From the NCBI RefSeq assembly GCF_000018865.1, contig NC_010175.1:4898001-4962000 (forward strand): DNA of 64,000 nucleotides, read 5' to 3'. Positions 1-64,000 of this stretch are shown here, in pieces. The notes under the pieces are model-generated. The model had not been told where the DNA came from. It made no database searches and saw only the letters and a program-made list of their open reading frames with translations. Both the position numbers and the translations under genes were made by a program. This DNA is from Chloroflexus aurantiacus J-10-fl (GTDB lineage: Bacteria; Chloroflexota; Chloroflexia; Chloroflexales; Chloroflexaceae). The stretch's first letter is position 1. Every line of letters starts with the position of its first letter.

Positions 1-149
1 TGGCTCTCGTCTTCACTATGGGATGCTCCGGTGACATCTTCACCCATTAAGATAACCGTTGGATCGCGCCGCATCTCAAGACGCAATGCCTCATTGATCG
101 CCTCACGATAGCTCAGAGTACGTACTGCCTCTTCAACCATTGCAGTCAT
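1..149 (-). CDS. acoB: 2-oxo acid (acetoin/pyruvate) dehydrogenase E1 beta subunit, partial
   Basis: Only the N-terminal 49 codons lie in the window; the gene runs off the left edge. The translation starts MTAMVEEAVRTLSYREAINE and continues LRLEMRRDPTVILMGEDV, the usual opening of transketolase-like E1 beta subunits, which pair with E1 alpha to decarboxylate a 2-oxo acid or acetoin using thiamine diphosphate. The ATG at 149 is preceded by GAGGTGAT at good spacing. It lies 77 bp downstream of the E1 alpha gene on the same strand, so the two form an operon. Acetoin versus pyruvate specificity rests on the alpha subunit. Confidence 0.85.
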   Translation of the reverse strand, partial: MTAMVEEAVRTLSYREAINEALRLEMRRDPTVILMGEDVTGASHSEDES

Positions 150-226
150 AGTATCACCTCATCGTTGAGTTGTCTGTGCCGAAGGAAAGCTACCCCTTCC
201 CTACAGCTCACTATCTCTATTCGCAT

Positions 227-1243
227 CTAGCGTCGTACTGCGACGGCAGCTTCCTGGAAGGGCCACAAAGCCGACATCGGATAATCAACATAGACATCGG
301 TCAACAGCTCTGCCGGATCGGGCAATGGGCTTTCGGCAGCGAAGCGTACCGCATCTTCCACCGCGGCACGAGCACGGGCATCGATCTCATCAAGCTCAGC
401 AGCCGTCAACAATCCCTGCGCTGTCACAGTCTGGCGAAAACGGTGGAGACAGTCGAGCGAGCGATAATGAGCTTCCTCATCGCGAGTGCGATAGCGGATC
501 GAGTCACCCTCGAAGTGACCATAGTAGCGATACGTCTGCGCCTCGATAAACGTCGGGCCTTCCCCGCGCCGGGCACGCGCTACAGCTTCACCGGCTGCCT
601 CGTAAACGGCAAAGAAATCGAGGCCGTCAATGGCAATGCTCGGCATACCAAACCCACGTGCGCGTGCAGCGATGTCTTGCCCGGAAACAGAATAACGGGG
701 TGACGTCGTCTCGGCGTAGCCGTTATTCTCACACACAAACACGACCGGCAATTTCCAGATTCCCGCCAGATTCAGACCCTCAAACGTCGTACCCTGATTC
801 GACGCTCCATCACCGAAGAAGCAAACCGTTACCTGATCGGTACCCTTGATCTTCGCGGTCAGACCGGCACCACAGGCCAGTGGCGGGCCGCCACCAACAA
901 TGCCGTTGGCGCCAAGCATGCCCTTATCGACATCGGCAATATGCATCGAACCGCCTTTGCCCTTACAGGCTCCTGTTGCCTTGCCGTAGATCTCGGCCAT
1001 CATCGCCCGCAGATCGACTCCCTTGGCAATGCAGTGCCCGTGACCGCGATGGGTGCTGGTAATAAAATCATCATCCCGCAGGTGCGCGCAGAGACCAACA
1101 GCTACCGCTTCTTCACCGGCATACAGGTGAACGAAACCAGGTATCTTCCCGGCAGCAAAATCGGTGTGCAACCGATCCTCGAACTCACGAATGAGCCGCA
1201 TCCGCTCATACGCCCAGAGGAGTTTCTCCCGACTGATGTCCAT
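227..1243 (-). CDS. acoA: TPP-dependent acetoin/pyruvate dehydrogenase E1 alpha subunit
   Basis: This is a 338-residue thiamine-diphosphate-dependent E1 alpha subunit. The TPP motif is visible as GDG at residues 144-146 followed by NN at 173-174. The segment GKGGSMHIADVDKGMLGANG (about 95-114) and the GHFEGD segment resemble AcoA proteins more than classical PdhA, so acetoin dehydrogenase is the first guess and pyruvate the alternative. Length is normal for the family. The ATG start at 1243 has GGAGAG upstream. The gene is followed by the E1 beta gene. A near-consensus promoter and an inverted repeat lie about 200 bp upstream. Confidence 0.88.
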   Translation of the reverse strand: MDISREKLLWAYERMRLIREFEDRLHTDFAAGKIPGFVHLYAGEEAVAVGLCAHLRDDDFITSTHRGHGHCIAKGVDLRAMMAEIYGKATGACKGKGGSMHIADVDKGMLGANGIVGGGPPLACGAGLTAKIKGTDQVTVCFFGDGASNQGTTFEGLNLAGIWKLPVVFVCENNGYAETTSPRYSVSGQDIAARARGFGMPSIAIDGLDFFAVYEAAGEAVARARRGEGPTFIEAQTYRYYGHFEGDSIRYRTRDEEAHYRSLDCLHRFRQTVTAQGLLTAAELDEIDARARAAVEDAVRFAAESPLPDPAELLTDVYVDYPMSALWPFQEAAVAVRR

Positions 1244-1408
1244 AGCACTCTCCGTTCGTCAATGAACGCCAACTATCGCCATAGCTCGCCAGCGAGCCGG
1301 AAAGGAAAATCAGACTGGGATGCGCAGAACCCCGATTGAGATGGGAGCGGAGGGACAATGAAGAGGCTGACGTAATGCTGAGAATTATTGTCTCGGGGTG
1401 ATGCAATC

Positions 1409-1425
1409 TATTCCGATTTGGAATA
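1409..1425. promoter_or_regulatory. candidate operator in the E1 operon leader
   Basis: A perfect inverted repeat TATTCC-GATTT-GGAATA lies just downstream of the predicted transcription start of the E1 operon. Its place between promoter and gene fits a repressor site; the regulator is unknown. Confidence 0.45.
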
Positions 1426-1439
1426 AAACCGATACCATT

Positions 1440-1468
1440 ACTATACGTGATGCAAATTGACTTGTCAA
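1440..1468 (-). promoter_or_regulatory. sigma70-type promoter of the E1 alpha/beta operon
   Basis: Reading the minus strand, TTGACA (1468-1463) and TATAGT (1445-1440) are separated by exactly 17 bp. The predicted start near 1433 gives a leader of about 190 nt. Confidence 0.75.
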
Positions 1469-1479
1469 GCAGTTTGGTT

Positions 1480-2290
1480 TGCACGCTCGTGAGCCGCGAT
1501 CTGTATGAGATCAACCCACTATGCAGCAGCTATTTCATCCATACCATACAGCCGTTATGCTGCTGGACTGACACTGCGCATCAATGCAGATTGTCAGTAC
1601 TGTGCTGGCGCACTACAAGGTGTGCCGCCAACAAGCCACTGATACGTTGTTGCAGGGGCAGCGGCTGGTTCAATCCATTCGCGCTCAGGTGCAGCACCAG
1701 CGTGAGGGGTAGTGCTGCGGCCAGCAGTGCGCTGCGCCATGCCCCCACTGGAGCGGAAACCACCTGTACCGGATGGCTTCCACTGTCGCACACTGAGCCT
1801 GGAGCACGATACACCGTTGACGGCGGGCACGGCGTATTATTGCCGGTGATGAGCAAACCGGAGGCGCAAACTCCCAGAGGATACCAGCGCTTTCGCACCA
1901 CGATGAAGCGCTCAGGGCCGCAGCGTGATGGCGACAGGAGCTTGCGTACCGTGACCGTTGCTACACCGGATTTGCTATCAGAGTACCGCGCTTACTCTCA
2001 GGCGCATGTCACGCCGATCCCGGAATTGCACTTTGCAAATCCCAGAACATCCACGTGGAGCTACGATGTCCTGCGACAAATGTTCAACCAGACATTCAGG
2101 AAGACGAAGGCTCTGAGTGACATCAAATCCGGTGTGTGCAGAATACTATTCAGCGTTCAACCGCCGCTGTGCCTGTGCGCAGATGCGTGAAACCAGCACT
2201 CCCACACCTGCGACGCCCCGAAAGCGATGCACTACTGGCAGGCCCGATGGCATTGCAGCCTGTGAGCGACCGGTAAACAGAGCGTGCACC
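1480..2290. other. about 800 bp without a convincing gene
   Basis: Open frames exist on both strands, but none has a recognisable domain, natural residue composition and a ribosome-binding site together. A minus-strand stretch around 1581-1901 could be a decayed gene. I see nothing firm here. Confidence 0.4.
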
Positions 2291-2300
2291 AAACAAACAA

Positions 2301-2330
2301 CCCCCGGCAACCGTATCTGGTTGCCGGGGG
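2301..2330 (-). terminator. intrinsic terminator after 5S rRNA
   Basis: A perfect 12-bp GC-rich stem (CCCCCGGCAACC and its complement) with a 6-nt loop is followed on the minus strand by TTGTTTGTTTGG. It lies directly beyond the 3' end of the 5S gene. Confidence 0.85.
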
Positions 2331-2340
2331 TCATCATCGG

Positions 2341-2458
2341 TCGGGTGCGTGGACCTAGGTTCCCAGCGGAGAGCCGCCAGTAGGATCGGCGCTGCGATGT
2401 TTCACGACCCGGTTCGGGATGGATCGGGGTGGGTCCACCGCGCTCCTCACACACCCAG
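2341..2458 (-). rRNA. rrf: 5S ribosomal RNA
   Basis: The minus strand contains the 5S hallmarks: a terminal helix GGGTGTGTG (from 2456) pairing with CACGCACCC (to 2343), and the internal segments CCCGATCCATCCCGAAC and GAAACATCGCAGCGCCGAT. The ends are set from the closing helix and may be off by a few bases. It follows the 23S gene after about 85 nt and is followed by a strong terminator. Confidence 0.95.
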
Positions 2459-2540
2459 TGGTTGAAGGTCGTCCCTTCACCCCTCACGCGATTGTCCTTC
2501 TTGCTCACTGCACCATCACCTGCCCCGTCCCGGCCCCCTC

Positions 2541-5499
<2,959 letters not shown>

Positions 5500-5722
5500 C
5501 AATGGGCCGAACGGCACCTGGTGCACGGGTGGACAACGCGCACCAGGGATGGTGATGATGCAGGTTCTCTCTCAACAATCGCGTGAGTTGTCAAGGTACG
5601 ACCGGCCCGTGGCGAAAAAAAGCGGTGCAGGCAAACTGCGCTGCGCCGTGGACGACGGGCCAATTGGTTGCGGAGCGTGCCCGGCTGGGCCGTCCTCCGT
5701 GTCATCGCCGGAGCGATTGACG
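5500..5722 (-). other. leader of the 23S-5S transcript
   Basis: This is about 220 nt between the rRNA promoter and the 23S 5' processing helix. It holds no gene or tRNA. On the minus strand it includes TACCTTGACAACTC followed by a short run reminiscent of pre-23S spacer sequences; antitermination boxes cannot be assigned with confidence. Confidence 0.5.
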
Positions 5723-5728
5723 GGTGAG

Positions 5729-5757
5729 AGTATAGCAAGAGCTGCCGGTTTTGTCAA
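5729..5757 (-). promoter_or_regulatory. strong promoter of the 23S-5S unit
   Basis: On the minus strand TTGACA (5757-5752) is followed by a 17-bp spacer and TATACT (5734-5729). This near-consensus promoter sits about 230 bp before the 23S gene and shows that 23S-5S is transcribed without a 16S gene in front. Confidence 0.85.
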
Positions 5758-5916
5758 GCGGGCACAGCGCAACAAGATTTATCCCGTCAGAATGAGGCAT
5801 AAGAGTAATCCGGGACTTGAAGATATTCCTGCACTTCGCGACGATATTTACATGGTACACTGTTAGCGGGAAAACGAAGAACGCTCCCCAAACCAATCCC
5901 GAAAGGACTATTTTTT

Positions 5917-6648
5917 GTGCTGACGCAACGAATGACAACTCTGGTCGAGCAGTGGACGGCAGTCGGCGACCGGCGTTCGATCTTTCTTGCCTGTTACCAG
6001 CGGATGACTGAGAACATGCTCTCCGCAGTGGCGCGTCACGACTTCTTCGATCCCGATTGGGTCGCTCATTTAATCGGCAGCTTTGCCGATTATTATTTTG
6101 CCGCTCTCGCAGCCTGGGAACGCGACCAGAGTGGGCCGGCTGTCTGGCAGTATACCTTCACCTATGCCAATCGGCAGGATGCATCCGTTGCTCAACATTT
6201 ACTACTCGGTGTGAATGCCCATATCAATTGCGATCTGGTGCTGGTACTGGACGATCTGCTACACCAGGAATGGCCATTGCTCTCTGCGGAACAACAGCGT
6301 CAGCGCCATGCTGATTATCTAGCCGTTAATCGTGTCATCGAACAAACTATTGATCGGGTGCAGGATGAAGTTATTGCTCCCTACTCAGTAACACTCCAGC
6401 TTCTCGATGCGGTTTGTGGGCCATTCGATGAGTGGTGTACCGCTCGTCTGATCCGTAACTGGCGTGATGATGTCTGGCAACAGGCACTGACAGTGATAAG
6501 CCTGGACGATCAGGAAGAACGTCTTGCTGCACGTCGTCAGGTTGATCAGCTCGCACTGGCCAGGGCTTATCTTCTCAGCGGTAATCTGACCGAAGTGAGA
6601 AGTTTTGGCTATCCATTGCGCTGGTTGAAACGACTACGTTTGCTTTAA
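5917..6648 (+). CDS. DUF5995 family protein
   Basis: This 243-residue soluble, mostly helical protein carries the sequence LLGVNAHINCDL near residue 90, typical of the DUF5995 family, whose function is unknown. The start is GTG at 5917 with AAGGA about 9 nt upstream; no ATG fits better. It is divergent from the 23S-5S rRNA unit and is followed after 22 bp by the VTT membrane protein gene, so the two probably share a transcript. No catalytic assignment is possible from sequence alone. Confidence 0.75.
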   Translation: MLTQRMTTLVEQWTAVGDRRSIFLACYQRMTENMLSAVARHDFFDPDWVAHLIGSFADYYFAALAAWERDQSGPAVWQYTFTYANRQDASVAQHLLLGVNAHINCDLVLVLDDLLHQEWPLLSAEQQRQRHADYLAVNRVIEQTIDRVQDEVIAPYSVTLQLLDAVCGPFDEWCTARLIRNWRDDVWQQALTVISLDDQEERLAARRQVDQLALARAYLLSGNLTEVRSFGYPLRWLKRLRLL

Positions 6649-6670
6649 GCTATAAACACAACGAGGAGAT

Positions 6671-7231
6671 ATGTCTGCTGAAACACCATTGCCATTGTGG
6701 CGGGTCTGGCTCTGGCCAGCAGTGGTAGGTATCACTATCGCTGTTGCCAATGTTCTGGTCTTTATCCTTCTCCCTCCCGATCTGGTTGAACGGTTAGGCG
6801 CCCTTGGTTACGTTGGGGCGTTTCTTTCTGCCGGAATTGCGAATGCGTCGATTGTGGTGCCGGTACCGTATTACCCATTGCTGATTCGCCTGGGACAGGC
6901 GTTTAATCCCTACGGCGTCGCAATCGCTGCGGCTGCCGGATCGGTTTTGGGCGAGCTGGTGGCTTTTTACGCTGGACGCAGTGGGCGCAAAGCGATGGAG
7001 CGCACCTCGTTCTACGATTGGGTGCATCGCCAGATGCAACACCCATGGCGTGCTCCACTGGTGCTGTTCGTCCTGTCTGCCCCTCCCAATCCCTTTTTCG
7101 ATGTGGCAGGCATTATTGCCGGTGCAGTTGGGGTGCCGGTGTGGACATTTGTCATTACGGTGTTTCTTGCCCGCATCGTGCGCATGGGACTGGTCGTGGT
7201 GCTGGGCTATACTCTGTTTGGCGGATGGTGA
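6671..7231 (+). CDS. VTT-domain (DedA/SNARE-associated-like) membrane protein
   Basis: This is a 186-residue integral membrane protein with about four hydrophobic segments. The VTT/DedA-type signature is present: GRSGRKAMER after the second hydrophobic block and a PPNPFFDVAGIIAGA motif that forms a re-entrant loop in this superfamily. Members are implicated in lipid scrambling and membrane homeostasis; the substrate here is unknown. The ATG has AGGAGAT immediately upstream. It follows the DUF5995 gene in the same direction and converges on bchE, with a terminator hairpin between. Confidence 0.8.
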   Translation: MSAETPLPLWRVWLWPAVVGITIAVANVLVFILLPPDLVERLGALGYVGAFLSAGIANASIVVPVPYYPLLIRLGQAFNPYGVAIAAAAGSVLGELVAFYAGRSGRKAMERTSFYDWVHRQMQHPWRAPLVLFVLSAPPNPFFDVAGIIAGAVGVPVWTFVITVFLARIVRMGLVVVLGYTLFGGW

Positions 7232-7236
7232 TAAAA

Positions 7237-7275
7237 ACCGGTACGCTGTCGTTGTTCTCGTGACAGCGTACCGGT
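7237..7275 (-). terminator. intrinsic terminator of bchJ-bchE
   Basis: A perfect 14-bp stem (ACCGGTACGCTGTC and complement) with an 11-nt loop lies between convergent genes. On the minus strand it is followed by TTTTTAT, so it mainly stops bchE transcription, though it may also slow plus-strand readthrough. Confidence 0.85.
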
Positions 7276-7290
7276 GCAGGCAATTGACCT

Positions 7291-8940
7291 TCAGGCTGAG
7301 CGAGTCTCGGATTCGCTACCGGGGTTGACGCTTGCTGCCTCAAGCGGTAAGTTGAGTGGGTTTTCCGCTTGAATCTTGATCTCCTCTGGATCGATGCCGG
7401 GTGCTGCGCCACCAAAGGTGGTATCGGCATGCAATACTTTCTGCTCTTTCAGCGCAGCGATCTGCTCTGGCGTCAACACACGTGACTCGTCGAAACCCAG
7501 ATCAATCTCAAGCTGTGTGCCGCGCACATGCACACGACCCAGATCGTAGAAGCGGCGGGTGACCGTCGTCTTCATAAAGGCACGTAAACAACCCAACATA
7601 TAGCGGCGCTTGAAGGGGTCTTTGATAAACGGGTATTCGAGAAACGCCTTACGCATGTAGAAGCGTGCATAGTTGCGGAGGACGCCTTTCAATACCTCTT
7701 CCCGATCCATCAAATCAGGCTTCATGATCGGAGTCACGAAGTTGTATTTGGCGTAATCACGCACCTCAACCCGGTCGCCCAGTTCCTCAAATAGTTCCGC
7801 AAATGGCCACGGGGTGTACATGTTCCAGTTCGCCATATCCGGCTTCCAGTCGAGGACGTAACGATAGGTCTCCTCGATGGTCTCCGGCGTCTCGTTCTCC
7901 ATACCCATGATGAACTGGGCTTCAGCCACCATGCCGTGCTTCTTAATCAGTTCGATTGCCCGTTTATTCTGTTCAATGGTGGTCTGTTTGCGGAAGCGGT
8001 CGAGATTCATCTGGGCTGCCGCCTCGGTACCGAGCGAAATATGCACCAATCCCGCCGCTCGCCAGAGCGGTAACTGCGCTTCATCGCGCAAAATGTCGGT
8101 CACCCGCGTGTTGATGCCCCAGTAGACTCGTACCTGACGCCGTATCAATTCTTCGCAGAGGGCAGTGAATTTCTTGCGGTTGATTGTCGGTTCTTCATCA
8201 GCCAGGATGAAGAAGCCAACATTGTAATCACGTACCAGTGTCTCGATTTCATCAACAAATTTCTGTGGGCTGCGCGCACGGTAACGGCGCCAGAATTTCC
8301 ACTGTGAACAGAATCGGCATGTGAACGGACATCCACGTGCGAAGTTGGGCACGGCCACGCGCACATTCAACGGCACGTAGATGTAGCGCTTCCAGTCGTA
8401 GAGGCTCCAATCCGGTGTCAGTTTGTCGAGGTCAGCAATCGGATCACGGGCCGGCGTCGCCACGACTTTGCCATCTTCGAGGTAGGCAATCCCGCGAATC
8501 TTTACCCGGTCACGCTGATCGCTACCATAGGCGATGGCCTGCATCAACTCGACAATAATCTCTTCACCTTCGCCACGCACGATATAGTCGATCCAGGGCG
8601 CTTCAGTCAGCACCTGACCATACATAAAGGTCGGATGGATACCACCGAGGATCAGCCGGGCATTTGGTAGTTCTTCGCGGGCAATCTTGAGCGTCTCCTG
8701 GGCTTTGTAGATCATCGGCGTGATCGCCGTCGCCATGACAACATCAGGGCGATTGTGGCGCAAGATAAGACGTAGCTTCTCGTCAGGCAGGTCTTCGGTC
8801 ATGGCATCAACAAAGCGCAGGTTATCAAAACCTGCTGCCCGTAAAGCCCCGCCAATGTACGCCACCCAGCTCGGTGGCCAGTTGCCGGCAATCTCTGCTC
8901 CACCAGCATGGTAATTCGGCTGGATCATCATGATCCGCAT
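7291..8940 (-). CDS. bchE: anaerobic Mg-protoporphyrin IX monomethyl ester oxidative cyclase
   Basis: This 549-residue protein combines an N-terminal B12-binding-like domain (about 1-130, with GGIHPTFM near 99) and a radical SAM core with CPFTCRFC, whose 4Fe-4S cysteines are C204, C208 and C211. This layout, the length and the ARGCPFTCRFCSQWKFWR segment match BchE, which forms the isocyclic fifth ring of bacteriochlorophyll without oxygen. The ATG at 8940 is conserved with the family N-terminus. A bchJ-type gene lies 71 bp upstream on the same strand, so bacteriochlorophyll genes are grouped here. It is the strongest indicator of a phototroph in the window. Confidence 0.9.
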   Translation of the reverse strand: MRIMMIQPNYHAGGAEIAGNWPPSWVAYIGGALRAAGFDNLRFVDAMTEDLPDEKLRLILRHNRPDVVMATAITPMIYKAQETLKIAREELPNARLILGGIHPTFMYGQVLTEAPWIDYIVRGEGEEIIVELMQAIAYGSDQRDRVKIRGIAYLEDGKVVATPARDPIADLDKLTPDWSLYDWKRYIYVPLNVRVAVPNFARGCPFTCRFCSQWKFWRRYRARSPQKFVDEIETLVRDYNVGFFILADEEPTINRKKFTALCEELIRRQVRVYWGINTRVTDILRDEAQLPLWRAAGLVHISLGTEAAAQMNLDRFRKQTTIEQNKRAIELIKKHGMVAEAQFIMGMENETPETIEETYRYVLDWKPDMANWNMYTPWPFAELFEELGDRVEVRDYAKYNFVTPIMKPDLMDREEVLKGVLRNYARFYMRKAFLEYPFIKDPFKRRYMLGCLRAFMKTTVTRRFYDLGRVHVRGTQLEIDLGFDESRVLTPEQIAALKEQKVLHADTTFGGAAPGIDPEEIKIQAENPLNLPLEAASVNPGSESETRSA

Positions 8941-9011
8941 GCGAGACCTCTCTTCCTTTTGACGACCAAGTCTGAACTACACGTACATAGAAAGCTATGA
9001 TGAGCAGCAGA

Positions 9012-9614
9012 TCATCTGCTCAACTCCACTGCAAACTCACACCGGCCCGTTCCCATCGCCCGGCACGCCACCTCGTGTACCCGCAATCGATCACAGACCA
9101 CCCGGCGCAGTAAGCCCTCGAACGCAGCCCGATAGTAGGCACATACCGGTTCGGTAGCGCGTACCCCACGGGCTTCAACACTATCGGCCAGGGTCAAACG
9201 CCATGCGGGCTGCAACGTGTAGCCGAACCGTCCACTCCCGGCAAACGTCCAGGCATGACGGGCAATAGCGGGCAGAAAGATGCGCAGGGCGAGTCCAACC
9301 GGCAAACGGGGAAGTAACCAGCGAATTGGCACCGGTACGCGGTGTGTTGCCACATACTGCGCAGTCAAGTCACCAGATTGCGCGAGCACATCTGCTGCTG
9401 CCGATACCCCTAACCAGAAACGCAGATCGGCAATCAGGTCACCAAATTCGCTCTCTGGCAGCATATGGTCGGGCATCGCCTCCAGCAAATGTCCACGCCC
9501 TGTTCGCCGCAGCCAGTCCGCAACTGCCTCTTCACCGTACTGAGCACGCGCTGCTGCAACAGTCTGAATGATCGAATTTGGCCCAATTCGAGCTTCCGTA
9601 GCAACCTCTTGCAT
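9012..9614 (-). CDS. bchJ: BchJ-type V4R domain protein
   Basis: This 200-residue protein ends in a V4R (4-vinyl reductase) domain, seen in the segment RLRVHEVACRAMGTGRCEFA near the C-terminus. Its size and its place directly upstream of bchE match BchJ. BchJ was first thought to reduce the 8-vinyl group of bacteriochlorophyll precursors; later work in other phototrophs favours an accessory role in pigment biosynthesis, so no enzyme activity should be assumed. The ribosome-binding site is weak (AGGCTGACT). A TTGACA lies upstream without a well-spaced -10 box. Confidence 0.78.
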   Translation of the reverse strand: MQEVATEARIGPNSIIQTVAAARAQYGEEAVADWLRRTGRGHLLEAMPDHMLPESEFGDLIADLRFWLGVSAAADVLAQSGDLTAQYVATHRVPVPIRWLLPRLPVGLALRIFLPAIARHAWTFAGSGRFGYTLQPAWRLTLADSVEARGVRATEPVCAYYRAAFEGLLRRVVCDRLRVHEVACRAMGTGRCEFAVELSR

Positions 9615-9796
9615 AGTCAGCCTGCACTATTGCTTGAAGTGTCAATGTATGCCTTAAATGTAACATTTTTGCTTCCATCCGCTCGTTGTGATTCATTCAC
9701 TCAGCGTAAAAACCGGGTGAAGAAAGCTGGGCAGAAGGTTGGCAAGAGGTTTTACCTGGCAATGACCGCCAGGCACACTGGCTCTATCGAGCCATA

Positions 9797-10585
9797 TCAA
9801 TGCGTGTGTACTACTGAGGCGATTGCCCGTTCGCTATCGAGCGTGGGGCGGGCCGGGTGAAAGAGGGCCAGGAATTCAACATTGCCGGCAGGGCCGGTAA
9901 TCGGGGATCGGGTCAGGGCCGCCGGATTGAGTCCACAGTCGCGTGCGAAGCTGAGAATATCGCGAATGACCTGCGCGTGCACTGCGGGATCACGTACCAC
10001 ACCGCCTTTGCCGACATGCTTTGGCCCTGCTTCAAATTGCGGCTTAATCAGTGCAACGATCCAGGCTGTCGGCGTCACGAGCCGCTGCACTGCCGGCAGA
10101 ACCAGGCGCAACGAGATGAAGCTCACGTCGATCACGGCACAGTCGGCCAACGTATTGGCCGGCAGCGCCGTCAGATGGCGAATGTTCGTTCGTTCAAGCG
10201 CCACGACGCGCGGGTCATTCCGTAAACGGTGATCGAGAATGCCGTATCCAACATCAACCGCGAAGACGCGCCCGGCCCCCCGTTGCAGCAGGACATCGGT
10301 AAAACCACCGGTCGAGGCACCAACATCCAGCGCGGTCAGGCCTGTCGGATCAAGCGCAAATTGATCAAGGGCATGGGCCAGTTTAAAACCACCACGACTG
10401 ACATACGGCAAGCCGGTACGCACCTCAACACTGGCATCGTCAGCGATCAGCGTCCCGGCCTTGGTCTGTACCTGACCATTCACCAGCACCTGGCCGGCCA
10501 TGATCAATGCCTGCGCCCGTGCCCGTGTTTCAGCCAATCCACGACTAACCAGTACCTGATCGAGGCGCTGACGGGGCATACTCAC
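9797..10585 (-). CDS. tlyA: TlyA family rRNA 2'-O-methyltransferase
   Basis: This 262-residue protein has an N-terminal S4 RNA-binding domain ([19 protein letters not shown], about 7-25) followed by an FtsJ/RrmJ-like methyltransferase fold with the SAM motif [15 protein letters not shown] and conserved IDVSFISL and ALIKPQFE segments. TlyA enzymes methylate 16S and/or 23S rRNA and were once annotated as haemolysins. The GTG start at 10585 overlaps the TGA stop of the upstream gene by 4 nt, typical of translational coupling; an ATG two codons later is an alternative start. Confidence 0.88.
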
Positions 10586-10923
10586 TCTTCCCGCTGCAAT
10601 TCAAGTTCCAGCCGGGCGATCTCTTCCTCTAATTCGGCCACCATGGCCCGTAACCAGTCCGGCGGTGGGTTGTGGGGATCGTGGAGTTGGGCGCGCAGCA
10701 TACGTAATTGACTGCGCCGTAAACGCAACTGTTCACGAATGGTTGAATGGCGATCAACCGGTGGTGAAGCGGGTGGCAATGGTTGACCGGCAAGGTAGTC
10801 AGTCACCAGTTCGGTGATCAAATCATCAAGCTCAATATCCCGCTCCCGGAGCAACCAGTTCAGTTGCTCACGTTGGGCCGGGGTCAGCCGAAAGCGAGTT
10901 GGAATCGTAAAATATCCGCTCAT
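10582..10923 (-). CDS. small hypothetical protein, coupled to tlyA
   Basis: This is a 113-residue protein. The N-terminal part (about 1-45) reads like a short helical DNA-binding or oligomerisation region, followed by a proline-rich linker (PLPPASPP) and a C-terminal charged helix (about 65-112, rich in E, R and L) that should form a coiled coil. I recognise no family. It overlaps the start of tlyA by 4 nt, so the two are co-expressed. Function is unknown. Confidence 0.65.
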
Positions 10924-11040
10924 ACTGCCCTCATTATATCAAATCTGGGCGCAGCGACAGCGTGACCCACCATCCAATCATCACCCTATGCCGGCGTCGC
11001 GCCCTTCACTTCACCCCTAGCCCCAGCTTCCATCGGGGGA

Positions 11041-11290
11041 GTGGGGAGTAGGGAATGGGGCGTGGGTATGATCGCGATGTATGCTGTTTTGGGCGACTGG
11101 CCCGGTGGCAGCGCGCCGCTCCAGCCGTGCTATCACGTGCCTGATGGATTGCCTTACGCGCCCATCATGTGCGTGGCGCAGGGTTTGGAGTGCGGCAGCC
11201 ATGCTGCCGCGCCAGCCGTGCTCACGATCCGGCGCGTGGCCCACCGTTCCCCATCCTGGTCACGGGGGTGCTGGATGGGATCGTTCAATC
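11041..11290. repeat. copy of a dispersed intergenic repeat
   Basis: This copy runs from about 11079 to 11245 and matches segments at 47322-47490 and 61013-61180. It carries GGGCGACTGGCCCGG and the palindrome-rich CGGCAGCCATGCTGCCG. No open frame is conserved between copies, so it is treated as non-coding repeat. Confidence 0.75.
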
Positions 11291-11410
11291 ATCACCAGTC
11301 GTTCCGTCCCTTTATAATGCACCGACATCACCAGAAGGTGCCGTATCGTTGATTTGGTTTATAATGGAACAGGTACAACACCAATACCGGCTAGCATAGA
11401 GGGTTTCACC

Positions 11411-12391
11411 ATGTGGTGGCAATCGCTTCTCGATCACTGGATTCTTGCGCTTCACATTCCTGACGGGTTTCTGCACGCACCCGTTGCCCTACTCTGGTGG
11501 GTGCCAACGGTGATTATGATCGGTCTTGCCCTACGCGCCGTGCAACAATCGGCTGCCGAACGCACCGTCCCCCTGATGAGTGTCCTGGCTGCGGCTATCT
11601 TCGCCGCACAGATGCTGAATTTCCCCATTGTCGGTGGTACATCCGGTCACCTCCTGGGTGGTGTGCTTGCTGCTATCGTCCTGGGGCCATGGGCCGGTAT
11701 GGTCGTGATGACATGTGTGATTGTCCTTCAGGCCATTGTGTTTCAAGATGGCGGTATCGTGGCTATGGGGGCCAATATCTTCAACATGGGGATTGCCACC
11801 GCCGCGATTGGTGGCTGGATCGCCCGTCCCCTGCTGGTTCAGGATCATGCCTTCACCACCAATCGACTCCGTATTGCCCTGGTTGCTACCGCTACCGGCT
11901 GGTTGTCGGTGATGGTCGCCGCCGTTCTTACCTCTGCGCAACTCGTGCTCTCTGACCTGCCGGCAGGAATCGTCTTTCCGGCGATGCTCGGCGTCCATGC
12001 ACTGATTGGGATTGGCGAAGGAGTATTGACGGCGGCTGCGTTGCTCGCCCTGGTCACGGCCCGGCCAGACATCCTGCAGCCAGGCGATACGCCAACCCCG
12101 ATGCGCACCCAGTTGCTAACAGCAGGTGTGTTCATCGCTGCTCTGCTTGCCGTGCTTGCACCGCTTGCCTCTCCCGACCCGGATGGGCTTGAGCGGGTCG
12201 CTGAAGATGTCGGGTTCCTTGATCGTGCCCTCGACGCACCATACCAGATTATGCCCGACTATACCGTCCCATTGCTCGGCGAGACTCCACTCTCGACGAT
12301 TGTCTCCGGTCTCATCGGGGTCATCATCACAGTTGGCATCGTGTGGGGCATTGCTGTCATGCTCCGCGCCCGCAGGCCATCACGCTCGTAA
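11411..12391 (+). CDS. cbiM: cobalt ECF transporter substrate-capture protein CbiM with fused CbiN domain
   Basis: This 326-residue membrane protein is the cobalt-binding component of an ECF transporter. The N-terminal region carries HIPDGFLHAPVALLWW, the CbiM signature whose histidine binds the metal; several transmembrane helices follow. The last 80 residues contain SPDPDGLERVAEDVGF (a PDGLE motif) and a final helix, equivalent to CbiN, so M and N are fused. The ATG at 11411 is chosen because GAGGG lies 7 nt upstream; an upstream in-frame ATG lacks this. It heads a cbiMN-cbiQ-cbiO operon that would supply cobalt for B12. Confidence 0.88.
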   Translation: MWWQSLLDHWILALHIPDGFLHAPVALLWWVPTVIMIGLALRAVQQSAAERTVPLMSVLAAAIFAAQMLNFPIVGGTSGHLLGGVLAAIVLGPWAGMVVMTCVIVLQAIVFQDGGIVAMGANIFNMGIATAAIGGWIARPLLVQDHAFTTNRLRIALVATATGWLSVMVAAVLTSAQLVLSDLPAGIVFPAMLGVHALIGIGEGVLTAAALLALVTARPDILQPGDTPTPMRTQLLTAGVFIAALLAVLAPLASPDPDGLERVAEDVGFLDRALDAPYQIMPDYTVPLLGETPLSTIVSGLIGVIITVGIVWGIAVMLRARRPSRS

Positions 12392-12399
12392 CGACCCCT

Positions 12400-13158
12400 A
12401 TGCAGGCAGGGTATACCGCTGGAGACGGACGAGTCAAGACCGGGCTGGCCCTCGGATTTGTGCTCACGATGGCGTGGATTCCGGTGGCAGCGTGGGATGC
12501 ATTGCTGCTGGCAGCCGGTGTCCTGTGGGGAACACTCTGGTGGTGCCGGGTCGGCGTATGGACGATCTGGCGCCGGTCGCTGATTGCCGTGCCATTCGTC
12601 CTGACCGCGCTCACCCTCGTGGTGTCACAACCCGGTACACCACTGGTGAGCATCACGGTCGGGCAACAGGCCATCATCGCCACCGACGGTGGCATCGCTG
12701 CCGCCGCCACCGTCCTCATCAAAGCCTGGCTCTCAGTGCAGGCAATGCTGACGCTCATGGCAACCACACATTTCAGCGAGGTTGTGCAGACCGGTGCTGC
12801 CCTTCGTTTGCCGCCGATCCTGCTGGCTATCCTGGACATGACCTACCGCTATCTGTTCATTATGCACGAGGAAGCGATCCGTATGCTGCGGGCACGCGAC
12901 AGCCGCTGCGCCGCCATTCCCGGCTACCGCCATGGTCAGACCCTCCGCTGGCGGGCACGGATCACCGGCCAGATGATTGCCACCCTCGTGATCCGTGCCT
13001 ACGAGCGGAGTGAGCGGGTCTACGCGGCAATGCTGGCCCGCGGCTACACTGGTCATCCCCTGCGTACCACCCATCCCCCACTCCGGGGGAGCGAGTATGC
13101 GCTGCTCGGTGGTGGATTCGTGGTCTTCGCAAGTATCCTTGTCATTGCCTACACCTGA
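12400..13158 (+). CDS. cbiQ: cobalt ECF transporter T component CbiQ
   Basis: This 252-residue membrane protein couples ATPase and substrate component. The family's cytoplasmic coupling motifs appear as RARDSRCAAIPGYR and ERVYAAMLARGYTG, the two Ala-Arg-Gly type helices that contact the ATPase, and several hydrophobic helices precede them. The start is placed at ATG 12400, 8 nt after the cbiM stop; the ribosome-binding site is poor, so an upstream in-frame start overlapping cbiM cannot be excluded. It is followed after 3 nt by cbiO. Confidence 0.85.
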   Translation: MQAGYTAGDGRVKTGLALGFVLTMAWIPVAAWDALLLAAGVLWGTLWWCRVGVWTIWRRSLIAVPFVLTALTLVVSQPGTPLVSITVGQQAIIATDGGIAAAATVLIKAWLSVQAMLTLMATTHFSEVVQTGAALRLPPILLAILDMTYRYLFIMHEEAIRMLRARDSRCAAIPGYRHGQTLRWRARITGQMIATLVIRAYERSERVYAAMLARGYTGHPLRTTHPPLRGSEYALLGGGFVVFASILVIAYT

Positions 13159-13161
13159 ACC

Positions 13162-13860
13162 ATGATTGAACTAACCCAGCTCTGGTATCGCTACCCCGAT
13201 CACACACCGGCCCTGCGTGGGATCAACCTGACCGTCGCCGCAGGCGAAAAAGTCGCCCTGCTCGGCGTTAATGGTGCCGGCAAAAGCACGCTGCTCCTCC
13301 ACCTCAACGGAACGCTCCATCCAGAACGCGGAACCGTGGTCGTCAACGGGACACCGGTCACAAAACAGACCGTGCGCCAGGTGCGGGCAATGGTCGGGCT
13401 GGTCTTTCAAAACCCCGATGACCAGCTCTTCTCGGCAACCGTCGGTGATGATGTCGCATTCGGGCCGCAGTATATGGGGCTACCGCCGGCAGATGTCACC
13501 CAACGAGTACACCAGGCGCTGGTGGCAGTCGGCATGCAGGGATTCGAGCAGCGCCCGCCCCATCGCCTCAGTCTCGGTCAACGCAAGCGGGTCGCTCTGG
13601 CCACGGTGCTGGCGATGCAACCGGCCATCCTCGCCCTCGATGAACCGTCTGCCGGCCTTGATCCGCGTGCCCGCCGCGAACTGATCGAACTCCTCCACGC
13701 CCTCCCCCAAACGATGATCATCGCCACGCATGACCTTGACCTGGTAGCCGATCTCGCGCCACGTGCGATTGTCATGGCCGATGGGCAGATCGTCGCCGAT
13801 GAAGCGACGACAACCCTGCTTGCCGATCAGCACCGTCTGTATGAATTCGGTTTGCGATAG
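13162..13860 (+). CDS. cbiO: cobalt ECF transporter ATPase CbiO
   Basis: This 232-residue ABC ATPase has Walker A GVNGAGKST (35-43), a Q-loop with QNPDDQLF typical of the CbiO/EcfA group, the signature LSLGQRKRVA, Walker B ILALDEPSAGLD and the H-loop THD. It powers the CbiMN-CbiQ cobalt transporter encoded just upstream, separated by only 3 nt. It converges on the Nudix gene, whose stop lies 3 nt away, so no terminator separates them. Confidence 0.9.
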   Translation: MIELTQLWYRYPDHTPALRGINLTVAAGEKVALLGVNGAGKSTLLLHLNGTLHPERGTVVVNGTPVTKQTVRQVRAMVGLVFQNPDDQLFSATVGDDVAFGPQYMGLPPADVTQRVHQALVAVGMQGFEQRPPHRLSLGQRKRVALATVLAMQPAILALDEPSAGLDPRARRELIELLHALPQTMIIATHDLDLVADLAPRAIVMADGQIVADEATTTLLADQHRLYEFGLR

Positions 13861-13863
13861 GAA

Positions 13864-14373
13864 TCAGGTAAGAGGACGCCACTGCCGGAGCTGCGTAAAG
13901 AAGCGCGCAACCATCTCGGTATGCAGCGGGAAGGCCAGCTCAATCGGCGCAGTGACAATCACCCGTTCCGCAGCTTCACTGTTTGGCAGAAAGCGGGGCA
14001 AATCCTCACTCCGCAACAGTGGCCCCAACCCAAATACCAGCAAATAGCCGTCAGAGGTGCTGCGTACCGCAAAATCGCTGATCAATGCCGGATCAACCTC
14101 AACCCCGGCTTCTTCGTGCAGCTCGCGCGCAGCCGCATCCTGCCAGCGCTCACCCATCTCGATAAACCCACCCGGCAGTGCTAATTGCCCACGCCGTGGA
14201 TAGGCAGCGCGTCGAATCAGGAGCAGGCCATCATCAACCGGCTGCAACAATAACACAACCGGTAAGGGGTTGCGATAGGTTGTGCTTCCACAGTTGGCAC
14301 ACAATCGTGGCCATGGCTGATGCTCGGCGAAGGGGTGACCGCAAAATGAACAGAACGAATGTTGGCGATACAT
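13864..14373 (-). CDS. Nudix hydrolase with N-terminal zinc ribbon
   Basis: This 169-residue protein begins with a small zinc ribbon (CSFCGHPF then CANCGS, four cysteines in the first 32 residues). The Nudix box follows (about 68-90): GGFIEMGE at its start and REL-EEAGV at its end, giving the metal-binding glutamates. This zinc-ribbon layout occurs in NudC-like and related pyrophosphohydrolases acting on nucleotide derivatives; the exact substrate cannot be told. It is transcribed toward the cobalt transporter operon. Confidence 0.85.
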   Translation of the reverse strand: MYRQHSFCSFCGHPFAEHQPWPRLCANCGSTTYRNPLPVVLLLQPVDDGLLLIRRAAYPRRGQLALPGGFIEMGERWQDAAARELHEEAGVEVDPALISDFAVRSTSDGYLLVFGLGPLLRSEDLPRFLPNSEAAERVIVTAPIELAFPLHTEMVARFFTQLRQWRPLT

Positions 14374-14512
14374 GTGTCTCTAAAGCGACGATTAACAATT
14401 CCAGCAAGGACTGTAGTATAACATAAAACAGTCCCCCTTGCGCATTGCGGATTCACCCACTTGATACCACGAGGCTGATGGTTGTGTCCAGCTTTTAAAC
14501 CTCGGCCAGATT

Positions 14513-15085
14513 GTGACAGACTCACATACTGCCGGCTCCATCTTGCACCCCGCCGGCGAGCGCCTGTGCCATCCCACCGCTCTGTCACTGTGTAGAGAGC
14601 ATCAACCGGCGCCAATTTATTAAGACTCAGTCTCAAAAATACAGTGCGCATTTCACTACAGCGGTACCTCATCACCCTACGCCTCACCCACTCTCACCCT
14701 GCAAACAGAACCCTGGTCATGGTGTGACAGACTCACATACTGCCGGCTCCATCTTGCACCCCGCCGGCGAGCGCCCGTGCCATCCCACCGCTCTGTCACT
14801 GTGTAGAGAGCATCAACCGGCGCCAATTTATTAAGACCCGGTCTCAAAAAATACAGTGCGCATTTCACTACAGCGGTACCTCATCACCCTACGCCTCACC
14901 CACTCTCACCCTGCAAACAGAACCCTGGTCATGGTGTGACAGACTCACATACTGCCGGCTCCATCTTACACCCCGCTGGCGAGCGCCCGTGCCATCCCAC
15001 CGCTCTGTCACTGTGCAGAGAGCATCAACCGGCGGCAATTTATTAAAACCTGATCTCGAAGATACGGAACGCATTTCACCACAGA
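14513..15085. repeat. 212-bp tandem repeat, about 2.7 copies
   Basis: Units start at 14513, 14724 and 14936 (periods 211 and 212 bp), with the last copy partial and more diverged. Each begins GTGACAGACTCACATACTGC and contains a TCTGTCAC arm about 70 bp later, so each unit can fold on GTGACAGA/TCTGTCAC. Minus-strand frames stay open across parts of the units, but there is no ribosome-binding site or known domain. It fills the gap between the Nudix gene and the glutathione peroxidase gene. Confidence 0.85.
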
Positions 15086-15217
15086 GGCTTGTTGCGTTTC
15101 GTCAATGCCTGCAATCGGCGTCATTCTCACCCGTAATCCACGCATTTTGGTAGTACAATAATAATGATAATACAAGCACTATCAGAAATATTTAAATAAA
15201 CTTAAAGGAATACACCC

Positions 15218-15718
15218 ATGACTATCTATCAGTTCTCCGCACAACGAATTGACGGTTCAACCCAATCACTGGCCGACTTTCGCGGTCAGGTGTTGCTGAT
15301 TGTTAATGTAGCCAGCATGTGTGGTTTGGCTCCTCAATATGCGGGTCTCGAACAGCTTTATCGTCGTTATCGCGACCAGGGCTTCACAGTATTGGGCTTT
15401 CCGAGCAACCAGTTTATGCAGGAACCACGCAATAATGAAGCAATTGCCGAATTTTGTGAGCGTACATATCAGGTGACCTTCCCCCTCTTTGCCAAAATTG
15501 ATGTCAACGGGCCGAACGAACACCCGTTATTTACCTATTTGAAGACTCAATTGCCCGGTCTATTTGGCAGCACAGCGATCAAATGGAACTTCACGAAATT
15601 CCTGGTTGATCGCAATGGCAAGCCATACCGCCGGTACGCACCGACCGATCTGCCATCGCAGATCGAAGACGACATCGTGTTGCTCCTGCGTCAACAGCCC
15701 AAATCTTTGAGTGCATAG
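15218..15718 (+). CDS. gpx: glutathione peroxidase family thiol peroxidase
   Basis: This 166-residue protein carries NVASMCGLAPQYAGLE with the peroxidatic cysteine at C35, GFPSNQF with Q65, and IKWNFTKFLVDRNG with W123/N124, completing the Cys-Gln-Trp-Asn set of the glutathione peroxidase fold. Bacterial members usually use thioredoxin and reduce hydroperoxides. The ATG has AAAGGAA upstream. It stands alone between the tandem repeat and the Rhs remnant, in an AT-rich promoter region. Confidence 0.9.
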   Translation: MTIYQFSAQRIDGSTQSLADFRGQVLLIVNVASMCGLAPQYAGLEQLYRRYRDQGFTVLGFPSNQFMQEPRNNEAIAEFCERTYQVTFPLFAKIDVNGPNEHPLFTYLKTQLPGLFGSTAIKWNFTKFLVDRNGKPYRRYAPTDLPSQIEDDIVLLLRQQPKSLSA

Positions 15719-15817
15719 TCATCAGTGTCTATACCTGATTGAGCGTGATACCATCGGGTGCACGAGCTACAGGAAGTTACTCTTCATGACGGGCAAATCC
15801 TCAACGAATCGCCATAA

Positions 15818-16807
15818 TATCCAGACAATCGAAATCGCCTGATCCGCGCCAGTGTGCTTGATGCCACCACCCGCAGTCCGACCCTGACCATCCGGGCACG
15901 GGGCACCGCAGCCGGCGGGGTCTGGCCGAGCATGGCCCTGCGGATTAACGGCGCCATCGTCCAGCGCTGGACGGTCACCAGCACGACCTTTCAGACCTAT
16001 ACCTATACCCACCCAACCCCCCTCGACGCCGATCAGACCATTGACCTGCTCTTCGAGAACGATGGTGTGGTGGGCAACGACGACCGCAATCTCTTCATTG
16101 ACACCATTCAGATCGGCTCCCAGGTCATCAGCGCCGGCCAGCGGGGGGTCAGCTATGACCGGGGGGCACTTGATGGGCGCGACGTGTACGCCAGCACGGG
16201 CGCGCTCCCCTGGCAGGGCGCACTCCGGCTCACCGAGCGGTATACGTATGACAGCGTGGGCAATCTGACCCGGAAAGCAGACCTGCCGATCACCTATGGC
16301 ACCACCGGGAATGGCCCGCACCGACCGACGACCATCGGTGGGCAGGAGGTGCGGGCCGACGCGGCAGGCAATCTCACGACGGTGAATGGGCGGCAGATTG
16401 TCTGGAACGCCCGCGGGTTACCGGCCAGCGTGAGCACAGCCGGCGTCAGTGAGCAATATGGCTATGATGCGACCGGCGCGCGAGTCACGGTCATCAGCAA
16501 CGGGGTCCGCCAGCGCGTCGTCGGGGGCCTCTGGGAACACCACGGCACCAGCATGCGCCATGTCTATACGCTTGGGCAGCGGCTGGTCGGCGTGCGTGAC
16601 GTCACCAGTGGCACGCGTACCTTCCTCCACCTGGATCACCTGGGCAGTATCAGCGTTGCCACCACGGCCCAGGGGAGCGTCATCCGGCAGGAGGATGACC
16701 CGTGGGGCGCAGTACGGGTGCCGGCCGTCCAGGCCGGCCACGTCCCGATCACGGCGACGAATCGAGCGTCTACCGGCCAAACGCGTGATGCCAGTGGATT
16801 ATTGTAG
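15818..16807 (+). pseudogene. truncated Rhs/YD-repeat core, copy 1, ending at an in-frame TAG
   Basis: The frame is open from 15818 and has no proper start, so it is the 3' part of a much longer Rhs protein. The first 110 residues look like a carbohydrate-binding beta-sandwich (about RWTVTSTTFQTYTYTHP to NLFIDTIQIG), then YD-repeats follow (YTYDSVGNLTRK, EQYGYDATGARV, HLDHLGSISVATT). At 16805-16807 TAG interrupts GLL-stop-YHARYDDPDIGRFLS, the highly conserved Rhs core end; a related copy at 21547 has GAG there. The downstream frame is the same, so this is a nonsense mutation, not a frameshift. Confidence 0.85.
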
Positions 16808-17659
16808 TATCATGCACGATACGACGATCCCGACATCGGGCGGTTTCTCTCCGCCGACACCATCATCCCCGCCAGCCCGCCGCTCACCGTCTGGCCGAGC
16901 GATGCAACGGCGCAGGGGATGTGGCGCAGCGCCGGCAGCGGCCCGGTCAACCCGCAGGACCTGAACCGCTATGCCTACGCGCTGAACAATCCGCTGAAAT
17001 ACACCGACCCGACGGGGCATTGCCCAGCTCCCACCAACGACTCAGGCCATGTGATCTGTGTAGACTTTTTTATCCAAACTCATACCATCATCTTCGGAAC
17101 GGGAAAAGGTGATGGACGAGGTTTTGATCCAAACTCACATTCCGCAGAGTCTCGTGCATACTTCTACTTATATCTGGATGAGCGTGGCGTGCTGCAAAAC
17201 GTCGTATCGCACATTAACCCATCGTGTGTGATTGTGGTTGGGTGTTTTCAACCACTGAATGAACACAATGTGTTGATAGCATCACAAGACCCGGATACGC
17301 TTGACATTACGCTATCATGGAACCTGACGAATGGTGTTTCAAGTCACCTCTTGCGCCTTAGCGAGGACATCTATCGCGCAGAGGCAGACATTGGATCAAT
17401 GGCGATAGGCTCTACCCTTGTGGGTTTCATCGGAAGAATGCTTCCAGCCATCAATGGTACGTTGACCCTATCTTTATCTGCTGATGGGCAGTTCAACCTT
17501 TCTCGCTTGAACCGCGATCCATATCCTAGTTTGGAAATCTACCACTATTACAACGGAGCATTACAGTATACCATTGCGCGATTGCCTGAATGTGACTTTG
17601 TAGGTAATCTGGGGCCATTCATTTGGCTTAATCCCCTGGCTCGCAATGAAACACGTTAG
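16808..17659 (+). CDS. Rhs C-terminal toxin tip 1 (core end plus unknown toxin)
   Basis: This continues the interrupted Rhs core in frame: YHARYDDPDIGRFLSADT, then SGPVNPQDLNRYAYALNNP and TDPTGH, the usual cleavage/junction end of Rhs cores. The first in-frame ATG is 16919. After TDPTGH the sequence is unique: a toxin-like region of about 200 residues beginning FFIQTHTIIFGTGKGDGRGF, with N-x-x-H (LNEHN) further on. I do not recognise the toxin family. Because of the TAG it is cut off from the core unless read through. The gene 17 bp downstream is the likely immunity partner. Confidence 0.6.
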   Translation, partial: YHARYDDPDIGRFLSADTIIPASPPLTVWPSDATAQGMWRSAGSGPVNPQDLNRYAYALNNPLKYTDPTGHCPAPTNDSGHVICVDFFIQTHTIIFGTGKGDGRGFDPNSHSAESRAYFYLYLDERGVLQNVVSHINPSCVIVVGCFQPLNEHNVLIASQDPDTLDITLSWNLTNGVSSHLLRLSEDIYRAEADIGSMAIGSTLVGFIGRMLPAINGTLTLSLSADGQFNLSRLNRDPYPSLEIYHYYNGALQYTIARLPECDFVGNLGPFIWLNPLARNETR

Positions 17660-17676
17660 TCGGAGGTTATACTGCT

Positions 17677-18108
17677 ATGGGGCATTCAACAATCACGACA
17701 CGTCCACTGTATCGACGTATTGTGCTAGTGTATCTCATCACCATGGCCTCGCTGGTATTTACAGCGTACTATCATCTGGATTATGCCGCTGATGGTCTGG
17801 GCAACGTTTCCTGGCAAACATTAGTAGATGCATTTCCAATCTTCTTTCTGTTCATCTCGATCTTTTTCTTTCTTGCTAGCATCAGTCTTATGAGATGGCG
17901 GGGTCGTCTCGCGGCAAAACTGGGCATGGCAGCCTCCATCTGTGCCTGGCTCTACTATGGTCTGATAAACTGCGCCATGTTGTTAGCCTTCGCCCTGCTA
18001 CCGCTCTTTCACCCACTAGGAATAATTGTATTTGGCTTACCGATCATTTTGCTGTACTTCTCGTATACGTCCTCGTGGCAGCTCTTGCGCAGGATACCCC
18101 CGGTGTGA
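17677..18108 (+). CDS. four-helix membrane protein, candidate immunity to toxin tip 1
   Basis: This 143-residue protein has four predicted transmembrane segments (about 14-33, 48-71, 82-110, 113-131). The ATG follows GGAGGTTATACTGCT. It lies 17 bp after toxin tip 1 in the same direction, the place where Rhs immunity genes sit. A membrane immunity protein would suggest that its toxin acts at or near the membrane, but this is inference only. No family is recognised. Confidence 0.6.
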   Translation: MGHSTITTRPLYRRIVLVYLITMASLVFTAYYHLDYAADGLGNVSWQTLVDAFPIFFLFISIFFFLASISLMRWRGRLAAKLGMAASICAWLYYGLINCAMLLAFALLPLFHPLGIIVFGLPIILLYFSYTSSWQLLRRIPPV

Positions 18109-18380
18109 GGAAGATGCTGGCAAGGAGCGATGAGCGCCACATCTGTCCCAGGTTCGTTCCCATCACACTCACATCGTTGAGGTGAAGACACTAGCAAGGA
18201 GAAATCAGGGGCAACTGTCGCAATACTGGCAACCAGGGTACTCCCATGCGATGCAGCGTGGTCCCGAACGGTATGGACAACGTACTCGTTGCATGACGCT
18301 ACTATCTCTGGTATCCTAATCGACAGATAAGCATACCACTGGATGATAGGCATTCTAGTACTGCTGCTGTCTGACCACCA
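18109..18380. other. gap between cassettes 1 and 2
   Basis: About 270 bp with no open frame, Rhs similarity or clear signal that I can recognise. Confidence 0.4.
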
Positions 18381-18386
18381 GCGCTC

Positions 18387-18911
18387 GCTGCCGACACCGC
18401 GTCCACCGCGCTGACCGTCGTTCCTGGCAGCGGAGGGGCACTGATCCGCGGCGCAGCCCACGCCGACGAGGCAGCGGGTGCCCTGCACGCTATGGCCCAC
18501 GCCGATGAGGCGGCGGGCGCGGCGTAGGCGGGGGCTGAGGGTTATGAGTCAGGAAAGGTTATCTTATATGGTTCACCGAGCAACCCTTCCCTGCCAAGTA
18601 CCCGCCCGGGACGTGACGGAAAAGTGTCGTGTACCTGCCTTGAACCAGCAGATGGAATCCGCAGTTCGTTCAATCGCAATCCGCGGCCAGATGATCGGTA
18701 TTGGGAGGTCGATACGTTTGCAGTCCAGCAACACGGTGGACACATCGTCTTCGATGGCGGTCAGCCGATCATGGATGTGCACGGCAAGCCCTTGGGTGGG
18801 ACATACCCACGTGGCCATGTGTCTCTCGTGTTTCCCGATCGATCGAAAGGTTGGGTTGAGCGAACACTACCGCAGTGGTTGAGCGCACCACGCAAGGTGC
18901 TGGCCGAGTAA
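18387..18911 (+). pseudogene. Rhs toxin tip 2 remnant with in-frame TAG
   Basis: The frame starts without an initiator at AADTASTALTVVPGSGGAL, passes the linker AHADEAAGALHAMAHADEA, then hits TAG (GCG-TAG-GCG) and continues in the same frame for about 125 residues to a TAA at 18909. The later part (EVDTFAVQQHGGHIVFDGG, GTYPRGHVSLVFPDRS) is the toxin body; I do not recognise its family. The same linker recurs at 30900 and 33430, marking it as an Rhs pre-toxin junction. The Rhs core segment NPQDLNRY is missing here, so the tip is truncated at both junction and linker. Confidence 0.6.
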
Positions 18912-18981
18912 CAGCTATACTCGGCGACGACCATGGTTCGTTGATAACGATGCAATCCGTCACATTAGCGAGGCACTGTCG

Positions 18982-19704
18982 ATGTTCTATCATGCTGCAC
19001 TCCTGTTCGATACCACCGGGTTTGCCCAGGAGGCACGCGCCCTGGCGCAGCGCGTAGACCGCGGTGACCTCCAGCTCCTGCACCAGCGCGCAACCCAGAT
19101 CGCTGCGGCAACGCCGGCAGCACTGTTTCCTCTCCGGGCATATGGTGAACCGCTGCGACAGCCGCGGCCACTGGCCGACGTTGGAACCAATCCTGTCTCC
19201 AATGCTGAGATTGGCGACTGGCTGATGATCGTTTTGTCGCAGTACGTCCGCCCCTGTCCGTCATCGATTGGCTTCCATTGGCAGGCCCTGAAGCTAGCCT
19301 TGCGCGAACGAGGCTGGACGCAGGCCGAATGCGATCTCCTGATGCACGGCCAGCCGCTCGGTACGCTGATCGGAAAAGCACCAGTGGGCATCCAGGACCA
19401 CATCGTGCGACACCACGACCCGTATTGGCGGTGGATCCGACCTGATTATAGCTATACTCACGGGGGCTGGCTGGGACTCGAACACTGTGCCACGTTCTTT
19501 CGTCGGCTTTGTGCACGTGACCACGAGCTACGTCAGCGCACGCACGCACCTGGCCGGCATCTGCCGGAAGACCTCCGTGCCTCAGCCATCCAGGGGTATC
19601 AAGCGGCCTGTCACATGCTCTCGGCGGCGCTTCAAGCGCACCAGGGGCTGTATATGGTCATTCTTTGGGATCAACCAGACGTCGGTGATGCGCACGGTGG
19701 CTAG
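18982..19704 (+). CDS. hypothetical protein, candidate immunity to toxin tip 2
   Basis: This is a 240-residue, mainly helical soluble protein with no signal peptide and no family I recognise. The ATG at 18982 is preceded by GCGAGGCA. It follows the toxin tip 2 remnant by about 70 bp, so the immunity role is inferred from position. It is intact although its toxin is broken, as expected if immunity genes outlast their toxins in such arrays. Confidence 0.55.
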   Translation: MFYHAALLFDTTGFAQEARALAQRVDRGDLQLLHQRATQIAAATPAALFPLRAYGEPLRQPRPLADVGTNPVSNAEIGDWLMIVLSQYVRPCPSSIGFHWQALKLALRERGWTQAECDLLMHGQPLGTLIGKAPVGIQDHIVRHHDPYWRWIRPDYSYTHGGWLGLEHCATFFRRLCARDHELRQRTHAPGRHLPEDLRASAIQGYQAACHMLSAALQAHQGLYMVILWDQPDVGDAHGG

Positions 19705-19726
19705 ACATGCACGCCGTGGGCGACGA

Positions 19727-19931
19727 GTGCGCTATGATCACGTCGCGCGCTGGGAGGATTGAAACACCATCTAAGCTAGCAGATGAACCCGTTGAGTTCT
19801 CTCATGAACTCGACGAGCCTGGATGGGAACTGCGCAGGATCGAAATCGTTGCGGGTGGTCACGCAGCAGTTGCCCCGCGGCATGATCAGAGCGAGCAGCT
19901 CTGGCAACAGGACGCTCCCGCTGGCCGATAG
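19727..19931 (+). pseudogene. frameshifted DUF6881-like small protein
   Basis: Frame 1 from GTG 19727 gives VRYDHVARWED and then stops. A neighbouring frame from about 19760 continues SKLADEPVEFSHELDEPGW-ELRRIEIVAGG to TAG at 19931. Joined, they resemble the DUF6881 pattern (short beta start, DEPV-x-x-SELD-x-x-GWE-x-RK-x-E). A 1-nt indel near 19755-19765 explains the break. Such small proteins are often found beside Rhs and other toxin loci as orphan immunity genes. The family call is from memory of the pattern. Confidence 0.5.
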
Positions 19932-20091
19932 CATAATGCAAGTGCGCGGCACTACCGGTGTGACCAGTGTCAGGTACGACAAGCCCGAGCCCGCTCGTCA
20001 TACAGCAACAGACGTCTACTACCACAGTGACGTAGCTGCACCACGACCATCTGGAGCGCGTGCTTACTCCCCAACAGCTAGACACTAGCCG

Positions 20092-20162
20092 ACTGCTATC
20101 GTATCATGTCATAGCAATCGCTCCCCACCAGCCCGTCACGAACAGCAGTATCAGGTGATAGG
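20092..20162 (+). repeat. cassette-junction hairpin element, copy 1
   Basis: It holds GCTAT (20095-20099) pairing with ATAGC (20111-20115), then a CCCGTCA/TGATAGG arm pair (20132-20138 and 20156-20162). The same layout recurs before the Rhs segments at 25643 and 35571, and in part before 34542. Confidence 0.6.
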
Positions 20163-20780
20163 GAGCGCAGCGCCGGCAGCGGCCCGGTCAATCCGCAGGA
20201 CCTGAACCGCTACGCGTACGCGCTGAACAACCCGCTGACATACACCGACCCGACGGGGCATCATCCGTGTACACTGCTCGTTGCCGGCGGGCCGGTTGGC
20301 GCTACCGTTGCGGTGAGCTGCCTGCTCTTCTTCGCCGCTGTGGCGGCGGGTGGTATCATCGTCGGCGAAAGCATCCGCCACGCGGCAACTGATGGTCAGG
20401 GACCGCGGCTGCCCCCGTTCAGCACGGATACTGGCGGGCAACCGGCGGATCCGGGTGGGTTGGAGCCAGACCCAAACCGGCGGGGAGCTGAGCAGGAGGA
20501 GGTGGCGCCAGGACCTGCACCAGCTCGCCCTGCATCTACTCCCTTTGGACGCTCGGTTCAGACCTTGCAGCACCAGCTCCAGACCGGCAAGGGCCCCTGG
20601 AATCGGGTAACGGCGCACGCAGAGCCTGCGCAGGCAACGGTGTATCGCGGAGGGGTAAGTATTGAGGAGGTGTACGTTCATCAACAAACTGGGGAGCGTA
20701 TCATCCGGCATATCGTAGTGCGCGACGGCAAGATACTTCACGAGACATTTCGTTCGTATGCCAAGTTCGGGAGACCATGA
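20163..20780 (+). CDS. displaced Rhs toxin tip 3
   Basis: The frame begins ERSAGSGPVNPQDLNRYAY and TDPTGHH without an ATG or GTG; the first possible start is GTG 20313, so it is probably a silent tip awaiting fusion to a core. The pre-toxin part includes a hydrophobic stretch (VAVSCLLFFAAVAAGGIIVG) and a proline-rich linker shared with toxin tip 4. The final 60 residues are the toxin: EEVYVHQQTGERIIRHIVVR, DGKILHETFRSYAKFG. The small alpha/beta shape hints at a BECR-type RNase, but this is a guess. The partner immunity gene starts 2 bp after the stop. Confidence 0.6.
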   Translation, partial: ERSAGSGPVNPQDLNRYAYALNNPLTYTDPTGHHPCTLLVAGGPVGATVAVSCLLFFAAVAAGGIIVGESIRHAATDGQGPRLPPFSTDTGGQPADPGGLEPDPNRRGAEQEEVAPGPAPARPASTPFGRSVQTLQHQLQTGKGPWNRVTAHAEPAQATVYRGGVSIEEVYVHQQTGERIIRHIVVRDGKILHETFRSYAKFGRP

Positions 20781-20781
20781 C

Positions 20782-21408
20782 ATGCAGTATTTCAGCGAAC
20801 GTGAATCCCTGGCCTACCATGTGCTGTCATTGCTCGTCGACGCTCCCTCCTCGTTTGCAGCGTTGTACGGTGGGTTAGTACGCCACTACGGCTATCCACG
20901 CACCTTGAATCTTGCTGACCTTATGGCAACCTTGCACAGCCTAGAGCAGCATGGGTGGATTACCGCCTGGCAGATGAGCGCGGATGGCCACGTTCACGCA
21001 CTGCATGCCGCTGACCGGGAGCGAGCACTCCTCGCCTATCAGCGTTGGCTTCCCGCAGCCGACCTCGCTGACCTGGCGGTCGATGAGATTGGCGTATGGT
21101 ATGAGATAACTACCGCTGGGCGCACCGCATGGCAACGCTGGGACGACGCGGCCACGTCGGAGCCGCAGGCGAGCTGGACGCTGGATCAGGTGACGGCGAC
21201 GCAAACACTGATCATTCACGCAGCAACTGAAGCGCTGGCGGCAGCCGTCTTGCACTGGTGGCTTACGACCCACCCGGAGATCGCCGTCATCAGGAGCAGC
21301 CAGCGCATTGAGCCGGTTGCTACCGCTTCCTTGCGCAGTGGCATCACTATTCCCAACGGGGTTCGGCTGGTAGTCCGGTACCAGCCGGTGCTTGAACCAC
21401 CGACATAG
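20782..21408 (+). CDS. candidate immunity protein 3 with winged-helix-like N-terminus
   Basis: This is a 208-residue soluble protein. The N-terminal 70 residues (ESLAYHVLSLLVDAPSSF, NLADLMATLHSLEQHGW) look like a winged helix-turn-helix; the remainder is unrecognised. The ATG at 20782 follows the toxin tip 3 stop by 1 nt, with GGGAGA upstream, so it is translationally coupled to the toxin. Position supports the immunity role. A DNA-binding-like fold could also allow autoregulation. Confidence 0.55.
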   Translation: MQYFSERESLAYHVLSLLVDAPSSFAALYGGLVRHYGYPRTLNLADLMATLHSLEQHGWITAWQMSADGHVHALHAADRERALLAYQRWLPAADLADLAVDEIGVWYEITTAGRTAWQRWDDAATSEPQASWTLDQVTATQTLIIHAATEALAAAVLHWWLTTHPEIAVIRSSQRIEPVATASLRSGITIPNGVRLVVRYQPVLEPPT

Positions 21409-21499
21409 CGGTGAAGCACCAGAACACATCATTAGACCGCCCCGGGTGCGTATCCAGGACGTCACCGTCTGGCGCTTCGCACATAAACCTGCGGCTAGA

Positions 21500-21695
21500 C
21501 AGCGCTCAGTGACACCGGACCGCGCCTGGACGCCAGCGGGTTGCTGGAGTATCATGCCCGGTACGACGATTCGGCGAGCGGGCAGTTCATTGCGCTGGAC
21601 AGCAGCGTCGTCGGCGCGGAGCCGCTGACAGCGGCGCCGCACTACGCCACCGTGCGCAGCGTGGGGACTGGACGGCAGCAGCCCGGTGCACCCCG
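21500..21695 (+). pseudogene. Rhs core end fragment, frameshifted before toxin tip 4
   Basis: This fragment reads DTGPRLDASGLLEYHARYDD and SASGQFIALDSSVVGAEP, a variant of the conserved Rhs core end. It keeps GAG (E) where the cores at 16807 and 28843 carry TAG. After VGTGRQQPGAPRTT it meets a stop; the sequence HDLTRSAYALNNPL continues in another frame from 21696, so an indel separates core end and tip. Confidence 0.7.
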
Positions 21696-22370
21696 CACGA
21701 CCTGACCCGCTCCGCGTATGCGCTGAACAATCCGCTGACATACACCGACCCGACGGGGCATCATCCGTGTACACTGCTCGTTGCCGGCGGGCCGGTTGGC
21801 GCTACCGTTGCGGTGAGCTGCCTGCTCTTCGCCGTCGCTGTGGCGGCGGGTGGTATCATCATCAGCGAAAGCATCCGCCACGCGACAACTGATGGTCAGG
21901 GACCGCGGCTGCCCCCGTTCAGCACGGATACTGGCGGGCAACCGGCGGATCCGGGTGGGTTGGAGCCCCAGGATTCGCATCAGCCACCTGAACCCGCTGG
22001 TCGGGAAGCACGAGCAATCTATGAGACAGCACGTCGTGTCAACTACCGTGGCACCTATTTTGCACACCACCCCCGTCTTCGCCCATTCAGCGAACACATT
22101 GTGGTACATCATCGGATACCATTGGATGTCTTGTTACGACGACCAGGTCTGTTTACCGCCGAAGAGTTGAATGCTGCCACCAAGCTCAGAGGTATTCCTG
22201 TACGTGAGCATTCTCATCTCCACTTGTCTGTCATCCATCGCAACTTGTGGGACAAGTTCTGGACGAATAATCCGCACGCAACTCGTGAGCACATCATCGC
22301 TTTCGCACGGAGCATTGATGAGCAGTATGATTTGCAAAACCTCGCGTACAAGGCATTCCTTCAGCCGTAA
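21696..22370 (+). CDS. displaced Rhs toxin tip 4, HH-type nuclease (SitA-like)
   Basis: The frame runs HDLTRSAYALNNPLTYTDP, then the same pre-toxin block as tip 3 (HHPCTLLVAGG to GGQPADPGGLEP), then a new toxin. The toxin contains EHIVVHHRIPLDVL, FTAEELNAATKLRGIP, HLHLSVIHRNLWDKFW and a helical end. HH-x-IPL plus a later L-H and W fits metal-dependent HNH/LHH-type nucleases, as in some Myxococcus SitA lipoprotein toxins. GTG 21813 is the first possible start; the true core junction is broken upstream. The next gene is a double-CXXCG protein, the type of immunity expected for such toxins. Confidence 0.6.
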   Translation, partial: HDLTRSAYALNNPLTYTDPTGHHPCTLLVAGGPVGATVAVSCLLFAVAVAAGGIIISESIRHATTDGQGPRLPPFSTDTGGQPADPGGLEPQDSHQPPEPAGREARAIYETARRVNYRGTYFAHHPRLRPFSEHIVVHHRIPLDVLLRRPGLFTAEELNAATKLRGIPVREHSHLHLSVIHRNLWDKFWTNNPHATREHIIAFARSIDEQYDLQNLAYKAFLQP

Positions 22371-22445
22371 AGATAAAGCTTCTGTGCGTAATGTATACAA
22401 GAGACGCTTCAGGAGCACTAGTACAAATATGGGAGTAGGATCCCG

Positions 22446-23195
22446 ATGACCTCAACAACGCATGCCATTGCTCGGTGGAGGGATTGTATGAATAGTTTGC
22501 CTCATCTTTACACCCTTGTGACGGTACCCGTTGTCGGACATCTACGCGATACGATTCCTGACACTATCTACTGTGTGACGTGTGGGCGACCAGTACACCC
22601 GTGGCGGAACGCACGACTTGTGATTGATGTTCCTTTCATTACAGAGATTTTTAAAAGCACGGACGGAACGTGGTTTATCACGGATAGGTTGAAGAACCAG
22701 CTTGAAACGTTAGGCGCACGAGGTTATGTGACGCAAGAGATTCCGTTTGAGTTTAGCGATGATTATTACCGCTGGGCATCAATAAGGAATGACCGGACAC
22801 AAAGGCAGCAACCATTGTATTATCTTGCGATTACTGGATTGTGTGACGGTCCCTGGGTATCTCATCGTCGAGCTGGTCAGTGTCCCACCTGTGGGCAAGC
22901 GATGGCTATCGTGGACGATATGGAAACCCTTATCACTGCCTTACTCGATGATGCTCCACCACCAACGCGACTGGTGTATCCCGACACCTGGCACCAGGAA
23001 GACCTCTTCTATCTCAGCGAACCAGGCCCTCCGCTCATTACTGAGCGAGTCGCGCAGCTCATTGTGCCACACAGACCTTCTCCGGAACGTGTGAGACCGG
23101 TGCATTCTACAAAGGCACAACACGGACACGCTCTAACGTATGCAGATCCTCATACTATTGAGCTGTACCCGGCTCGGTGGGTTGATCGAGATTGA
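22446..23195 (+). CDS. double-CXXCG immunity protein (SitI-like), copy a
   Basis: This 249-residue protein has two zinc-finger-like motifs, CVTCG at residues 43-47 and CPTCG at 146-150, and a conserved end YPDTWHQEDLFYLSEPGP. This two-knuckle layout resembles the double-CXXCG immunity proteins paired with Myxococcus SitA toxins (family recalled from memory). The ATG at 22446 follows AGTAGGAT; a second ATG at 22488 is possible. It follows toxin tip 4 by 75 bp and is paralogous to the gene at 23375. Confidence 0.65.
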   Translation: MTSTTHAIARWRDCMNSLPHLYTLVTVPVVGHLRDTIPDTIYCVTCGRPVHPWRNARLVIDVPFITEIFKSTDGTWFITDRLKNQLETLGARGYVTQEIPFEFSDDYYRWASIRNDRTQRQQPLYYLAITGLCDGPWVSHRRAGQCPTCGQAMAIVDDMETLITALLDDAPPPTRLVYPDTWHQEDLFYLSEPGPPLITERVAQLIVPHRPSPERVRPVHSTKAQHGHALTYADPHTIELYPARWVDRD

Positions 23196-23198
23196 AGT

Positions 23199-23342
23199 GA
23201 TGCGGCACTCGATGAAGAGCTTACCCTCAACAACCTCGCTTACCAAGCGTGCTTACGATCACCTCCTTTCCGTTCATTGTTGCTTGATTTCCAGATCCAT
23301 CGCACAGCGTGTGCGATGCTGCGCTGGCTTGGACGCGGTTAA
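23199..23342 (+). pseudogene. 3' remnant of a second HH-type toxin tip
   Basis: In one frame this reads DAALDEELTLNNLAYQACL, matching the end of toxin tip 4 (SIDEQYDLQNLAYKAFLQP), then runs on to TAA at 23340. The remainder of this toxin is deleted. It sits just before the second double-CXXCG gene, showing that an entire toxin/immunity cassette was once here. Confidence 0.65.
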
Positions 23343-23374
23343 CTGGTCATCTGATGTGAGATGCAAATATATGG

Positions 23375-23983
23375 ATGCAGGAGATGCTACCATGGCTCTA
23401 TGCCTTGCAATTTGTTCCAGTTATAGGCTATCTTACGAAGATGGTACCGTCCACCATATACTGCCGACAATGTGGACACGAGATTGGTGATTGGCAAGAA
23501 CTCGATCTTGTTCTCGATCACGTGCCGGAGTGGGATCTTGTTGCGAGCAGCGAGGAGGCATACTTCATTTCGCCGCGATTCCTCGTGCGGTTAGCAGACA
23601 TCAATGCGAGCGGGTACACCTATCGTCCGATCAAGATGAGCTTCAGCGATGATGTTCACCGCTTTTATCCTGAGATGACCGACTTGCCGGAGTTGGCACC
23701 GCAATTTCACCACCTAGTGATCACCGTGCGATGCGATGGCCCATGGATGTACGCCACGAAAGGCGAACCTTGCGCTCTATGTAGCCAACCAGTCCCTATC
23801 CCACCTAAACGCATCAACATCGAGCGCCTTACGCCTGACATAGCAGGTGAGACGATACAACCACCGCGCCACGTGTTCCCGAACACGTGGTGCAGCGAAG
23901 ATTTCTTTTATCTCACCGAACCCGGGCCGCTGCTGATAACCGAGGGTGTAGCGATGATGTTTGCTGAAACTGGAAATGTATAG
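23375..23983 (+). CDS. double-CXXCG immunity protein (SitI-like), copy b
   Basis: This 202-residue paralog of the gene at 22446 has CRQCG at 30-34 and CALCS at 133-137, plus FPNTWCSEDFFYLTEPGP near the end. In the second motif the terminal Gly is replaced by Ser, while both cysteines are kept. It starts about 30 bp after the stop of a toxin remnant. The start is uncertain: ATG 23375 or ATG 23384 (the latter directly after GGAG). It is an intact immunity gene whose toxin is almost gone. Confidence 0.6.
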   Translation: MQEMLPWLYALQFVPVIGYLTKMVPSTIYCRQCGHEIGDWQELDLVLDHVPEWDLVASSEEAYFISPRFLVRLADINASGYTYRPIKMSFSDDVHRFYPEMTDLPELAPQFHHLVITVRCDGPWMYATKGEPCALCSQPVPIPPKRINIERLTPDIAGETIQPPRHVFPNTWCSEDFFYLTEPGPLLITEGVAMMFAETGNV

Positions 23984-24189
23984 AGAGAACGTATCGCGGA
24001 TCGAAATGCCATCCGCCGACTAATGCTGTGCGGCAAAGCTAGAATGGAAGGGTTGGTATGTCGAACGAGGGGTAGTTCTTGGAGCCGCTGATTGGGTAAG
24101 GACATCGTCCAACGCTGAGGCCCCCTCATGAGATAAGTACGTGCGTCCATGCCCCCTCGATGCAGCCAGCTCGATTGCCACACACCCCA

Positions 24190-24490
24190 ACAGCACGATG
24201 GGTGTGCTGCACAGCTTAGCAGCATCAGCGTGGCAACCACAGCAAAGGGTGCAGAAAACGTCAGGACTATGGCCTGTGGGATGCGCTCAAGGTACCAGCA
24301 ATTCAAGCCGGGCAGGACTCAATCACAGCAACACATTGAACCTATGCAGGTCAACAAGGTGGCACTACCGAATTACAGGAACATCAGTTCGGGATCAGGA
24401 ACTCCGTTTTGGCTACACGTGAACGGAGCACAACGCGATCTCTGTCATTAAGGAATGCCAATGGATGAGTTTCACGTGATGTCGGCTTAA
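24190..24490 (+). pseudogene. decayed Rhs core end before cassette 5
   Basis: Two frames together show LSSISVATTAKGAENV, then LWDALKVPAIQAGQDSITAT, matching the core segment LGSISVATTAQGSVIR and WGAVRVPAVQAGHVPITAT of copies 1 and 2. Several indels and stops are present. The 200 bp before it (23984-24190) hold nothing I can recognise. Confidence 0.65.
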
Positions 24491-25291
24491 AGAGAACTGA
24501 CGTTATTGTACTATAATGCCAGCAACGACGATCCTGACATCGGGCGGTTTCTCTCCGCCGACACCATCATCCCCGCCAGCCCGCCGCTCACCGTCTGGCC
24601 GAGCGATGCGACTGCGCAGGGGATGTGGCGCAGCGCCGGCAGCGGCCCGGTCAACCCGCAGGACCTGAACCGCTATGCCTACGCGCTGAACAATCCGCTG
24701 CCCGCCACCGACCCGACGGGGCATCTGCCGCTGCTGCCGGTGCCCATCGCTGGCGGGCTGGCGCTGCTGAAGGCGATTGACGACGGCTGGACGACGTGGG
24801 ATGCCGTGCAAGCCACCCACACGCTGGCCGATCCGCAGGCGTCGGTTGAGGAGAAGCGCGCGGCGGCGGCCAATCTGGCCCTGACCGCCGCGCTGGAAGC
24901 GGCTGAACCTGATGACCTGCTGCCGGTTGCGCTACCCCTCGATGACCTGCTTCGGGTTGGGATCATCGGGGGGAGCAAGGGGGCGGGAAAGTCATTACCC
25001 GCTGCGTATGAGATCGCGAAGGCTGGTGGCCGTCAGGCTGGCGTTCTCAAAAACTATCTCTCACGGCGTTCGGCAGAAATTGAGCGTGCACTACGCAGCC
25101 TGGAGCGGCAGGCCGCACTGCATCGTGACAAGCTTGCCAATCCCGCACAGTATGCCGAAGAGTGGGAAACCATGACTGCCGAGCGACGGAAAGCTCTACT
25201 GCGTTACTGGCATAAAGAAGCTACCAATTACGCAGAGCAAGCTGATGTGCTGCGCGGCCTGCTGATGGAACGTAGTCAAGGAGGCTCGTGA
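24491..25291 (+). CDS. Rhs toxin tip 5 with intact core end
   Basis: The frame opens at 24491 (after TAA) and has no ATG before the core end YYNASNDDPDIGRFLSADT, where the tyrosine interrupted by TAG in copies 1 and 2 is intact. The junction SGPVNPQDLNRYAYALNNP/TDPTGH is followed by a helical pre-toxin region and a charged helical toxin (AYEIAKAGGRQAGVLKNYL to VLRGLLMERSQGGS). I have seen such tails in Rhs proteins but cannot name the activity. An almost identical second copy lies at 34542. Its immunity gene starts right at the stop. Confidence 0.6.
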   Translation, partial: RELTLLYYNASNDDPDIGRFLSADTIIPASPPLTVWPSDATAQGMWRSAGSGPVNPQDLNRYAYALNNPLPATDPTGHLPLLPVPIAGGLALLKAIDDGWTTWDAVQATHTLADPQASVEEKRAAAANLALTAALEAAEPDDLLPVALPLDDLLRVGIIGGSKGAGKSLPAAYEIAKAGGRQAGVLKNYLSRRSAEIERALRSLERQAALHRDKLANPAQYAEEWETMTAERRKALLRYWHKEATNYAEQADVLRGLLMERSQGGS

Positions 25292-25546
25292 ATGGATGAA
25301 AAGACCCTTATCTATTTTTTGCAGTATTTTGCAGGGCTTTTGTACGAACGAGCCTTGGAAAGTAAGGAGCGATGCACGGCTGCTCAGAAGAGACCCGATA
25401 AGCCTGGCAGTCGTGACTTTGCGTGCGGGCATGCTCAGGCTTACTATGAGGTGCTGTCTACGTTTGTGCATCAAGCTGAGGTCTTTGGTATTCCGGCTGA
25501 TCAGCTCGGCATCCCCAACATCGATCCCGATGAGCTGCTGCGCTAG
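25292..25546 (+). CDS. candidate immunity protein 5 (copy 1)
   Basis: This is an 84-residue acidic helical protein with ATG directly after the toxin TGA and GGAGG about 9 nt upstream, so it is translationally coupled. It is repeated with a single visible residue change at 35205. No family is recognised. Its small size and position make it the immunity partner of toxin tip 5. Confidence 0.65.
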   Translation: MDEKTLIYFLQYFAGLLYERALESKERCTAAQKRPDKPGSRDFACGHAQAYYEVLSTFVHQAEVFGIPADQLGIPNIDPDELLR

Positions 25547-25579
25547 CATAGCGTCCATTCTAGCCTGGACACCAACCAA

Positions 25580-25657
25580 CTGCTATCGTAGCATGCGATA
25601 GTAATCACTCCCCGTCTCTCCACTAGCCCATCATGAACAGCAGTGCCAGGTGATGGG
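25580..25657 (+). repeat. cassette-junction hairpin element, copy 2
   Basis: CTATCG (25583-25588) pairs with CGATAG (25596-25601), and CCCATCA (25627-25633) pairs with TGATGGG (25651-25657). It lies between immunity gene 5 and toxin tip 6 and is very similar to the copy at 35496. Confidence 0.65.
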
Positions 25658-26314
25658 GAGCGCAGCGCCGGCGGCGGCCCGGTCAATCCGCAGGACCTGA
25701 ACCGCTCTGCCTATGCGCTGAACAACCCGCTGACGTACACCGACCCGACGGGGCAGTGGGTTGAGAGCGCCATCGATATCGCGTTCATCGCGTATGATCT
25801 ATGGGACATTGCCCAGAACGGGTTGACGCGGGAGAACGGACTGGCGCTGGCGGCGGATGTGGGCGGGTTGCTCCTGCCAGGGCTGACCGGCGGCGGGATG
25901 CTGGTGCGCGTCGCCGCCCGAATGGAGCGCTTTGCCGGCGCCAGCCCGGCGATCCGGCAAGGCGTGGAGCGGCTAGCCAAGATCGTCGAAAACCCTAACG
26001 TGCCCCCGGCCTACCGCCACGGGCTGGCGATGCAGTTGCAGCGGGCCGAGATGTTGTACGCGCAAGGCAAGCTGCAAGGGGTGGAGGTGCTGGTCGAAGG
26101 TGGCCGCGTCGACTTTGTGCTGGTCACCGACGAACTGGTAGAGTTCAAGTACTGGACGCAAAAGCATACAGATACAAATATCGATAGGCTTGCCAACCAG
26201 TTGAAGCGGTATCAGGCCTCGGGTCGCCCCATCATCCTGGAGTTGGGCCGGACGAAGACCGACCCGATCACCGAGGCGTATCTGGACAAGTTGCTCAAAG
26301 AGCTGCAAGGACTA

Positions 26315-27173
26315 GAGCCTGTTATGGACTTTTCGGTTCTGCTCGTATATCATGACGCTATGACACGAAAAGCCTATCCCAGTGATGTTTCCGATGAGGA
26401 GTGGGCGTTTGTCGCGCCCTATTTGACGCTGATGGACGAAGCAGCACCGCAGCGGAACTACCCCCTGCGCGACGTCTCCAATGCGCTGCGCTACCTTCTG
26501 CGTACCGGTGCGCCGTGGCGGATGCTGCCCACTGACGTGCCGCCGTGGCATGTGGTGTATCAACAGACCCAGCGCTGGCTGAAGGCGGGTGTGGTTGAGC
26601 AGATGGTGCATGATGTGCGGATGCTGCTGCGCGACATCACCGACCGCACGCCCCAGCCTCGCGCCGTCGTTGTGGACAGCCGGACACTCCAGTCGACGCC
26701 AGAAAGCGGGGAACGTGCCGGCTACGATGGACATAAGCGGCGCAAAGGCTCGAAGGTGCATGTGGCGGTGGCTACCCTGGGGCACCTGCTGGCGGTTGTG
26801 GTCACGCCAGCCAATGAACAAGACCGGGCGCAGGTGGCGGCGCTGGCACAGCGCATGCAGGCGATACCTGGCGACACGGTGGAGGTGGCCTTCGTTGACC
26901 AGGGCTACACCGGTGAGCAACCGGCAGCCGATGCCGCCGCCCACGGCAGTCGCCTGGCGGTGGTCACGCTGCCGACCGCCAAGCGAGGCTTTGTCTTGCT
27001 GCCGCGGCGCTGGGTGGTCGAGCGCAGTTTCGCCTGGATGACGCGCTTCCGTCGCCTGGTGCGTGACGACGAACGTGTGGCGGAGACGCTGGCCGGCTTG
27101 CATGTCGTTGCCTTCGCCATCTTGTTGGCCCATCGGTTTGTCTCGCTCATGGTTCAACGTTCATAACAGGCTC
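26315..27173 (+). mobile_element. IS5-family insertion sequence, copy 1
   Basis: This 859-bp element has inverted ends GAGCCTGTTATG / CATAACAGGCTC and is flanked by TA on both sides (26313-26314 and 27174-27175), consistent with a 2-bp target duplication. It carries a single transposase gene. A same-length copy is at 52373-53231. Confidence 0.85.
26360..27166 (+). CDS. IS5-family DDE transposase
   Basis: This 268-residue transposase has an N-terminal IS5-type region (YPSDVSDEEWAFVAPYL, GAPWRMLPTDVPPW) and a DDE catalytic set: D106 (VVVDSRTL), D180 (AFVDQGYTG) and E221 (RWVVERSFAW). The ATG at 26360 is the expected family start; an upstream in-frame ATG at 26324 and a longer fusion with the interrupted Rhs toxin also exist. 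All catalytic residues are present, so it may be active. Confidence 0.88.
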   Translation: MTRKAYPSDVSDEEWAFVAPYLTLMDEAAPQRNYPLRDVSNALRYLLRTGAPWRMLPTDVPPWHVVYQQTQRWLKAGVVEQMVHDVRMLLRDITDRTPQPRAVVVDSRTLQSTPESGERAGYDGHKRRKGSKVHVAVATLGHLLAVVVTPANEQDRAQVAALAQRMQAIPGDTVEVAFVDQGYTGEQPAADAAAHGSRLAVVTLPTAKRGFVLLPRRWVVERSFAWMTRFRRLVRDDERVAETLAGLHVVAFAILLAHRFVSLMVQRS

Positions 27174-27232
27174 TAGGCGTCACCATCACACGGGATCGCA
27201 TTCGCCTGGTGGATTTAGAGTGAGGGAGCAAG

Positions 27233-28270
27233 ATGGACAAGATTAGCGTCGAGCTACGGTTCTTTCAGGTGCAAACGAACGCAGCGGCAGACATCGTAGC
27301 GCTGATGGCGGAGACGGCCCGTCACGGCGCTGCGTTCTGGACGGCAGCCGACGACCGCCCTCTTCCGCCCGAGGAATGGTTGACCGTCGTGCAAGCGCTT
27401 ATGGAGAGAAAGTGGCAATTTCAGGAATGGAATGTACCTCTGGCCATTCGCTTCGCAGACCTACCCGACCTATCGCTGTATTTCAGCATCGACCAGTTCG
27501 ATTCCAAGCAGAAGCATAATCTATTTGTTGTCGGAACGGTGCTCTTCGCCGATGAACAGCATCTTGCCGAACCGCTGGCGCAACGGCTGGTGGACCTGGG
27601 GCGGGCGCTCTATCCCATGGTTCAGCCGGGGCTGGGGTTTGTGGACGGCGACAATGCTGTGTATCCCGAAGATGCCCCTAAACTGCGCCTCAAGCACATC
27701 GCCTGGGTCAACTTCTTCAGCCCGGCGTATGTGCAGAAGTACGGCCGGGAGTTCTTGCTGGGCCTGCCCGGCCACAAAACCGAACTCCTGCCCGACGGCG
27801 GCGTGTTCCATCAGCTCGCGCCCACCTTCGTGGCCCCCAGCGAGGCGGACGCCAGGGCCGTGCGCCAGGAGGTCATCGCCTACTGCGCCCGCCACGGGCG
27901 GCGGGTCACCTGCTGGGCGCCGTTCGTGATCCCCGGTCTCACACCGATGCCTGCGCCGCAGCACGCCGCCACCGATGACCAGGTGCAGGCATACCTGCAC
28001 CAGATGCTGGCCACCACCCTGGTGCTGGAGGACGGTACCCGGGTCAAGCCCATCGTCATCCCGTGGGCCGACCTGACGCCCAGGCAGCGGGCGATGGCGC
28101 TGGCGGCCATCCGACAAGCGGCGGTTGCCGAGATCAAGCGGTCACCGGGGCACCGCATTCGCCTGGAGTTCAATGCGATCCCGGACGACCTGGACCGGAT
28201 GCTGGCGGACCTGGCCGGCCGGGACAACCCCCACTTCGTGTGGGTGGAGGAACCGGCGCTGGGGTCATAG
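27233..28270 (+). CDS. candidate immunity protein 6
   Basis: This is a 345-residue soluble protein with an ATG 9 bp after the toxin tip 6 stop and GAGGGAG upstream. The N-terminal half (MDKISVELRFFQVQTN, SLYFSIDQFD) and the region with LPDGGVFHQLAPTFVAP resemble large Imm-type immunity proteins of polymorphic toxin systems, but I cannot assign a numbered family. It is intact while the toxin carries an IS. Confidence 0.6.
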   Translation: MDKISVELRFFQVQTNAAADIVALMAETARHGAAFWTAADDRPLPPEEWLTVVQALMERKWQFQEWNVPLAIRFADLPDLSLYFSIDQFDSKQKHNLFVVGTVLFADEQHLAEPLAQRLVDLGRALYPMVQPGLGFVDGDNAVYPEDAPKLRLKHIAWVNFFSPAYVQKYGREFLLGLPGHKTELLPDGGVFHQLAPTFVAPSEADARAVRQEVIAYCARHGRRVTCWAPFVIPGLTPMPAPQHAATDDQVQAYLHQMLATTLVLEDGTRVKPIVIPWADLTPRQRAMALAAIRQAAVAEIKRSPGHRIRLEFNAIPDDLDRMLADLAGRDNPHFVWVEEPALGS

Positions 28271-28339
28271 GGTGGGGTGCGCCCCGGCGACAGCACCGTC
28301 GCAAGAAAACAAACCCGGAGGGGCGCCCGGTGGGTGCGG

Positions 28340-28843
28340 CGACGCCTCCCCTCCCCGTTGGTCGCCGATGCCGAGAACCGGCTGGTATGGGTCAGCAGGG
28401 CGGCCGACATCGTCGCCGACGGCGACGGTCAACGTGGCTGGAACGCCCGCGGGGTACCGGCCAGCGTGAGCACAGCCGGCGTCAGTGAGCAATATGGCTA
28501 TGATGCGACCGGCGCGCGAGTCACGGTCATCAGCAACGGGGTCCGCCAGCGCGTCGTCGGGGGCCTCTGGGAACACCACGGCACCAGCATGCGCCATGTC
28601 TATACGCTTGGGCAGCGGCTGGTCGGCGTGCGTGACGTCACCAGTGGCACGCGTACCTTCCTCCACCTGGATCACCTGGGCAGTATCAGCGTTGCCACCA
28701 CGGCCCAGGGGAGCGTCATCCGGCAGGAGGATGACCCGTGGGGCGCAGTACGGGTGCCGGCCGTCCAGGCCGGCCACGTCCCGATCACGGCGACGAATCG
28801 AGCGTCTACCGGCCAAACGCGTGATGCCAGTGGATTATTGTAG
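28340..28843 (+). pseudogene. Rhs core end, copy 2, with the same in-frame TAG
   Basis: It begins as a mosaic: DAENRLVWVS and DGDGQR are Rhs repeat pieces, joined at about 28437 to a block nearly identical to 16404-17018. It includes EQYGYDATGARV, HLDHLGSISVATT and GLL followed by TAG at 28841-28843, exactly as in copy 1. There is no start codon in a core context. The 70 bp after immunity gene 6 hold nothing else. Confidence 0.8.
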
Positions 28844-29686
28844 TATCATGCACGATACGACGATCCCGACATCGGGCGGTTTCTCTCCGCCGACACCATC
28901 ATCCCCGCCAGCCCGCCGCTCACCGTCTGGCCGAGCGATGCGACTGCGCAGGGGATGTGGCGCAGCGCCGGCAGCGGCCCGGTCAACCCGCAGGACCTGA
29001 ACCGCTATGCCTACGCGCTGAACAATCCGCTGAAATACACCGACCCGACGGGGCATTGGGTTGAGACGGCGTGGGACCTTGCCAATCTGGTCCTGAGCGC
29101 TGCTGCCGTCTGGCAAAACCCCAGCGACCCCTGGAATTGGGCCGCACTCGCTGCCGACACCGCGTCCACCGTGCTGCCCGGCGTTCCTGGCGGCGCGGGG
29201 GCGGTGATCCGCGGCGCGAAAGTTGCCAATGTCCTCTCCGATGCCGACCTCCTGCGCCAGGTGGGACGCGCCGTTCCTTCAGGACGCGCCGTCACCTCCC
29301 TGAGCCAGGCGGCCCTGGCAACCATCCGGACATACGGCATCCAACCCTACGGTGAGTTTGACCGTCCCCTGGCACCGTCGGGTACCGCCGTCCATCACCT
29401 GGTGGAGAAGCGGTTCTGGCAGCAACTAGGGTTCACGAGCCCGACAGAGGCTGAACAGCGGATCCTGGCAGTGCTCAGCCCACAGACGCTGCACGGCCCG
29501 GCCGGGAAAGGGAAGCAGACGATAACGGATATGATCCGCGATCAGCTTCCGTATCAACCGAGCAACCCGCCATCAGCACAAAAAATCTGGGAGGTGCATC
29601 GTAAGGTTTATGAACGGCTTGGATTTAACGATTGGGCACACCTGGTGTGGGAAGTATACTTCAAGCCACTCGGCATCTCGTATTAG
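28844..29686 (+). CDS. Rhs toxin tip 7, HH-type nuclease-like
   Basis: In frame after the TAG: YHARYDDPDIGRFLSADT, then SGPVNPQDLNRYAYALNNP and TDPTGH; the first ATG is 28955. The linker (VLSAAAVWQNPSDPWNW, ADTASTVLPGVPGGAG) leads to a toxin with GTAVHHLVEKRFWQQLGF, followed by a helical end. The VHHLVEKRF motif is common to HNH/EndoVII-like Rhs nucleases; the call is from motif only. The candidate immunity gene starts 45 bp downstream. Confidence 0.62.
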   Translation, partial: YHARYDDPDIGRFLSADTIIPASPPLTVWPSDATAQGMWRSAGSGPVNPQDLNRYAYALNNPLKYTDPTGHWVETAWDLANLVLSAAAVWQNPSDPWNWAALAADTASTVLPGVPGGAGAVIRGAKVANVLSDADLLRQVGRAVPSGRAVTSLSQAALATIRTYGIQPYGEFDRPLAPSGTAVHHLVEKRFWQQLGFTSPTEAEQRILAVLSPQTLHGPAGKGKQTITDMIRDQLPYQPSNPPSAQKIWEVHRKVYERLGFNDWAHLVWEVYFKPLGISY

Positions 29687-29731
29687 GAGCACGAGAGCAT
29701 TGGCTGGAAGGGTGTAGCGAGGAGTAAAACG

Positions 29732-30577
29732 ATGAAAGAAATCATCACGCTCGATGTGTCCTTTCCCAAGGAAGAGGCGGCCCATCGACCGCAGTGGGAA
29801 CGCGAGGTGCTGCAAATCCTGGAGCCTTTGGGCTTTATTGCTATTGAGCGATGGCCCAATCCGTGTGTGCTCACGTTCCAGTTCGACCATTATCCTGCCC
29901 AGTTGGACGAGGTCTGGCAACACCTGCAAGCCCGCGGCTTCTACGGCTCGGTCTGGGAACGGCGGGAATACACCCCCACCGAACTCCTCGACGCCGCCTT
30001 CCTCAGGCTTGGCACGGAGGCCGTGGTCAGTTCCGTCGACGGCACCCTCCGCTGGGACTGGGTCACCATCTGTCCCCATTGCGGCTTCGCCGAGGAGCGC
30101 TGGGACTGGCAACACCTCCAGATCAGCGACCTGCCCACCGGCTCGCACCTGGCGGCGGTCGATTGGCACCCCCTGGTTGTCAGTGCACCGCTGGCGGAGG
30201 CGCTGCAGCAGGCAGACGTCACCGGCCTCTCCCTCATCCCGGTGGGTCCAGAGCGGCCCGCCGGGTGGTATGCGCTGCAGCCAACCCACCTCTTGCCTCC
30301 GCTGCTGGTGCCACCGACCCGGATGCGCCGGCTACCCACGGCAACCCCGCACTGCGCCCGCGACCACCACTGGGAATCTCCCACATCGGAGCTCTATTAT
30401 CGACAGGACGGCTTTGCTGCCGCCGACGTCAATGCCTCGTATGAGGTGTTCGGGGATGGCGGCAGGGCCACAGGGCGCATCGTCATCATCTCAAACCGGG
30501 TCTACCGCCTGCTGCTGGCGATGGGGGTCACGCAGCTTGTTGGCTGTGAACCGATCCGGGTTGTGGCCTCAGCGTGA
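29732..30577 (+). CDS. candidate immunity protein 7
   Basis: This 281-residue soluble protein contains one CPHCG motif (around residue 114) and a later Cys/His cluster (HCARDHHW), so a single zinc site is possible. The ATG at 29732 follows AGCGAGGAG at good spacing. It lies directly after toxin tip 7. I recognise no numbered Imm family; the role is inferred from position. Confidence 0.58.
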   Translation: MKEIITLDVSFPKEEAAHRPQWEREVLQILEPLGFIAIERWPNPCVLTFQFDHYPAQLDEVWQHLQARGFYGSVWERREYTPTELLDAAFLRLGTEAVVSSVDGTLRWDWVTICPHCGFAEERWDWQHLQISDLPTGSHLAAVDWHPLVVSAPLAEALQQADVTGLSLIPVGPERPAGWYALQPTHLLPPLLVPPTRMRRLPTATPHCARDHHWESPTSELYYRQDGFAAADVNASYEVFGDGGRATGRIVIISNRVYRLLLAMGVTQLVGCEPIRVVASA

Positions 30578-30591
30578 GCGGGTCGCGCTGG

Positions 30592-30816
30592 GGTGAGGGC
30601 GGACAAGGCAACGAGGGATCCCGGCGCCGCCACCGGTACGACGACCGCCTGACGGCCATCGGCCAGGCCACGGTCAGCACGAACACAACGATAGCGGCAG
30701 AGGAGGGGGGCACGCGCACTATCAGCGCCCCGTACGCCACGCCGGCGGGTACGCGCGATGAGGGACCTGGCCGGCACACGGCTGAGCCGCTGAGCCGGGA
30801 GCGTGGCGCGACGTGA
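30592..30816 (+). pseudogene. short Rhs repeat remnant
   Basis: The frame contains HRYDDRLTAIGQATVS, an RHS/YD-repeat-like stretch, then unrelated sequence to a stop at 30814. It is probably debris of a core that once preceded toxin tip 8. Confidence 0.4.
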
Positions 30817-30846
30817 TAGTCCACCCCGACCCTGCACACCACCACC

Positions 30847-31314
30847 GTGCTGCCCGTCGTCCCCGGCGGCGGATGGGCACTGATCCGCGCCGCCGCCCAC
30901 GCTGACGAGGCAGCGGGTGCCCTGCACGCTATGGCCCACGCCGATGAGGCGGCGGGGGCGGCGCAGGCGGCGGCGCGGGGGACGATTGCTGAGGAGATCG
31001 CCCAGCAACTGCCACGAGGCGGCACCTACAAGCTGATCGATCAACGAACCGGAGAGGTTCGGTACGTGGGGCGCACCAGGGATTTGGCGAGGCGTGAGGC
31101 AGAGCATGCGCGTGACCCGGACAAAGCAGGTCTATATTTTGAAGTAGACTGGAGAACTGACGATTATCGTGTCATGCGGGGGCGAGAGCAGATGCTCTAC
31201 GAGCAATATCAGCCGGACAAAAATCGCCTGCGCCCCATCAGCCCCCGCAATCCGCACAGGTCCCAGTATCTGGAGGCTGCACGACAGTTCGAGGCAAGTA
31301 GGGGTCAGGAGTAA
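30847..31314 (+). CDS. Rhs toxin tip 8, GIY-YIG-like nuclease
   Basis: This 155-residue frame opens with GTG 30847 in VVPGGGWALIRAAAHADEA, the same linker as tips 2 and 10, then a toxin domain: GGTYKLIDQRTGEVRYVGRT, DLARREAEHARD, and QMLYEQYQPDKNRLRPISPR. The Tyr-Lys-Leu/Tyr-Val-Gly-Arg pattern, a following RRE-x-EH helix and a late Glu (REQMLYEQ) fit the GIY-YIG endonuclease fold. The core segment NPQDLNRY is absent, so it is a truncated tip. The partner starts 5 bp after the stop. Confidence 0.65.
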   Translation: MLPVVPGGGWALIRAAAHADEAAGALHAMAHADEAAGAAQAAARGTIAEEIAQQLPRGGTYKLIDQRTGEVRYVGRTRDLARREAEHARDPDKAGLYFEVDWRTDDYRVMRGREQMLYEQYQPDKNRLRPISPRNPHRSQYLEAARQFEASRGQE

Positions 31315-31319
31315 CGCCG

Positions 31320-32375
31320 ATGACGGAAAAGAAAACCCGCAGAAAACACATCAGATATGCGGAGGGCCAGTGGTTTGCTGTGCCTTTGAAGGACGGTGGC
31401 TACGCTTTGGGGATCATCGTGCGCGGCAGCTCCAAAACCAGAGGTGGGCTGGGCTATTTCTTTGGCCCGCGCTATCCAGACGTTCCCGATGAGGACGAAA
31501 CCTGGCGCAAACAGCCCGCGGAGGCGATTCTTATTGCTCGGTTCGGCGACCTGGGGATCATCCGGGGACAGTGGCCGCTGATTGCCAGCACCCGTCCTTT
31601 CCGCCGCGAGGACTGGCCGGTGCCCAAGTTTCATCGCGTTGACGCCCTCAACCCCGATAAGGGTTGGCTCGTCGAGTATCACCAGGATATGAATGGATTT
31701 GCTCCCCCCGAGCGAGAGACGTACACGGACACAAAAAAAATAGCCCATCTCCCAGAAGATCGCGTTTGCGGCTATGTATCGGTTGAGATCGAGTTGACGA
31801 CACTCATTTCTGCGCACGAGATTGCCTTATTCGGCGAGCCTCGCGGCAGGCGCATCAAATACGGCGAAGGCCAGTGGTTTGCCGTGCCGTTGCCGGATGG
31901 CGGCTATGGTCTGGGGATCATCGTGCGCGGCAGCTCCAAAACCAGAGGCGGGCTGGGCTATTTCTTTGGCCCGCGCTATCCAGACGTTCCCGATGAGGAC
32001 GAAACCTGGCGCAAACAGCCCGCGGATGCAGTTCTTGTCGCGTGGTTCTTGGACGATGGGATCAGCTGGGGGCAGTGGCCGCTGATCCCCAGCACTCGAC
32101 CCTTTCGCCGCGAAGAATGGCCGGTGCCTGCGTTTTGGCGCTTTGAGCCGGGTAACCTGGGTAAGGGCTGGGTTGTTGCGTATCGCCAGGATGATGATGG
32201 GTCGAAGATTCCTGAGCAGCAAACCTATGTGGATGCGAAAAGGGCAGGCCGCCTTCCAGACGATAGGGTTGATAGCTTTGCGGGTATTGAGTCACGGTTA
32301 GAGACGATCTTTTCTGACCAGGAGCGCTCATTGAAGAAAGCCCGCAGGAAGCCCGATGCGGGTGCTGAAGGATAG
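31320..32375 (+). CDS. tandem Imm26-like immunity protein
   Basis: This 351-residue protein is made of two copies of one domain, at about 9-135 and 177-305. Each starts with YGEGQWFAVPL or a close variant, then GGY-LGIIVRGSSKTRGG and GYFFGPRYPDVPDEDETW. The pattern matches Imm26, a known immunity family of polymorphic toxins. Parts of the two copies are nearly identical at DNA level, so the duplication is recent. The ATG is 5 bp after the GIY-YIG toxin, with AGGAGTAAC upstream. Doubling may tighten binding or cover two toxin variants. Confidence 0.72.
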   Translation: MTEKKTRRKHIRYAEGQWFAVPLKDGGYALGIIVRGSSKTRGGLGYFFGPRYPDVPDEDETWRKQPAEAILIARFGDLGIIRGQWPLIASTRPFRREDWPVPKFHRVDALNPDKGWLVEYHQDMNGFAPPERETYTDTKKIAHLPEDRVCGYVSVEIELTTLISAHEIALFGEPRGRRIKYGEGQWFAVPLPDGGYGLGIIVRGSSKTRGGLGYFFGPRYPDVPDEDETWRKQPADAVLVAWFLDDGISWGQWPLIPSTRPFRREEWPVPAFWRFEPGNLGKGWVVAYRQDDDGSKIPEQQTYVDAKRAGRLPDDRVDSFAGIESRLETIFSDQERSLKKARRKPDAGAEG

Positions 32376-32519
32376 CAGTTGCCATTCGCCCGAAGGACGG
32401 CAAATGCGTGTTGGCGATCACTGGGTGATATGGACAGGTTGTTTCTTCGGTCCGTGCTCCTGGAAAGCTCCTTGATGACACCAAGACCTAATGCATATAG
32501 CTCGCGGCAATCTTCGGAG

Positions 32520-32789
32520 GGAATGGACGCCGATCCGCAGCACCCGTCCAAGTTCGGCACGGCAGACCTCGACCGCGTGACGCAATCGTCGGGACGGCCA
32601 ACCCGCATCCATCAGCAGGTGCGTCAATGACTGAAAACGTATCAGAATGTCGAGGCAGAGGTAATCAATGACCTTGGCTACGTCACGACACAACAGGCGA
32701 AGCAGGCCGAGCGCGCTGCCTTGCAACGCTACTATGCCCAAACCGGACGGATCCCACCGGGCAATCAGCGCAGCTTTCGACCGGAATAG
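32520..32789 (+). pseudogene. Rhs toxin tip 9 remnant with in-frame TGA
   Basis: One frame reads GMDADPQHPSKFGTADLD, continues RPTRIHQQVRQ, meets TGA at 32628-32630, and goes on LKTYQNVEAEVINDLGYVTT to QTGRIPPGNQRSFRPE and TAG. The tail ending GNQRSFRP is familiar from Rhs toxin ends, but I cannot name the activity. The front of the toxin is missing. The 130 bp before it hold no clear feature. Confidence 0.55.
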
Positions 32790-32801
32790 GAAGACACGCA
32801 T

Positions 32802-33188
32802 ATGGTCATTGTCACATGCTTTGCATGGGAGGCGAAAGACCCGTACTGCTTGAACACCAGGTCGGCTATACAGGAGACTTTGAACACACATTTCCCGACC
32901 TGGACGGGGTTTCTCAAGCGCAAGCCAGATTATGACTTATGGTTCTACCTGATAGCGAAGAAAGGCGTGACGACGCTTGCGGTCAAAGGCCCAGACATCT
33001 CGCGGCGGCACAAGGAGTATGTCTACGGCATCTACCTGCCCGAAGTGATTGCCGATGTGCACGAGTATCTGGACCTGGTCTTTGCCGGGATCGGGCAAGT
33101 CCTGGCAGGGTTTGGGGTTAGCGCGGATGCAGTGGCCCAGATGAAGCAGGAATGTAAGGCGAAGTTGGGATTGAACGCAGCGAGCTAG
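32802..33188 (+). CDS. candidate immunity protein 9
   Basis: This is a 128-residue soluble protein (YDLWFYLIAKKGVTTLAVK, RRHKEYVYGIYLPEVIAD). ATG 32802 lies 12 bp after the toxin remnant stop; the sequence before it (GGAAGACACATATG-like) gives a usable ribosome site. It is intact whereas its toxin has a nonsense codon. No family is assigned with certainty. Confidence 0.58.
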   Translation: MVIVTCFAWEAKDPYCLNTRSAIQETLNTHFPTWTGFLKRKPDYDLWFYLIAKKGVTTLAVKGPDISRRHKEYVYGIYLPEVIADVHEYLDLVFAGIGQVLAGFGVSADAVAQMKQECKAKLGLNAAS

Positions 33189-33404
33189 CGCTCGGCCCAC
33201 TGCAGCGCCGTCTGCGGAACGCCTGTTCCTCCTGCGACCCGTTGACACGTGAGAGATGGCCCCTGCCGCAGCGCACGGACAGCGCCGCTTTCCTGAACAG
33301 GCGCGGCGGTATCATCATCCAACCGGGCATCAGGCAGGGAAGCGTACCTCTCTCGCCATCAGCACTGCGGCCGTCTGACCGCACGTGCGACGCTCCTCTA
33401 TCCC

Positions 33405-33671
33405 TCCGGCACGGGGGTGGTAGTCCGCGCCGCTGCCCACGCCGATGAGGCAGCGGCTGCCCTGCACGCTATGGCCCACGCCGATGAGGCGGCGGGTGCG
33501 GCGCAGGCGGGGGGAAGGGGTGGGAATGAGTTTATCGATGATCTCCCTGATGACAACATCCTTTGCCAATATTCGCGTCCTCCCAAGGATGGACAATTTC
33601 AGGGATTCCCTAAAGACCTCCATCCTGGTGAGCGCGGTATGTCCTGCCAGATAGCAGCGCAATTGCGGTAA
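33405..33671 (+). pseudogene. Rhs toxin tip 10 remnant
   Basis: It starts inside the linker (GTGVVVRAAAHADEA, ALHAMAHADEAAGAA), then about 45 residues of toxin (NEFIDDLPDDNILCQYSRPP) to a stop at 33669. The toxin is much shorter than its relatives and has no core segment. 33189-33400 and 33672-33900 hold no other recognisable gene. Confidence 0.5.
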
Positions 33672-33906
33672 TGATCCTGTTCGAGGATGTCGGGAATCGT
33701 TCGAGAGAATGCCTGGAGCGGGCAACTGAGTTCGTCCAACACCCGGTAGCAGAGTGATAGAACGACAGGATGTCAGCAAAACCATATTGCACGTTCCGTT
33801 ACCCCACTTTACAATGGGAGTGTCTGCACCTGTCAGACGATCGCCAAAGTCGTTGCGCTACAACAGGACAAAGCACGCAACTTGATACACGAAGTAAGGA
33901 CCTGCT

Positions 33907-34161
33907 GTGCCGACAGCTCTTCGCATTGGTGCCTACCGTTTCTACTTCTATTCGCACGACTGCGGCGAACCGCGCCATATGCACGTGGATCGAGAAAACA
34001 GGAGTGCCAAATTCTGGCTTGACCCTGATGTATCGCTCGCAGAAAATCACGGCTACAGCCGCCAGGAACTCCGCACAATCGAACGAATCATACGCGACCA
34101 TCGAGAGAGGTTATGCAATGAATGGGACGCCTTCTGTCGTGGTGACACTGGTACTTCCTAG
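33907..34161 (+). CDS. DUF4160 protein
   Basis: This 84-residue protein has the DUF4160 pattern: RIGAYRFYFYSHDCGEPRHMHV near the start, AKFWL and a C-terminal helical part (HRERLCNEWDAF). Members usually form two-gene units with DUF2442 partners, thought to be toxin-antitoxin-like. The start GTG 33907 has AAGGA upstream. It overlaps the downstream DUF2442 gene by 44 nt. A decayed second pair is at 41994-42583. Confidence 0.8.
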   Translation: MPTALRIGAYRFYFYSHDCGEPRHMHVDRENRSAKFWLDPDVSLAENHGYSRQELRTIERIIRDHRERLCNEWDAFCRGDTGTS

Positions 34162-34432
34162 GGTGATCAACGTCACTGTGACGGATGATACGCTGGCGGT
34201 GGATTTAGACGATGGACGAACCATTGCTATCCCCATCGGCTGGTACCCACGGCTGGCATACGGAACCCCTGCTGAGCGGGCCAATTTTGAAATCAGCAGC
34301 GCCGGGTACGGCATCCATTGGCCGGACCTCGACGAAGACATCAGTGTTGAAGGTTTACTCTTGGGCAAGAAATCTACTGAGAGTCGTGCTTCATTTGAGC
34401 GATGGCTGCAACGACGGAGGCAAGAATCATAG
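34118..34432 (+). CDS. DUF2442 protein
   Basis: This 104-residue protein matches DUF2442: VINVTVTDDTLAVDLDDGR, IPIGWYPRLAYGTP, GYGIHWPDLDEDISVEGLL. ATG 34118 has GAGAGG 8 nt upstream and sits inside the end of the DUF4160 gene in another frame, so translation is coupled. The pair is inserted among Rhs cassettes, after the toxin tip 10 remnant. Function is not known for the family beyond its conserved pairing. Confidence 0.82.
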   Translation: MNGTPSVVVTLVLPRVINVTVTDDTLAVDLDDGRTIAIPIGWYPRLAYGTPAERANFEISSAGYGIHWPDLDEDISVEGLLLGKKSTESRASFERWLQRRRQES

Positions 34433-34499
34433 TCGTGCGCTGTATGAAGCCTGCCTGGTGGCAGGTTGGTTATGGGTCATCGTATGTCAGACGCAGTGC

Positions 34500-34541
34500 T
34501 GTGACAAACCCGTCATGAACAGTAGTACCAGTGTATAGGGA
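34500..34541 (+). repeat. cassette-junction element, degenerate copy 3
   Basis: It retains CCCGTCATGAACAGTAGTA and TATAGGGAG before the Rhs segment at 34542, but the first hairpin is lost. Confidence 0.45.
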
Positions 34542-35204
34542 GTGCAGCGCGGCAGCAGCCCGGCCACCCCACAGCACCTGACCCGCTCCGCCGATGCGTT
34601 GAACAATCCACTGCCCTCCACCGACCCGACGGGGCATTTGCCGCTGCTGCCGGTGCTCATTGCTGGCGGGCTGGCGCTGCGGAAGGCGATTGACGACGGC
34701 TGGACGACGTGGGATGCCGTGCAAGCCACCCGCACGCTGGCCGACCCGGAGGCTCCTGCTGAGGAGAAGCGCGCGGCGACCGTCAACCTGGCCCTGACCG
34801 CTGCGCTGGAAGCGGCCGAACCTGATGACCTGCTGCCGGTCGGCTTGCCCCGCGATGACTTGCTTCGGGTTGGGATCATCGGGGGGAGCAAGGGGGCAGG
34901 GAAATCATTACCCGCTGCGTATGAGATCGCGAAGGCTGGTGGCCGTCAGGCTGGCATTCTCAAAAACTATCTCTCACGGCGTTCGGCAGAAATTGAGCGT
35001 GCACTACGCAGCCTGGAGCGGCAGGCCGCACTGCATCGTGACAAGCTTGCCAATCCCGCACAGTATGCCGAAGAGTGGGAAGCCATGACTGCCGAGCGAC
35101 GGAAAGCTCTACTGCGTTACTGGCATAAAGAAGCTACCAATTACGCAGAGCAAGCTGATGTGCTGCGCGGCCTGCTGATGGAACGTAGTCAAGGAGGCTC
35201 GTGA
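34542..35204 (+). CDS. displaced Rhs toxin tip 11 (second copy of tip 5)
   Basis: ATG 34542 starts MQRGSSPATPQHLTRSADA and NNPLPSTDPTGHLP, a diverged core junction, so this copy has a start codon though no clear ribosome site. The pre-toxin part differs from tip 5 at many sites, but from about residue 115 on (GIIGGSKGAGKSLPAAYEI) it is almost identical. This sharp change in divergence points to recent conversion or duplication of the toxin end with its immunity gene. Confidence 0.6.
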   Translation: MQRGSSPATPQHLTRSADALNNPLPSTDPTGHLPLLPVLIAGGLALRKAIDDGWTTWDAVQATRTLADPEAPAEEKRAATVNLALTAALEAAEPDDLLPVGLPRDDLLRVGIIGGSKGAGKSLPAAYEIAKAGGRQAGILKNYLSRRSAEIERALRSLERQAALHRDKLANPAQYAEEWEAMTAERRKALLRYWHKEATNYAEQADVLRGLLMERSQGGS

Positions 35205-35459
35205 ATGGATGAAAAGACCCTTATCTATTTTTTGCAGTATTTTGCAGGGCTTTTGTACGAACGAGCCTTGGAAAGTAAGGAGCGATGCACGGCTGCTCAG
35301 AAGAGACCCGATAAGCCTAGCAGTCGTGACTTTGCGTGCGGGCATGCTCAGGCTTACTATGAGGTGCTGTCTACGTTTGTGCATCAAGCTGAGGTCTTTG
35401 GTATTCCGGCTGATCAGCTCGGCATCCCCAACATCGATCCCGATGAGCTGCTGCGCTAG
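35205..35459 (+). CDS. candidate immunity protein 5, copy 2
   Basis: This 84-residue copy of the gene at 25292 differs at one visible residue (Ser for Gly near position 39). It starts right after the toxin TGA with the same GGAGG site. The identity extends past the stop for about 100 bp through the hairpin element, so the whole immunity-junction block was duplicated. Confidence 0.65.
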   Translation: MDEKTLIYFLQYFAGLLYERALESKERCTAAQKRPDKPSSRDFACGHAQAYYEVLSTFVHQAEVFGIPADQLGIPNIDPDELLR

Positions 35460-35490
35460 CATAGCGTCCATTCTAGCCTGGACACCAACC

Positions 35491-35570
35491 AACTGCTATC
35501 GTAGCATGCGATAGTAATCACTCCCCGTCTCTCCAACAGCCCATCATGAACAGTCGTACCAGGTGATGGG
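35491..35570 (+). repeat. cassette-junction hairpin element, copy 4
   Basis: CTATCG (35496-35501) pairs with CGATAG (35509-35514), and CCCATCA (35540-35546) pairs with TGATGGG (35564-35570). It lies between immunity copy 2 and the last tip remnant. Confidence 0.65.
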
Positions 35571-35850
35571 GAGCGTAGTACCAGTAGCGGCCCGGTCAAT
35601 CCACAGCACCTGACCCGCTCCGCCGATACGCGGAGCAATCCACTGAAATATACCGATCCGACGGAGCATCTGCCGCTGCTGCCGGTGCTGCTCGTTGGCG
35701 GGCTGGCGCTGCTGAAGGCGATTGACGACGGCTGGACGGCGTGGGATACAACTCACCCCTCCCTGTACCTGCACCTCCAAATCGGTACATACCCCACGGA
35801 CACCATCCTGCCCCTCCACCTTCATCGACCAGAGCGGCACTATCCGCGAT
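35571..35850 (+). pseudogene. Rhs toxin tip 12 remnant, end of the array
   Basis: One frame reads SSTSSGPVNPQHLTRSADT, TDPTEHLPLLPVLLVGGLA and LLKAIDDGWTAWD, as in tips 5 and 11. It then changes to unrelated sequence (TTHPSLYLHLQIGTYP) and ends at a stop. The toxin body is lost. It marks the right border of the Rhs array. Confidence 0.65.
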
Positions 35851-35954
35851 AACGCAAACAACCTGGGTGCCTGGCGACTTCTGGAGTGGCGTGCGGGATT
35901 GCCGTTTGCAACGACAGCGTGATCAGTCCGGTGGTCGATGCAGGCACCACGTTC

Positions 35955-36272
35955 CTCTCCTCGTTCCTACTCCCTACTCCCCCCTCCCTACTCCTTATCT
36001 CCTCCCTCCTATTTCCTATCTCCTCTCCCCTCTCTCCTCGTCCCTACGCCCTACCCTCTCCCCCTATTTCCTATCTCCTCTCTCCTATTTCCTATTTCCT
36101 ATCTCCTCTCCCCTCTCTCCTCGTCCCTACTCCCTCTCCCTACTCCCTCTCTCCTATCTCCTCGTCCCTACTCCCCCTCCCTACTCCCTCTCTCCTATCT
36201 CCTCGTCCCTACTCCCCTTCCCTACTCCCTCTCTCCTCCCTCCTATTTCCTATCTCCTATCTCCTATTTCCT
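35955..36272 (+). repeat. 318-bp pyrimidine tract
   Basis: The plus strand is almost only C and T, built of irregular units such as CTCCTCGTCCCTACTCCC and CTCCTATCTCCT. It sits between the Rhs array and galK. All three plus-strand frames stay open by composition, so these are not genes. Mirror-like parts could form triplex DNA. Confidence 0.85.
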
Positions 36273-36274
36273 CA

Positions 36275-36300
36275 AAAAGTGATATAGTACGCAAGACAAC
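36275..36300 (+). promoter_or_regulatory. candidate extended -10 promoter of galK
   Basis: TGATATAGT just after the pyrimidine tract fits a TGN-extended -10 box about 60 bp before the galK start. No good -35 is seen. Confidence 0.35.
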
Positions 36301-36347
36301 ACAAAGCGCTCGTATCACTCGCGGGGTGTTCCTGCTGGAGTAAGGTT

Positions 36348-37520
36348 ATGTACGAATTATCTACACTGTACGCTGCATTTGAGCAGTACTTCGGTCATCC
36401 ACCAACCCGCATCGCTCGCGCTCCTGGTCGGGTGAATTTGATCGGTGAGCACACCGATTACAACGATGGTTTTGTCTTCCCGATGGCGCTGGATCGCGCC
36501 ACCTATGTGGCGGCCCGGCCACGCAACGATCAGATTGTGCGGGTGTTTAGTATAAAGTTCCGCGACGAGGATCAGTTCGATTTACAGCAGATTGTGCGCG
36601 ATGAGCGCCGGCAGTGGGTGAATTATATTCGCGGTGTGGCAAAAGGGTTACTGGCCCGTGATTTGCCGCTGCGTGGTGCCGATTTAATGATCGATAGCGA
36701 TGTCCCGGCGGGGAGTGGTCTCTCGTCGTCGGCGGCACTGGAGGTGGCGGTTGGGTATACGTTTCAACTGCTGAACAATATCAACCTGCTCGGTGAGGAG
36801 CTGGCGCTGGTGGCGCAGGGCGCGGAGCATACGTTTGTTGGGGTCAAGTGTGGGATTATGGATCAGTTGATCGCTGCCCTGGGTGAAGCCGGCCATGCGC
36901 TGCTGATCGACTGCCGCGACTTGAGTTATCGTCCGGTGCCGATTCCCGCCGAAGCGCGGGTAGTCGTGTGCGATAGCGGTGTACGCCATCGCCTGGCCGG
37001 TTCCGAGTACAATCAGCGCCGCGCCGGTTGCGAAGAAGCGGTGCGCCTGCTCAAGCCGGCGTTGGGGAAGATTCAGGCGCTGCGTGATGTGCGTTCGAGC
37101 GATCTGGCTATGTACGGTCACCTGTTGCCGCCCGATTTGCTGCCGCTGGCCCGCCATGTGGTGAGCGAAAATGAACGCACGCTGGCGGCTGCCGAGGCGC
37201 TGGCTGCCGGTGATCTGGTGAAGATGGGCCAGTTGATGGTCGCTTCGCACGTAAGCTTGCGCGACGACTATCGGGTGAGTGTGCGCGAACTCGATACGCT
37301 CGTCGATCTGGCGCTGGCCGCACCGGGTTGCTTCGGCAGTCGCATGACCGGCGGTGGCTTCGGTGGTAGCACAGTGTCGCTGGTAGCCGCCGATCACGTT
37401 GATGCGTTCGTGGCAGCGATGGTAGACGGCTATGCCATTCGTACCGGACGCAAACTGCAACCGCTGGTCTGCACCGCCGGCGCCGGGGTGTCGTGTGTCT
37501 ACGCCAGCGAAGAGGAATAG
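36348..37520 (+). CDS. galK: galactokinase
   Basis: This 390-residue GHMP kinase phosphorylates galactose to galactose-1-phosphate in the Leloir pathway. It shows the galactokinase signature [15 protein letters not shown] (27-41), the ATP-binding motif [11 protein letters not shown] and the C-terminal motif [14 protein letters not shown]. The ATG at 36348 has TAAGGT just upstream. No other gal genes are in the window. It is separated from the Rhs array by the pyrimidine tract. Confidence 0.93.
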
Positions 37521-37822
37521 GGTCTCGCCCTGCGGATGGTTCGCCTGCGCGAGGCAAGCCGGTAGGGCGGCCATCCGCCGGTGGTGCGGAATCGCCACGG
37601 GGCAGGCAGGTGCGATTCAGCGCTGACCCACTCTCGCCAATTGCACGACCGCCCTGCCTGCCGGAGCGTAGTCTATAGCGGAAATATCGTATCGCCGACC
37701 GGCAAATCGTCAATCATCCATCCGTTTATCCCTATCAGGGGGGTGCTCGCGCCGGTGCCGGCGGGATAAGGCTGGACACGAGGCGCACGAGGAGATCGTG
37801 AGTACCCTTGTGGGAGGAGCGT
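37521..37822. other. gap between galK and the hydrolase gene
   Basis: About 300 bp without a gene. GGGGCAGGCAGG near 37598 and CCTGCCTGCC near 37653 are complementary arms with a long loop; their role is unclear. Confidence 0.4.
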
Positions 37823-38761
37823 ATGCTGGGTCGCATCTTTGCGCCACTGTCAACCGTTTCGCTGCCGTTGGTGTACGGGTTGAGCCATCGCGCGCTGCTG
37901 CGTATGGGGGCAACCAGCCAGGAGCGTTGTCTGAACGGGATTCGTGCTCACTATTACGCTATGCCGGCCCGTGGGGCGGGTGATCTGCCGGTGCTGCTGT
38001 TGCACGGGATCGCCGACCGCGCCCAGACCTGGTCGTTTGTGATGCCGCAATTGACCACGATTGGGCCGGTGTACGCGCTCGATCTGGCCGGGTTTGGGCT
38101 GAGTGGGTTTCCGCCCGGTCAGCGCTACGCCACCATCGATCAGCAGGTGGCACTGGTGCAGGCGTTTATTCGCGAGGTGATCGGACGACCGGCGTTACTG
38201 GTCGGCAACTCGATGGGTGGGTGGATTTCCATTCGGGTCGCGCTGGCCACGCCAGAACTGGTGGTTGGGCTGGTGCTGCTCGCGCCGGGGGGCGCAATCT
38301 TGCGTGGGCGCGAGTCGTGGGAGCCGTTTCTGCACACCATCGAGCTGGCCGATGCCCGCGCGGTACGGCAGGCTCTGCGCCAGATGTATGGCCGGCCACC
38401 GCTGCCGCTCTACCTGGCCGGCCACGGCCTGCGCTCAATCTTTCACCGCGACCCGGTGACCCAATTCATCGCCCATCTCGACGAACAGGCGATGCTGCGC
38501 CCCACCGACCTGCAAGCGCTTCAGGTGCCGACGGCGCTGATCTGGGGCGAGGCCGACCGCTTCCTGCCGCCCGAATCACGCGAGTTCTTCTGCGCCAATC
38601 TGCCCAACCCGCGCCTGCTGCTCTTGCCGGGCTGCGGCCACATGCCGCAACAGCAACGGCCACGCCAGGTTGCCGCCTTCATCCGGCGTTTTGCTCAGGA
38701 GATAAGCGGCCAGGCGCCGGCAACGACAGCCCAGCACCACAGCCAACACAGCGCAGGGTAA
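37823..38761 (+). CDS. alpha/beta hydrolase
   Basis: This 312-residue alpha/beta hydrolase has the oxyanion-side motif LLHGIADRAQTW, nucleophile elbow GNSMGGW (Ser), acid residue in IWGEADRFLP and catalytic His in PGCGHMPQQQ. The start ATG 37823 is chosen for GGGAGGAG just upstream; an in-frame GTG at 37808 is less likely. The N-terminal 60 residues include a hydrophobic segment. Substrate is unknown. The small gene 37 bp downstream may share its transcript. Confidence 0.85.
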   Translation: MLGRIFAPLSTVSLPLVYGLSHRALLRMGATSQERCLNGIRAHYYAMPARGAGDLPVLLLHGIADRAQTWSFVMPQLTTIGPVYALDLAGFGLSGFPPGQRYATIDQQVALVQAFIREVIGRPALLVGNSMGGWISIRVALATPELVVGLVLLAPGGAILRGRESWEPFLHTIELADARAVRQALRQMYGRPPLPLYLAGHGLRSIFHRDPVTQFIAHLDEQAMLRPTDLQALQVPTALIWGEADRFLPPESREFFCANLPNPRLLLLPGCGHMPQQQRPRQVAAFIRRFAQEISGQAPATTAQHHSQHSAG

Positions 38762-38798
38762 GCAAAAGGTCGTTCGTTGCTACAGAGAGGAAACCGCA

Positions 38799-39023
38799 AT
38801 GATCCTGTCCGGCACTCGTGAAGCGGTACTGCTGAGCGTGCAGCGGATTGATATTCACGGCACAATCTTCTACGACGTCACCTTCCATCACACCGGTGAA
38901 ACGCAACCGATCCGCGCCCGGATCGGGGCCGAGAGCGTCTATCCCAACCCCCAGCCCGGCGATCAGGTGTTGGTGAGCTATGTGGTGGGGGTGGTGACCA
39001 ACATCACCCCACGCCCGTCATAA
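38799..39023 (+). CDS. small hypothetical protein
   Basis: This is a 74-residue, beta-rich protein (YDVTFHHTGETQPIRARIG, QPGDQVLVSYVVGVVTN). The ATG follows GAGAGGAAACCGCA. It is 37 bp after the hydrolase gene in the same direction. The pattern suggests a small barrel of OB or SH3-like type, without firm evidence. Confidence 0.6.
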   Translation: MILSGTREAVLLSVQRIDIHGTIFYDVTFHHTGETQPIRARIGAESVYPNPQPGDQVLVSYVVGVVTNITPRPS

Positions 39024-39235
39024 ATCAGCCTTTGCATAGGCCGCCTGGTGTTCGACGGCCCGTAGAAGGGAGAGGGATCACCGGCAACCTACCGAATCGG
39101 TTCGCACACCCGATCCTCGCTCAATCATCGTCGGCGTGCGATGTGGTTTTACCTCCACGTTGCACGCCGGAAAGGCAGAAACAGCGGCAGCGACAGCGCA
39201 CGTCCGTCTGGCAACGACCAGGATCACGACGCCGT

Positions 39236-39622
39236 CTACCAGAAAGCATGATCATCCGCTAAACGAACGGCGATCTCGGCCACACGCTGCGGCGTAACAG
39301 ACCAGCGCTCAGGATGATCGTACTCAAACTCAACCGTGATCCGTTGCGTGGCCCGCACAAGACGCACCACGCATGCGCCCCAGGGCGTTTCACCGGCGAC
39401 GTGCATCGCCTCACGCAGTGCTCTGAGTTTATCGTGTATCGCAAGCCCCGTCGGTGTCGCCATCTGATAACCACCATCAGCATCGAAAGCGAAACCGTGC
39501 AGGCTGCTCTGCTGCGCATCAATCCGTGCCACCAGCGCGTAGCGCTGCCACGGCAGTGCGGCAACCTTTGGATGAGCGATGATGGCCGCGCCGAGTTCAC
39601 GAATGAGGGTGTCTTTGTCCAT
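39236..39622 (-). CDS. hypothetical protein, immunity-like (YezG/DUF600-like pattern)
   Basis: This 128-residue protein ends with a VEFEYDHPERWSVTPQRVA segment, similar to the F-x-YD-x-P-x-RW-x-TP pattern of YezG-type immunity proteins. The N-terminus is helical (MDKDTLIRELGAAIIAH). It is outside the Rhs array and has no toxin beside it, so it could be an orphan immunity gene or an unrelated protein. Confidence 0.55.
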   Translation of the reverse strand: MDKDTLIRELGAAIIAHPKVAALPWQRYALVARIDAQQSSLHGFAFDADGGYQMATPTGLAIHDKLRALREAMHVAGETPWGACVVRLVRATQRITVEFEYDHPERWSVTPQRVAEIAVRLADDHAFW

Positions 39623-39764
39623 GCCCCATCTTTCTACGCCGTTCTCCAGGCCAGGTACGGAAGATTACGCCTATCAGCATACCACACCTGATCCGACATC
39701 TCAGGGCTGATCGGCGTGCGTCTGCGGTACGACAAACCGCTCACCCACCATCCCTGCCCGCAGC

Positions 39765-39783
39765 GTGTGGTACAATGCACGGT
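39765..39783 (+). promoter_or_regulatory. extended -10 promoter giving a probably leaderless transcript
   Basis: TGGTACAAT (TACAAT at 39771-39776) is a TGN-extended -10 box. The expected transcription start falls on or right next to ATG 39784, and no ribosome-binding site is present. Confidence 0.45.
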
Positions 39784-40938
39784 ATGAAACCGACCTACGA
39801 CATCATCATTATCGGCCTCGGCGGAATGGGAAGCGCGGCAGCGTATCACGCCGCCCGGCGCGGGCAGCGCGTCCTCGGTATCGAGCGCCACACCCTTGCC
39901 CACACCCTCGGCTCCAGCCACGGACGTTCCCGCATCATTCGCCAGGCATATTTTGAAGACCCGGCCTATGTGCCGTTACTTTTGCGCGCCTACGAGCTAT
40001 GGCGGCAGATTGAACACGATAGCGGTACGCACCTTTTGACCATCACCGGCGGCCTGATGATCGGCCCTCCTGACAGCCACACCGTTGCCGGAGCGCTCCG
40101 CAGTGCCCGGGAACACGGGCTGGAGTACGAACTCCTCGACGCCGCTGCGATCCGGCGCCGTTTCCCGGCGCTACACCCGACCGAGGGCACCATTGCGCTC
40201 TACGAACACCAGGCCGGCTTCCTCTGCCCGGAAGCCAGCGTCACCGCGCACCTGCAATGCGCAGCGGCGCTCGGCGCCGAGATTCACGCTGAAGAAGCGG
40301 TGCTGACCTGGGAAGCCGACACCGCTGGCGTGACCGTCACAACCTCGCGTGGCCGCTACGTCGCCGAACGCCTGATCATCACACCCGGCCCATGGGCACC
40401 GCGTCTCCTGGCCGACCTCGGCCTGCCGCTGGTGGTCGAACGCCAAACCCTGCACTGGTTCGCCCCCACGGGTGGCCTGGAGCCATTTCTGCCCGACCGC
40501 TTCCCGATCTATATCTGGGAGACAGAAGACGGCACCCAGTTCTACGGTTTTCCCCACCAGGAAGGGCCACCCGGCGGCGTCAAGGTGGCCCTCTTCCGCG
40601 CCGGTGAACCGTGCGATCCCGATACAGTTGATCGGGTCGTACATCCGGCAGAGATCGCAGCCATGCGTGCCGCCATCGCTGATCGCATTCCGGCACTGAA
40701 CGGCAACCACCTGGCTGCGGTGGTCTGTATGTACACCACCACCCCCGATCAGCACTTCATCGTCGGTTTGCACCCGCAACACCCCAACGTCGTCATCGCC
40801 TCGCCGTGTTCTGGACATGGCTTCAAATTCGCCAGCGTGATGGGCGAAATCCTGACCGACCTCGCCATCGATGGCACCACCCGCCACCCGATCCGACTGT
40901 TCGATCCACTGCGGTTTCGGGCGCAACAGGCGGGATGA
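39784..40938 (+). CDS. SolA/monomeric sarcosine oxidase-like flavoprotein
   Basis: This 384-residue FAD-dependent amine oxidase has the dinucleotide motif GLGGMG (11-16) and the GSSHGRSRIIRQAY segment of the sarcosine oxidase/N-methyltryptophan oxidase group. The C-terminal motif VVCMYTTTPDQHF holds the cysteine to which FAD is covalently attached in relatives; SPCSGHGFKFA follows. The enzyme should demethylate N-methyl amino acids to give formaldehyde and H2O2, but the substrate is not certain. ATG 39784 fits the family start; ATG 39775 is an alternative. Confidence 0.85.
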   Translation: MKPTYDIIIIGLGGMGSAAAYHAARRGQRVLGIERHTLAHTLGSSHGRSRIIRQAYFEDPAYVPLLLRAYELWRQIEHDSGTHLLTITGGLMIGPPDSHTVAGALRSAREHGLEYELLDAAAIRRRFPALHPTEGTIALYEHQAGFLCPEASVTAHLQCAAALGAEIHAEEAVLTWEADTAGVTVTTSRGRYVAERLIITPGPWAPRLLADLGLPLVVERQTLHWFAPTGGLEPFLPDRFPIYIWETEDGTQFYGFPHQEGPPGGVKVALFRAGEPCDPDTVDRVVHPAEIAAMRAAIADRIPALNGNHLAAVVCMYTTTPDQHFIVGLHPQHPNVVIASPCSGHGFKFASVMGEILTDLAIDGTTRHPIRLFDPLRFRAQQAG

Positions 40939-40979
40939 GGGTTGGGGTTTCCTTGCCCCCCTCCCTACCTCCCCCCGCT

Positions 40980-41286
40980 GGCTACGCATTACCCACATGT
41001 CGCGCTGCGTCATGCCGGACTGCAAGCACTCCCCGTAGCATGGGTGGCGTGGCGTGGGCTTCCAGCCCACGTGCAGGCATCCTCTCCACCACCGTCAGGT
41101 GCGAGCCGTGGCCGCTGATGCGCAGGCTTCCAGCCTGCGCCACGGGCTGGTACACCGCTTCCCGTTCGTGACGTGAGACTTACGCGACAGCGTTACAATA
41201 CGATAGTACCCAGGATCACGCACGATGAGATAGGCGCTCCTGATGCGTGAAGAGGTTGACAAAATAGTTATGGGTAATGCATAGCC
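40980..41286 (-). repeat. MITE-like element A (307 bp)
   Basis: It starts GGCTACGCATTACCCACATG and ends TATGGGTAATGCATAGCC, an inverted terminal repeat pair. In reverse orientation it matches the element at 48567-48881. It contains CAGGCTTCCAGCCTG-type hairpins and no gene. Confidence 0.65.
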
Positions 41287-41692
41287 GTCGCGCTCAACGC
41301 CCCGCACCGCTGTGGTGACGTAAGGTGGCAACCTGGATTATCATTATCACAACTCAAGTTGCCACCTACCCTGTGACAGGCTACGGAGACTGAGTGCCAG
41401 GATGACCAGTACGACATTGCCCGTAACACCGTATAGCGTAATCGCACCAGCAACGTGGTGAGCAGCCAGTGCCCATGGACGTGCGACGTTGCGTCTCACG
41501 GCAGCAACCTGGGTTCTCCCCATCCTCTGTGTCCTCTGTGTCTCTGTGGTGATATAAGGGAGCACCCTGGTTGACGATCTATCCGCGTGCATCCGCCTCA
41601 CCCGCGTCCATCCGTGTTCCACCCTTCCCCCCGTCGCGCTCAACGCCCCGCACCGCTGTGGTGACGTAAGGTAGCAACCTGGATTATCATAT
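41287..41692 (+). repeat. 57-bp direct repeat pair
   Basis: GTCGCGCTCAACGCCCCGCA and its following bases to CCTGGATTATCAT occur at 41287-41345 and again at 41633-41691. Between them is low-complexity text with CTCTGTGTCCTCTGTG. No gene is recognised here or in 41700-41940. Confidence 0.7.
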
Positions 41693-41942
41693 ATTTCACA
41701 GGCGATTGCTCCAGGCTCTACCCGCAAAGGTTTTGATCACTTCCGAGATCACAATGTATACTACAGAGAAACGTATGATTTTGCTCCACATCCCCAAGAT
41801 GGCATAGAGCATCACACAGTGCAACGGAGAGGTAATCGTTGGTTTTTGTAGCTCATTTCGGGCAGATGCCGGATTGTAATGGTTAGGCGGATGGTTGCCG
41901 GGTAGAAGCCGATTCCACGGCATCGTTAACCTGATCATAATA

Positions 41943-41970
41943 TTGCGTGGCGTGAACTTTAAAGTACAAT
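41943..41970 (+). promoter_or_regulatory. promoter of the DUF4160/DUF2442 pair
   Basis: TTGCGT (41943-41948) and TACAAT (41965-41970) are 16 bp apart, 24 bp before the TTG start. Confidence 0.5.
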
Positions 41971-41993
41971 AATTACGATTGTGGAGTGATATC

Positions 41994-42264
41994 TTGCCTG
42001 AACTTGCTCGCTTCTTCGGTATTATCATCCGCAATATACGCGGAGCCAGGTGTACCCCATCATGTTCCGCACTTCCACGTGTACTACCAGAACCATGCTG
42101 CGGTATACAGCATTGACCCAATAGAGCTGATACGTGGTGAGTTGCCGCGTCGAGAACAACGACTTGTGGAAGCATGGGCGGAATTGCACCAGGGCAAACT
42201 GAAAGAAAATTGGGAGCGGTTGCAAGCAGGACAGGTAGCGTACAAGATAGCACCGCTGCGCTAA
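41994..42264 (+). pseudogene. frameshifted DUF4160 gene
   Basis: TTG 41994 begins LPELARFFGIIIR in one frame; the frame YAEPGVPHHVPHFHVYYQNH, matching the DUF4160 histidine motif, continues one base off from about 42036. Removing a single A near 42033-42036 restores a full gene ending IAPLR at 42264. GTGGAGTGA lies before the TTG. Sequence error, true pseudogene or programmed slippage remain possible. Confidence 0.65.
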
Positions 42265-42277
42265 AGGGGTGAGCGAG

Positions 42278-42583
42278 ATGGGACATGCGATCTACCGGGT
42301 GGTTGGATGTGAAATCACCGGCCCATACACACTGCGCATCACATTTGACGATGGAATGGTTCGAGAGATCAATTTCAAGCCGGTGCTGGCAGGGCCGGTG
42401 TATGGCGCGTTGCGGGACGAAGAATTGTTCAAGCAAGTGAGCATAGACGCAGAGGTACACACATTGGTGTGGCCAAATGGGGCGGATTTTGACCCAGAGA
42501 CGTTGCATGAGTGGCCGACGTATGCGGATGAGATGAAGCGAATGGCAGAGCGCTGGGCGACAACAATGGCGAAGGTTGGGTAA
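42278..42583 (+). CDS. DUF2442 protein, partner of the frameshifted DUF4160
   Basis: This 101-residue protein has the DUF2442 layout: ITGPYTLRITFDDGMVREI, FKPVLAGPVYGALRD and HTLVWPNGADFDPETLHEWP. ATG 42278 with GGGGTGAGCGAG upstream is preferred; an in-frame GTG at 42269 is possible. It follows the DUF4160 pseudogene by 13 bp. It stays intact although the partner is frameshifted. Confidence 0.78.
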   Translation: MGHAIYRVVGCEITGPYTLRITFDDGMVREINFKPVLAGPVYGALRDEELFKQVSIDAEVHTLVWPNGADFDPETLHEWPTYADEMKRMAERWATTMAKVG

Positions 42584-42771
42584 TCACCCAACCCTGGCGG
42601 CAACGGATACGTGCTCCACCGGACGTGCTACATCATATCTTACAGTAGCAATCTGGGGTATACCTATCCGCTGTGGCCTCTGCGCCTCTGCGGTGATAAC
42701 ACCTCTTGCCGGACTCGCCCAATGTGCAGTACCATATACCGCATCAGCCACATCGAACCAGGGAACCGACG

Positions 42772-42966
42772 ATGAGCGATAACAACAGTGTAAGCTACAA
42801 GTGCCCGAAGTGCGATTACCTCAACATCTGGACCCGCGATGAGTTGTTGCAGAAAGGGCAGAAAATCGTTTATCGGCAAGAGACGGTTGACGTGCTGGAG
42901 TATAGCGTGCGTTGTAAGAACCGGGATTGCGACCATCGGATGCGCATTCAGATATCGAAAAAGTGA
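42772..42966 (+). CDS. small zinc-ribbon protein
   Basis: This 64-residue protein has CPKC near residue 11 and a second pair CKNRDC near 48, so a four-cysteine zinc ribbon is likely. ATG 42772 is preceded by GGGAACCGACG. The next gene starts 9 nt after its stop, so they form a two-gene unit. The exact role is unknown. Confidence 0.65.
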   Translation: MSDNNSVSYKCPKCDYLNIWTRDELLQKGQKIVYRQETVDVLEYSVRCKNRDCDHRMRIQISKK

Positions 42967-42974
42967 GGCCGGTT

Positions 42975-43400
42975 ATGCGGCTTGTCGGGCCGGAAACTGA
43001 GCAGGATCGCGAGCTGCGCGAGTGGTTTGCCACCCAGGAGCGCGGGAATATCGAGCGCCTGGAAGCCGGGGCGCAGACGATGATGCAGGTGATTAGCGGG
43101 TTGTACGGGGTGCTGTTCGCAGTACTGGCCCTGAGCGATCAGCCGACCTATTTGCAATTGCCGGTCGTGCGCTGGGCCGGCAGTGCCGGGGTGTGTATCT
43201 TTTTCGCCTCCCTGGTGGCGGCGATGCTGGTGCTGCTGCCCCGCCGGATCGCCTATCAGGAAGACAATCTGACCGCTATGCGGCAGGCGTATGATCACCT
43301 GCTCAGACGCAAGGCCTCCTTGCTTCAGGTTGCACAGGTGCTGTTTCTGGGCGGCATCGCCTGTGTGATTGCGGTTATCCTGGCTATCGTATGGCAGTGA
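42975..43400 (+). CDS. small membrane protein
   Basis: This is a 141-residue protein with a charged N-terminal helix (ETEQDRELREWFATQERGN) and three hydrophobic segments (about 43-60, 68-90 and 117-140). ATG 42975 has GTGAGG upstream. It follows the zinc-ribbon gene by 8 bp. No family is recognised. Confidence 0.65.
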   Translation: MRLVGPETEQDRELREWFATQERGNIERLEAGAQTMMQVISGLYGVLFAVLALSDQPTYLQLPVVRWAGSAGVCIFFASLVAAMLVLLPRRIAYQEDNLTAMRQAYDHLLRRKASLLQVAQVLFLGGIACVIAVILAIVWQ

Positions 43401-43589
43401 TGAGGACGAATCGGTAGCCGCGACGGTACGTTTGCCGGTAGCAGCGTTGCCGTGCTCTTATGCACTGTCCGTTGCTTGTCAGAGAGCGCTTGCCGCGCTG
43501 AATCCACATCACGGCACTCATCAGCCTTCAGCTCAGGCCCTGCCTCTCATCCTTCGCCCCCATCAACCCATTCGTCGCCATCGCTACGC

Positions 43590-43600
43590 TGTGCTATAAT
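43590..43600 (+). promoter_or_regulatory. extended -10 promoter of the 1043-residue membrane protein
   Basis: TGCTATAAT (TATAAT at 43595-43600) is a TGN-extended -10 box, about 30 bp before ATG 43631. The -35 is weak. Confidence 0.5.
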
Positions 43601-43630
43601 CGCGCCCGGCACTGATTGCCGGGAAGCGCT

Positions 43631-46600
43631 ATGGAACACATTGTTGTCGGGATTCTGCTGTTACCGCTGATTATATACGTACCGGGGTGGGCATTCACCC
43701 AGGCTCTGCTCGCCTCTGATCGGCTCGACGGCCTGGAACTGCATCTTGAACGCTGTCTGATCAGCGCCCTCTGGAGTGGCTGGCTGGCCCTGCTGTTGGG
43801 GAGCCTGGGTATCTTCTCGCTCTGGCTCCATCTGGGCCTCACCCTGATCGTCACCGCGCTCCTCTTCTGGTGGGCATTCCGCCGCGCTCGCCGGGTGACA
43901 GCCCCGCTTGCCACCTCCACCGCGCTGGTCTGGTTCGCGACCCTGCTGCTACTCACCCTGCTGGTAGCCCGTCCCTTCGAGGTGATTCTGGGCGTGCGCG
44001 ACGCTGGCGTCTACGCGGTCACCGGCTTTGCCATGGCCCGCACCGGCAGCATTGTCCAGACCGATGCCGTCGTGGCTGAACTGGGTCAGGCGGCGCAGAG
44101 CACCGATCCGGCGATCCGCGAACCGGCAGCCCAGGCCATCAGCAACTTCATGATTGCCCAGGCCCGTGATCGCTACATCGCGTCACGCCTGCGCGCCGCC
44201 GGCTTTCTGATCAACGAAGGCGATCTGGCCCAGGGGCGGATTGTGCCGCAAGGGTTTCACCTCTTTCCGGCCTGGATCGGGTTGCTGACCGCTGCCGGCG
44301 GGCCGCTCTTCGGCCTCTTTGCCACCGGCCTCCTCGGCATGCTCGGCGTGTGGAGCGTCGGCATGATCGGTCGCCGGCTCGCCGGGCCGTGGGTGGGCTG
44401 GCTGGGTATGGTCTTCCTCGGCCTGAATGCGGTGCAGGTCTGGTTTGCCCGCTACTCAACCGCCGAAACCACGGCGCAGATGCTGACCTGGGGCGGACTG
44501 TACCTGTTCGCCAAATACCACGACCGCGGTCTCTCCCCTGCGACGCGGATCGTGTACGCTGCGCTGGCCGGGATTGCGTTTGGGCAGGTTGCGCTGGCGC
44601 GCATTGATTTCTTCTTGCTGGCGCCGGCCATGCTCTACCTGGGCTACTGCTGGCTAAGCCGCCGCTGGCAACCCGAACAGACGGCACTCGCACTGGGGAT
44701 GCTGGCGATGCTGGCACACGCCGCGCTGCACATCATCTTCATCGCCCGCGCCTATTTCTTCGATACCGGCTTTGCCCGTTTTCAGGATTTTGCCCTCACC
44801 TCGCTCATCGCGCTGCCGTTTCTCTCGCCGGCGGTGCGCGAAGCCTACTTCACCTCGAAGTTCAGCTCGCTCGATGAGCCATGGCGCATCTGGCTGGAGC
44901 TGGCGGTGATTGCCGTGCTGGTGGTCGGGCTGATTGTAGTCCGTCGTCGTGGGCTAATCAATGCGATTGAGCGCCGGATTGTCACGCACCGCCAACGCTG
45001 GCAGCGCGGCATCGCCATCGCACTGCTGCTCCTCGTCGGCTGGGCCTACCTGATCCGCCCCCAAATCATCGATGCCGACCTGCTCTTCAACACCCGCGGC
45101 GGCTGGAACGACCCGCTGACCCGCGATCCGGCGCTGGTCGCCGGCGACGTGCGCAGCGGCGTTATGACACCCACCGAAGCCCGCCTGCAAGCCGGCGTTG
45201 TCCTGCAGGGGCGACCCTGGGAAGCCGAACCCGATCTGGCGGCAACCGCAGCGCTACGTGCTGAACTGGCGGCGAGTCGCGGGCCGTGGCAAGGGCCATT
45301 CTCGAACCAGACCCTGAACTGGTTACGGCTGCAAGGGTACGTTGGCGCCCCCATCCGCTTGCCGCTGGTACTGTACTACCAGGAATACAGCTCAATGAAC
45401 TGGTGGCAACGTCTGCTGGCCGATCCGTCCACCTTCACCAGCGAACCGGCCCCGGTACAGGCGAAGGAACTGATCCCACTGGCCGGACTGGTGCGCGTCG
45501 GCTGGTACCTCTCACCGCTCGGCGTCATCCTGGCCGGCATCGGCTTTGCCCTCTGGTGGTGGCGCGGCCTGACCGCGGCCAGTTGGCTCATGCTCACCGT
45601 TGGCTTCCTCGGCAGCTTCTTCTACCTGCGCCAGACCTACGGCACCTCCGAACAGACCTACATCTACATTCTGCGCCGGTTCGTACCGATTGCCTACCCG
45701 ATCTTCGCCCTGAGCGCCGCGTATACCCTGGCCGCCCTGGCCGGCGCGTGGCAAATCCGCCCAACCGCCAACCGCTGGCGCCAGGGAATCGCGGCTGGCT
45801 GTGCCGGTCTGCTGATTCTGTTTTTAGGATGGACAGGCCGTTACTACTTTGCCCACACCGAATATGCCGGCGCCCTCGGCCAGGTAGCGGCTATAGCCCG
45901 TCACTTCACCCCAGAGAGCGATATTGTCCTCTTGCGCGGTGGTGCCCCGGTCTACAGTGACTCACGCGACATCCCCGACCTCCTGGCGACACCACTCCGC
46001 TTCGCGCACGGCATCAACGCCTTTACCGTCAAGAGCGTAGCGACCGCTCCCTACGCCGACCTGCTCGCCGAGCAGATCAGACACTGGCAGGCCGATGGCC
46101 GTACCGTCTACCTGATGCTCAGTGCCAGTGGCGGCAACCTGGCCTTTCCCGGCTTCCGGCTAACCCCAATCGCCGGCGTAGAGCTTAACCTGGCCGAATT
46201 CGAGCAACTCACCGACCAGAAACCACAAAACGTCTCGCGCCTGACCTTACCGTTCACCATCTACCGCCTCGACCCGACCACCGAACCGCTGGTAGCAACC
46301 GATCAGCCACCGCTGATCACAACCGCCTTCGCCGCCCAGGTCATTGGCTTCTATCGCCCCGAACAGCACAGCGACGGCTGGACGTACAGTTGGAGCAACG
46401 GCGAAGCGATCATCCGCCTGCCCTGGTCGGCCACCACAACCCAAACCATCGCCCTCGAAGCAGCGAGCGGCCTCCGCCCACCCCATCTCGGCCCGGCCAC
46501 CCTCTGCATCAGCGCCCAGATCGAAGCGACCCTCTGGCCAACGACTGCCACCCCGCTCGTTGAACTGGGCTGCCACACCATCGGACAACAACCGACCACC

Positions 46601-46762
46601 ATCCGCTTCACCCTCGACCCGGCGCAACTACCACCGGCAGCGAGCGGCGCCCTCCTGCTCCACCTCACCGGCCCGGCCTGGATACCGGCAGCCGAAGACC
46701 CGCGCCAGAACGACCAGCGCGTCCTGCACGTGCAAATCAGCCGACTATGGGTTGAAGAGTAA
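43631..46762 (+). CDS. large multi-pass membrane protein, possible glycosyltransferase-like
   Basis: This 1043-residue protein has about 12-14 hydrophobic segments in the first 760 residues and a soluble C-terminal domain of about 280 residues. A luminal-type acidic motif lies in the first loop (FEVILGVRDAGVYAVTG), and NAVQVWFARYSTAETTAQ with a following membrane block recalls GT-C/PMT-like membrane glycosyltransferases. No clear catalytic DD or DE motif is certain. ATG 43631 follows GGGAAG. The gene ends just before a 2.4-kb repeat block. Confidence 0.65.
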   Translation: MEHIVVGILLLPLIIYVPGWAFTQALLASDRLDGLELHLERCLISALWSGWLALLLGSLGIFSLWLHLGLTLIVTALLFWWAFRRARRVTAPLATSTALVWFATLLLLTLLVARPFEVILGVRDAGVYAVTGFAMARTGSIVQTDAVVAELGQAAQSTDPAIREPAAQAISNFMIAQARDRYIASRLRAAGFLINEGDLAQGRIVPQGFHLFPAWIGLLTAAGGPLFGLFATGLLGMLGVWSVGMIGRRLAGPWVGWLGMVFLGLNAVQVWFARYSTAETTAQMLTWGGLYLFAKYHDRGLSPATRIVYAALAGIAFGQVALARIDFFLLAPAMLYLGYCWLSRRWQPEQTALALGMLAMLAHAALHIIFIARAYFFDTGFARFQDFALTSLIALPFLSPAVREAYFTSKFSSLDEPWRIWLELAVIAVLVVGLIVVRRRGLINAIERRIVTHRQRWQRGIAIALLLLVGWAYLIRPQIIDADLLFNTRGGWNDPLTRDPALVAGDVRSGVMTPTEARLQAGVVLQGRPWEAEPDLAATAALRAELAASRGPWQGPFSNQTLNWLRLQGYVGAPIRLPLVLYYQEYSSMNWWQRLLADPSTFTSEPAPVQAKELIPLAGLVRVGWYLSPLGVILAGIGFALWWWRGLTAASWLMLTVGFLGSFFYLRQTYGTSEQTYIYILRRFVPIAYPIFALSAAYTLAALAGAWQIRPTANRWRQGIAAGCAGLLILFLGWTGRYYFAHTEYAGALGQVAAIARHFTPESDIVLLRGGAPVYSDSRDIPDLLATPLRFAHGINAFTVKSVATAPYADLLAEQIRHWQADGRTVYLMLSASGGNLAFPGFRLTPIAGVELNLAEFEQLTDQKPQNVSRLTLPFTIYRLDPTTEPLVATDQPPLITTAFAAQVIGFYRPEQHSDGWTYSWSNGEAIIRLPWSATTTQTIALEAASGLRPPHLGPATLCISAQIEATLWPTTATPLVELGCHTIGQQPTTIRFTLDPAQLPPAASGALLLHLTGPAWIPAAEDPRQNDQRVLHVQISRLWVEE

Positions 46763-47271
46763 GGAGTTCAAAACAGATCACGCCCTCACCCCCGGCCCCT
46801 CTCCCGCGCAGTGCGCGGGAGAGGGGAGAGACACGTCACACCCCAACCGCCCCCATTGGTGGCAAGAGTTCACCCTCACCTCCTCCCCCCAGCGGGGATA
46901 CCCTCTTCTCTCCTCCCCCCAGCGGGGATACCCTCTTCTCTCCTCCCCCCAGCGGGGGCCACACCCTCGTCTCCTCCCCCCAGCGGGGGGAGGCCGGGAG
47001 GGGGGCCGGAATTGCAGTGCGCGACCAACAGTATGGAGCACGCCTGTCTTCCTCCCCCGCTCCTCTCCCGTGGGGGAGAGGAGCGGGGGCAGGGGGGTGA
47101 GGTGAGGGGGCCGGAATTGCGGTACGCGATAACCAGTATGGAGCACGCCCATCTCTCCTCCCCGCCAGTTGGAGACACACCCCCACCCTAACCCGCCCCC
47201 GCTGGGGGCGGGAATAGACCCTCACCTCCTCCCCCCAGCGGGGATACACTCATATCTCCTCCCCCCAGCGG
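46763..47271. repeat. GC-rich short repeats and hairpins
   Basis: Units of CTCCTCCCCCCAGCGGGGAT recur several times between 46880 and 47010 and again at 47225-47275. Long GC-rich arms such as CCGCTCCTCTCCCGTGGG and its complement form hairpins at about 47050-47090. Related text is at 48890-49080. Frames here are open only by composition. Confidence 0.7.
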
Positions 47272-47590
47272 GGCTATGCATTACCCACAACTTATGTCAA
47301 CCACGTGTGTATCAGCAGGTATGATCGCCATGGATGCTGTTGTGGGCGACTGGCCCGGTGATAGCGCGCAGCTCCAGCCGTGCCGGCGCGTGCTGGATTG
47401 ATTGCCTTGCCCGCTCGTCATGCGCGTGTCGCGCAGTTTGGAGTGCGGCAGCCATGCTGCCGCGCCAGCCGTGCTCGCGATCACGTGGAGGTCGCAGCGG
47501 TTACCCCGCAGCTCTGCGCACAGTGGGATCACGTTTCAGTGGAGATACCGTTGCCGACCACCATTACCCGTGGCGCGCAGTTTGGCGTGC

Positions 47591-47950
47591 GGCAGCCATG
47601 CTGCCGCGCCAGCCGTGCTCACGATCCGGCGCGTGGTGGAGCGGTGCCCCGGATGGTCATAGCACGAACAAATAGCTGTATCTCGTTCCCATTCCGCACA
47701 CCGGCAGGAATACCGCTTCCAGCCCGGATTGCCCTCGTATGGCGTGCGGCAGCCATGCTGCCGCGCCAGCCGCGCTCACCATCCGGCGCGTGGTGGAGCG
47801 GTGCCCCGGATGGTCATAGCACGAACAAATAGCTGTATCTCGTTCCCATTCCGCACACCGGCAAGGATACCGCTTCCAGCCCGGATTGCCCTCGTATGGC
47901 GTGCGGCAGCCATGCTGCCGCGCCAGCCGTGCTCACGATCCGGCGCGGAT
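47591..47950. repeat. 157-bp tandem repeat
   Basis: GGCAGCCATGCTGCCGCGCC starts at 47591, 47748 and 47905, giving two exact periods of 157 bp and a partial third unit. The units are nearly identical, so the expansion is recent. Confidence 0.8.
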
Positions 47951-47999
47951 TGCAGCGGACTCCCGTGCCGGTCCCTGATGATGGGGATGGCTGAACGCA

Positions 48000-48490
48000 G
48001 GCTGACCGCCTGCCCCACAGCGTGCTGGTGCCGGTAGTGTGGAGGGGCGGGTTCGGTAGGGGCGGGTTCTCAACCCGCCCCTACGGACGGTACCTGTACC
48101 GTTCACCTGACTATCCACGGGATGTGGGGGATGAGGGAGATCACCCTGTCACGCCGGTCGTGATCACAGACCCGGCGCACGGCATTGCCGCTGCACCCGC
48201 CGGGGTGGATACGGTTGTCCGGCGGCGTTACCCGTGGCGCGACGTGTGGTGCGCGGCAGCGTGTCTGCCACAGCAGCCGCGCTCTCGATCCGACGCGGAT
48301 TGCAGCGGACGCCCGTGCCGGTATGTGACTCTGATGATGGAGATGGCTGAACGCAGGCTAACCGCCTGCCCCACAGCGTGCTGGTGCCGGTGGTATGTAG
48401 GGGCGGGTTCGGTAGGGGCGGGTTGAGAACCCGCCCCTACGGACGGTACCTGTACCGTTCACCTGACCATCCACGGGATGTGGGGGACGG
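48000..48490. repeat. duplicated hairpin block
   Basis: Two copies (about 48000-48125 and 48355-48484) share CCGCCTGCCCCACAGCGTGC and GGACGGTACCTGTACCG. Both contain AGGGGCGGGTT and AACCCGCCCCT arms, but the loop reads CTC in one and GAG in the other. Confidence 0.7.
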
Positions 48491-48566
48491 GAATGTCTTG
48501 CATCGCGTGCAATGGATAGTTGTTCAGAGGTGATCGCAGCCGCTACGCTCCCCGCTCCCGCGCAGC

Positions 48567-48881
48567 GCTATGCCTTACCCATACCCAGGTTGTTAACCGC
48601 TTCGCTCATCAGTCGAACCTATCTCATTGTGCGCGATCCTGTGCACTATCGCGTCACCCTGTTGTAGCGTGGGTCTTACGTCACGAACGGAAAGCGGATG
48701 ATAGCAGCGAAAGTAGCCGTTGGATCAGACCATGGGGAAGACGTCCAGCCTGCGCACCAGCGGCCACGGCCAGCACCTGCCGGCGGTGGAGGGGATACCT
48801 GCACGCAGGCCGGAAGCCTGCGCCACAGGGAGCGCTTGGATCCCGACCTAACGCAGCGCGACATGTGGGTAATGCATAGCC
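48567..48881 (+). repeat. MITE-like element B2 (315 bp)
   Basis: It starts GCTATGCCTTACCCATA and ends CATGTGGGTAATGCATAGCC. Along most of its length it matches the reverse complement of element A, including ATCCTG..ACTATCG and CACGTCACGAACGG-like segments. It is non-coding. Confidence 0.65.
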
Positions 48882-49160
48882 CCAGCGGAGATACGCTCTT
48901 GTCTCCTCCCCCCAGCGGGGATACACTCATATCTCCTCCCCCCAGCGGGGGGAGGCCGGGAGGGGGGCCGGGATTGCGGTGCGCGACCACCAGTATGGAG
49001 CACGCCCACCATCCTCCCCCGCTCCTCTCCCACGAGGGAGAGGAGCGGGGGCAGGGGGGTGAGGTGAGGGGGGCCGGGATTGCGGTGCACGGGAGTCATC
49101 AGGAGCAAACCCATCTCCACTCTCCCCTACACCCTACACCCTATCTTCTCTCTCCTATCT
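48882..49160. repeat. GC-rich repeats next to the ABC transporter
   Basis: The region has further CTCCCCCCAGCGGGG units and a long hairpin around 49015-49060, similar to 46880-47110, then a short pyrimidine stretch. A terminator for the ABC operon may be formed here, but no T-run follows a stem on the minus strand. Confidence 0.5.
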
Positions 49161-49161
49161 C

Positions 49162-50478
49162 CTAACCAGCCACCGTACCCACCGGCGCCTCCAGAAAGAA
49201 GCGACCTTCCGCATCGTCATACGCGAACAGCTCGGCATAGCGTCCCCACTCCAGCGCAATATCGAGCTGACGTTCAGCCTCGGCGCGGGGAAATTCACGC
49301 TCCAGCGCAGCCAGAAACACCTCCCACCGTAGCGATTGATTATCGGCTGCGGTCAACATTCGCATCATCCAGCGGAAGAACGGTAATCGCCGCAGGCGAG
49401 AAGCAAAAATCTCTTTGCGGGATTGGATACTGGCTTCAGCAAATGCCTCACCGAGTGGGGTTAAAATCAGATCACCGCTCTCCACCCGTGCAAAACCGAG
49501 TAACTCGGCGGCCTCGATCAATGGCAAGAGCTGATCAAGATCAAGCCCTAGCTCATCCTGTAAGTGAACGATTGGATCACGCTCTACATCAGACGCATTC
49601 GCCTGCTCGATCAGGCCGGCCAGCGCTGTAACACTGGCCATAGGAAGCAGTCGAGTCTGCCCGCTCTGACCAGGCTCAGTACCGTACTCGACCGCCTCCG
49701 GTTGAGTTTGCCCGGCCAGCACAGCATAAACCCGTGCTACCAGTGCGGCAAATGCCTCTGATTTGCGATCCCGTGGGTGTGGCAGATTAATCGGAATTTC
49801 AGTAATAACCCGACCCGGATTCTTATCCATGACCACAATGCGGTCAGCCATAAACACGGCCTCTTCGATGTTATGGCTCACCATCAACACGGCCCGAATA
49901 TGAAGCTTACCGCTTGTCCACAACTCCAACACTTCGCCGCGCAATGTCTCGGCGCTTAACACATCAAGCGCGCTAAATGGTTCATCCAGACACAAGAGTT
50001 CTGGATCGACAGCCAGCGCACGGGCAATACCGACCTTCTGCCGCATACCTCCCGACAACTCACGCGGATAAGCTTGCTCGAAGCCGTCGAGACCAACCAG
50101 GTCGATTAGCTCAATCGCACGTTTCTGCGCTTCATCATAAGTAACACCCCGTGCTTGCAGGGCGACTGCAACGTTCTCCTGCACCGTTAGCCACGGAAAA
50201 AGGGCAAAGGTTTGAAATACAATCGTCGCGTGCGGATTGACCCCGTGAAGTGCCTGTCCGCGATAACGAACCAGACCCTCAGAGGGGCGATTGAGACCGG
50301 TAATAATGCGCAGCAACGTGCTCTTCCCGCAACCCGACGGACCGAGCAAAGCAACAAACTCACCATCACCGATAGTCAGATTCACATCCTGAATGGCGGT
50401 AAACTGCCGGTCCTTGCCGCCATAGCGCTGCGTCACGCGCAGCACTTCCACCAGGGGCTGCAATTGTGTCTGCTGCAT
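49162..50478 (-). CDS. NitT/TauT-type ABC transporter ATPase with C-terminal AAA-associated domain
   Basis: This 438-residue ATPase has Walker A GPSGCGKST, the signature LSGGMRQKVGIARAL, Walker B LLCLDEPFSALD and an H-loop with SHNIEEA. An extra C-terminal region of about 160 residues (AAA-assoc-C-like, DPIVHLQDELGLDLDQLLPL) follows, as in the nitrate/sulfonate/taurine group with double-size permeases. ATG 50478 is chosen for the AGGAGT site. It follows the permease gene on the same strand. A small duplication before its start is listed separately. Confidence 0.85.
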   Translation of the reverse strand: MQQTQLQPLVEVLRVTQRYGGKDRQFTAIQDVNLTIGDGEFVALLGPSGCGKSTLLRIITGLNRPSEGLVRYRGQALHGVNPHATIVFQTFALFPWLTVQENVAVALQARGVTYDEAQKRAIELIDLVGLDGFEQAYPRELSGGMRQKVGIARALAVDPELLCLDEPFSALDVLSAETLRGEVLELWTSGKLHIRAVLMVSHNIEEAVFMADRIVVMDKNPGRVITEIPINLPHPRDRKSEAFAALVARVYAVLAGQTQPEAVEYGTEPGQSGQTRLLPMASVTALAGLIEQANASDVERDPIVHLQDELGLDLDQLLPLIEAAELLGFARVESGDLILTPLGEAFAEASIQSRKEIFASRLRRLPFFRWMMRMLTAADNQSLRWEVFLAALEREFPRAEAERQLDIALEWGRYAELFAYDDAEGRFFLEAPVGTVAG

Positions 50479-50586
50479 CGTTTTACTCCTATTCCAGACG
50501 ATATCGATCTTTCTACTCTCCGTTGGTTCCTCCTCCACTATAACTGCTGCATCGTTTTACTCCTATTCCAGACGATATCGATCTTC
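50471..50586 (-). repeat. tandem duplication at the permease/ATPase gene junction
   Basis: A segment of about 41 bp occurs at 50471-50511 and 50545-50585. It spans the permease stop, the AGGAGT ribosome site and ATGCAGCAG. In the upstream copy the start gives only ATG-CAG-CAG-TTA-TAG (MQQL and stop), in the downstream copy it opens the ATPase gene. Confidence 0.8.
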
Positions 50587-52275
50587 GGCCAGCCGATACA
50601 GTCGCCGCCAGACCAGACGATTGATGGTTACCACAGTGATAATCATCGTAAGGGTTGCGGCAAATAGCTTTGCAAAATCGCCAGCGTCGGTAGCGGCAGC
50701 AATCGTTGATCCGATCCCAATAGTCTGATATGTTTGCTGATTGAATACCACGTACTCAGCGACAATGCTGGCGTTCCAGGCCCCACCGCTTGCCGTAATA
50801 AGACCGGTGATCAGATACGGAAAGAGACCGGGCAAAATCAACGTCCGCCAGCGGCGCCATCCGTGCAACTGCAACAAATCACTGGTGAAACGTAAATCCT
50901 GTGGAATGGCATTGACGCCGGCAATGACATTGAACAGGATGTACCACTGTGTACCGAGCATCATCAAAGCGATGGCAGCCAGATTGAGGCCACCTGGAAA
51001 CTCCAACAAAGCCAAAACCAACACTGGAAAGAGTGCAGTTGCCGGAATCGAAGCCAGAATCTGTACCACCGGCTGTAAGACTGCCGCAATCTTTTGGCGT
51101 GTGCCAATCAACACCCCCAACGGCACTGTCCAGAGCAACGCAATGCACATCGCTACACTAACCCGCCCGAAGGTAGCTGCCACCCCTAGCAAAATCTCTC
51201 CCCACTGGGTAAGCGAAACACTGAACAGAAATCGACTGCCATTCAACAAGCCCCATCCCGTAAGAACAATAATGACGGCCAGGGCAATCCAGCCAAACAA
51301 TGAACGCCGTCGTTCCCCGGTTGGCACATCATCAGCCGGATGCTGACCGAGCCACCGTCCCAGAAGGTCGTTTAGCCAGCGGAGTCTTCTACCAATCCAT
51401 GCAACCAGCATCGAGCGTTGCCACAGATCGTAGAACCACGACGTTGAGTCTTCCTCGCGCTCAACGAACTCAAGCCGAAACCGACGAGACCAGACAAGCA
51501 ACGGTCGCCAGACGAGTTGATCCAGCACAACGATCACAACTGCCAGGCTGAACAAGCCCCAGCCAATTGCACCCAGATCACCGGTATCAGCCGCGGTCTG
51601 CAAAAAAGCACCTAAGCCCGGCAACCGAAAATCACGCTCGCCAAGGGTAAATATCTCGGCTGCCATCAGGAAGAACCAACCCCCGGCCCAGCTCATCATA
51701 CTGTTCCAGACCAGCGTCGGCGCACCGAACGGAAATTCGAGCGTGATGAAACGCTGCCACCACGAGAAACGAAAGATGCTGCTCGCTTCGCGCAGCTCTT
51801 TGGGGATTGTGGTCAGCGACTGATACCAGGCAAACGTCATATTCCAGACCTGGCTGGTGAAGATCAGGACAACCGCCGTCAGCTCGACGGCGAACGCCTG
51901 TGGCAAAATGGCACTTAAACCCAGCAACACAACCGGCAAGAACGACAAGATCGGCACACTCTGCAAGACATCGAGCAGCGGGATTAAAATCCGCTCTGCC
52001 CGTGGATTGTAAGCGGCAATATAGCCGTAAACCAACGTGAAGATGAATGACAGCATATAGGCCATCGCCATTCGGCCCACTGAATACAACGCATAAAACG
52101 GTAATGCCGTCAGACTGAGAGATATTTCTGGCCCACGGATAGTTTCGGGTGCACTGCTGGCGACACCGCCTGCCAAACCGATCAGACCGATCAGTACGAG
52201 CAGAAGCCACAAATCGGCTTGGGTGAATACTGCACGTGTCGGTGGTTCGGGAGTAAAGGTGCGCAATTTGAACAT
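50563..52275 (-). CDS. NitT/TauT-type ABC transporter permease, two fused permease domains
   Basis: This 570-residue membrane protein has two BPD-type permease halves (about 30-280 and 335-570). The first half has the EAA-like loop TTIPKELREASSIFRFSWW, the second ALIVGVNAIPQDLRF-like NAIPQDLRFTSDLLQLHGW. Such double permeases go with the ATPase encoded next. ATG 52275 is assumed; GTG 52293 is an upstream alternative and the ribosome site is weak. No substrate-binding protein is in the window, so the substrate cannot be told. Confidence 0.82.
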   Translation of the reverse strand: MFKLRTFTPEPPTRAVFTQADLWLLLVLIGLIGLAGGVASSAPETIRGPEISLSLTALPFYALYSVGRMAMAYMLSFIFTLVYGYIAAYNPRAERILIPLLDVLQSVPILSFLPVVLLGLSAILPQAFAVELTAVVLIFTSQVWNMTFAWYQSLTTIPKELREASSIFRFSWWQRFITLEFPFGAPTLVWNSMMSWAGGWFFLMAAEIFTLGERDFRLPGLGAFLQTAADTGDLGAIGWGLFSLAVVIVVLDQLVWRPLLVWSRRFRLEFVEREEDSTSWFYDLWQRSMLVAWIGRRLRWLNDLLGRWLGQHPADDVPTGERRRSLFGWIALAVIIVLTGWGLLNGSRFLFSVSLTQWGEILLGVAATFGRVSVAMCIALLWTVPLGVLIGTRQKIAAVLQPVVQILASIPATALFPVLVLALLEFPGGLNLAAIALMMLGTQWYILFNVIAGVNAIPQDLRFTSDLLQLHGWRRWRTLILPGLFPYLITGLITASGGAWNASIVAEYVVFNQQTYQTIGIGSTIAAATDAGDFAKLFAATLTMIITVVTINRLVWRRLYRLAEDRYRLE

Positions 52276-52372
52276 ACCACGTCTCACTTTCACAAGTTAG
52301 CAGAGTCTGTTTGATGAGAAGGCGAAGACAATACTTTCGCCTGTCCCATAGGAAGGTCCGGATAAGCGCTTA

Positions 52373-53231
52373 GAGCCTGTTATGGACTTTTCGGTTCTGC
52401 TCGTATATCATGACGCTATGACACGAACAGCCTATCCCAGTGATGTTTCCGATGAAGTGTGGGCGTTTGTCGCGCCCTCTGTGACGCTGATGGACGAAGA
52501 AGCGCCGCAGCGGAACTATCCCCTGCGCGACGTCTCCAACGGGCTGCGCTCCATGCTGCGCACGGGTGCGCCATGGCGGATGCTGCCCACCGACGTGCCG
52601 CCGTGGCCCGTGGTGGATCACCAGACCCAGCGCTGGCTGACGGCGGGCGTGGTTGCGCAGATGGTGCATGACGTGCGGATGCTGCTGCGCGAAATTACCG
52701 ACCGCACGCCCCAGCCCCGTGCCGTCATTGTGGATAGCCGGACGCTCCCGTCGACGCCGGAACGCGGGGGACGTGCTGGCGACGATGGACACAAGCGGCG
52801 GAACGGCGCGACGGTGCATCTGGCCGTGGCTACGCTGGGGCACCTGCTGGCGGTGGTGGTCACGCCAGCCAACGACCACGACCAGGCGCAGGTGGCGGCG
52901 CTGGCGCAGCGCATGCAGGAGATACCTGGCGACACGGTGGAAGTGGCCGTCGTTGACCAGGGCTACACTGGTGAGCAACCGGCAGCCGAGGCCGCCGCCC
53001 ACGGCAGTCGCCTGGCGGTGGTCACGCTGCCGACCGCCAAACGGGGCTTTGTCTTGCTGCCGCGGCGCTGGGTGGTCGAGCGCAGGTGCGCCTGGATGAC
53101 GCGCTGCCGTCGCTTGGTGCGCGACTACGACCGTGTGGCAGAGACGCTGGCCGGCTTGCATGTCGTTGCCTTTGCCATCTTGTTGGCCCATCGGTTTGTC
53201 GCTCTCATGGTTCAACGTTCATAACAGGCTC
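52373..53231 (+). mobile_element. IS5-family insertion sequence, copy 2
   Basis: This 859-bp element has the same ends GAGCCTGTTATG / CATAACAGGCTC as copy 1 and is flanked by TA on both sides. It differs from copy 1 at many sites across the transposase. It sits right at the end of mgtE, whose stop codon is formed by the boundary. Confidence 0.85.
52418..53224 (+). CDS. IS5-family DDE transposase, copy 2
   Basis: This 268-residue transposase is homologous to the one at 26360 over its whole length. The catalytic residues are kept: D106 (VIVDSRTL), D180 (AVVDQGYTG), E221 (RWVVERRCAW). Several substitutions in otherwise conserved sites (for example RCAW for SFAW) show it has diverged; whether it is active is unclear. 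Confidence 0.85.
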   Translation: MTRTAYPSDVSDEVWAFVAPSVTLMDEEAPQRNYPLRDVSNGLRSMLRTGAPWRMLPTDVPPWPVVDHQTQRWLTAGVVAQMVHDVRMLLREITDRTPQPRAVIVDSRTLPSTPERGGRAGDDGHKRRNGATVHLAVATLGHLLAVVVTPANDHDQAQVAALAQRMQEIPGDTVEVAVVDQGYTGEQPAAEAAAHGSRLAVVTLPTAKRGFVLLPRRWVVERRCAWMTRCRRLVRDYDRVAETLAGLHVVAFAILLAHRFVALMVQRS

Positions 53232-54586
53232 TAGCTTGTTAGTCCCAGCAACCAGGTCGCCAGCGAGAAATAGATCAACACCCCACCAATATCCGAGAGC
53301 GAGGTCACCAATGGACCGCTGGCCGTCGCCGGATCAAGCCCCAGCCGGCGCAACAGGAATGGCAACGACATCCCAATCAAACTACCCATCAGCACCAGCA
53401 CCATCATCGTCAGCGAAACCACGCTGGCGACGTGCCAGCCAACCCGAATCACACCTAGTAAACCGACCGCCAGCGCCATCGCACTCCCCAACAACAGCGC
53501 GACCAGCAACTCTTTTGCCAGCAAACGCCACCAGTCGCCTGAATCGATGTCACCGGTCGCCAGCGCACGCACCGTCAGCGTTGCCGACTGCGAACCGGCA
53601 TTACCGGCGCTACCGATCAGCAGTGGCAGGAAGAAGACCAGGGCCACGACTGCGGCAATTGTCTCTTCAAACGCAGCAATCGCCGCCCCAGAAAAGACAT
53701 TCACAAAGACCAGGGCGACCAGCCAGGGCACGCGCTTGCGGACAAGTTCAAAGATCGGGGTCTCCAGATAGCTGCCACGCAGCGGCTCAATAGCGGCACT
53801 GCGATAGAAGTCTTCAGTGACCTCCTCCTCGGCAACGTCAATCAGGTCGTCAAAGGTTACGATCCCAACCAGTACCCCATCTGAGTCAACGACCGGCAAA
53901 GCCGGCAAGCTGTAGCGCCGCAACGCCTCAACTGCCCGTTCACGATCATCAAATGCCGACAACACAACATAGCTCTCGTCCATCAGACTACGCACCGTCT
54001 GTGTCGGCTCGGCCAGAATAAAACGACGCAACTCAATCGCATCGAGCAGCCGCCACTTCTCATCGGTCACATAAATCACATCAATTGTTTCGCTATCGCG
54101 TCCACGTACCCGGATATGGTCGAGGGCACGGGCAATCGTCCAACCCGGACGCACCGCGACATAATCGGGGGTCATCAGACGCCCGACGCTCTCTTCAGGA
54201 TAACCGAGTAACTGACGGGCTTCTTTGAGATCGTGTGGGCTGAGCAGATTGAGTAACTTTTGCGTTACCTGGCCGGGAAGCTCTTCAAACAATTGCGTGC
54301 GATCATCGGGGCTGAGATTCGCCAGCAGTAAGCGCGTCTCCTCCAGACTCAGACTGGTCAACAACTCGTATTGATCGTCATGCTCAAGGTAGGAGAAGAC
54401 TTCACCGGCTAACGCACGTGGTAAAACGCGAAACACCAGCATGCGCTCGGCGGCAGACAGCTCGCGGAGCAGATCGGCAATCTCCGGCGCCGGCCAGCGC
54501 GAAAGTTGCTCGCGCAGATCGAGCCAGCGCTGTTCGGCAATCAATGCCTTAACCTCATCGAGGCGGGGAGTTGGGAATGTGGTCAT
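53231..54586 (-). CDS. mgtE: magnesium transporter MgtE
   Basis: This 451-residue MgtE has all three parts: the N-terminal helical domain (about 1-125, with LSPDDRTQLFEELPGQV), two CBS domains (about 130-250, with GRLMTPDYVAVRPGWT and LPALPVVDSDGVLVGIVT) and five transmembrane helices with the pore motif GSAGNAGSQSATLTVRALA. It is a Mg2+ channel gated by internal Mg2+. ATG 54586 has AGGGGGTG upstream. The TAG stop is made by the TA target and the last base of the IS. Its leader carries a structured attenuator-like region. Confidence 0.92.
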   Translation of the reverse strand: MTTFPTPRLDEVKALIAEQRWLDLREQLSRWPAPEIADLLRELSAAERMLVFRVLPRALAGEVFSYLEHDDQYELLTSLSLEETRLLLANLSPDDRTQLFEELPGQVTQKLLNLLSPHDLKEARQLLGYPEESVGRLMTPDYVAVRPGWTIARALDHIRVRGRDSETIDVIYVTDEKWRLLDAIELRRFILAEPTQTVRSLMDESYVVLSAFDDRERAVEALRRYSLPALPVVDSDGVLVGIVTFDDLIDVAEEEVTEDFYRSAAIEPLRGSYLETPIFELVRKRVPWLVALVFVNVFSGAAIAAFEETIAAVVALVFFLPLLIGSAGNAGSQSATLTVRALATGDIDSGDWWRLLAKELLVALLLGSAMALAVGLLGVIRVGWHVASVVSLTMMVLVLMGSLIGMSLPFLLRRLGLDPATASGPLVTSLSDIGGVLIYFSLATWLLGLTS

Positions 54587-54641
54587 TGTCACCCCCTGTG
54601 CTTTCTGGCAGCGGCACAGGAGGTAACGACATTCAGTACAC

Positions 54642-54674
54642 AAAAAGCCCCGGTAAGCTCAACCTCACCGGGGC
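54642..54674 (-). terminator. terminator hairpin in the mgtE leader
   Basis: On the minus strand GCCCCGGTGAG pairs with CTTACCGGGGC, followed by TTTTTG. It lies before the mgtE start, so it acts as an attenuator rather than a gene end. Confidence 0.8.
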
Positions 54675-54834
54675 AGATCGTTATGATCAGACCAAACGTC
54701 TACTCATATCGACACCGTGAGCCGATGAGGCCGGTGCAGGTATTGATTGTCATTACCATACTGTGCCGCTGACGAGAATGACTACTATCCATAGCGGTTC
54801 CGTTCCTCATCGTGTCTAAACGTTGCCAACAGGC
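54675..54834 (-). promoter_or_regulatory. structured mgtE leader, candidate riboswitch
   Basis: The 160-nt leader before the terminator contains CGATGAGG (54812-54805) complementary to CCTCATCG (54730-54723), with GACAC/GTGTC arms outside. CACCGG (54736-54731) could pair with CCGGTG of the terminator arm and thus act as antiterminator. I find no M-box consensus. Confidence 0.5.
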
Positions 54835-54840
54835 TTCACT

Positions 54841-54869
54841 ACTATACGCCGGAGACGCTGATTTGTCAA
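54841..54869 (-). promoter_or_regulatory. promoter of mgtE
   Basis: On the minus strand TTGACA (54869-54864), 17-bp spacer, TATAGT (54846-54841). The predicted leader is about 248 nt. Confidence 0.8.
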
Positions 54870-54899
54870 TCTTGCGCACATTGGTAAGTCATTTTCTGG

Positions 54900-55125
54900 C
54901 AGTGAGCGAGTCTGTCCGTAAATTTGTTATTAAGAAAGTGTTAAGACATTTGAAGAAAGTTTAACTGACAATCTCCAGAAAAATATCTTCAAGAACAAGT
55001 TATTTAACCAAAAGATGTAAAGATTTTCTATCAAAAAGATTAAGAAAATGTTACCCCAAAATCCGCTCTGAAGCCGTATCCTGAATCCCATCACTAACGA
55101 CGATTCTCCATAGTACCTGTCAAAC
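54900..55125 (+). promoter_or_regulatory. AT-rich region with spaced TTAAG-like repeats
   Basis: AT-rich stretch in a GC-rich genome, with TTAAGAAAG, TTAAGACA, TTGAAGAAAG and TTAAGAAAA motifs. It precedes the gene at 55144 and could be a regulator-binding region. No gene is coded here. Confidence 0.4.
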
Positions 55126-55143
55126 GAAAGGGTGAGGTTGAAC

Positions 55144-55827
55144 ATGAAGCTGTTACATATGGAGAACCGGATCGAGCGTAAGGTTGTTGCCAGTCTACGC
55201 CTTCAATGGCAGCGCAACCGTTACCTTCTCGGCAGTGCAGCGCTGATCGTTGCATGCTGCGTAACAGTGGTATGGCTCGCAGCACGTCTCTGGCATATTG
55301 ATCCGATTATTCTGTTACGCGATGTCTACATCGTTGTTGGTGCAGAGCCGTATGCAGGACTGATGTCAAACATTGGCTTATTGGGCTGGTGTGTGGCAGC
55401 GACTGTCTGGAGTATAACCGTCTATCTGTTACATCCGCACCGTGCTGACCCCCGCTATGGGTTAGCCATCAGTGCAGGGGTGATCACCGCGATTTTGTTG
55501 ATTGATGATGGCTGGATGTTGCACGAATACCTCTTACCTCAGTTAACCGGACTTAGCGAGAAGGTGTTTCTGGCCGGTTATGCCCTCCTGGCAATCACGT
55601 TTGCCGGCTATGCCCTGCCTCGTATGTTGCAAACCGACTACCTGCTGGCAGGTATCGCTGCTGGCTGTCTGGCCGCTTCGTACCTGATTGACATAGTGCT
55701 CCCGTTTACCCCTCGCCACACGCTATACGAGGATGTCGCCAAATTGAGCGGTATTATCTTCTGGGCGGCTTACGCGCTGAGTGTCTTTCGGGAGGTTGCG
55801 AAAACACAACGGGGGCGACTCGCGTAG
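55144..55827 (+). CDS. multi-pass membrane protein of unknown function
   Basis: This 227-residue protein has a short basic N-terminus and about six hydrophobic helices (around 29-48, 74-95, 107-125, 140-157, 164-185 and 203-217). It contains LIDDGWMLHEYLLPQLTG, with an acidic-His motif in a membrane-proximal place. ATG 55144 with AAGGGTGAGG upstream is chosen. No family is recognised. An AT-rich control region precedes it. Confidence 0.65.
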   Translation: MKLLHMENRIERKVVASLRLQWQRNRYLLGSAALIVACCVTVVWLAARLWHIDPIILLRDVYIVVGAEPYAGLMSNIGLLGWCVAATVWSITVYLLHPHRADPRYGLAISAGVITAILLIDDGWMLHEYLLPQLTGLSEKVFLAGYALLAITFAGYALPRMLQTDYLLAGIAAGCLAASYLIDIVLPFTPRHTLYEDVAKLSGIIFWAAYALSVFREVAKTQRGRLA

Positions 55828-55838
55828 CCGCCCCCGTT
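55808..55838 (-). terminator. terminator between sucB and the membrane protein gene
   Basis: AACGGGGGCG (55808-55817) pairs with CGCCCCCGTT (55829-55838). On the minus strand TTGTGTTTTC follows the stem, so it ends the sucAB transcript. It overlaps the stop of the plus-strand gene. Confidence 0.7.
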
Positions 55839-55858
55839 CCTCTTGATGGTTGGATTAG

Positions 55859-57205
55859 CTACCCTTCCAGCAGCAACGCCTCTGGGTCTTCAATCAGCTC
55901 TTTCACTTTCACCAGGAAGCGCACTGCTGTGCTGCCATCGATCAAGCGATGGTCGTAGCTCAGCGCAACGTACATCATCGGGCGAATGACGATCTGCCCG
56001 CCGACGACGACCGGACGCTCTTCGATTTTGTGCATGCCCAGAATGCCTACTTGCGGGGCATTGAGAATCGGCGTGCTCATGAGCGAACCGTAGACACCGC
56101 CATTCGTGATCGTGAATGTGCCCCCCTGAAGTTCGGCCAGACTCAACGTTCCTTCCCGTGCCTTCTTCGCCAGTTGGGCGATTTCGCGCTCGATCTGTGC
56201 GAAGGTCTTACGGTCGGCATCGCGCACAACCGGCACCACCAGCCCCTCGTCAACACCAACGGCGATGCCGATGTCGTAGTAGTACTTGATGACGACCTCT
56301 TCGCCCTGAATCTCGGCATTTACCATCGGAAAAGCTTTGAGCGCTCCGACCACGGCTTTGGTGAAGAAGGACATAAAGCCCAAACCAACCCCATGCCGCT
56401 CTTTGAACGAGTCCTTGTGACGGGCGCGCAACGCCATCACCGCGCTCATATCCACTTCGTTGAAGGTGGTAAGCATCGCTGCGGTGTGCTGCGCTTCCAC
56501 CAGCCGGCGAGCGATGGTTAAACGGCGCCGACTCAGGCGCTGGCGTTCTTCACGACGGTCACCATTCGTACTGACTACTGCCGGGGCTGCAGGTGGCGTT
56601 GGCCGTGGGGCCGGTGCTGGTGGTGGCGGCGCAACCGGAGCTGGCGCAGGTGACGGCTGAGCGGGCTGTGGGCGCTCTACCACAGCCGGGGTCGGATGGC
56701 TGACGTGGACCCGCGCTTCATCCGCTTTAGCGGTTGCTTCACTCGGCCCGGTACCCGACACCAGCCGCATAACATCTTCTTTAGTAATGCGCCCGCCGGG
56801 GCCGGTGCCGGGAACTGTGCGCAAATCGATAGCGTGTTCGGCAGCCATGCGCTGGGCAACCGGTGTCGCCAGCACTTCATTGACCGCAGTAGCAGCTACC
56901 GGTTCAGCGACAGGGGCCGCTACCGTTGTTGTACTGGCTGCCGCCACCGGTGCTTCTTTAGGCAATGCCCCGGCTTCAATCGTACCCAGCAGATCGCCAA
57001 TACCAACCGTAGTCCCTTCTGGACATGCGATGCTGGTCAGAATCCCGCTCTGATCGGCGGCTACTTCGAGATTAACCTTATCGGTCTCCAATTCAACTAC
57101 CGGTTCACCAACCGCAACCGGTTCACCTTCACGCTTAAGCCAGCGTGCTACCGTCGCCTCAACAATCGACTCACCGAGTGACGGTACGCGAATTTCGTAT
57201 GCCAT
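55859..57205 (-). CDS. sucB: dihydrolipoamide succinyltransferase (2-oxoglutarate dehydrogenase E2)
   Basis: This 448-residue E2 has an N-terminal lipoyl domain with the lipoylation motif [11 protein letters not shown], a proline/alanine linker, a peripheral-subunit-binding domain ([26 protein letters not shown]), a second proline-rich linker, and the catalytic domain ending [16 protein letters not shown] with the active-site His-x-x-x-Asp. DKV rather than DKA in the lipoyl motif and the partner sucA mark it as the oxoglutarate type. It lies 37 bp after sucA and forms an operon with it. Confidence 0.93.
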
Positions 57206-57242
57206 GCCCTAACCTACCTCACTCATCAGTAACGCACATACC

Positions 57243-60065
57243 TTAGCGCGTCATCGTTTCTCGTCCTTGCAATGCCGGTACAGGAGACTCCGGCAGATCA
57301 GCTACCGCCTCGCGTAAGATACGAGCCTGTTCACGCACGTGAATGCTATGCAACCCTTCTGCCGGACTGGCCGACTCGGCACGTCCGACATAGCGGAGTG
57401 TAACCCCTTCGGGTAAGAGCTGTTGTAAGCGGGGCCAGACAAAGCTCCAGGCTCCCATATTCTGCGGCTCCTCTTGCAACCAGACCACCTCTTGCAGGTT
57501 CGGATAGCGCTGCATGGCCATCCGCAACTCTTCGGCAGGGAAGGGATAGAGTAGCTCAAGCCGCAGCACATCAACCCGGCCAGCAGTCTTTTCCCATTCG
57601 GCACTGGAGAGCAGATCAATCGCTACCTTCCCCGAACACAGGATGAGGCGCGTGACCCCTTCTGGCGCTGGCGCCTCTGCCCCCAGACCAAGCACCGGCT
57701 GGAAGCGATGGTCGGTGAGATCGCGCAACGACGAACTACTGCGTGGATGGCGCAGCAGGCTCTTGGGCGTCAGGATAATCAATGGCTTGGGGTCGGCATA
57801 CAGCGATGCCGCCTGGTAACGGAGCAGATGGAAGTATTGCGCCGCAGTCGTACAATTCGCGACGCGAATATTGTCATTGGCTGCCAACTGCAAAAATCGC
57901 TCCAGACGTGCGCTTGAGTGTTCCGGGCCTTGCCCTTCATAACCGTGCGGCAGCAGCATCACCAGCGATGGGTTCTGCCCCCACTTGGCGTGCCCACTGA
58001 CGATAAACTGATCGATGATCACCTGAGCGCCGTTAGCAAAATCGCCAAACTGCGCTTCCCACAACACCAGCGTGTCGGGCGCGTGACAACTGTAGCCGTA
58101 CTCAAAACCCAATACCGACGCCTCGGAAAGCGGACTGTTGTAGACGGCAAATGAGGCGCGGGCTTGCGGAATGTGGTGCAGTGGAATGAAACGCTCGCCG
58201 GTCACCACATCGTGCAAGACAGCATGGCGATGGCTAAATGTACCCCGTTCGCTGTCCTGCCCGGTCAACCGGATGGGCGTGCCATCGGCGAGGATACTGG
58301 CAAACGCCAACGCCTCGGCGTGGCCCCAATCGATACCGCTTTCCTCAAAGATAGCCTGTCGGCGCCGTTGCAGGGTGCGTTCGAGCTTGGGATGAACCGT
58401 AAAGCCTTCAGGCCGATCTAACAATGCCTCGTTCAGCTCGATCAGCGTTTTCGCCGAAACCGGGCGGGCAAAGATCGGTGGACGACGCAGCGGTTGGACG
58501 GGCGGCGGTGGTGCAGGTGGCAACGACGCTGCCAGACGCTGACGTTCACGCACCTTCTCAAATGCCTGCTGGAGCCGATTCATTACCGCATCGACGCGAG
58601 CCTGGGCTTCCTCGCGGGTGATGATCCCGCGCCGTTCCAGCTCGCGCGCCCAAATCTCGCGCACCGTCGGATGATTGCGAATTCGCTCGTACATCTTGGG
58701 TTGGGTAAACTCCGGCTCATCACCCTCGTTGTGGCCCCACCGCCGATAACCTACCAGATCGATGAGGAAATCTTTCTGGAACTTCTCACGGTATGCTGAA
58801 GCCATCCGGGCCGCAGCAATACAGGCTTCAACATCATCAGCATTGACATGCACGACCGGAATTTCCAGACCACGCGCCAGATCGCTGGCGTAGAGGGTCG
58901 AACGCGAGTCGTTGCTGTCGGTCGTAAACCCAATCTGATTGTTGATGATAATGTGAATCGTTCCGCCGGTATGATACCCCTTCAACCGCGAGAGGTTCAG
59001 CGTCTCAGCGACAATACCCTGACCGGGGAAAGCAGCATCACCGTGGATCAGAATCGCCAGCGACTCCTTCTCGTCCTCTTCCGGGAAGCCAGGCCGATTA
59101 CGGTGCTCTTGCGCAGCACGGGCGCGACCTTCGACCACCGGATTGATAAATTCGAGATGACTTGGATTGGGTGCCAGCGTAATCGGCATCTCGGCAATCC
59201 CGCTCTCGCGGTAGGCTTTGCGGGCACCGAGATGATACTTCACATCACCTGTCCAGCCTTCATAGGTATCTTTGGTATAGTCGGGCGAATGAAATTCGGT
59301 CAAGATCATCGAATAGGGCTTACCGAGAATATGCGCGAGAACGTTCAGACGACCGCGATGCGCCATCCCAATAACAACCTCTTTGGTACCATTGACCGCA
59401 GCATTCCGAATGATGGCGTCGATCATCGGGATCAGCATGTCGCAGCCTTCAATCGAGAACCGCTTTTGACCGGGGAATGTCTTGTGTAGAAAGCGCTCAA
59501 AACACTCAACTTCCGTCAGCCGGTCGAGTAGTTCGCGCTGACGGTCTGCATCAAGCCCGCCGAAGAAACGGCGATCCTCGGCCGCCTCACGAATCCAGGC
59601 ACGTTCAAGGTAATCCTGAATCTGATCGGTCTCGTAGCCAATCGAACCGGAATAGGCCTGTCGCAGACGTTCTACACCTTCGGCAGCATTGCGTACCTGA
59701 GTAGCAATCGGCCCCCGGACGATGTGTGCCGGTAGTGCAGCCAGATCGGCCTGCGTCACCCCGTGTGTTGCCAGCTCCAGACCGGGATCACCGGGTGGAT
59801 CACTGCCGAGCGGATCAATCCGTGCTGCCAGATGCCCCAATTCACGGATGTAGCGGATCAATCGCGCTGCACCAACAATCCGCGTCACATCCAACGGCGG
59901 TTGGCCGGCCTCGCCAGCCGGCGCCGCACTGTCGCTGGGCGGCGCCCATTGCGCAAAAAAGGCCCGGGTTGCCTCATCGACCGAATTGGGATCGGCGCAA
60001 TAACGCTCGTACAATTCGATCAGATAGCCGGCATTTGGGCCATAGAAGCCGTTCCATTCATTCAT
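57243..60065 (-). CDS. sucA: 2-oxoglutarate dehydrogenase E1 component
   Basis: This 940-residue E1 has the N-terminal small domain (NEWNGFYGPNAGYLIELYE), the TPP domain with GMAHRGRLNVLAHILGKP and HGDAAFPGQGIVAETLN, and the C-terminal transketolase-like part (SVLGFEYGYS, LLPHGYEGQGPEHSSARLER). It decarboxylates 2-oxoglutarate in the TCA cycle and passes succinyl to SucB encoded just downstream. ATG 60065 has AAAGGAG upstream. No lpd gene is next to it. A palindrome lies in the promoter region. Confidence 0.95.
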   Translation of the reverse strand: MNEWNGFYGPNAGYLIELYERYCADPNSVDEATRAFFAQWAPPSDSAAPAGEAGQPPLDVTRIVGAARLIRYIRELGHLAARIDPLGSDPPGDPGLELATHGVTQADLAALPAHIVRGPIATQVRNAAEGVERLRQAYSGSIGYETDQIQDYLERAWIREAAEDRRFFGGLDADRQRELLDRLTEVECFERFLHKTFPGQKRFSIEGCDMLIPMIDAIIRNAAVNGTKEVVIGMAHRGRLNVLAHILGKPYSMILTEFHSPDYTKDTYEGWTGDVKYHLGARKAYRESGIAEMPITLAPNPSHLEFINPVVEGRARAAQEHRNRPGFPEEDEKESLAILIHGDAAFPGQGIVAETLNLSRLKGYHTGGTIHIIINNQIGFTTDSNDSRSTLYASDLARGLEIPVVHVNADDVEACIAAARMASAYREKFQKDFLIDLVGYRRWGHNEGDEPEFTQPKMYERIRNHPTVREIWARELERRGIITREEAQARVDAVMNRLQQAFEKVRERQRLAASLPPAPPPPVQPLRRPPIFARPVSAKTLIELNEALLDRPEGFTVHPKLERTLQRRRQAIFEESGIDWGHAEALAFASILADGTPIRLTGQDSERGTFSHRHAVLHDVVTGERFIPLHHIPQARASFAVYNSPLSEASVLGFEYGYSCHAPDTLVLWEAQFGDFANGAQVIIDQFIVSGHAKWGQNPSLVMLLPHGYEGQGPEHSSARLERFLQLAANDNIRVANCTTAAQYFHLLRYQAASLYADPKPLIILTPKSLLRHPRSSSSLRDLTDHRFQPVLGLGAEAPAPEGVTRLILCSGKVAIDLLSSAEWEKTAGRVDVLRLELLYPFPAEELRMAMQRYPNLQEVVWLQEEPQNMGAWSFVWPRLQQLLPEGVTLRYVGRAESASPAEGLHSIHVREQARILREAVADLPESPVPALQGRETMTR

Positions 60066-60128
60066 GCTTCGCCCGCTCCTTTACCTGGATAAGGGTTGTC
60101 AGTTATTTGTTCATATTATCACAAACAA

Positions 60129-60153
60129 TAACAGCGCAGTAACAACGCTGTTA
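60129..60153. promoter_or_regulatory. candidate operator upstream of sucAB
   Basis: TAACAGCG-N9-CGCTGTTA is a perfect 8-bp inverted repeat, 64 bp before the sucA start. GATAAT-like and TTGTTA-like promoter boxes on the minus strand overlap it. Confidence 0.45.
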
Positions 60154-60253
60154 CGCTGCCTTTATTGTACCACGTTGACTGCACGGCGTTTCCAGGCAAA
60201 ACGCCACCGGGTACTGTTTTTTGACCCACAAACCGCCAGTCTGGGATGGGGAC

Positions 60254-60289
60254 GAAAAAGAATGATGGGTGAAGGCATTTCCTTCACCC
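60254..60289 (-). terminator. terminator of the small membrane peptide gene
   Basis: GGGTGAAGG (60267-60275) pairs with CCTTCACCC (60281-60289). On the minus strand the stem is followed by ATCATTCTTTTTC. It ends a transcript coming from the small gene at 60332-60481. Confidence 0.7.
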
Positions 60290-60331
60290 ACCATCAACTT
60301 CCAGCCAGAAACCGTCTCCGCGCACCTGCTC

Positions 60332-60481
60332 CTACATCGCAGTAATTGCGTTGCAGGCTGCTGCAATTGCAACCATTGCGCCACAGGTGATCAGAACTGC
60401 AATCGTTTGTGCAAGCCGGTATGGCATCTCAAATCGGGATGCCCGTTGCTTCACCGAAATGACTCGCTCTTGCTGCATCAT
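60332..60481 (-). CDS. 49-residue single-pass membrane peptide
   Basis: The frame has a charged N-terminal half (MMQQERVISVKQRASRFEM) and a hydrophobic C-terminal half (TIAVLITCGAMVAIAAAC) that would span the membrane once. GTGAGG lies directly before the double ATG (60481 and 60478), the second ATG being better spaced. An intrinsic terminator follows about 43 bp after the stop, which supports a real transcription unit. It is too small for family recognition; a function is not known. Confidence 0.55.
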   Translation of the reverse strand: MMQQERVISVKQRASRFEMPYRLAQTIAVLITCGAMVAIAAACNAITAM

Positions 60482-60559
60482 TGCCTCACTATACACTTAT
60501 TCTTGATAGCCATGTACTTTGAAGATAAATGGTTGATACTGTGTCTAACCAGGGGTGAT

Positions 60560-60966
60560 GCTCACTTTATGCCGGGAAGATTCACCCGATTTGGAATGGT
60601 AACCGGGTTCTGGTGTTGCCATTGCTGCATTGCGCAGGGCAATTGTATGCTACGAGGAGTACGAAACCAACAAGCCCCCACCCTACTCCGCCCCCGCCGG
60701 GCTATGCATTCATAACTCGGATATTGCATAGCTCGCGTGCCGGAGCGGGTCGGGGGCGTGATGACGGGCGTGCTCCCCAGCCGGGAGCTGGGAGCGCGCG
60801 CCTCCGGCGCGCATGGTGCCGGTACCATTGCTGGAGGAAGGAAACGAGAGCAAGCTCCCGCCCCTGGCGGCATTCACGGACGGCCAGGGTAGATGATCGA
60901 ACACAACATCTACCCTATCAGGAAGCCCTGGATCAAACGTCTGCCCTCCCCTCTCCCACCCCCAGC
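60560..60966. repeat. repeat-rich gap with a short palindromic element
   Basis: GGGCTATGCA and TGCATAGCTC (about 60702-60737) face each other across about 16 bp, like a minimal relic of the MITE ends. The rest has GC-rich text without a gene. Confidence 0.5.
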
Positions 60967-61495
60967 GGCTATGCATTACCCATACCTGGTGTCAACCACG
61001 TGCGTATCAGCGGGGATGATCACCCTAGGTGCTGTTGTGGGCGACTGGCCCGGTGGCAGTGCGCCGCTCCAGCCGTGCCAACACGTGCTGAATGGGTTGT
61101 CTTACGCGCCCATTATGCGCGTGTCGCGCAGTTTGGAGTGCGGCAGCCATGCTGCCGCGCCAGCCGTGCTTGCGATCACGGGCGGGTGGCAGCGGTTGCT
61201 GTGCGGGCCACGGGAACGACGGGTGTGCAGCGCATATCTGGCTGGTTTGACCATCCGCACTATCACATTTTGACCAAAACGGTACCTCATCGCCGGAAAC
61301 CCTGGGCAACAGCGCAAGGTGTCGGTCGCGGGCGTGGCGCAGGCGAGAAGCCTGCACACCAACGGCCACGGCAACACCTGCCGGCGGTGGCGAGGATGCT
61401 TGCACGCAGGCTGGAAGCCTGCACCACGGGGAGCCGCCACGGGGAGCGCGTGCAGCCCGGCCTAACGCAGCGTGACATGTGGGTAATGCATAGCC
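60967..61495. repeat. MITE-like element C (529 bp)
   Basis: It starts GGCTATGCATTACCCATACC and ends GTGGGTAATGCATAGCC. It contains a copy of the dispersed repeat (61013-61180), and its right end matches the right end of element B (CAGGCTGGAAGCCTG and CACCTGCCGGCGGTGG). Confidence 0.65.
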
Positions 61496-61850
61496 CTCTG
61501 GGGGCGGGAACCAGCGACGCCGGATTGATCCTGCTGGCGCGGGTTGATACAGGGGAGGCGAGACCGGCGCGCCGGAGGCGCGCGCGCCCAGTCCATACCG
61601 ACACGCCCCCACCCTACTCCGCACCCGCTGGGGGCGGGAACCAGTATGGCCGAATGGCACCCGCTGGCGTGGGTTGGTGCAGGGGATGCGAGACCGGCGC
61701 GCCGGAGGCGTGCGCGCCCAGTCCATACCGACACGCCCCCTCCCTACCCCGCCCCCGCTGGGGGCGGGAATCGGCTGACTCCCGCTGGCACGGCCATCAT
61801 TCGTCGCTGCCGGAAATGAAAAAAATGGCGCATATTTTTTACCGAATTGT
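61496..61850. repeat. two direct copies of a GC-rich repeat
   Basis: GAGACCGGCGCGCCGGAGGC and GCGCGCCCAGTCCATACCGA occur at about 61559 and again at about 61689, with CCGCTGGGGGCGGGAA nearby each time. Period is about 130 bp. No gene is recognised. Confidence 0.65.
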
Positions 61851-61916
61851 TAATCAGAAGCTGCTATGATTAGCCAAAATACCATTGTTCGGGATAGCGT
61901 CGGAGTAGCCTTGTCT

Positions 61917-64000
61917 ATGGAAGCTCTTGTCATCTTGGTTTGTCTGATTCCGATTATCTTCTTTGTCGGGGTGATTGGTTTTGTGATCGGACGGGCAACA
62001 GCTCGTCGTGGCGATCCGCGTCGTCAGTTCGCCGACCTGGTTCGCTTCTGGGAGCAATCGCACCAGATTGATCGCGCAACTGCTGAACACCTGCTTGCCT
62101 TGTTACGCTCGCAACCTGGTGACACCGCAGTAGCCATACCAGAAGTCCGGCCAGCACCATCGCCAGGTGTGCCTGCGCTGGCCCCGGTACCGACAGCGCC
62201 CCAGGCTGTTGCCTCGCAACCGGGCAGCGCAGCACCACCGGTTACGCCGACGCAACCGCCTCTCGCTTATGAGTATGGGGTGGTAAGCCCCGCCGCAGTA
62301 ACGCCACTCACTCCCGGCACACAAGCCCAACCATTGCATGAAGGGCAGGCTGCTTCGTCAAGTCTTCCCGCAACCTCGTCGGCGGCGCCGGTTGCCTCAG
62401 AACGCCAACCGGACGATGCCCAAGCCGTGCCGCCACTTCTGGCTGCCTTGCTCTCGATGGGTGCCCGCCGCACGCTGTTGATCATCGGTACCTTCCTGGT
62501 GATGATCTCCAGCCTGGTGCTGGTGATCTTCAACTGGAACCGCTTCCCTGCCATCGTTCAGGTCGCATTTTTGAGCGCGTTCACCGGTGGTTTGTGGGGG
62601 GCAGGCCATTGGATGCAGCAAAAGACAACCCTGACCACGGCAGGTCGCAATTTGCAATCGGTAGCGATGCTGATGGTGCCGGTAGTGGTGTTTTCGTTTA
62701 CGCGACCCGGTTTATTCAATCTTGAGGGTTCTCTCGCGCTCCTGGTCACAAGTACGCTGAGTTTCCTTGTGTATACGATTGGCGCATGGCGCAGCCAGCG
62801 ACTCTTCTACAGTCTGGCGGCCAGTACTGCTGCCTGTGCAGTGTTGATCAGTAGCTTCTGGTGGTGGTCGGTACCGGCAAGCTGGCAACCGGTCTGGTCT
62901 TTTGTGTTGTCAGGAATTGCGCTCGTTACCACCAGACTTCTCGATGATCATCACCGCTCAAGGCTGGCGCTGGGACCGCGGATCATCAAAATCGCTGTAC
63001 CACCATTGGCCCTTGCGACTAGCATGGGTATCTTCCTGGTCAATCCAATCCCGGCTGAGGCGACTACAACCATCATCGTGACGCTGCTCAGTGCTGCTTT
63101 CGCGGTAGCGTTGGCGTGGCTCGACAGGCAGCCGCTCTGGCTGTGGGCAACGGCAATCCTGATCCCCATGGCGGCAATGGTGGGTGTGGTTCACGCCGAC
63201 GATGCACTGATGTGGATCAATCTGAGCTTCGCCGGTTTAACGCTGATCTATCCGCTGCTGGCAGTAATTGCTGAGCGGCGCGATCCGGCATACTCCAGAC
63301 CATTTCTGGCCCTGATCCTTTTTCTGGCCATTGTCGCCGCTGTGAGTGCGACCGACTGGATTGCGATTCGGCGCAGCTATCCAATCCTGATTGCCGCTAC
63401 GCTTCTGATCATCGGTCTACTAGAGGTTCGCCGCCTGACGCTCCTTCAACCCTGGCGCAACGAGGTGGGTGGTAGTTTACTGGCGGTACAGCTCGGTTTG
63501 CTGGCAATCTGGCCTGGTGCGTTTGTCGAAACCTGGGAGCTGCGGGCGCTGATTGTCATGGTTGTCGGTGCAGTGGCTTTTATCGTCAGTGCCATTCCCA
63601 TCAGAGGTTTCCTCTCGTATGCACCGCCGATCTGGTGCTATGGCGGCGCATTCCTGGTGGCAGTCGGTGCCGGATGGAGTAGCTGGTTTAATGCCGATCT
63701 GCGTCTGCCCACGCTCGCAGTCGCGACCGCCCTCTACGGCTGGCGGGCTATCATCAACCGTGAACATGTCTGGGCGTTTATGACGGTTACCACCGGGCTG
63801 GTATTGAGTGGCGTGATCCTGGATCGCGTTGGATGGCTGGCGAATACCGATCACTATCTGTTGGCGAGTGTATTGTTCGCAGGTGGTCTGAGTATCGGTG
63901 GAAGTATTCTCAACAAATACGCTGTTCGCTACAATTATTGGGCGCCATCAGCGCTGATCTGGGCAGGAGTGCTGGGGAGTATTGGTTCAATCCTCTTTCT
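61917..64000 (+). CDS. large multi-pass membrane protein, partial
   Basis: The frame is open from ATG 61917 to the window end (694 codons, no stop). It starts with one transmembrane helix (ALVILVCLIPIIFFVGVIGF), then a basic stretch, an Ala/Pro-rich linker of about 100 residues (about 80-180), and many hydrophobic helices from residue 185 on (TLLIIGTFLVMISSLVLVIF). It resembles DUF2157-like large membrane proteins with an added N-terminal anchor. TTG 61911 with GGAG 5 nt before it is a possible earlier start. Confidence 0.7.
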   Translation, partial: MEALVILVCLIPIIFFVGVIGFVIGRATARRGDPRRQFADLVRFWEQSHQIDRATAEHLLALLRSQPGDTAVAIPEVRPAPSPGVPALAPVPTAPQAVASQPGSAAPPVTPTQPPLAYEYGVVSPAAVTPLTPGTQAQPLHEGQAASSSLPATSSAAPVASERQPDDAQAVPPLLAALLSMGARRTLLIIGTFLVMISSLVLVIFNWNRFPAIVQVAFLSAFTGGLWGAGHWMQQKTTLTTAGRNLQSVAMLMVPVVVFSFTRPGLFNLEGSLALLVTSTLSFLVYTIGAWRSQRLFYSLAASTAACAVLISSFWWWSVPASWQPVWSFVLSGIALVTTRLLDDHHRSRLALGPRIIKIAVPPLALATSMGIFLVNPIPAEATTTIIVTLLSAAFAVALAWLDRQPLWLWATAILIPMAAMVGVVHADDALMWINLSFAGLTLIYPLLAVIAERRDPAYSRPFLALILFLAIVAAVSATDWIAIRRSYPILIAATLLIIGLLEVRRLTLLQPWRNEVGGSLLAVQLGLLAIWPGAFVETWELRALIVMVVGAVAFIVSAIPIRGFLSYAPPIWCYGGAFLVAVGAGWSSWFNADLRLPTLAVATALYGWRAIINREHVWAFMTVTTGLVLSGVILDRVGWLANTDHYLLASVLFAGGLSIGGSILNKYAVRYNYWAPSALIWAGVLGSIGSILF

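Follow-up and report, generated by a model that had tools for sequence, protein, structure and literature searches.

Leader peptides and the M-box in the control of Mg2+ genes

In classical amino-acid attenuators, such as the trp and his leaders, an upstream open reading frame (uORF) overlaps mutually exclusive stems located before an intrinsic terminator. When Mg2+ genes are considered, the closest described systems are the enterobacterial leader ORFs mgtL, in the leader of mgtA, and corL, the leader ORF of corA (PMC11552253). MgtL carries an EPDP motif, its early acidic residues destabilise the ribosome, more so at low Mg2+, and ribosomes drop off from it at low Mg2+ (PMC11282234). MgtQ, a peptide of 8 aa encoded between mgtC and mgtB of Salmonella, impedes its own translation through Asp2 and Glu5, which also raise mgtB, acting on mgtB translation and not on a terminator (PMC8092293). 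As far as the literature examined goes, Mg2+ sensing via ribosome stability on a leader peptide has been described in enterobacteria.

The locus analysed here, the leader of mgtE in a window of 64,000 nucleotides from Chloroflexus aurantiacus J-10-fl, shares with CorL and with MgtL, and IRD-type leaders generally, a short uORF with acidic first codons in a leader that precedes the gene of a Mg2+ transporter, as judged by frame and gene, and, in the mechanism proposed below, the coupling of ORF translation to transcription termination. With MgtQ it shares Asp at codon 2 and the position of the uORF within alternative stems, since the Salmonella pairings 1:2, 2:3 and 3:4 resemble A:B, B:C and the terminator described here (PMC8092293). 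In contrast to the Rho-dependent MgtL, the window leader has an intrinsic terminator, and its uORF contains no proline and so no EPDP motif; uORFs of this kind mostly contain His, occur in Chloroflexales, often behind an M-box, and precede genes for MgtE, Nramp-type, CorA and MgtC proteins. A leader-peptide attenuator for Mg2+ genes in Chloroflexales would follow a logic known from MgtL and MgtQ, with a different peptide, terminator and context; searches of one open-access library on mgtE, Chloroflexus, the M-box and leader peptides or uORFs turned up no report of this system.

Organization of the mgtE leader

On the minus strand of the window, a promoter, a structured leader, an intrinsic terminator and mgtE follow one another, and each element of this order, already described in an earlier note on this DNA, could be located:

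54841-54869 (-): promoter; -35 TTGACA at 54869-54864, 17-nt spacer, -10 TATAGT at 54846-54841
54805-54812 (-): strand A, CGATGAGG; invariant in 8/8 Chloroflexus leaders
54700-54792 (-): uORF of 30 codons, MDSSHSRQRHSMVMTINTCTGLIGSRCRYE; stop TAG at 54702-54700; codon-position bias and peptide signature in relatives
54766-54797 (-): start-codon hairpin, CCGCT 54797-54793 with AGCGG 54770-54766; five pairs, invariant in 8/8
54722-54730 (-): strand B, CCTCATCGG; within the Gly-Leu-Ile-Gly codons of the uORF; partner A or C
54689-54701 (-): stop-codon hairpin, AGAC 54701-54698 with GTCT 54692-54689
54663-54671 (-): strand C, CCGGTGAGG; 5' arm of the terminator and candidate antiterminator partner of B
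54642-54674 (-): intrinsic terminator; stem 54674-54647, T-run TTTTT 54646-54642
53231-54586 (-): mgtE, 451 aa, ATG at 54586; MgtE_N, CBS and MgtE domains

The promoter agrees with the consensus at 11 of 12 positions and has the same sequence in Chloroflexus relatives, and the 5' start of the RNA is predicted near 54834. A scan returned one such site against 0.9 expected from shuffles, which makes it weak as sole support, and the terminator scan of the window leader likewise found one against 1.0 expected; a counterpart of the terminator is present in all eight Chloroflexus mgtE leaders. Strand A also contains GAGG, the likely ribosome-binding sequence, and, at 54810, a further ATG upstream of and in frame with the uORF. 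In one relative (L002, the mgtE leader of G006), several dozen bases are inserted between the promoter region and strand A, relative to the window leader. Just 3' of mgtE, an ORF that reads by eye as transposase-like (52382-53224, plus strand) separates the gene from that of an ABC-transporter permease, which in relatives comes directly after mgtE.

Alternative pairings and a proposed attenuation mechanism

The leader folds more stably than expected by chance, both with its terminator (195 nt, folding energy z -4.65) and without it (160 nt, z -3.04), none of 200 shuffles being equal in either case. The long-range stem proposed earlier is borne out as an 8-bp pairing A:B of CGATGAGG (54812-54805) with CCTCATCG (54730-54723), the latter arm falling in the Gly-Leu-Ile-Gly codons of the uORF, a short conserved ORF that the earlier reading had missed. 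The hexamer CACCGG (54736-54731) is, as suggested, able to pair with CCGGTG of the terminator arm, and a better and longer alternative exists in B:C, CCTCATCGG (54730-54722) with CCGGTGAGG (54671-54663), of 9 bp including one G-U. The uORF and the intrinsic terminator are therefore combined with mutually exclusive stems in the manner of a leader-peptide transcription attenuator. Unlike in the trp and his leaders, there is no run of cognate codons and the genes are not biosynthetic: reading by eye, no run of one codon is shared among the peptides of relatives or of M-box leaders.

Both pairings are preserved within the genus. A:B together with its inner extension comprises 11 pairs, all unvarying across eight Chloroflexus leaders; the stem is kept in 8/8, but because it never varies it is uninformative on covariation, for or against. 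Of 31 pairs compared within the genus, two show changes in both partners, neither of them in A:B; one pair of the stop-codon hairpin, for instance, is GC in 6/8 and AU in 2/8 sequences. Of B:C, nine core pairs out of 11 are intact in 8/8 leaders, and strand C is kept although one terminator pair is broken in 6/8.

When 28 representatives of the 42 leaders were considered, the duplex between the uORF region and the terminator arm was better than shuffles at p 0.05 in seven (Fisher p 1.2e-5, an optimistic value, the 28 leaders being related); it is absent in G010 (p 0.95), and the short leaders with 13 codons offer no clear place for it. The position of the duplex was analysed in 13 genus representatives, in nine of which the best duplex begins 50-66 nt past the ATG against 2.4 expected (p 8e-5, for an interval chosen after inspection of the data), that is, just past a ribosome on the first dozen codons and beneath a ribosome near the end of the uORF. 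When the nascent leader was folded as far as the end of C with stretches masked to mimic a ribosome, B:C reached 1.00 for a ribosome on the start codon, 0.82 for one on codon 6, 0.00 for codon 26 and 0.30 for the stop; with no ribosome it was already 0.60, which counts against an attenuator. In the full leader at equilibrium the terminator stood at 0.99 or above in every ribosome state, so that the decision of the switch must fall during transcription, under kinetic control.

The structure is real and its role in all likelihood regulatory, and the window leader is probably a translation-coupled transcription attenuator driven by its leader peptide. The sequences themselves show the anatomy, a conserved frame with its peptide signature, and the association with Mg2+ genes and M-boxes; we infer translation, signal, ribosome drop-off and direction of the switch as follows. 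A ribosome would initiate the 30-codon uORF and be held or lost at its first, acidic codons (Met-Asp-Ser-Ser-His), presumably when cytoplasmic Mg2+ is low and ribosome stability reduced. Such an early stall or abort would leave A covered and B free to pair with C as C leaves the polymerase, so that the terminator would not form in time and mgtE would be transcribed. If translation proceeded to the end, the ribosome would cover B, or A would be freed to re-pair with it; with B occupied, C would be left for the terminator and mgtE would be off.

The uORF behind M-box riboswitches and the nature of the signal

The peptide predicted from the uORF of the window leader (54792-54700) begins MDSSHSRQRHS, and one stem arm lies inside its frame. 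When related uORFs are compared, the signature is an acidic start, a His usually at residue 4-8 and then often Arg; MgtL is likewise Arg-rich after its acidic start. The peptides begin as a rule with Met-Asp or Met-Glu and the genes are Mg2+ genes, which makes Mg2+ the likeliest signal.

This link is strengthened by the M-box (RF00380), which controls Mg2+ genes with a terminator, as the present module would. It is absent from the window leader, as the earlier note had maintained: Rfam at its gathering thresholds returned rRNA only for the whole window, a search of 54400-55000 at E values up to 10 gave no credible match, and the leader had no covariance-model match to RF00380 of at least 44 bits. 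The significant Rfam match that would have spoken against a new element was thus not found in the window. In several relatives, Rfam placed RF00380 directly upstream of the uORF, and when 82 genomes of the order were searched with the covariance model, 25 M-boxes were located in 23 of them, loci selected by the covariance model alone and independently of the uORF. On the 3' side of these M-boxes come their own terminator, an acidic-start uORF some 50-85 nt after the aptamer, and a second terminator, so that the riboswitch stands directly upstream of the module in 25 loci, the module itself differing in its dependence on a reading frame.

An M[DE] ORF of 20-46 codons follows 22/25 M-boxes (0.22 expected from dinucleotide shuffles) and the acid-then-His pattern 21/25 (0.25 expected); a second terminator is present in 23/25 leaders and both terminators in 22/25. 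In G066 and G042, which are among the 22, the ORF counted by the strict scan is an M[DE] ORF in another frame, with MDASHS and MDDSHH also present there. Of the three misses, G033 has MDGSHQR outside the interval used, as its terminator went unscored; in G055 an ORF that begins with TTG behind GGAGG reads by eye as MDDPHQHPG; and G020 has MAHADPDG. In G039 and G064 the tandem leader precedes a hydrolase-like ORF, about 2 kb upstream of the mgtE domain, so mgtE there may be reached via an operon. The window's own genome also contains such an M-box (126.9 bits; L273:1541-1709, minus strand, corresponding to G000:C1:586740-586908), followed, at about 586.7 kb, by MEEGGSHRWRWRN, a uORF with an acidic start, and by a second terminator, all located 5' of a gene cluster with corA and mgtC.

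The earlier interpretation is therefore supported in part: it was right about a cis-regulatory mgtE leader with mutually exclusive pairings, and a link to Mg2+ is very probable, as almost every M-box in the order has such a uORF behind it, but the new aptamer is not supported. Judged by its sequence, the window leader is the second module of the tandem leaders standing alone.

The main alternative, rather unlikely in our estimate, is a real uORF attenuator that responds to another signal, such as translation capacity, ATP or charged tRNA, and that works together with the M-box, as the Mg2+ sensor, in the tandem leaders. A second Mg2+ sensor after an M-box would be redundant, and there is a precedent in Salmonella mgtCBR, where a tandem pair of leader ORFs senses ATP and charged tRNA-Pro (PMC8092293). 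Against this, the uORF occurs with no M-box in the window leader, in Herpetosiphon-like leaders and in Roseiflexaceae Nramp leaders, where it must carry whatever regulation exists, and its acidic start resembles those of MgtL and MgtQ, with no run of any codon.

Conservation of the reading frame

A search for mgtE in 41 genomes, the window's and 40 relatives, gave matches in 38, and the same uORF precedes mgtE in 8/8 Chloroflexus genomes, with Asp2 in all eight. Variable columns fall at codon positions 1/2/3 in the numbers 10/8/15 among the Chloroflexus uORFs and 3/2/8 among those of the Nramp group; codons for Asp, His and Thr change synonymously, and Leu is encoded by several different codons. 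In Chloroflexus, no variation occurs from A up to and including the start codon, nor in 14 nt around B, which indicates that RNA pairing and coding are both constrained. In other genera the uORFs differ and keep the signature, as in MDVSSHSRRR, MDGSHTGQRR, MEGSHQQ, MDDYHQQ, MDSTSHS, MNADGHSSNRIQ and MSTDEHSSYRIR; the acidic start is common to leaders that are otherwise unrelated in RNA sequence, and in most of them a stem and T-run lie 14 to 45 nt 3' of the stop codon. Some uORFs have no His, namely those of G001 (Tyr), G025 (MDSSYPP) and G011 (MDDAYP), and that of G020 begins MAHADPDG.

A new ligand-binding riboswitch, with a Mg2+ or nucleotide aptamer and an incidental short ORF, is very unlikely on these grounds. 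The strong fold before the terminator (z -3.04), the invariance of A, B and the start-codon hairpin and the Mg2+ gene downstream would suit it, but there is no Rfam match, changes are synonymous, and beyond the genus the conserved part is the start of the peptide: by eye, no RNA core was seen to be shared across genera among the leaders. Moreover, the MDDDYHS leaders, whose 13 codons start within about 7 nt of the -10 box, leave little room for an aptamer. The aptamer of the earlier note was accordingly set aside, because the leaders revealed a reading frame but neither an Rfam match nor an RNA core in common, and conservation tracks that frame and its acidic peptide start.

Outside the window's family, some uORFs begin roughly 6-10 nt after a TATACT- or TACAAT-like box and, being so close behind a -10-like element, look leaderless. 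Among the Nramp-type leaders, L188, L194 and L196-L201 have TTGACA, a spacing of 17-18 nt, TATACT and the uORF ATG 6-7 nt later; these are probably leaderless leader-peptide genes, which is unusual for an attenuator.

Returning to the leader-peptide attenuator, a wider reading can be offered tentatively, at somewhat less than even confidence: M-[DE]-x-x-H may define a family of nascent peptides dedicated to sensing Mg2+, with an origin separate from that of enterobacterial MgtL. Such peptides would act alone in the window leader and, across Chloroflexales, as a further Mg2+ gate placed in series with the M-box; in near-leaderless versions the Mg2+ sensor would be the 70S ribosome itself, initiating on the first nucleotide or right beside it. 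If true, the enterobacterial logic would recur with another peptide in a distant phylum, before four gene families and behind 22/25 M-boxes, and would suggest the ribosome as a general Mg2+ sensor; the module also offers a peptide motif that can be tested and a natural RNA device with two gates.

Distribution across Mg2+ gene families

In Chloroflexales, the motif uORF is found upstream of four Mg2+ gene families: mgtE, corA, mgtC and Nramp-type genes with a MgtE_N/CBS protein, Nramp-related Mg2+ transporters being known (PMC4072509, PMC8806188). Counts are based on patterns defined after the first leaders had been inspected. Among mgtE loci with a scored terminator, 23/31 have the motif uORF, against 1.05 expected from shuffles; three of the other eight (L008, L022, L081) have a uORF outside the pattern or distance. 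Left out of this count were two loci that were too short, L124, and 37 with no terminator at the score used, for several of which the start point lay too far upstream and some of which have a uORF.

In the Nramp-type loci, the signature precedes a gene for a PRC/MgtE_N/CBS protein, followed by that of the Nramp transporter. The 16 usable upstream regions (L195, with 31 nt, was dropped) show uORF and terminator in 11, a TTG-start version in one more (L190, the same place as L321) and neither in four. Before mgtC, the signature occurs with a rubrerythrin-like ORF in between (G002, G007; the rubrerythrin match is below Pfam's cut-off), and an MDSSH uORF is present in 2/30 mgtC loci, for one of which, L142, no terminator was scored. 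The corA loci, taken as a contrast, gave 0/30 with a matching uORF-terminator pair in the leader; three pattern matches lie in other places, two of them where a coding gene ends.

An order-wide search with the pattern ATGGAVRGYAGTCAY returned 17 matches, four unrelated and 13 upstream of Mg2+ genes (10 mgtE, one mgtE remnant, one mgtC and one Nramp-type); its reversed control gave 10. For an unbiased scan, one genome per species (84,980 species) was searched for ATACT, 4-9 bases and codons for MDDDYH: ten of the 11 matches are a 13-codon uORF with a terminator and a MgtE_N/CBS gene, and the remaining one, in a Mariprofundaceae record, is unrelated. Beyond the order, 20 mgtE leaders from other families of the class contributed one candidate (G096, MSDSDSSPRTKR), and 17 phylum-level pattern loci (L277-L279, L285-L298) contributed none.

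That a short ORF and pairings arose by accident in a GC-rich leader with an unregulated terminator is hardly credible, since, although single-leader promoter and terminator scans are no better than shuffles and most B:C duplexes are individually not significant, shuffle expectations are exceeded about 20- to 100-fold, the module is common to four Mg2+ gene families and M-boxes, and a terminator between promoter and gene in 8/8 Chloroflexus leaders would silence mgtE unless relieved.

Two further observations concern individual loci. At L120 (G048:C13:116500-119700), a full uORF-terminator leader is followed by the first mgtE codons only and then by the neighbouring permease gene, so that the leader seems to have outlived its mgtE gene. 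Finally, L234 and L238, from MAG records titled Singulisphaera and Thermoflexus, titles that may be wrong, carry a Roseiflexaceae-type leader and operon.
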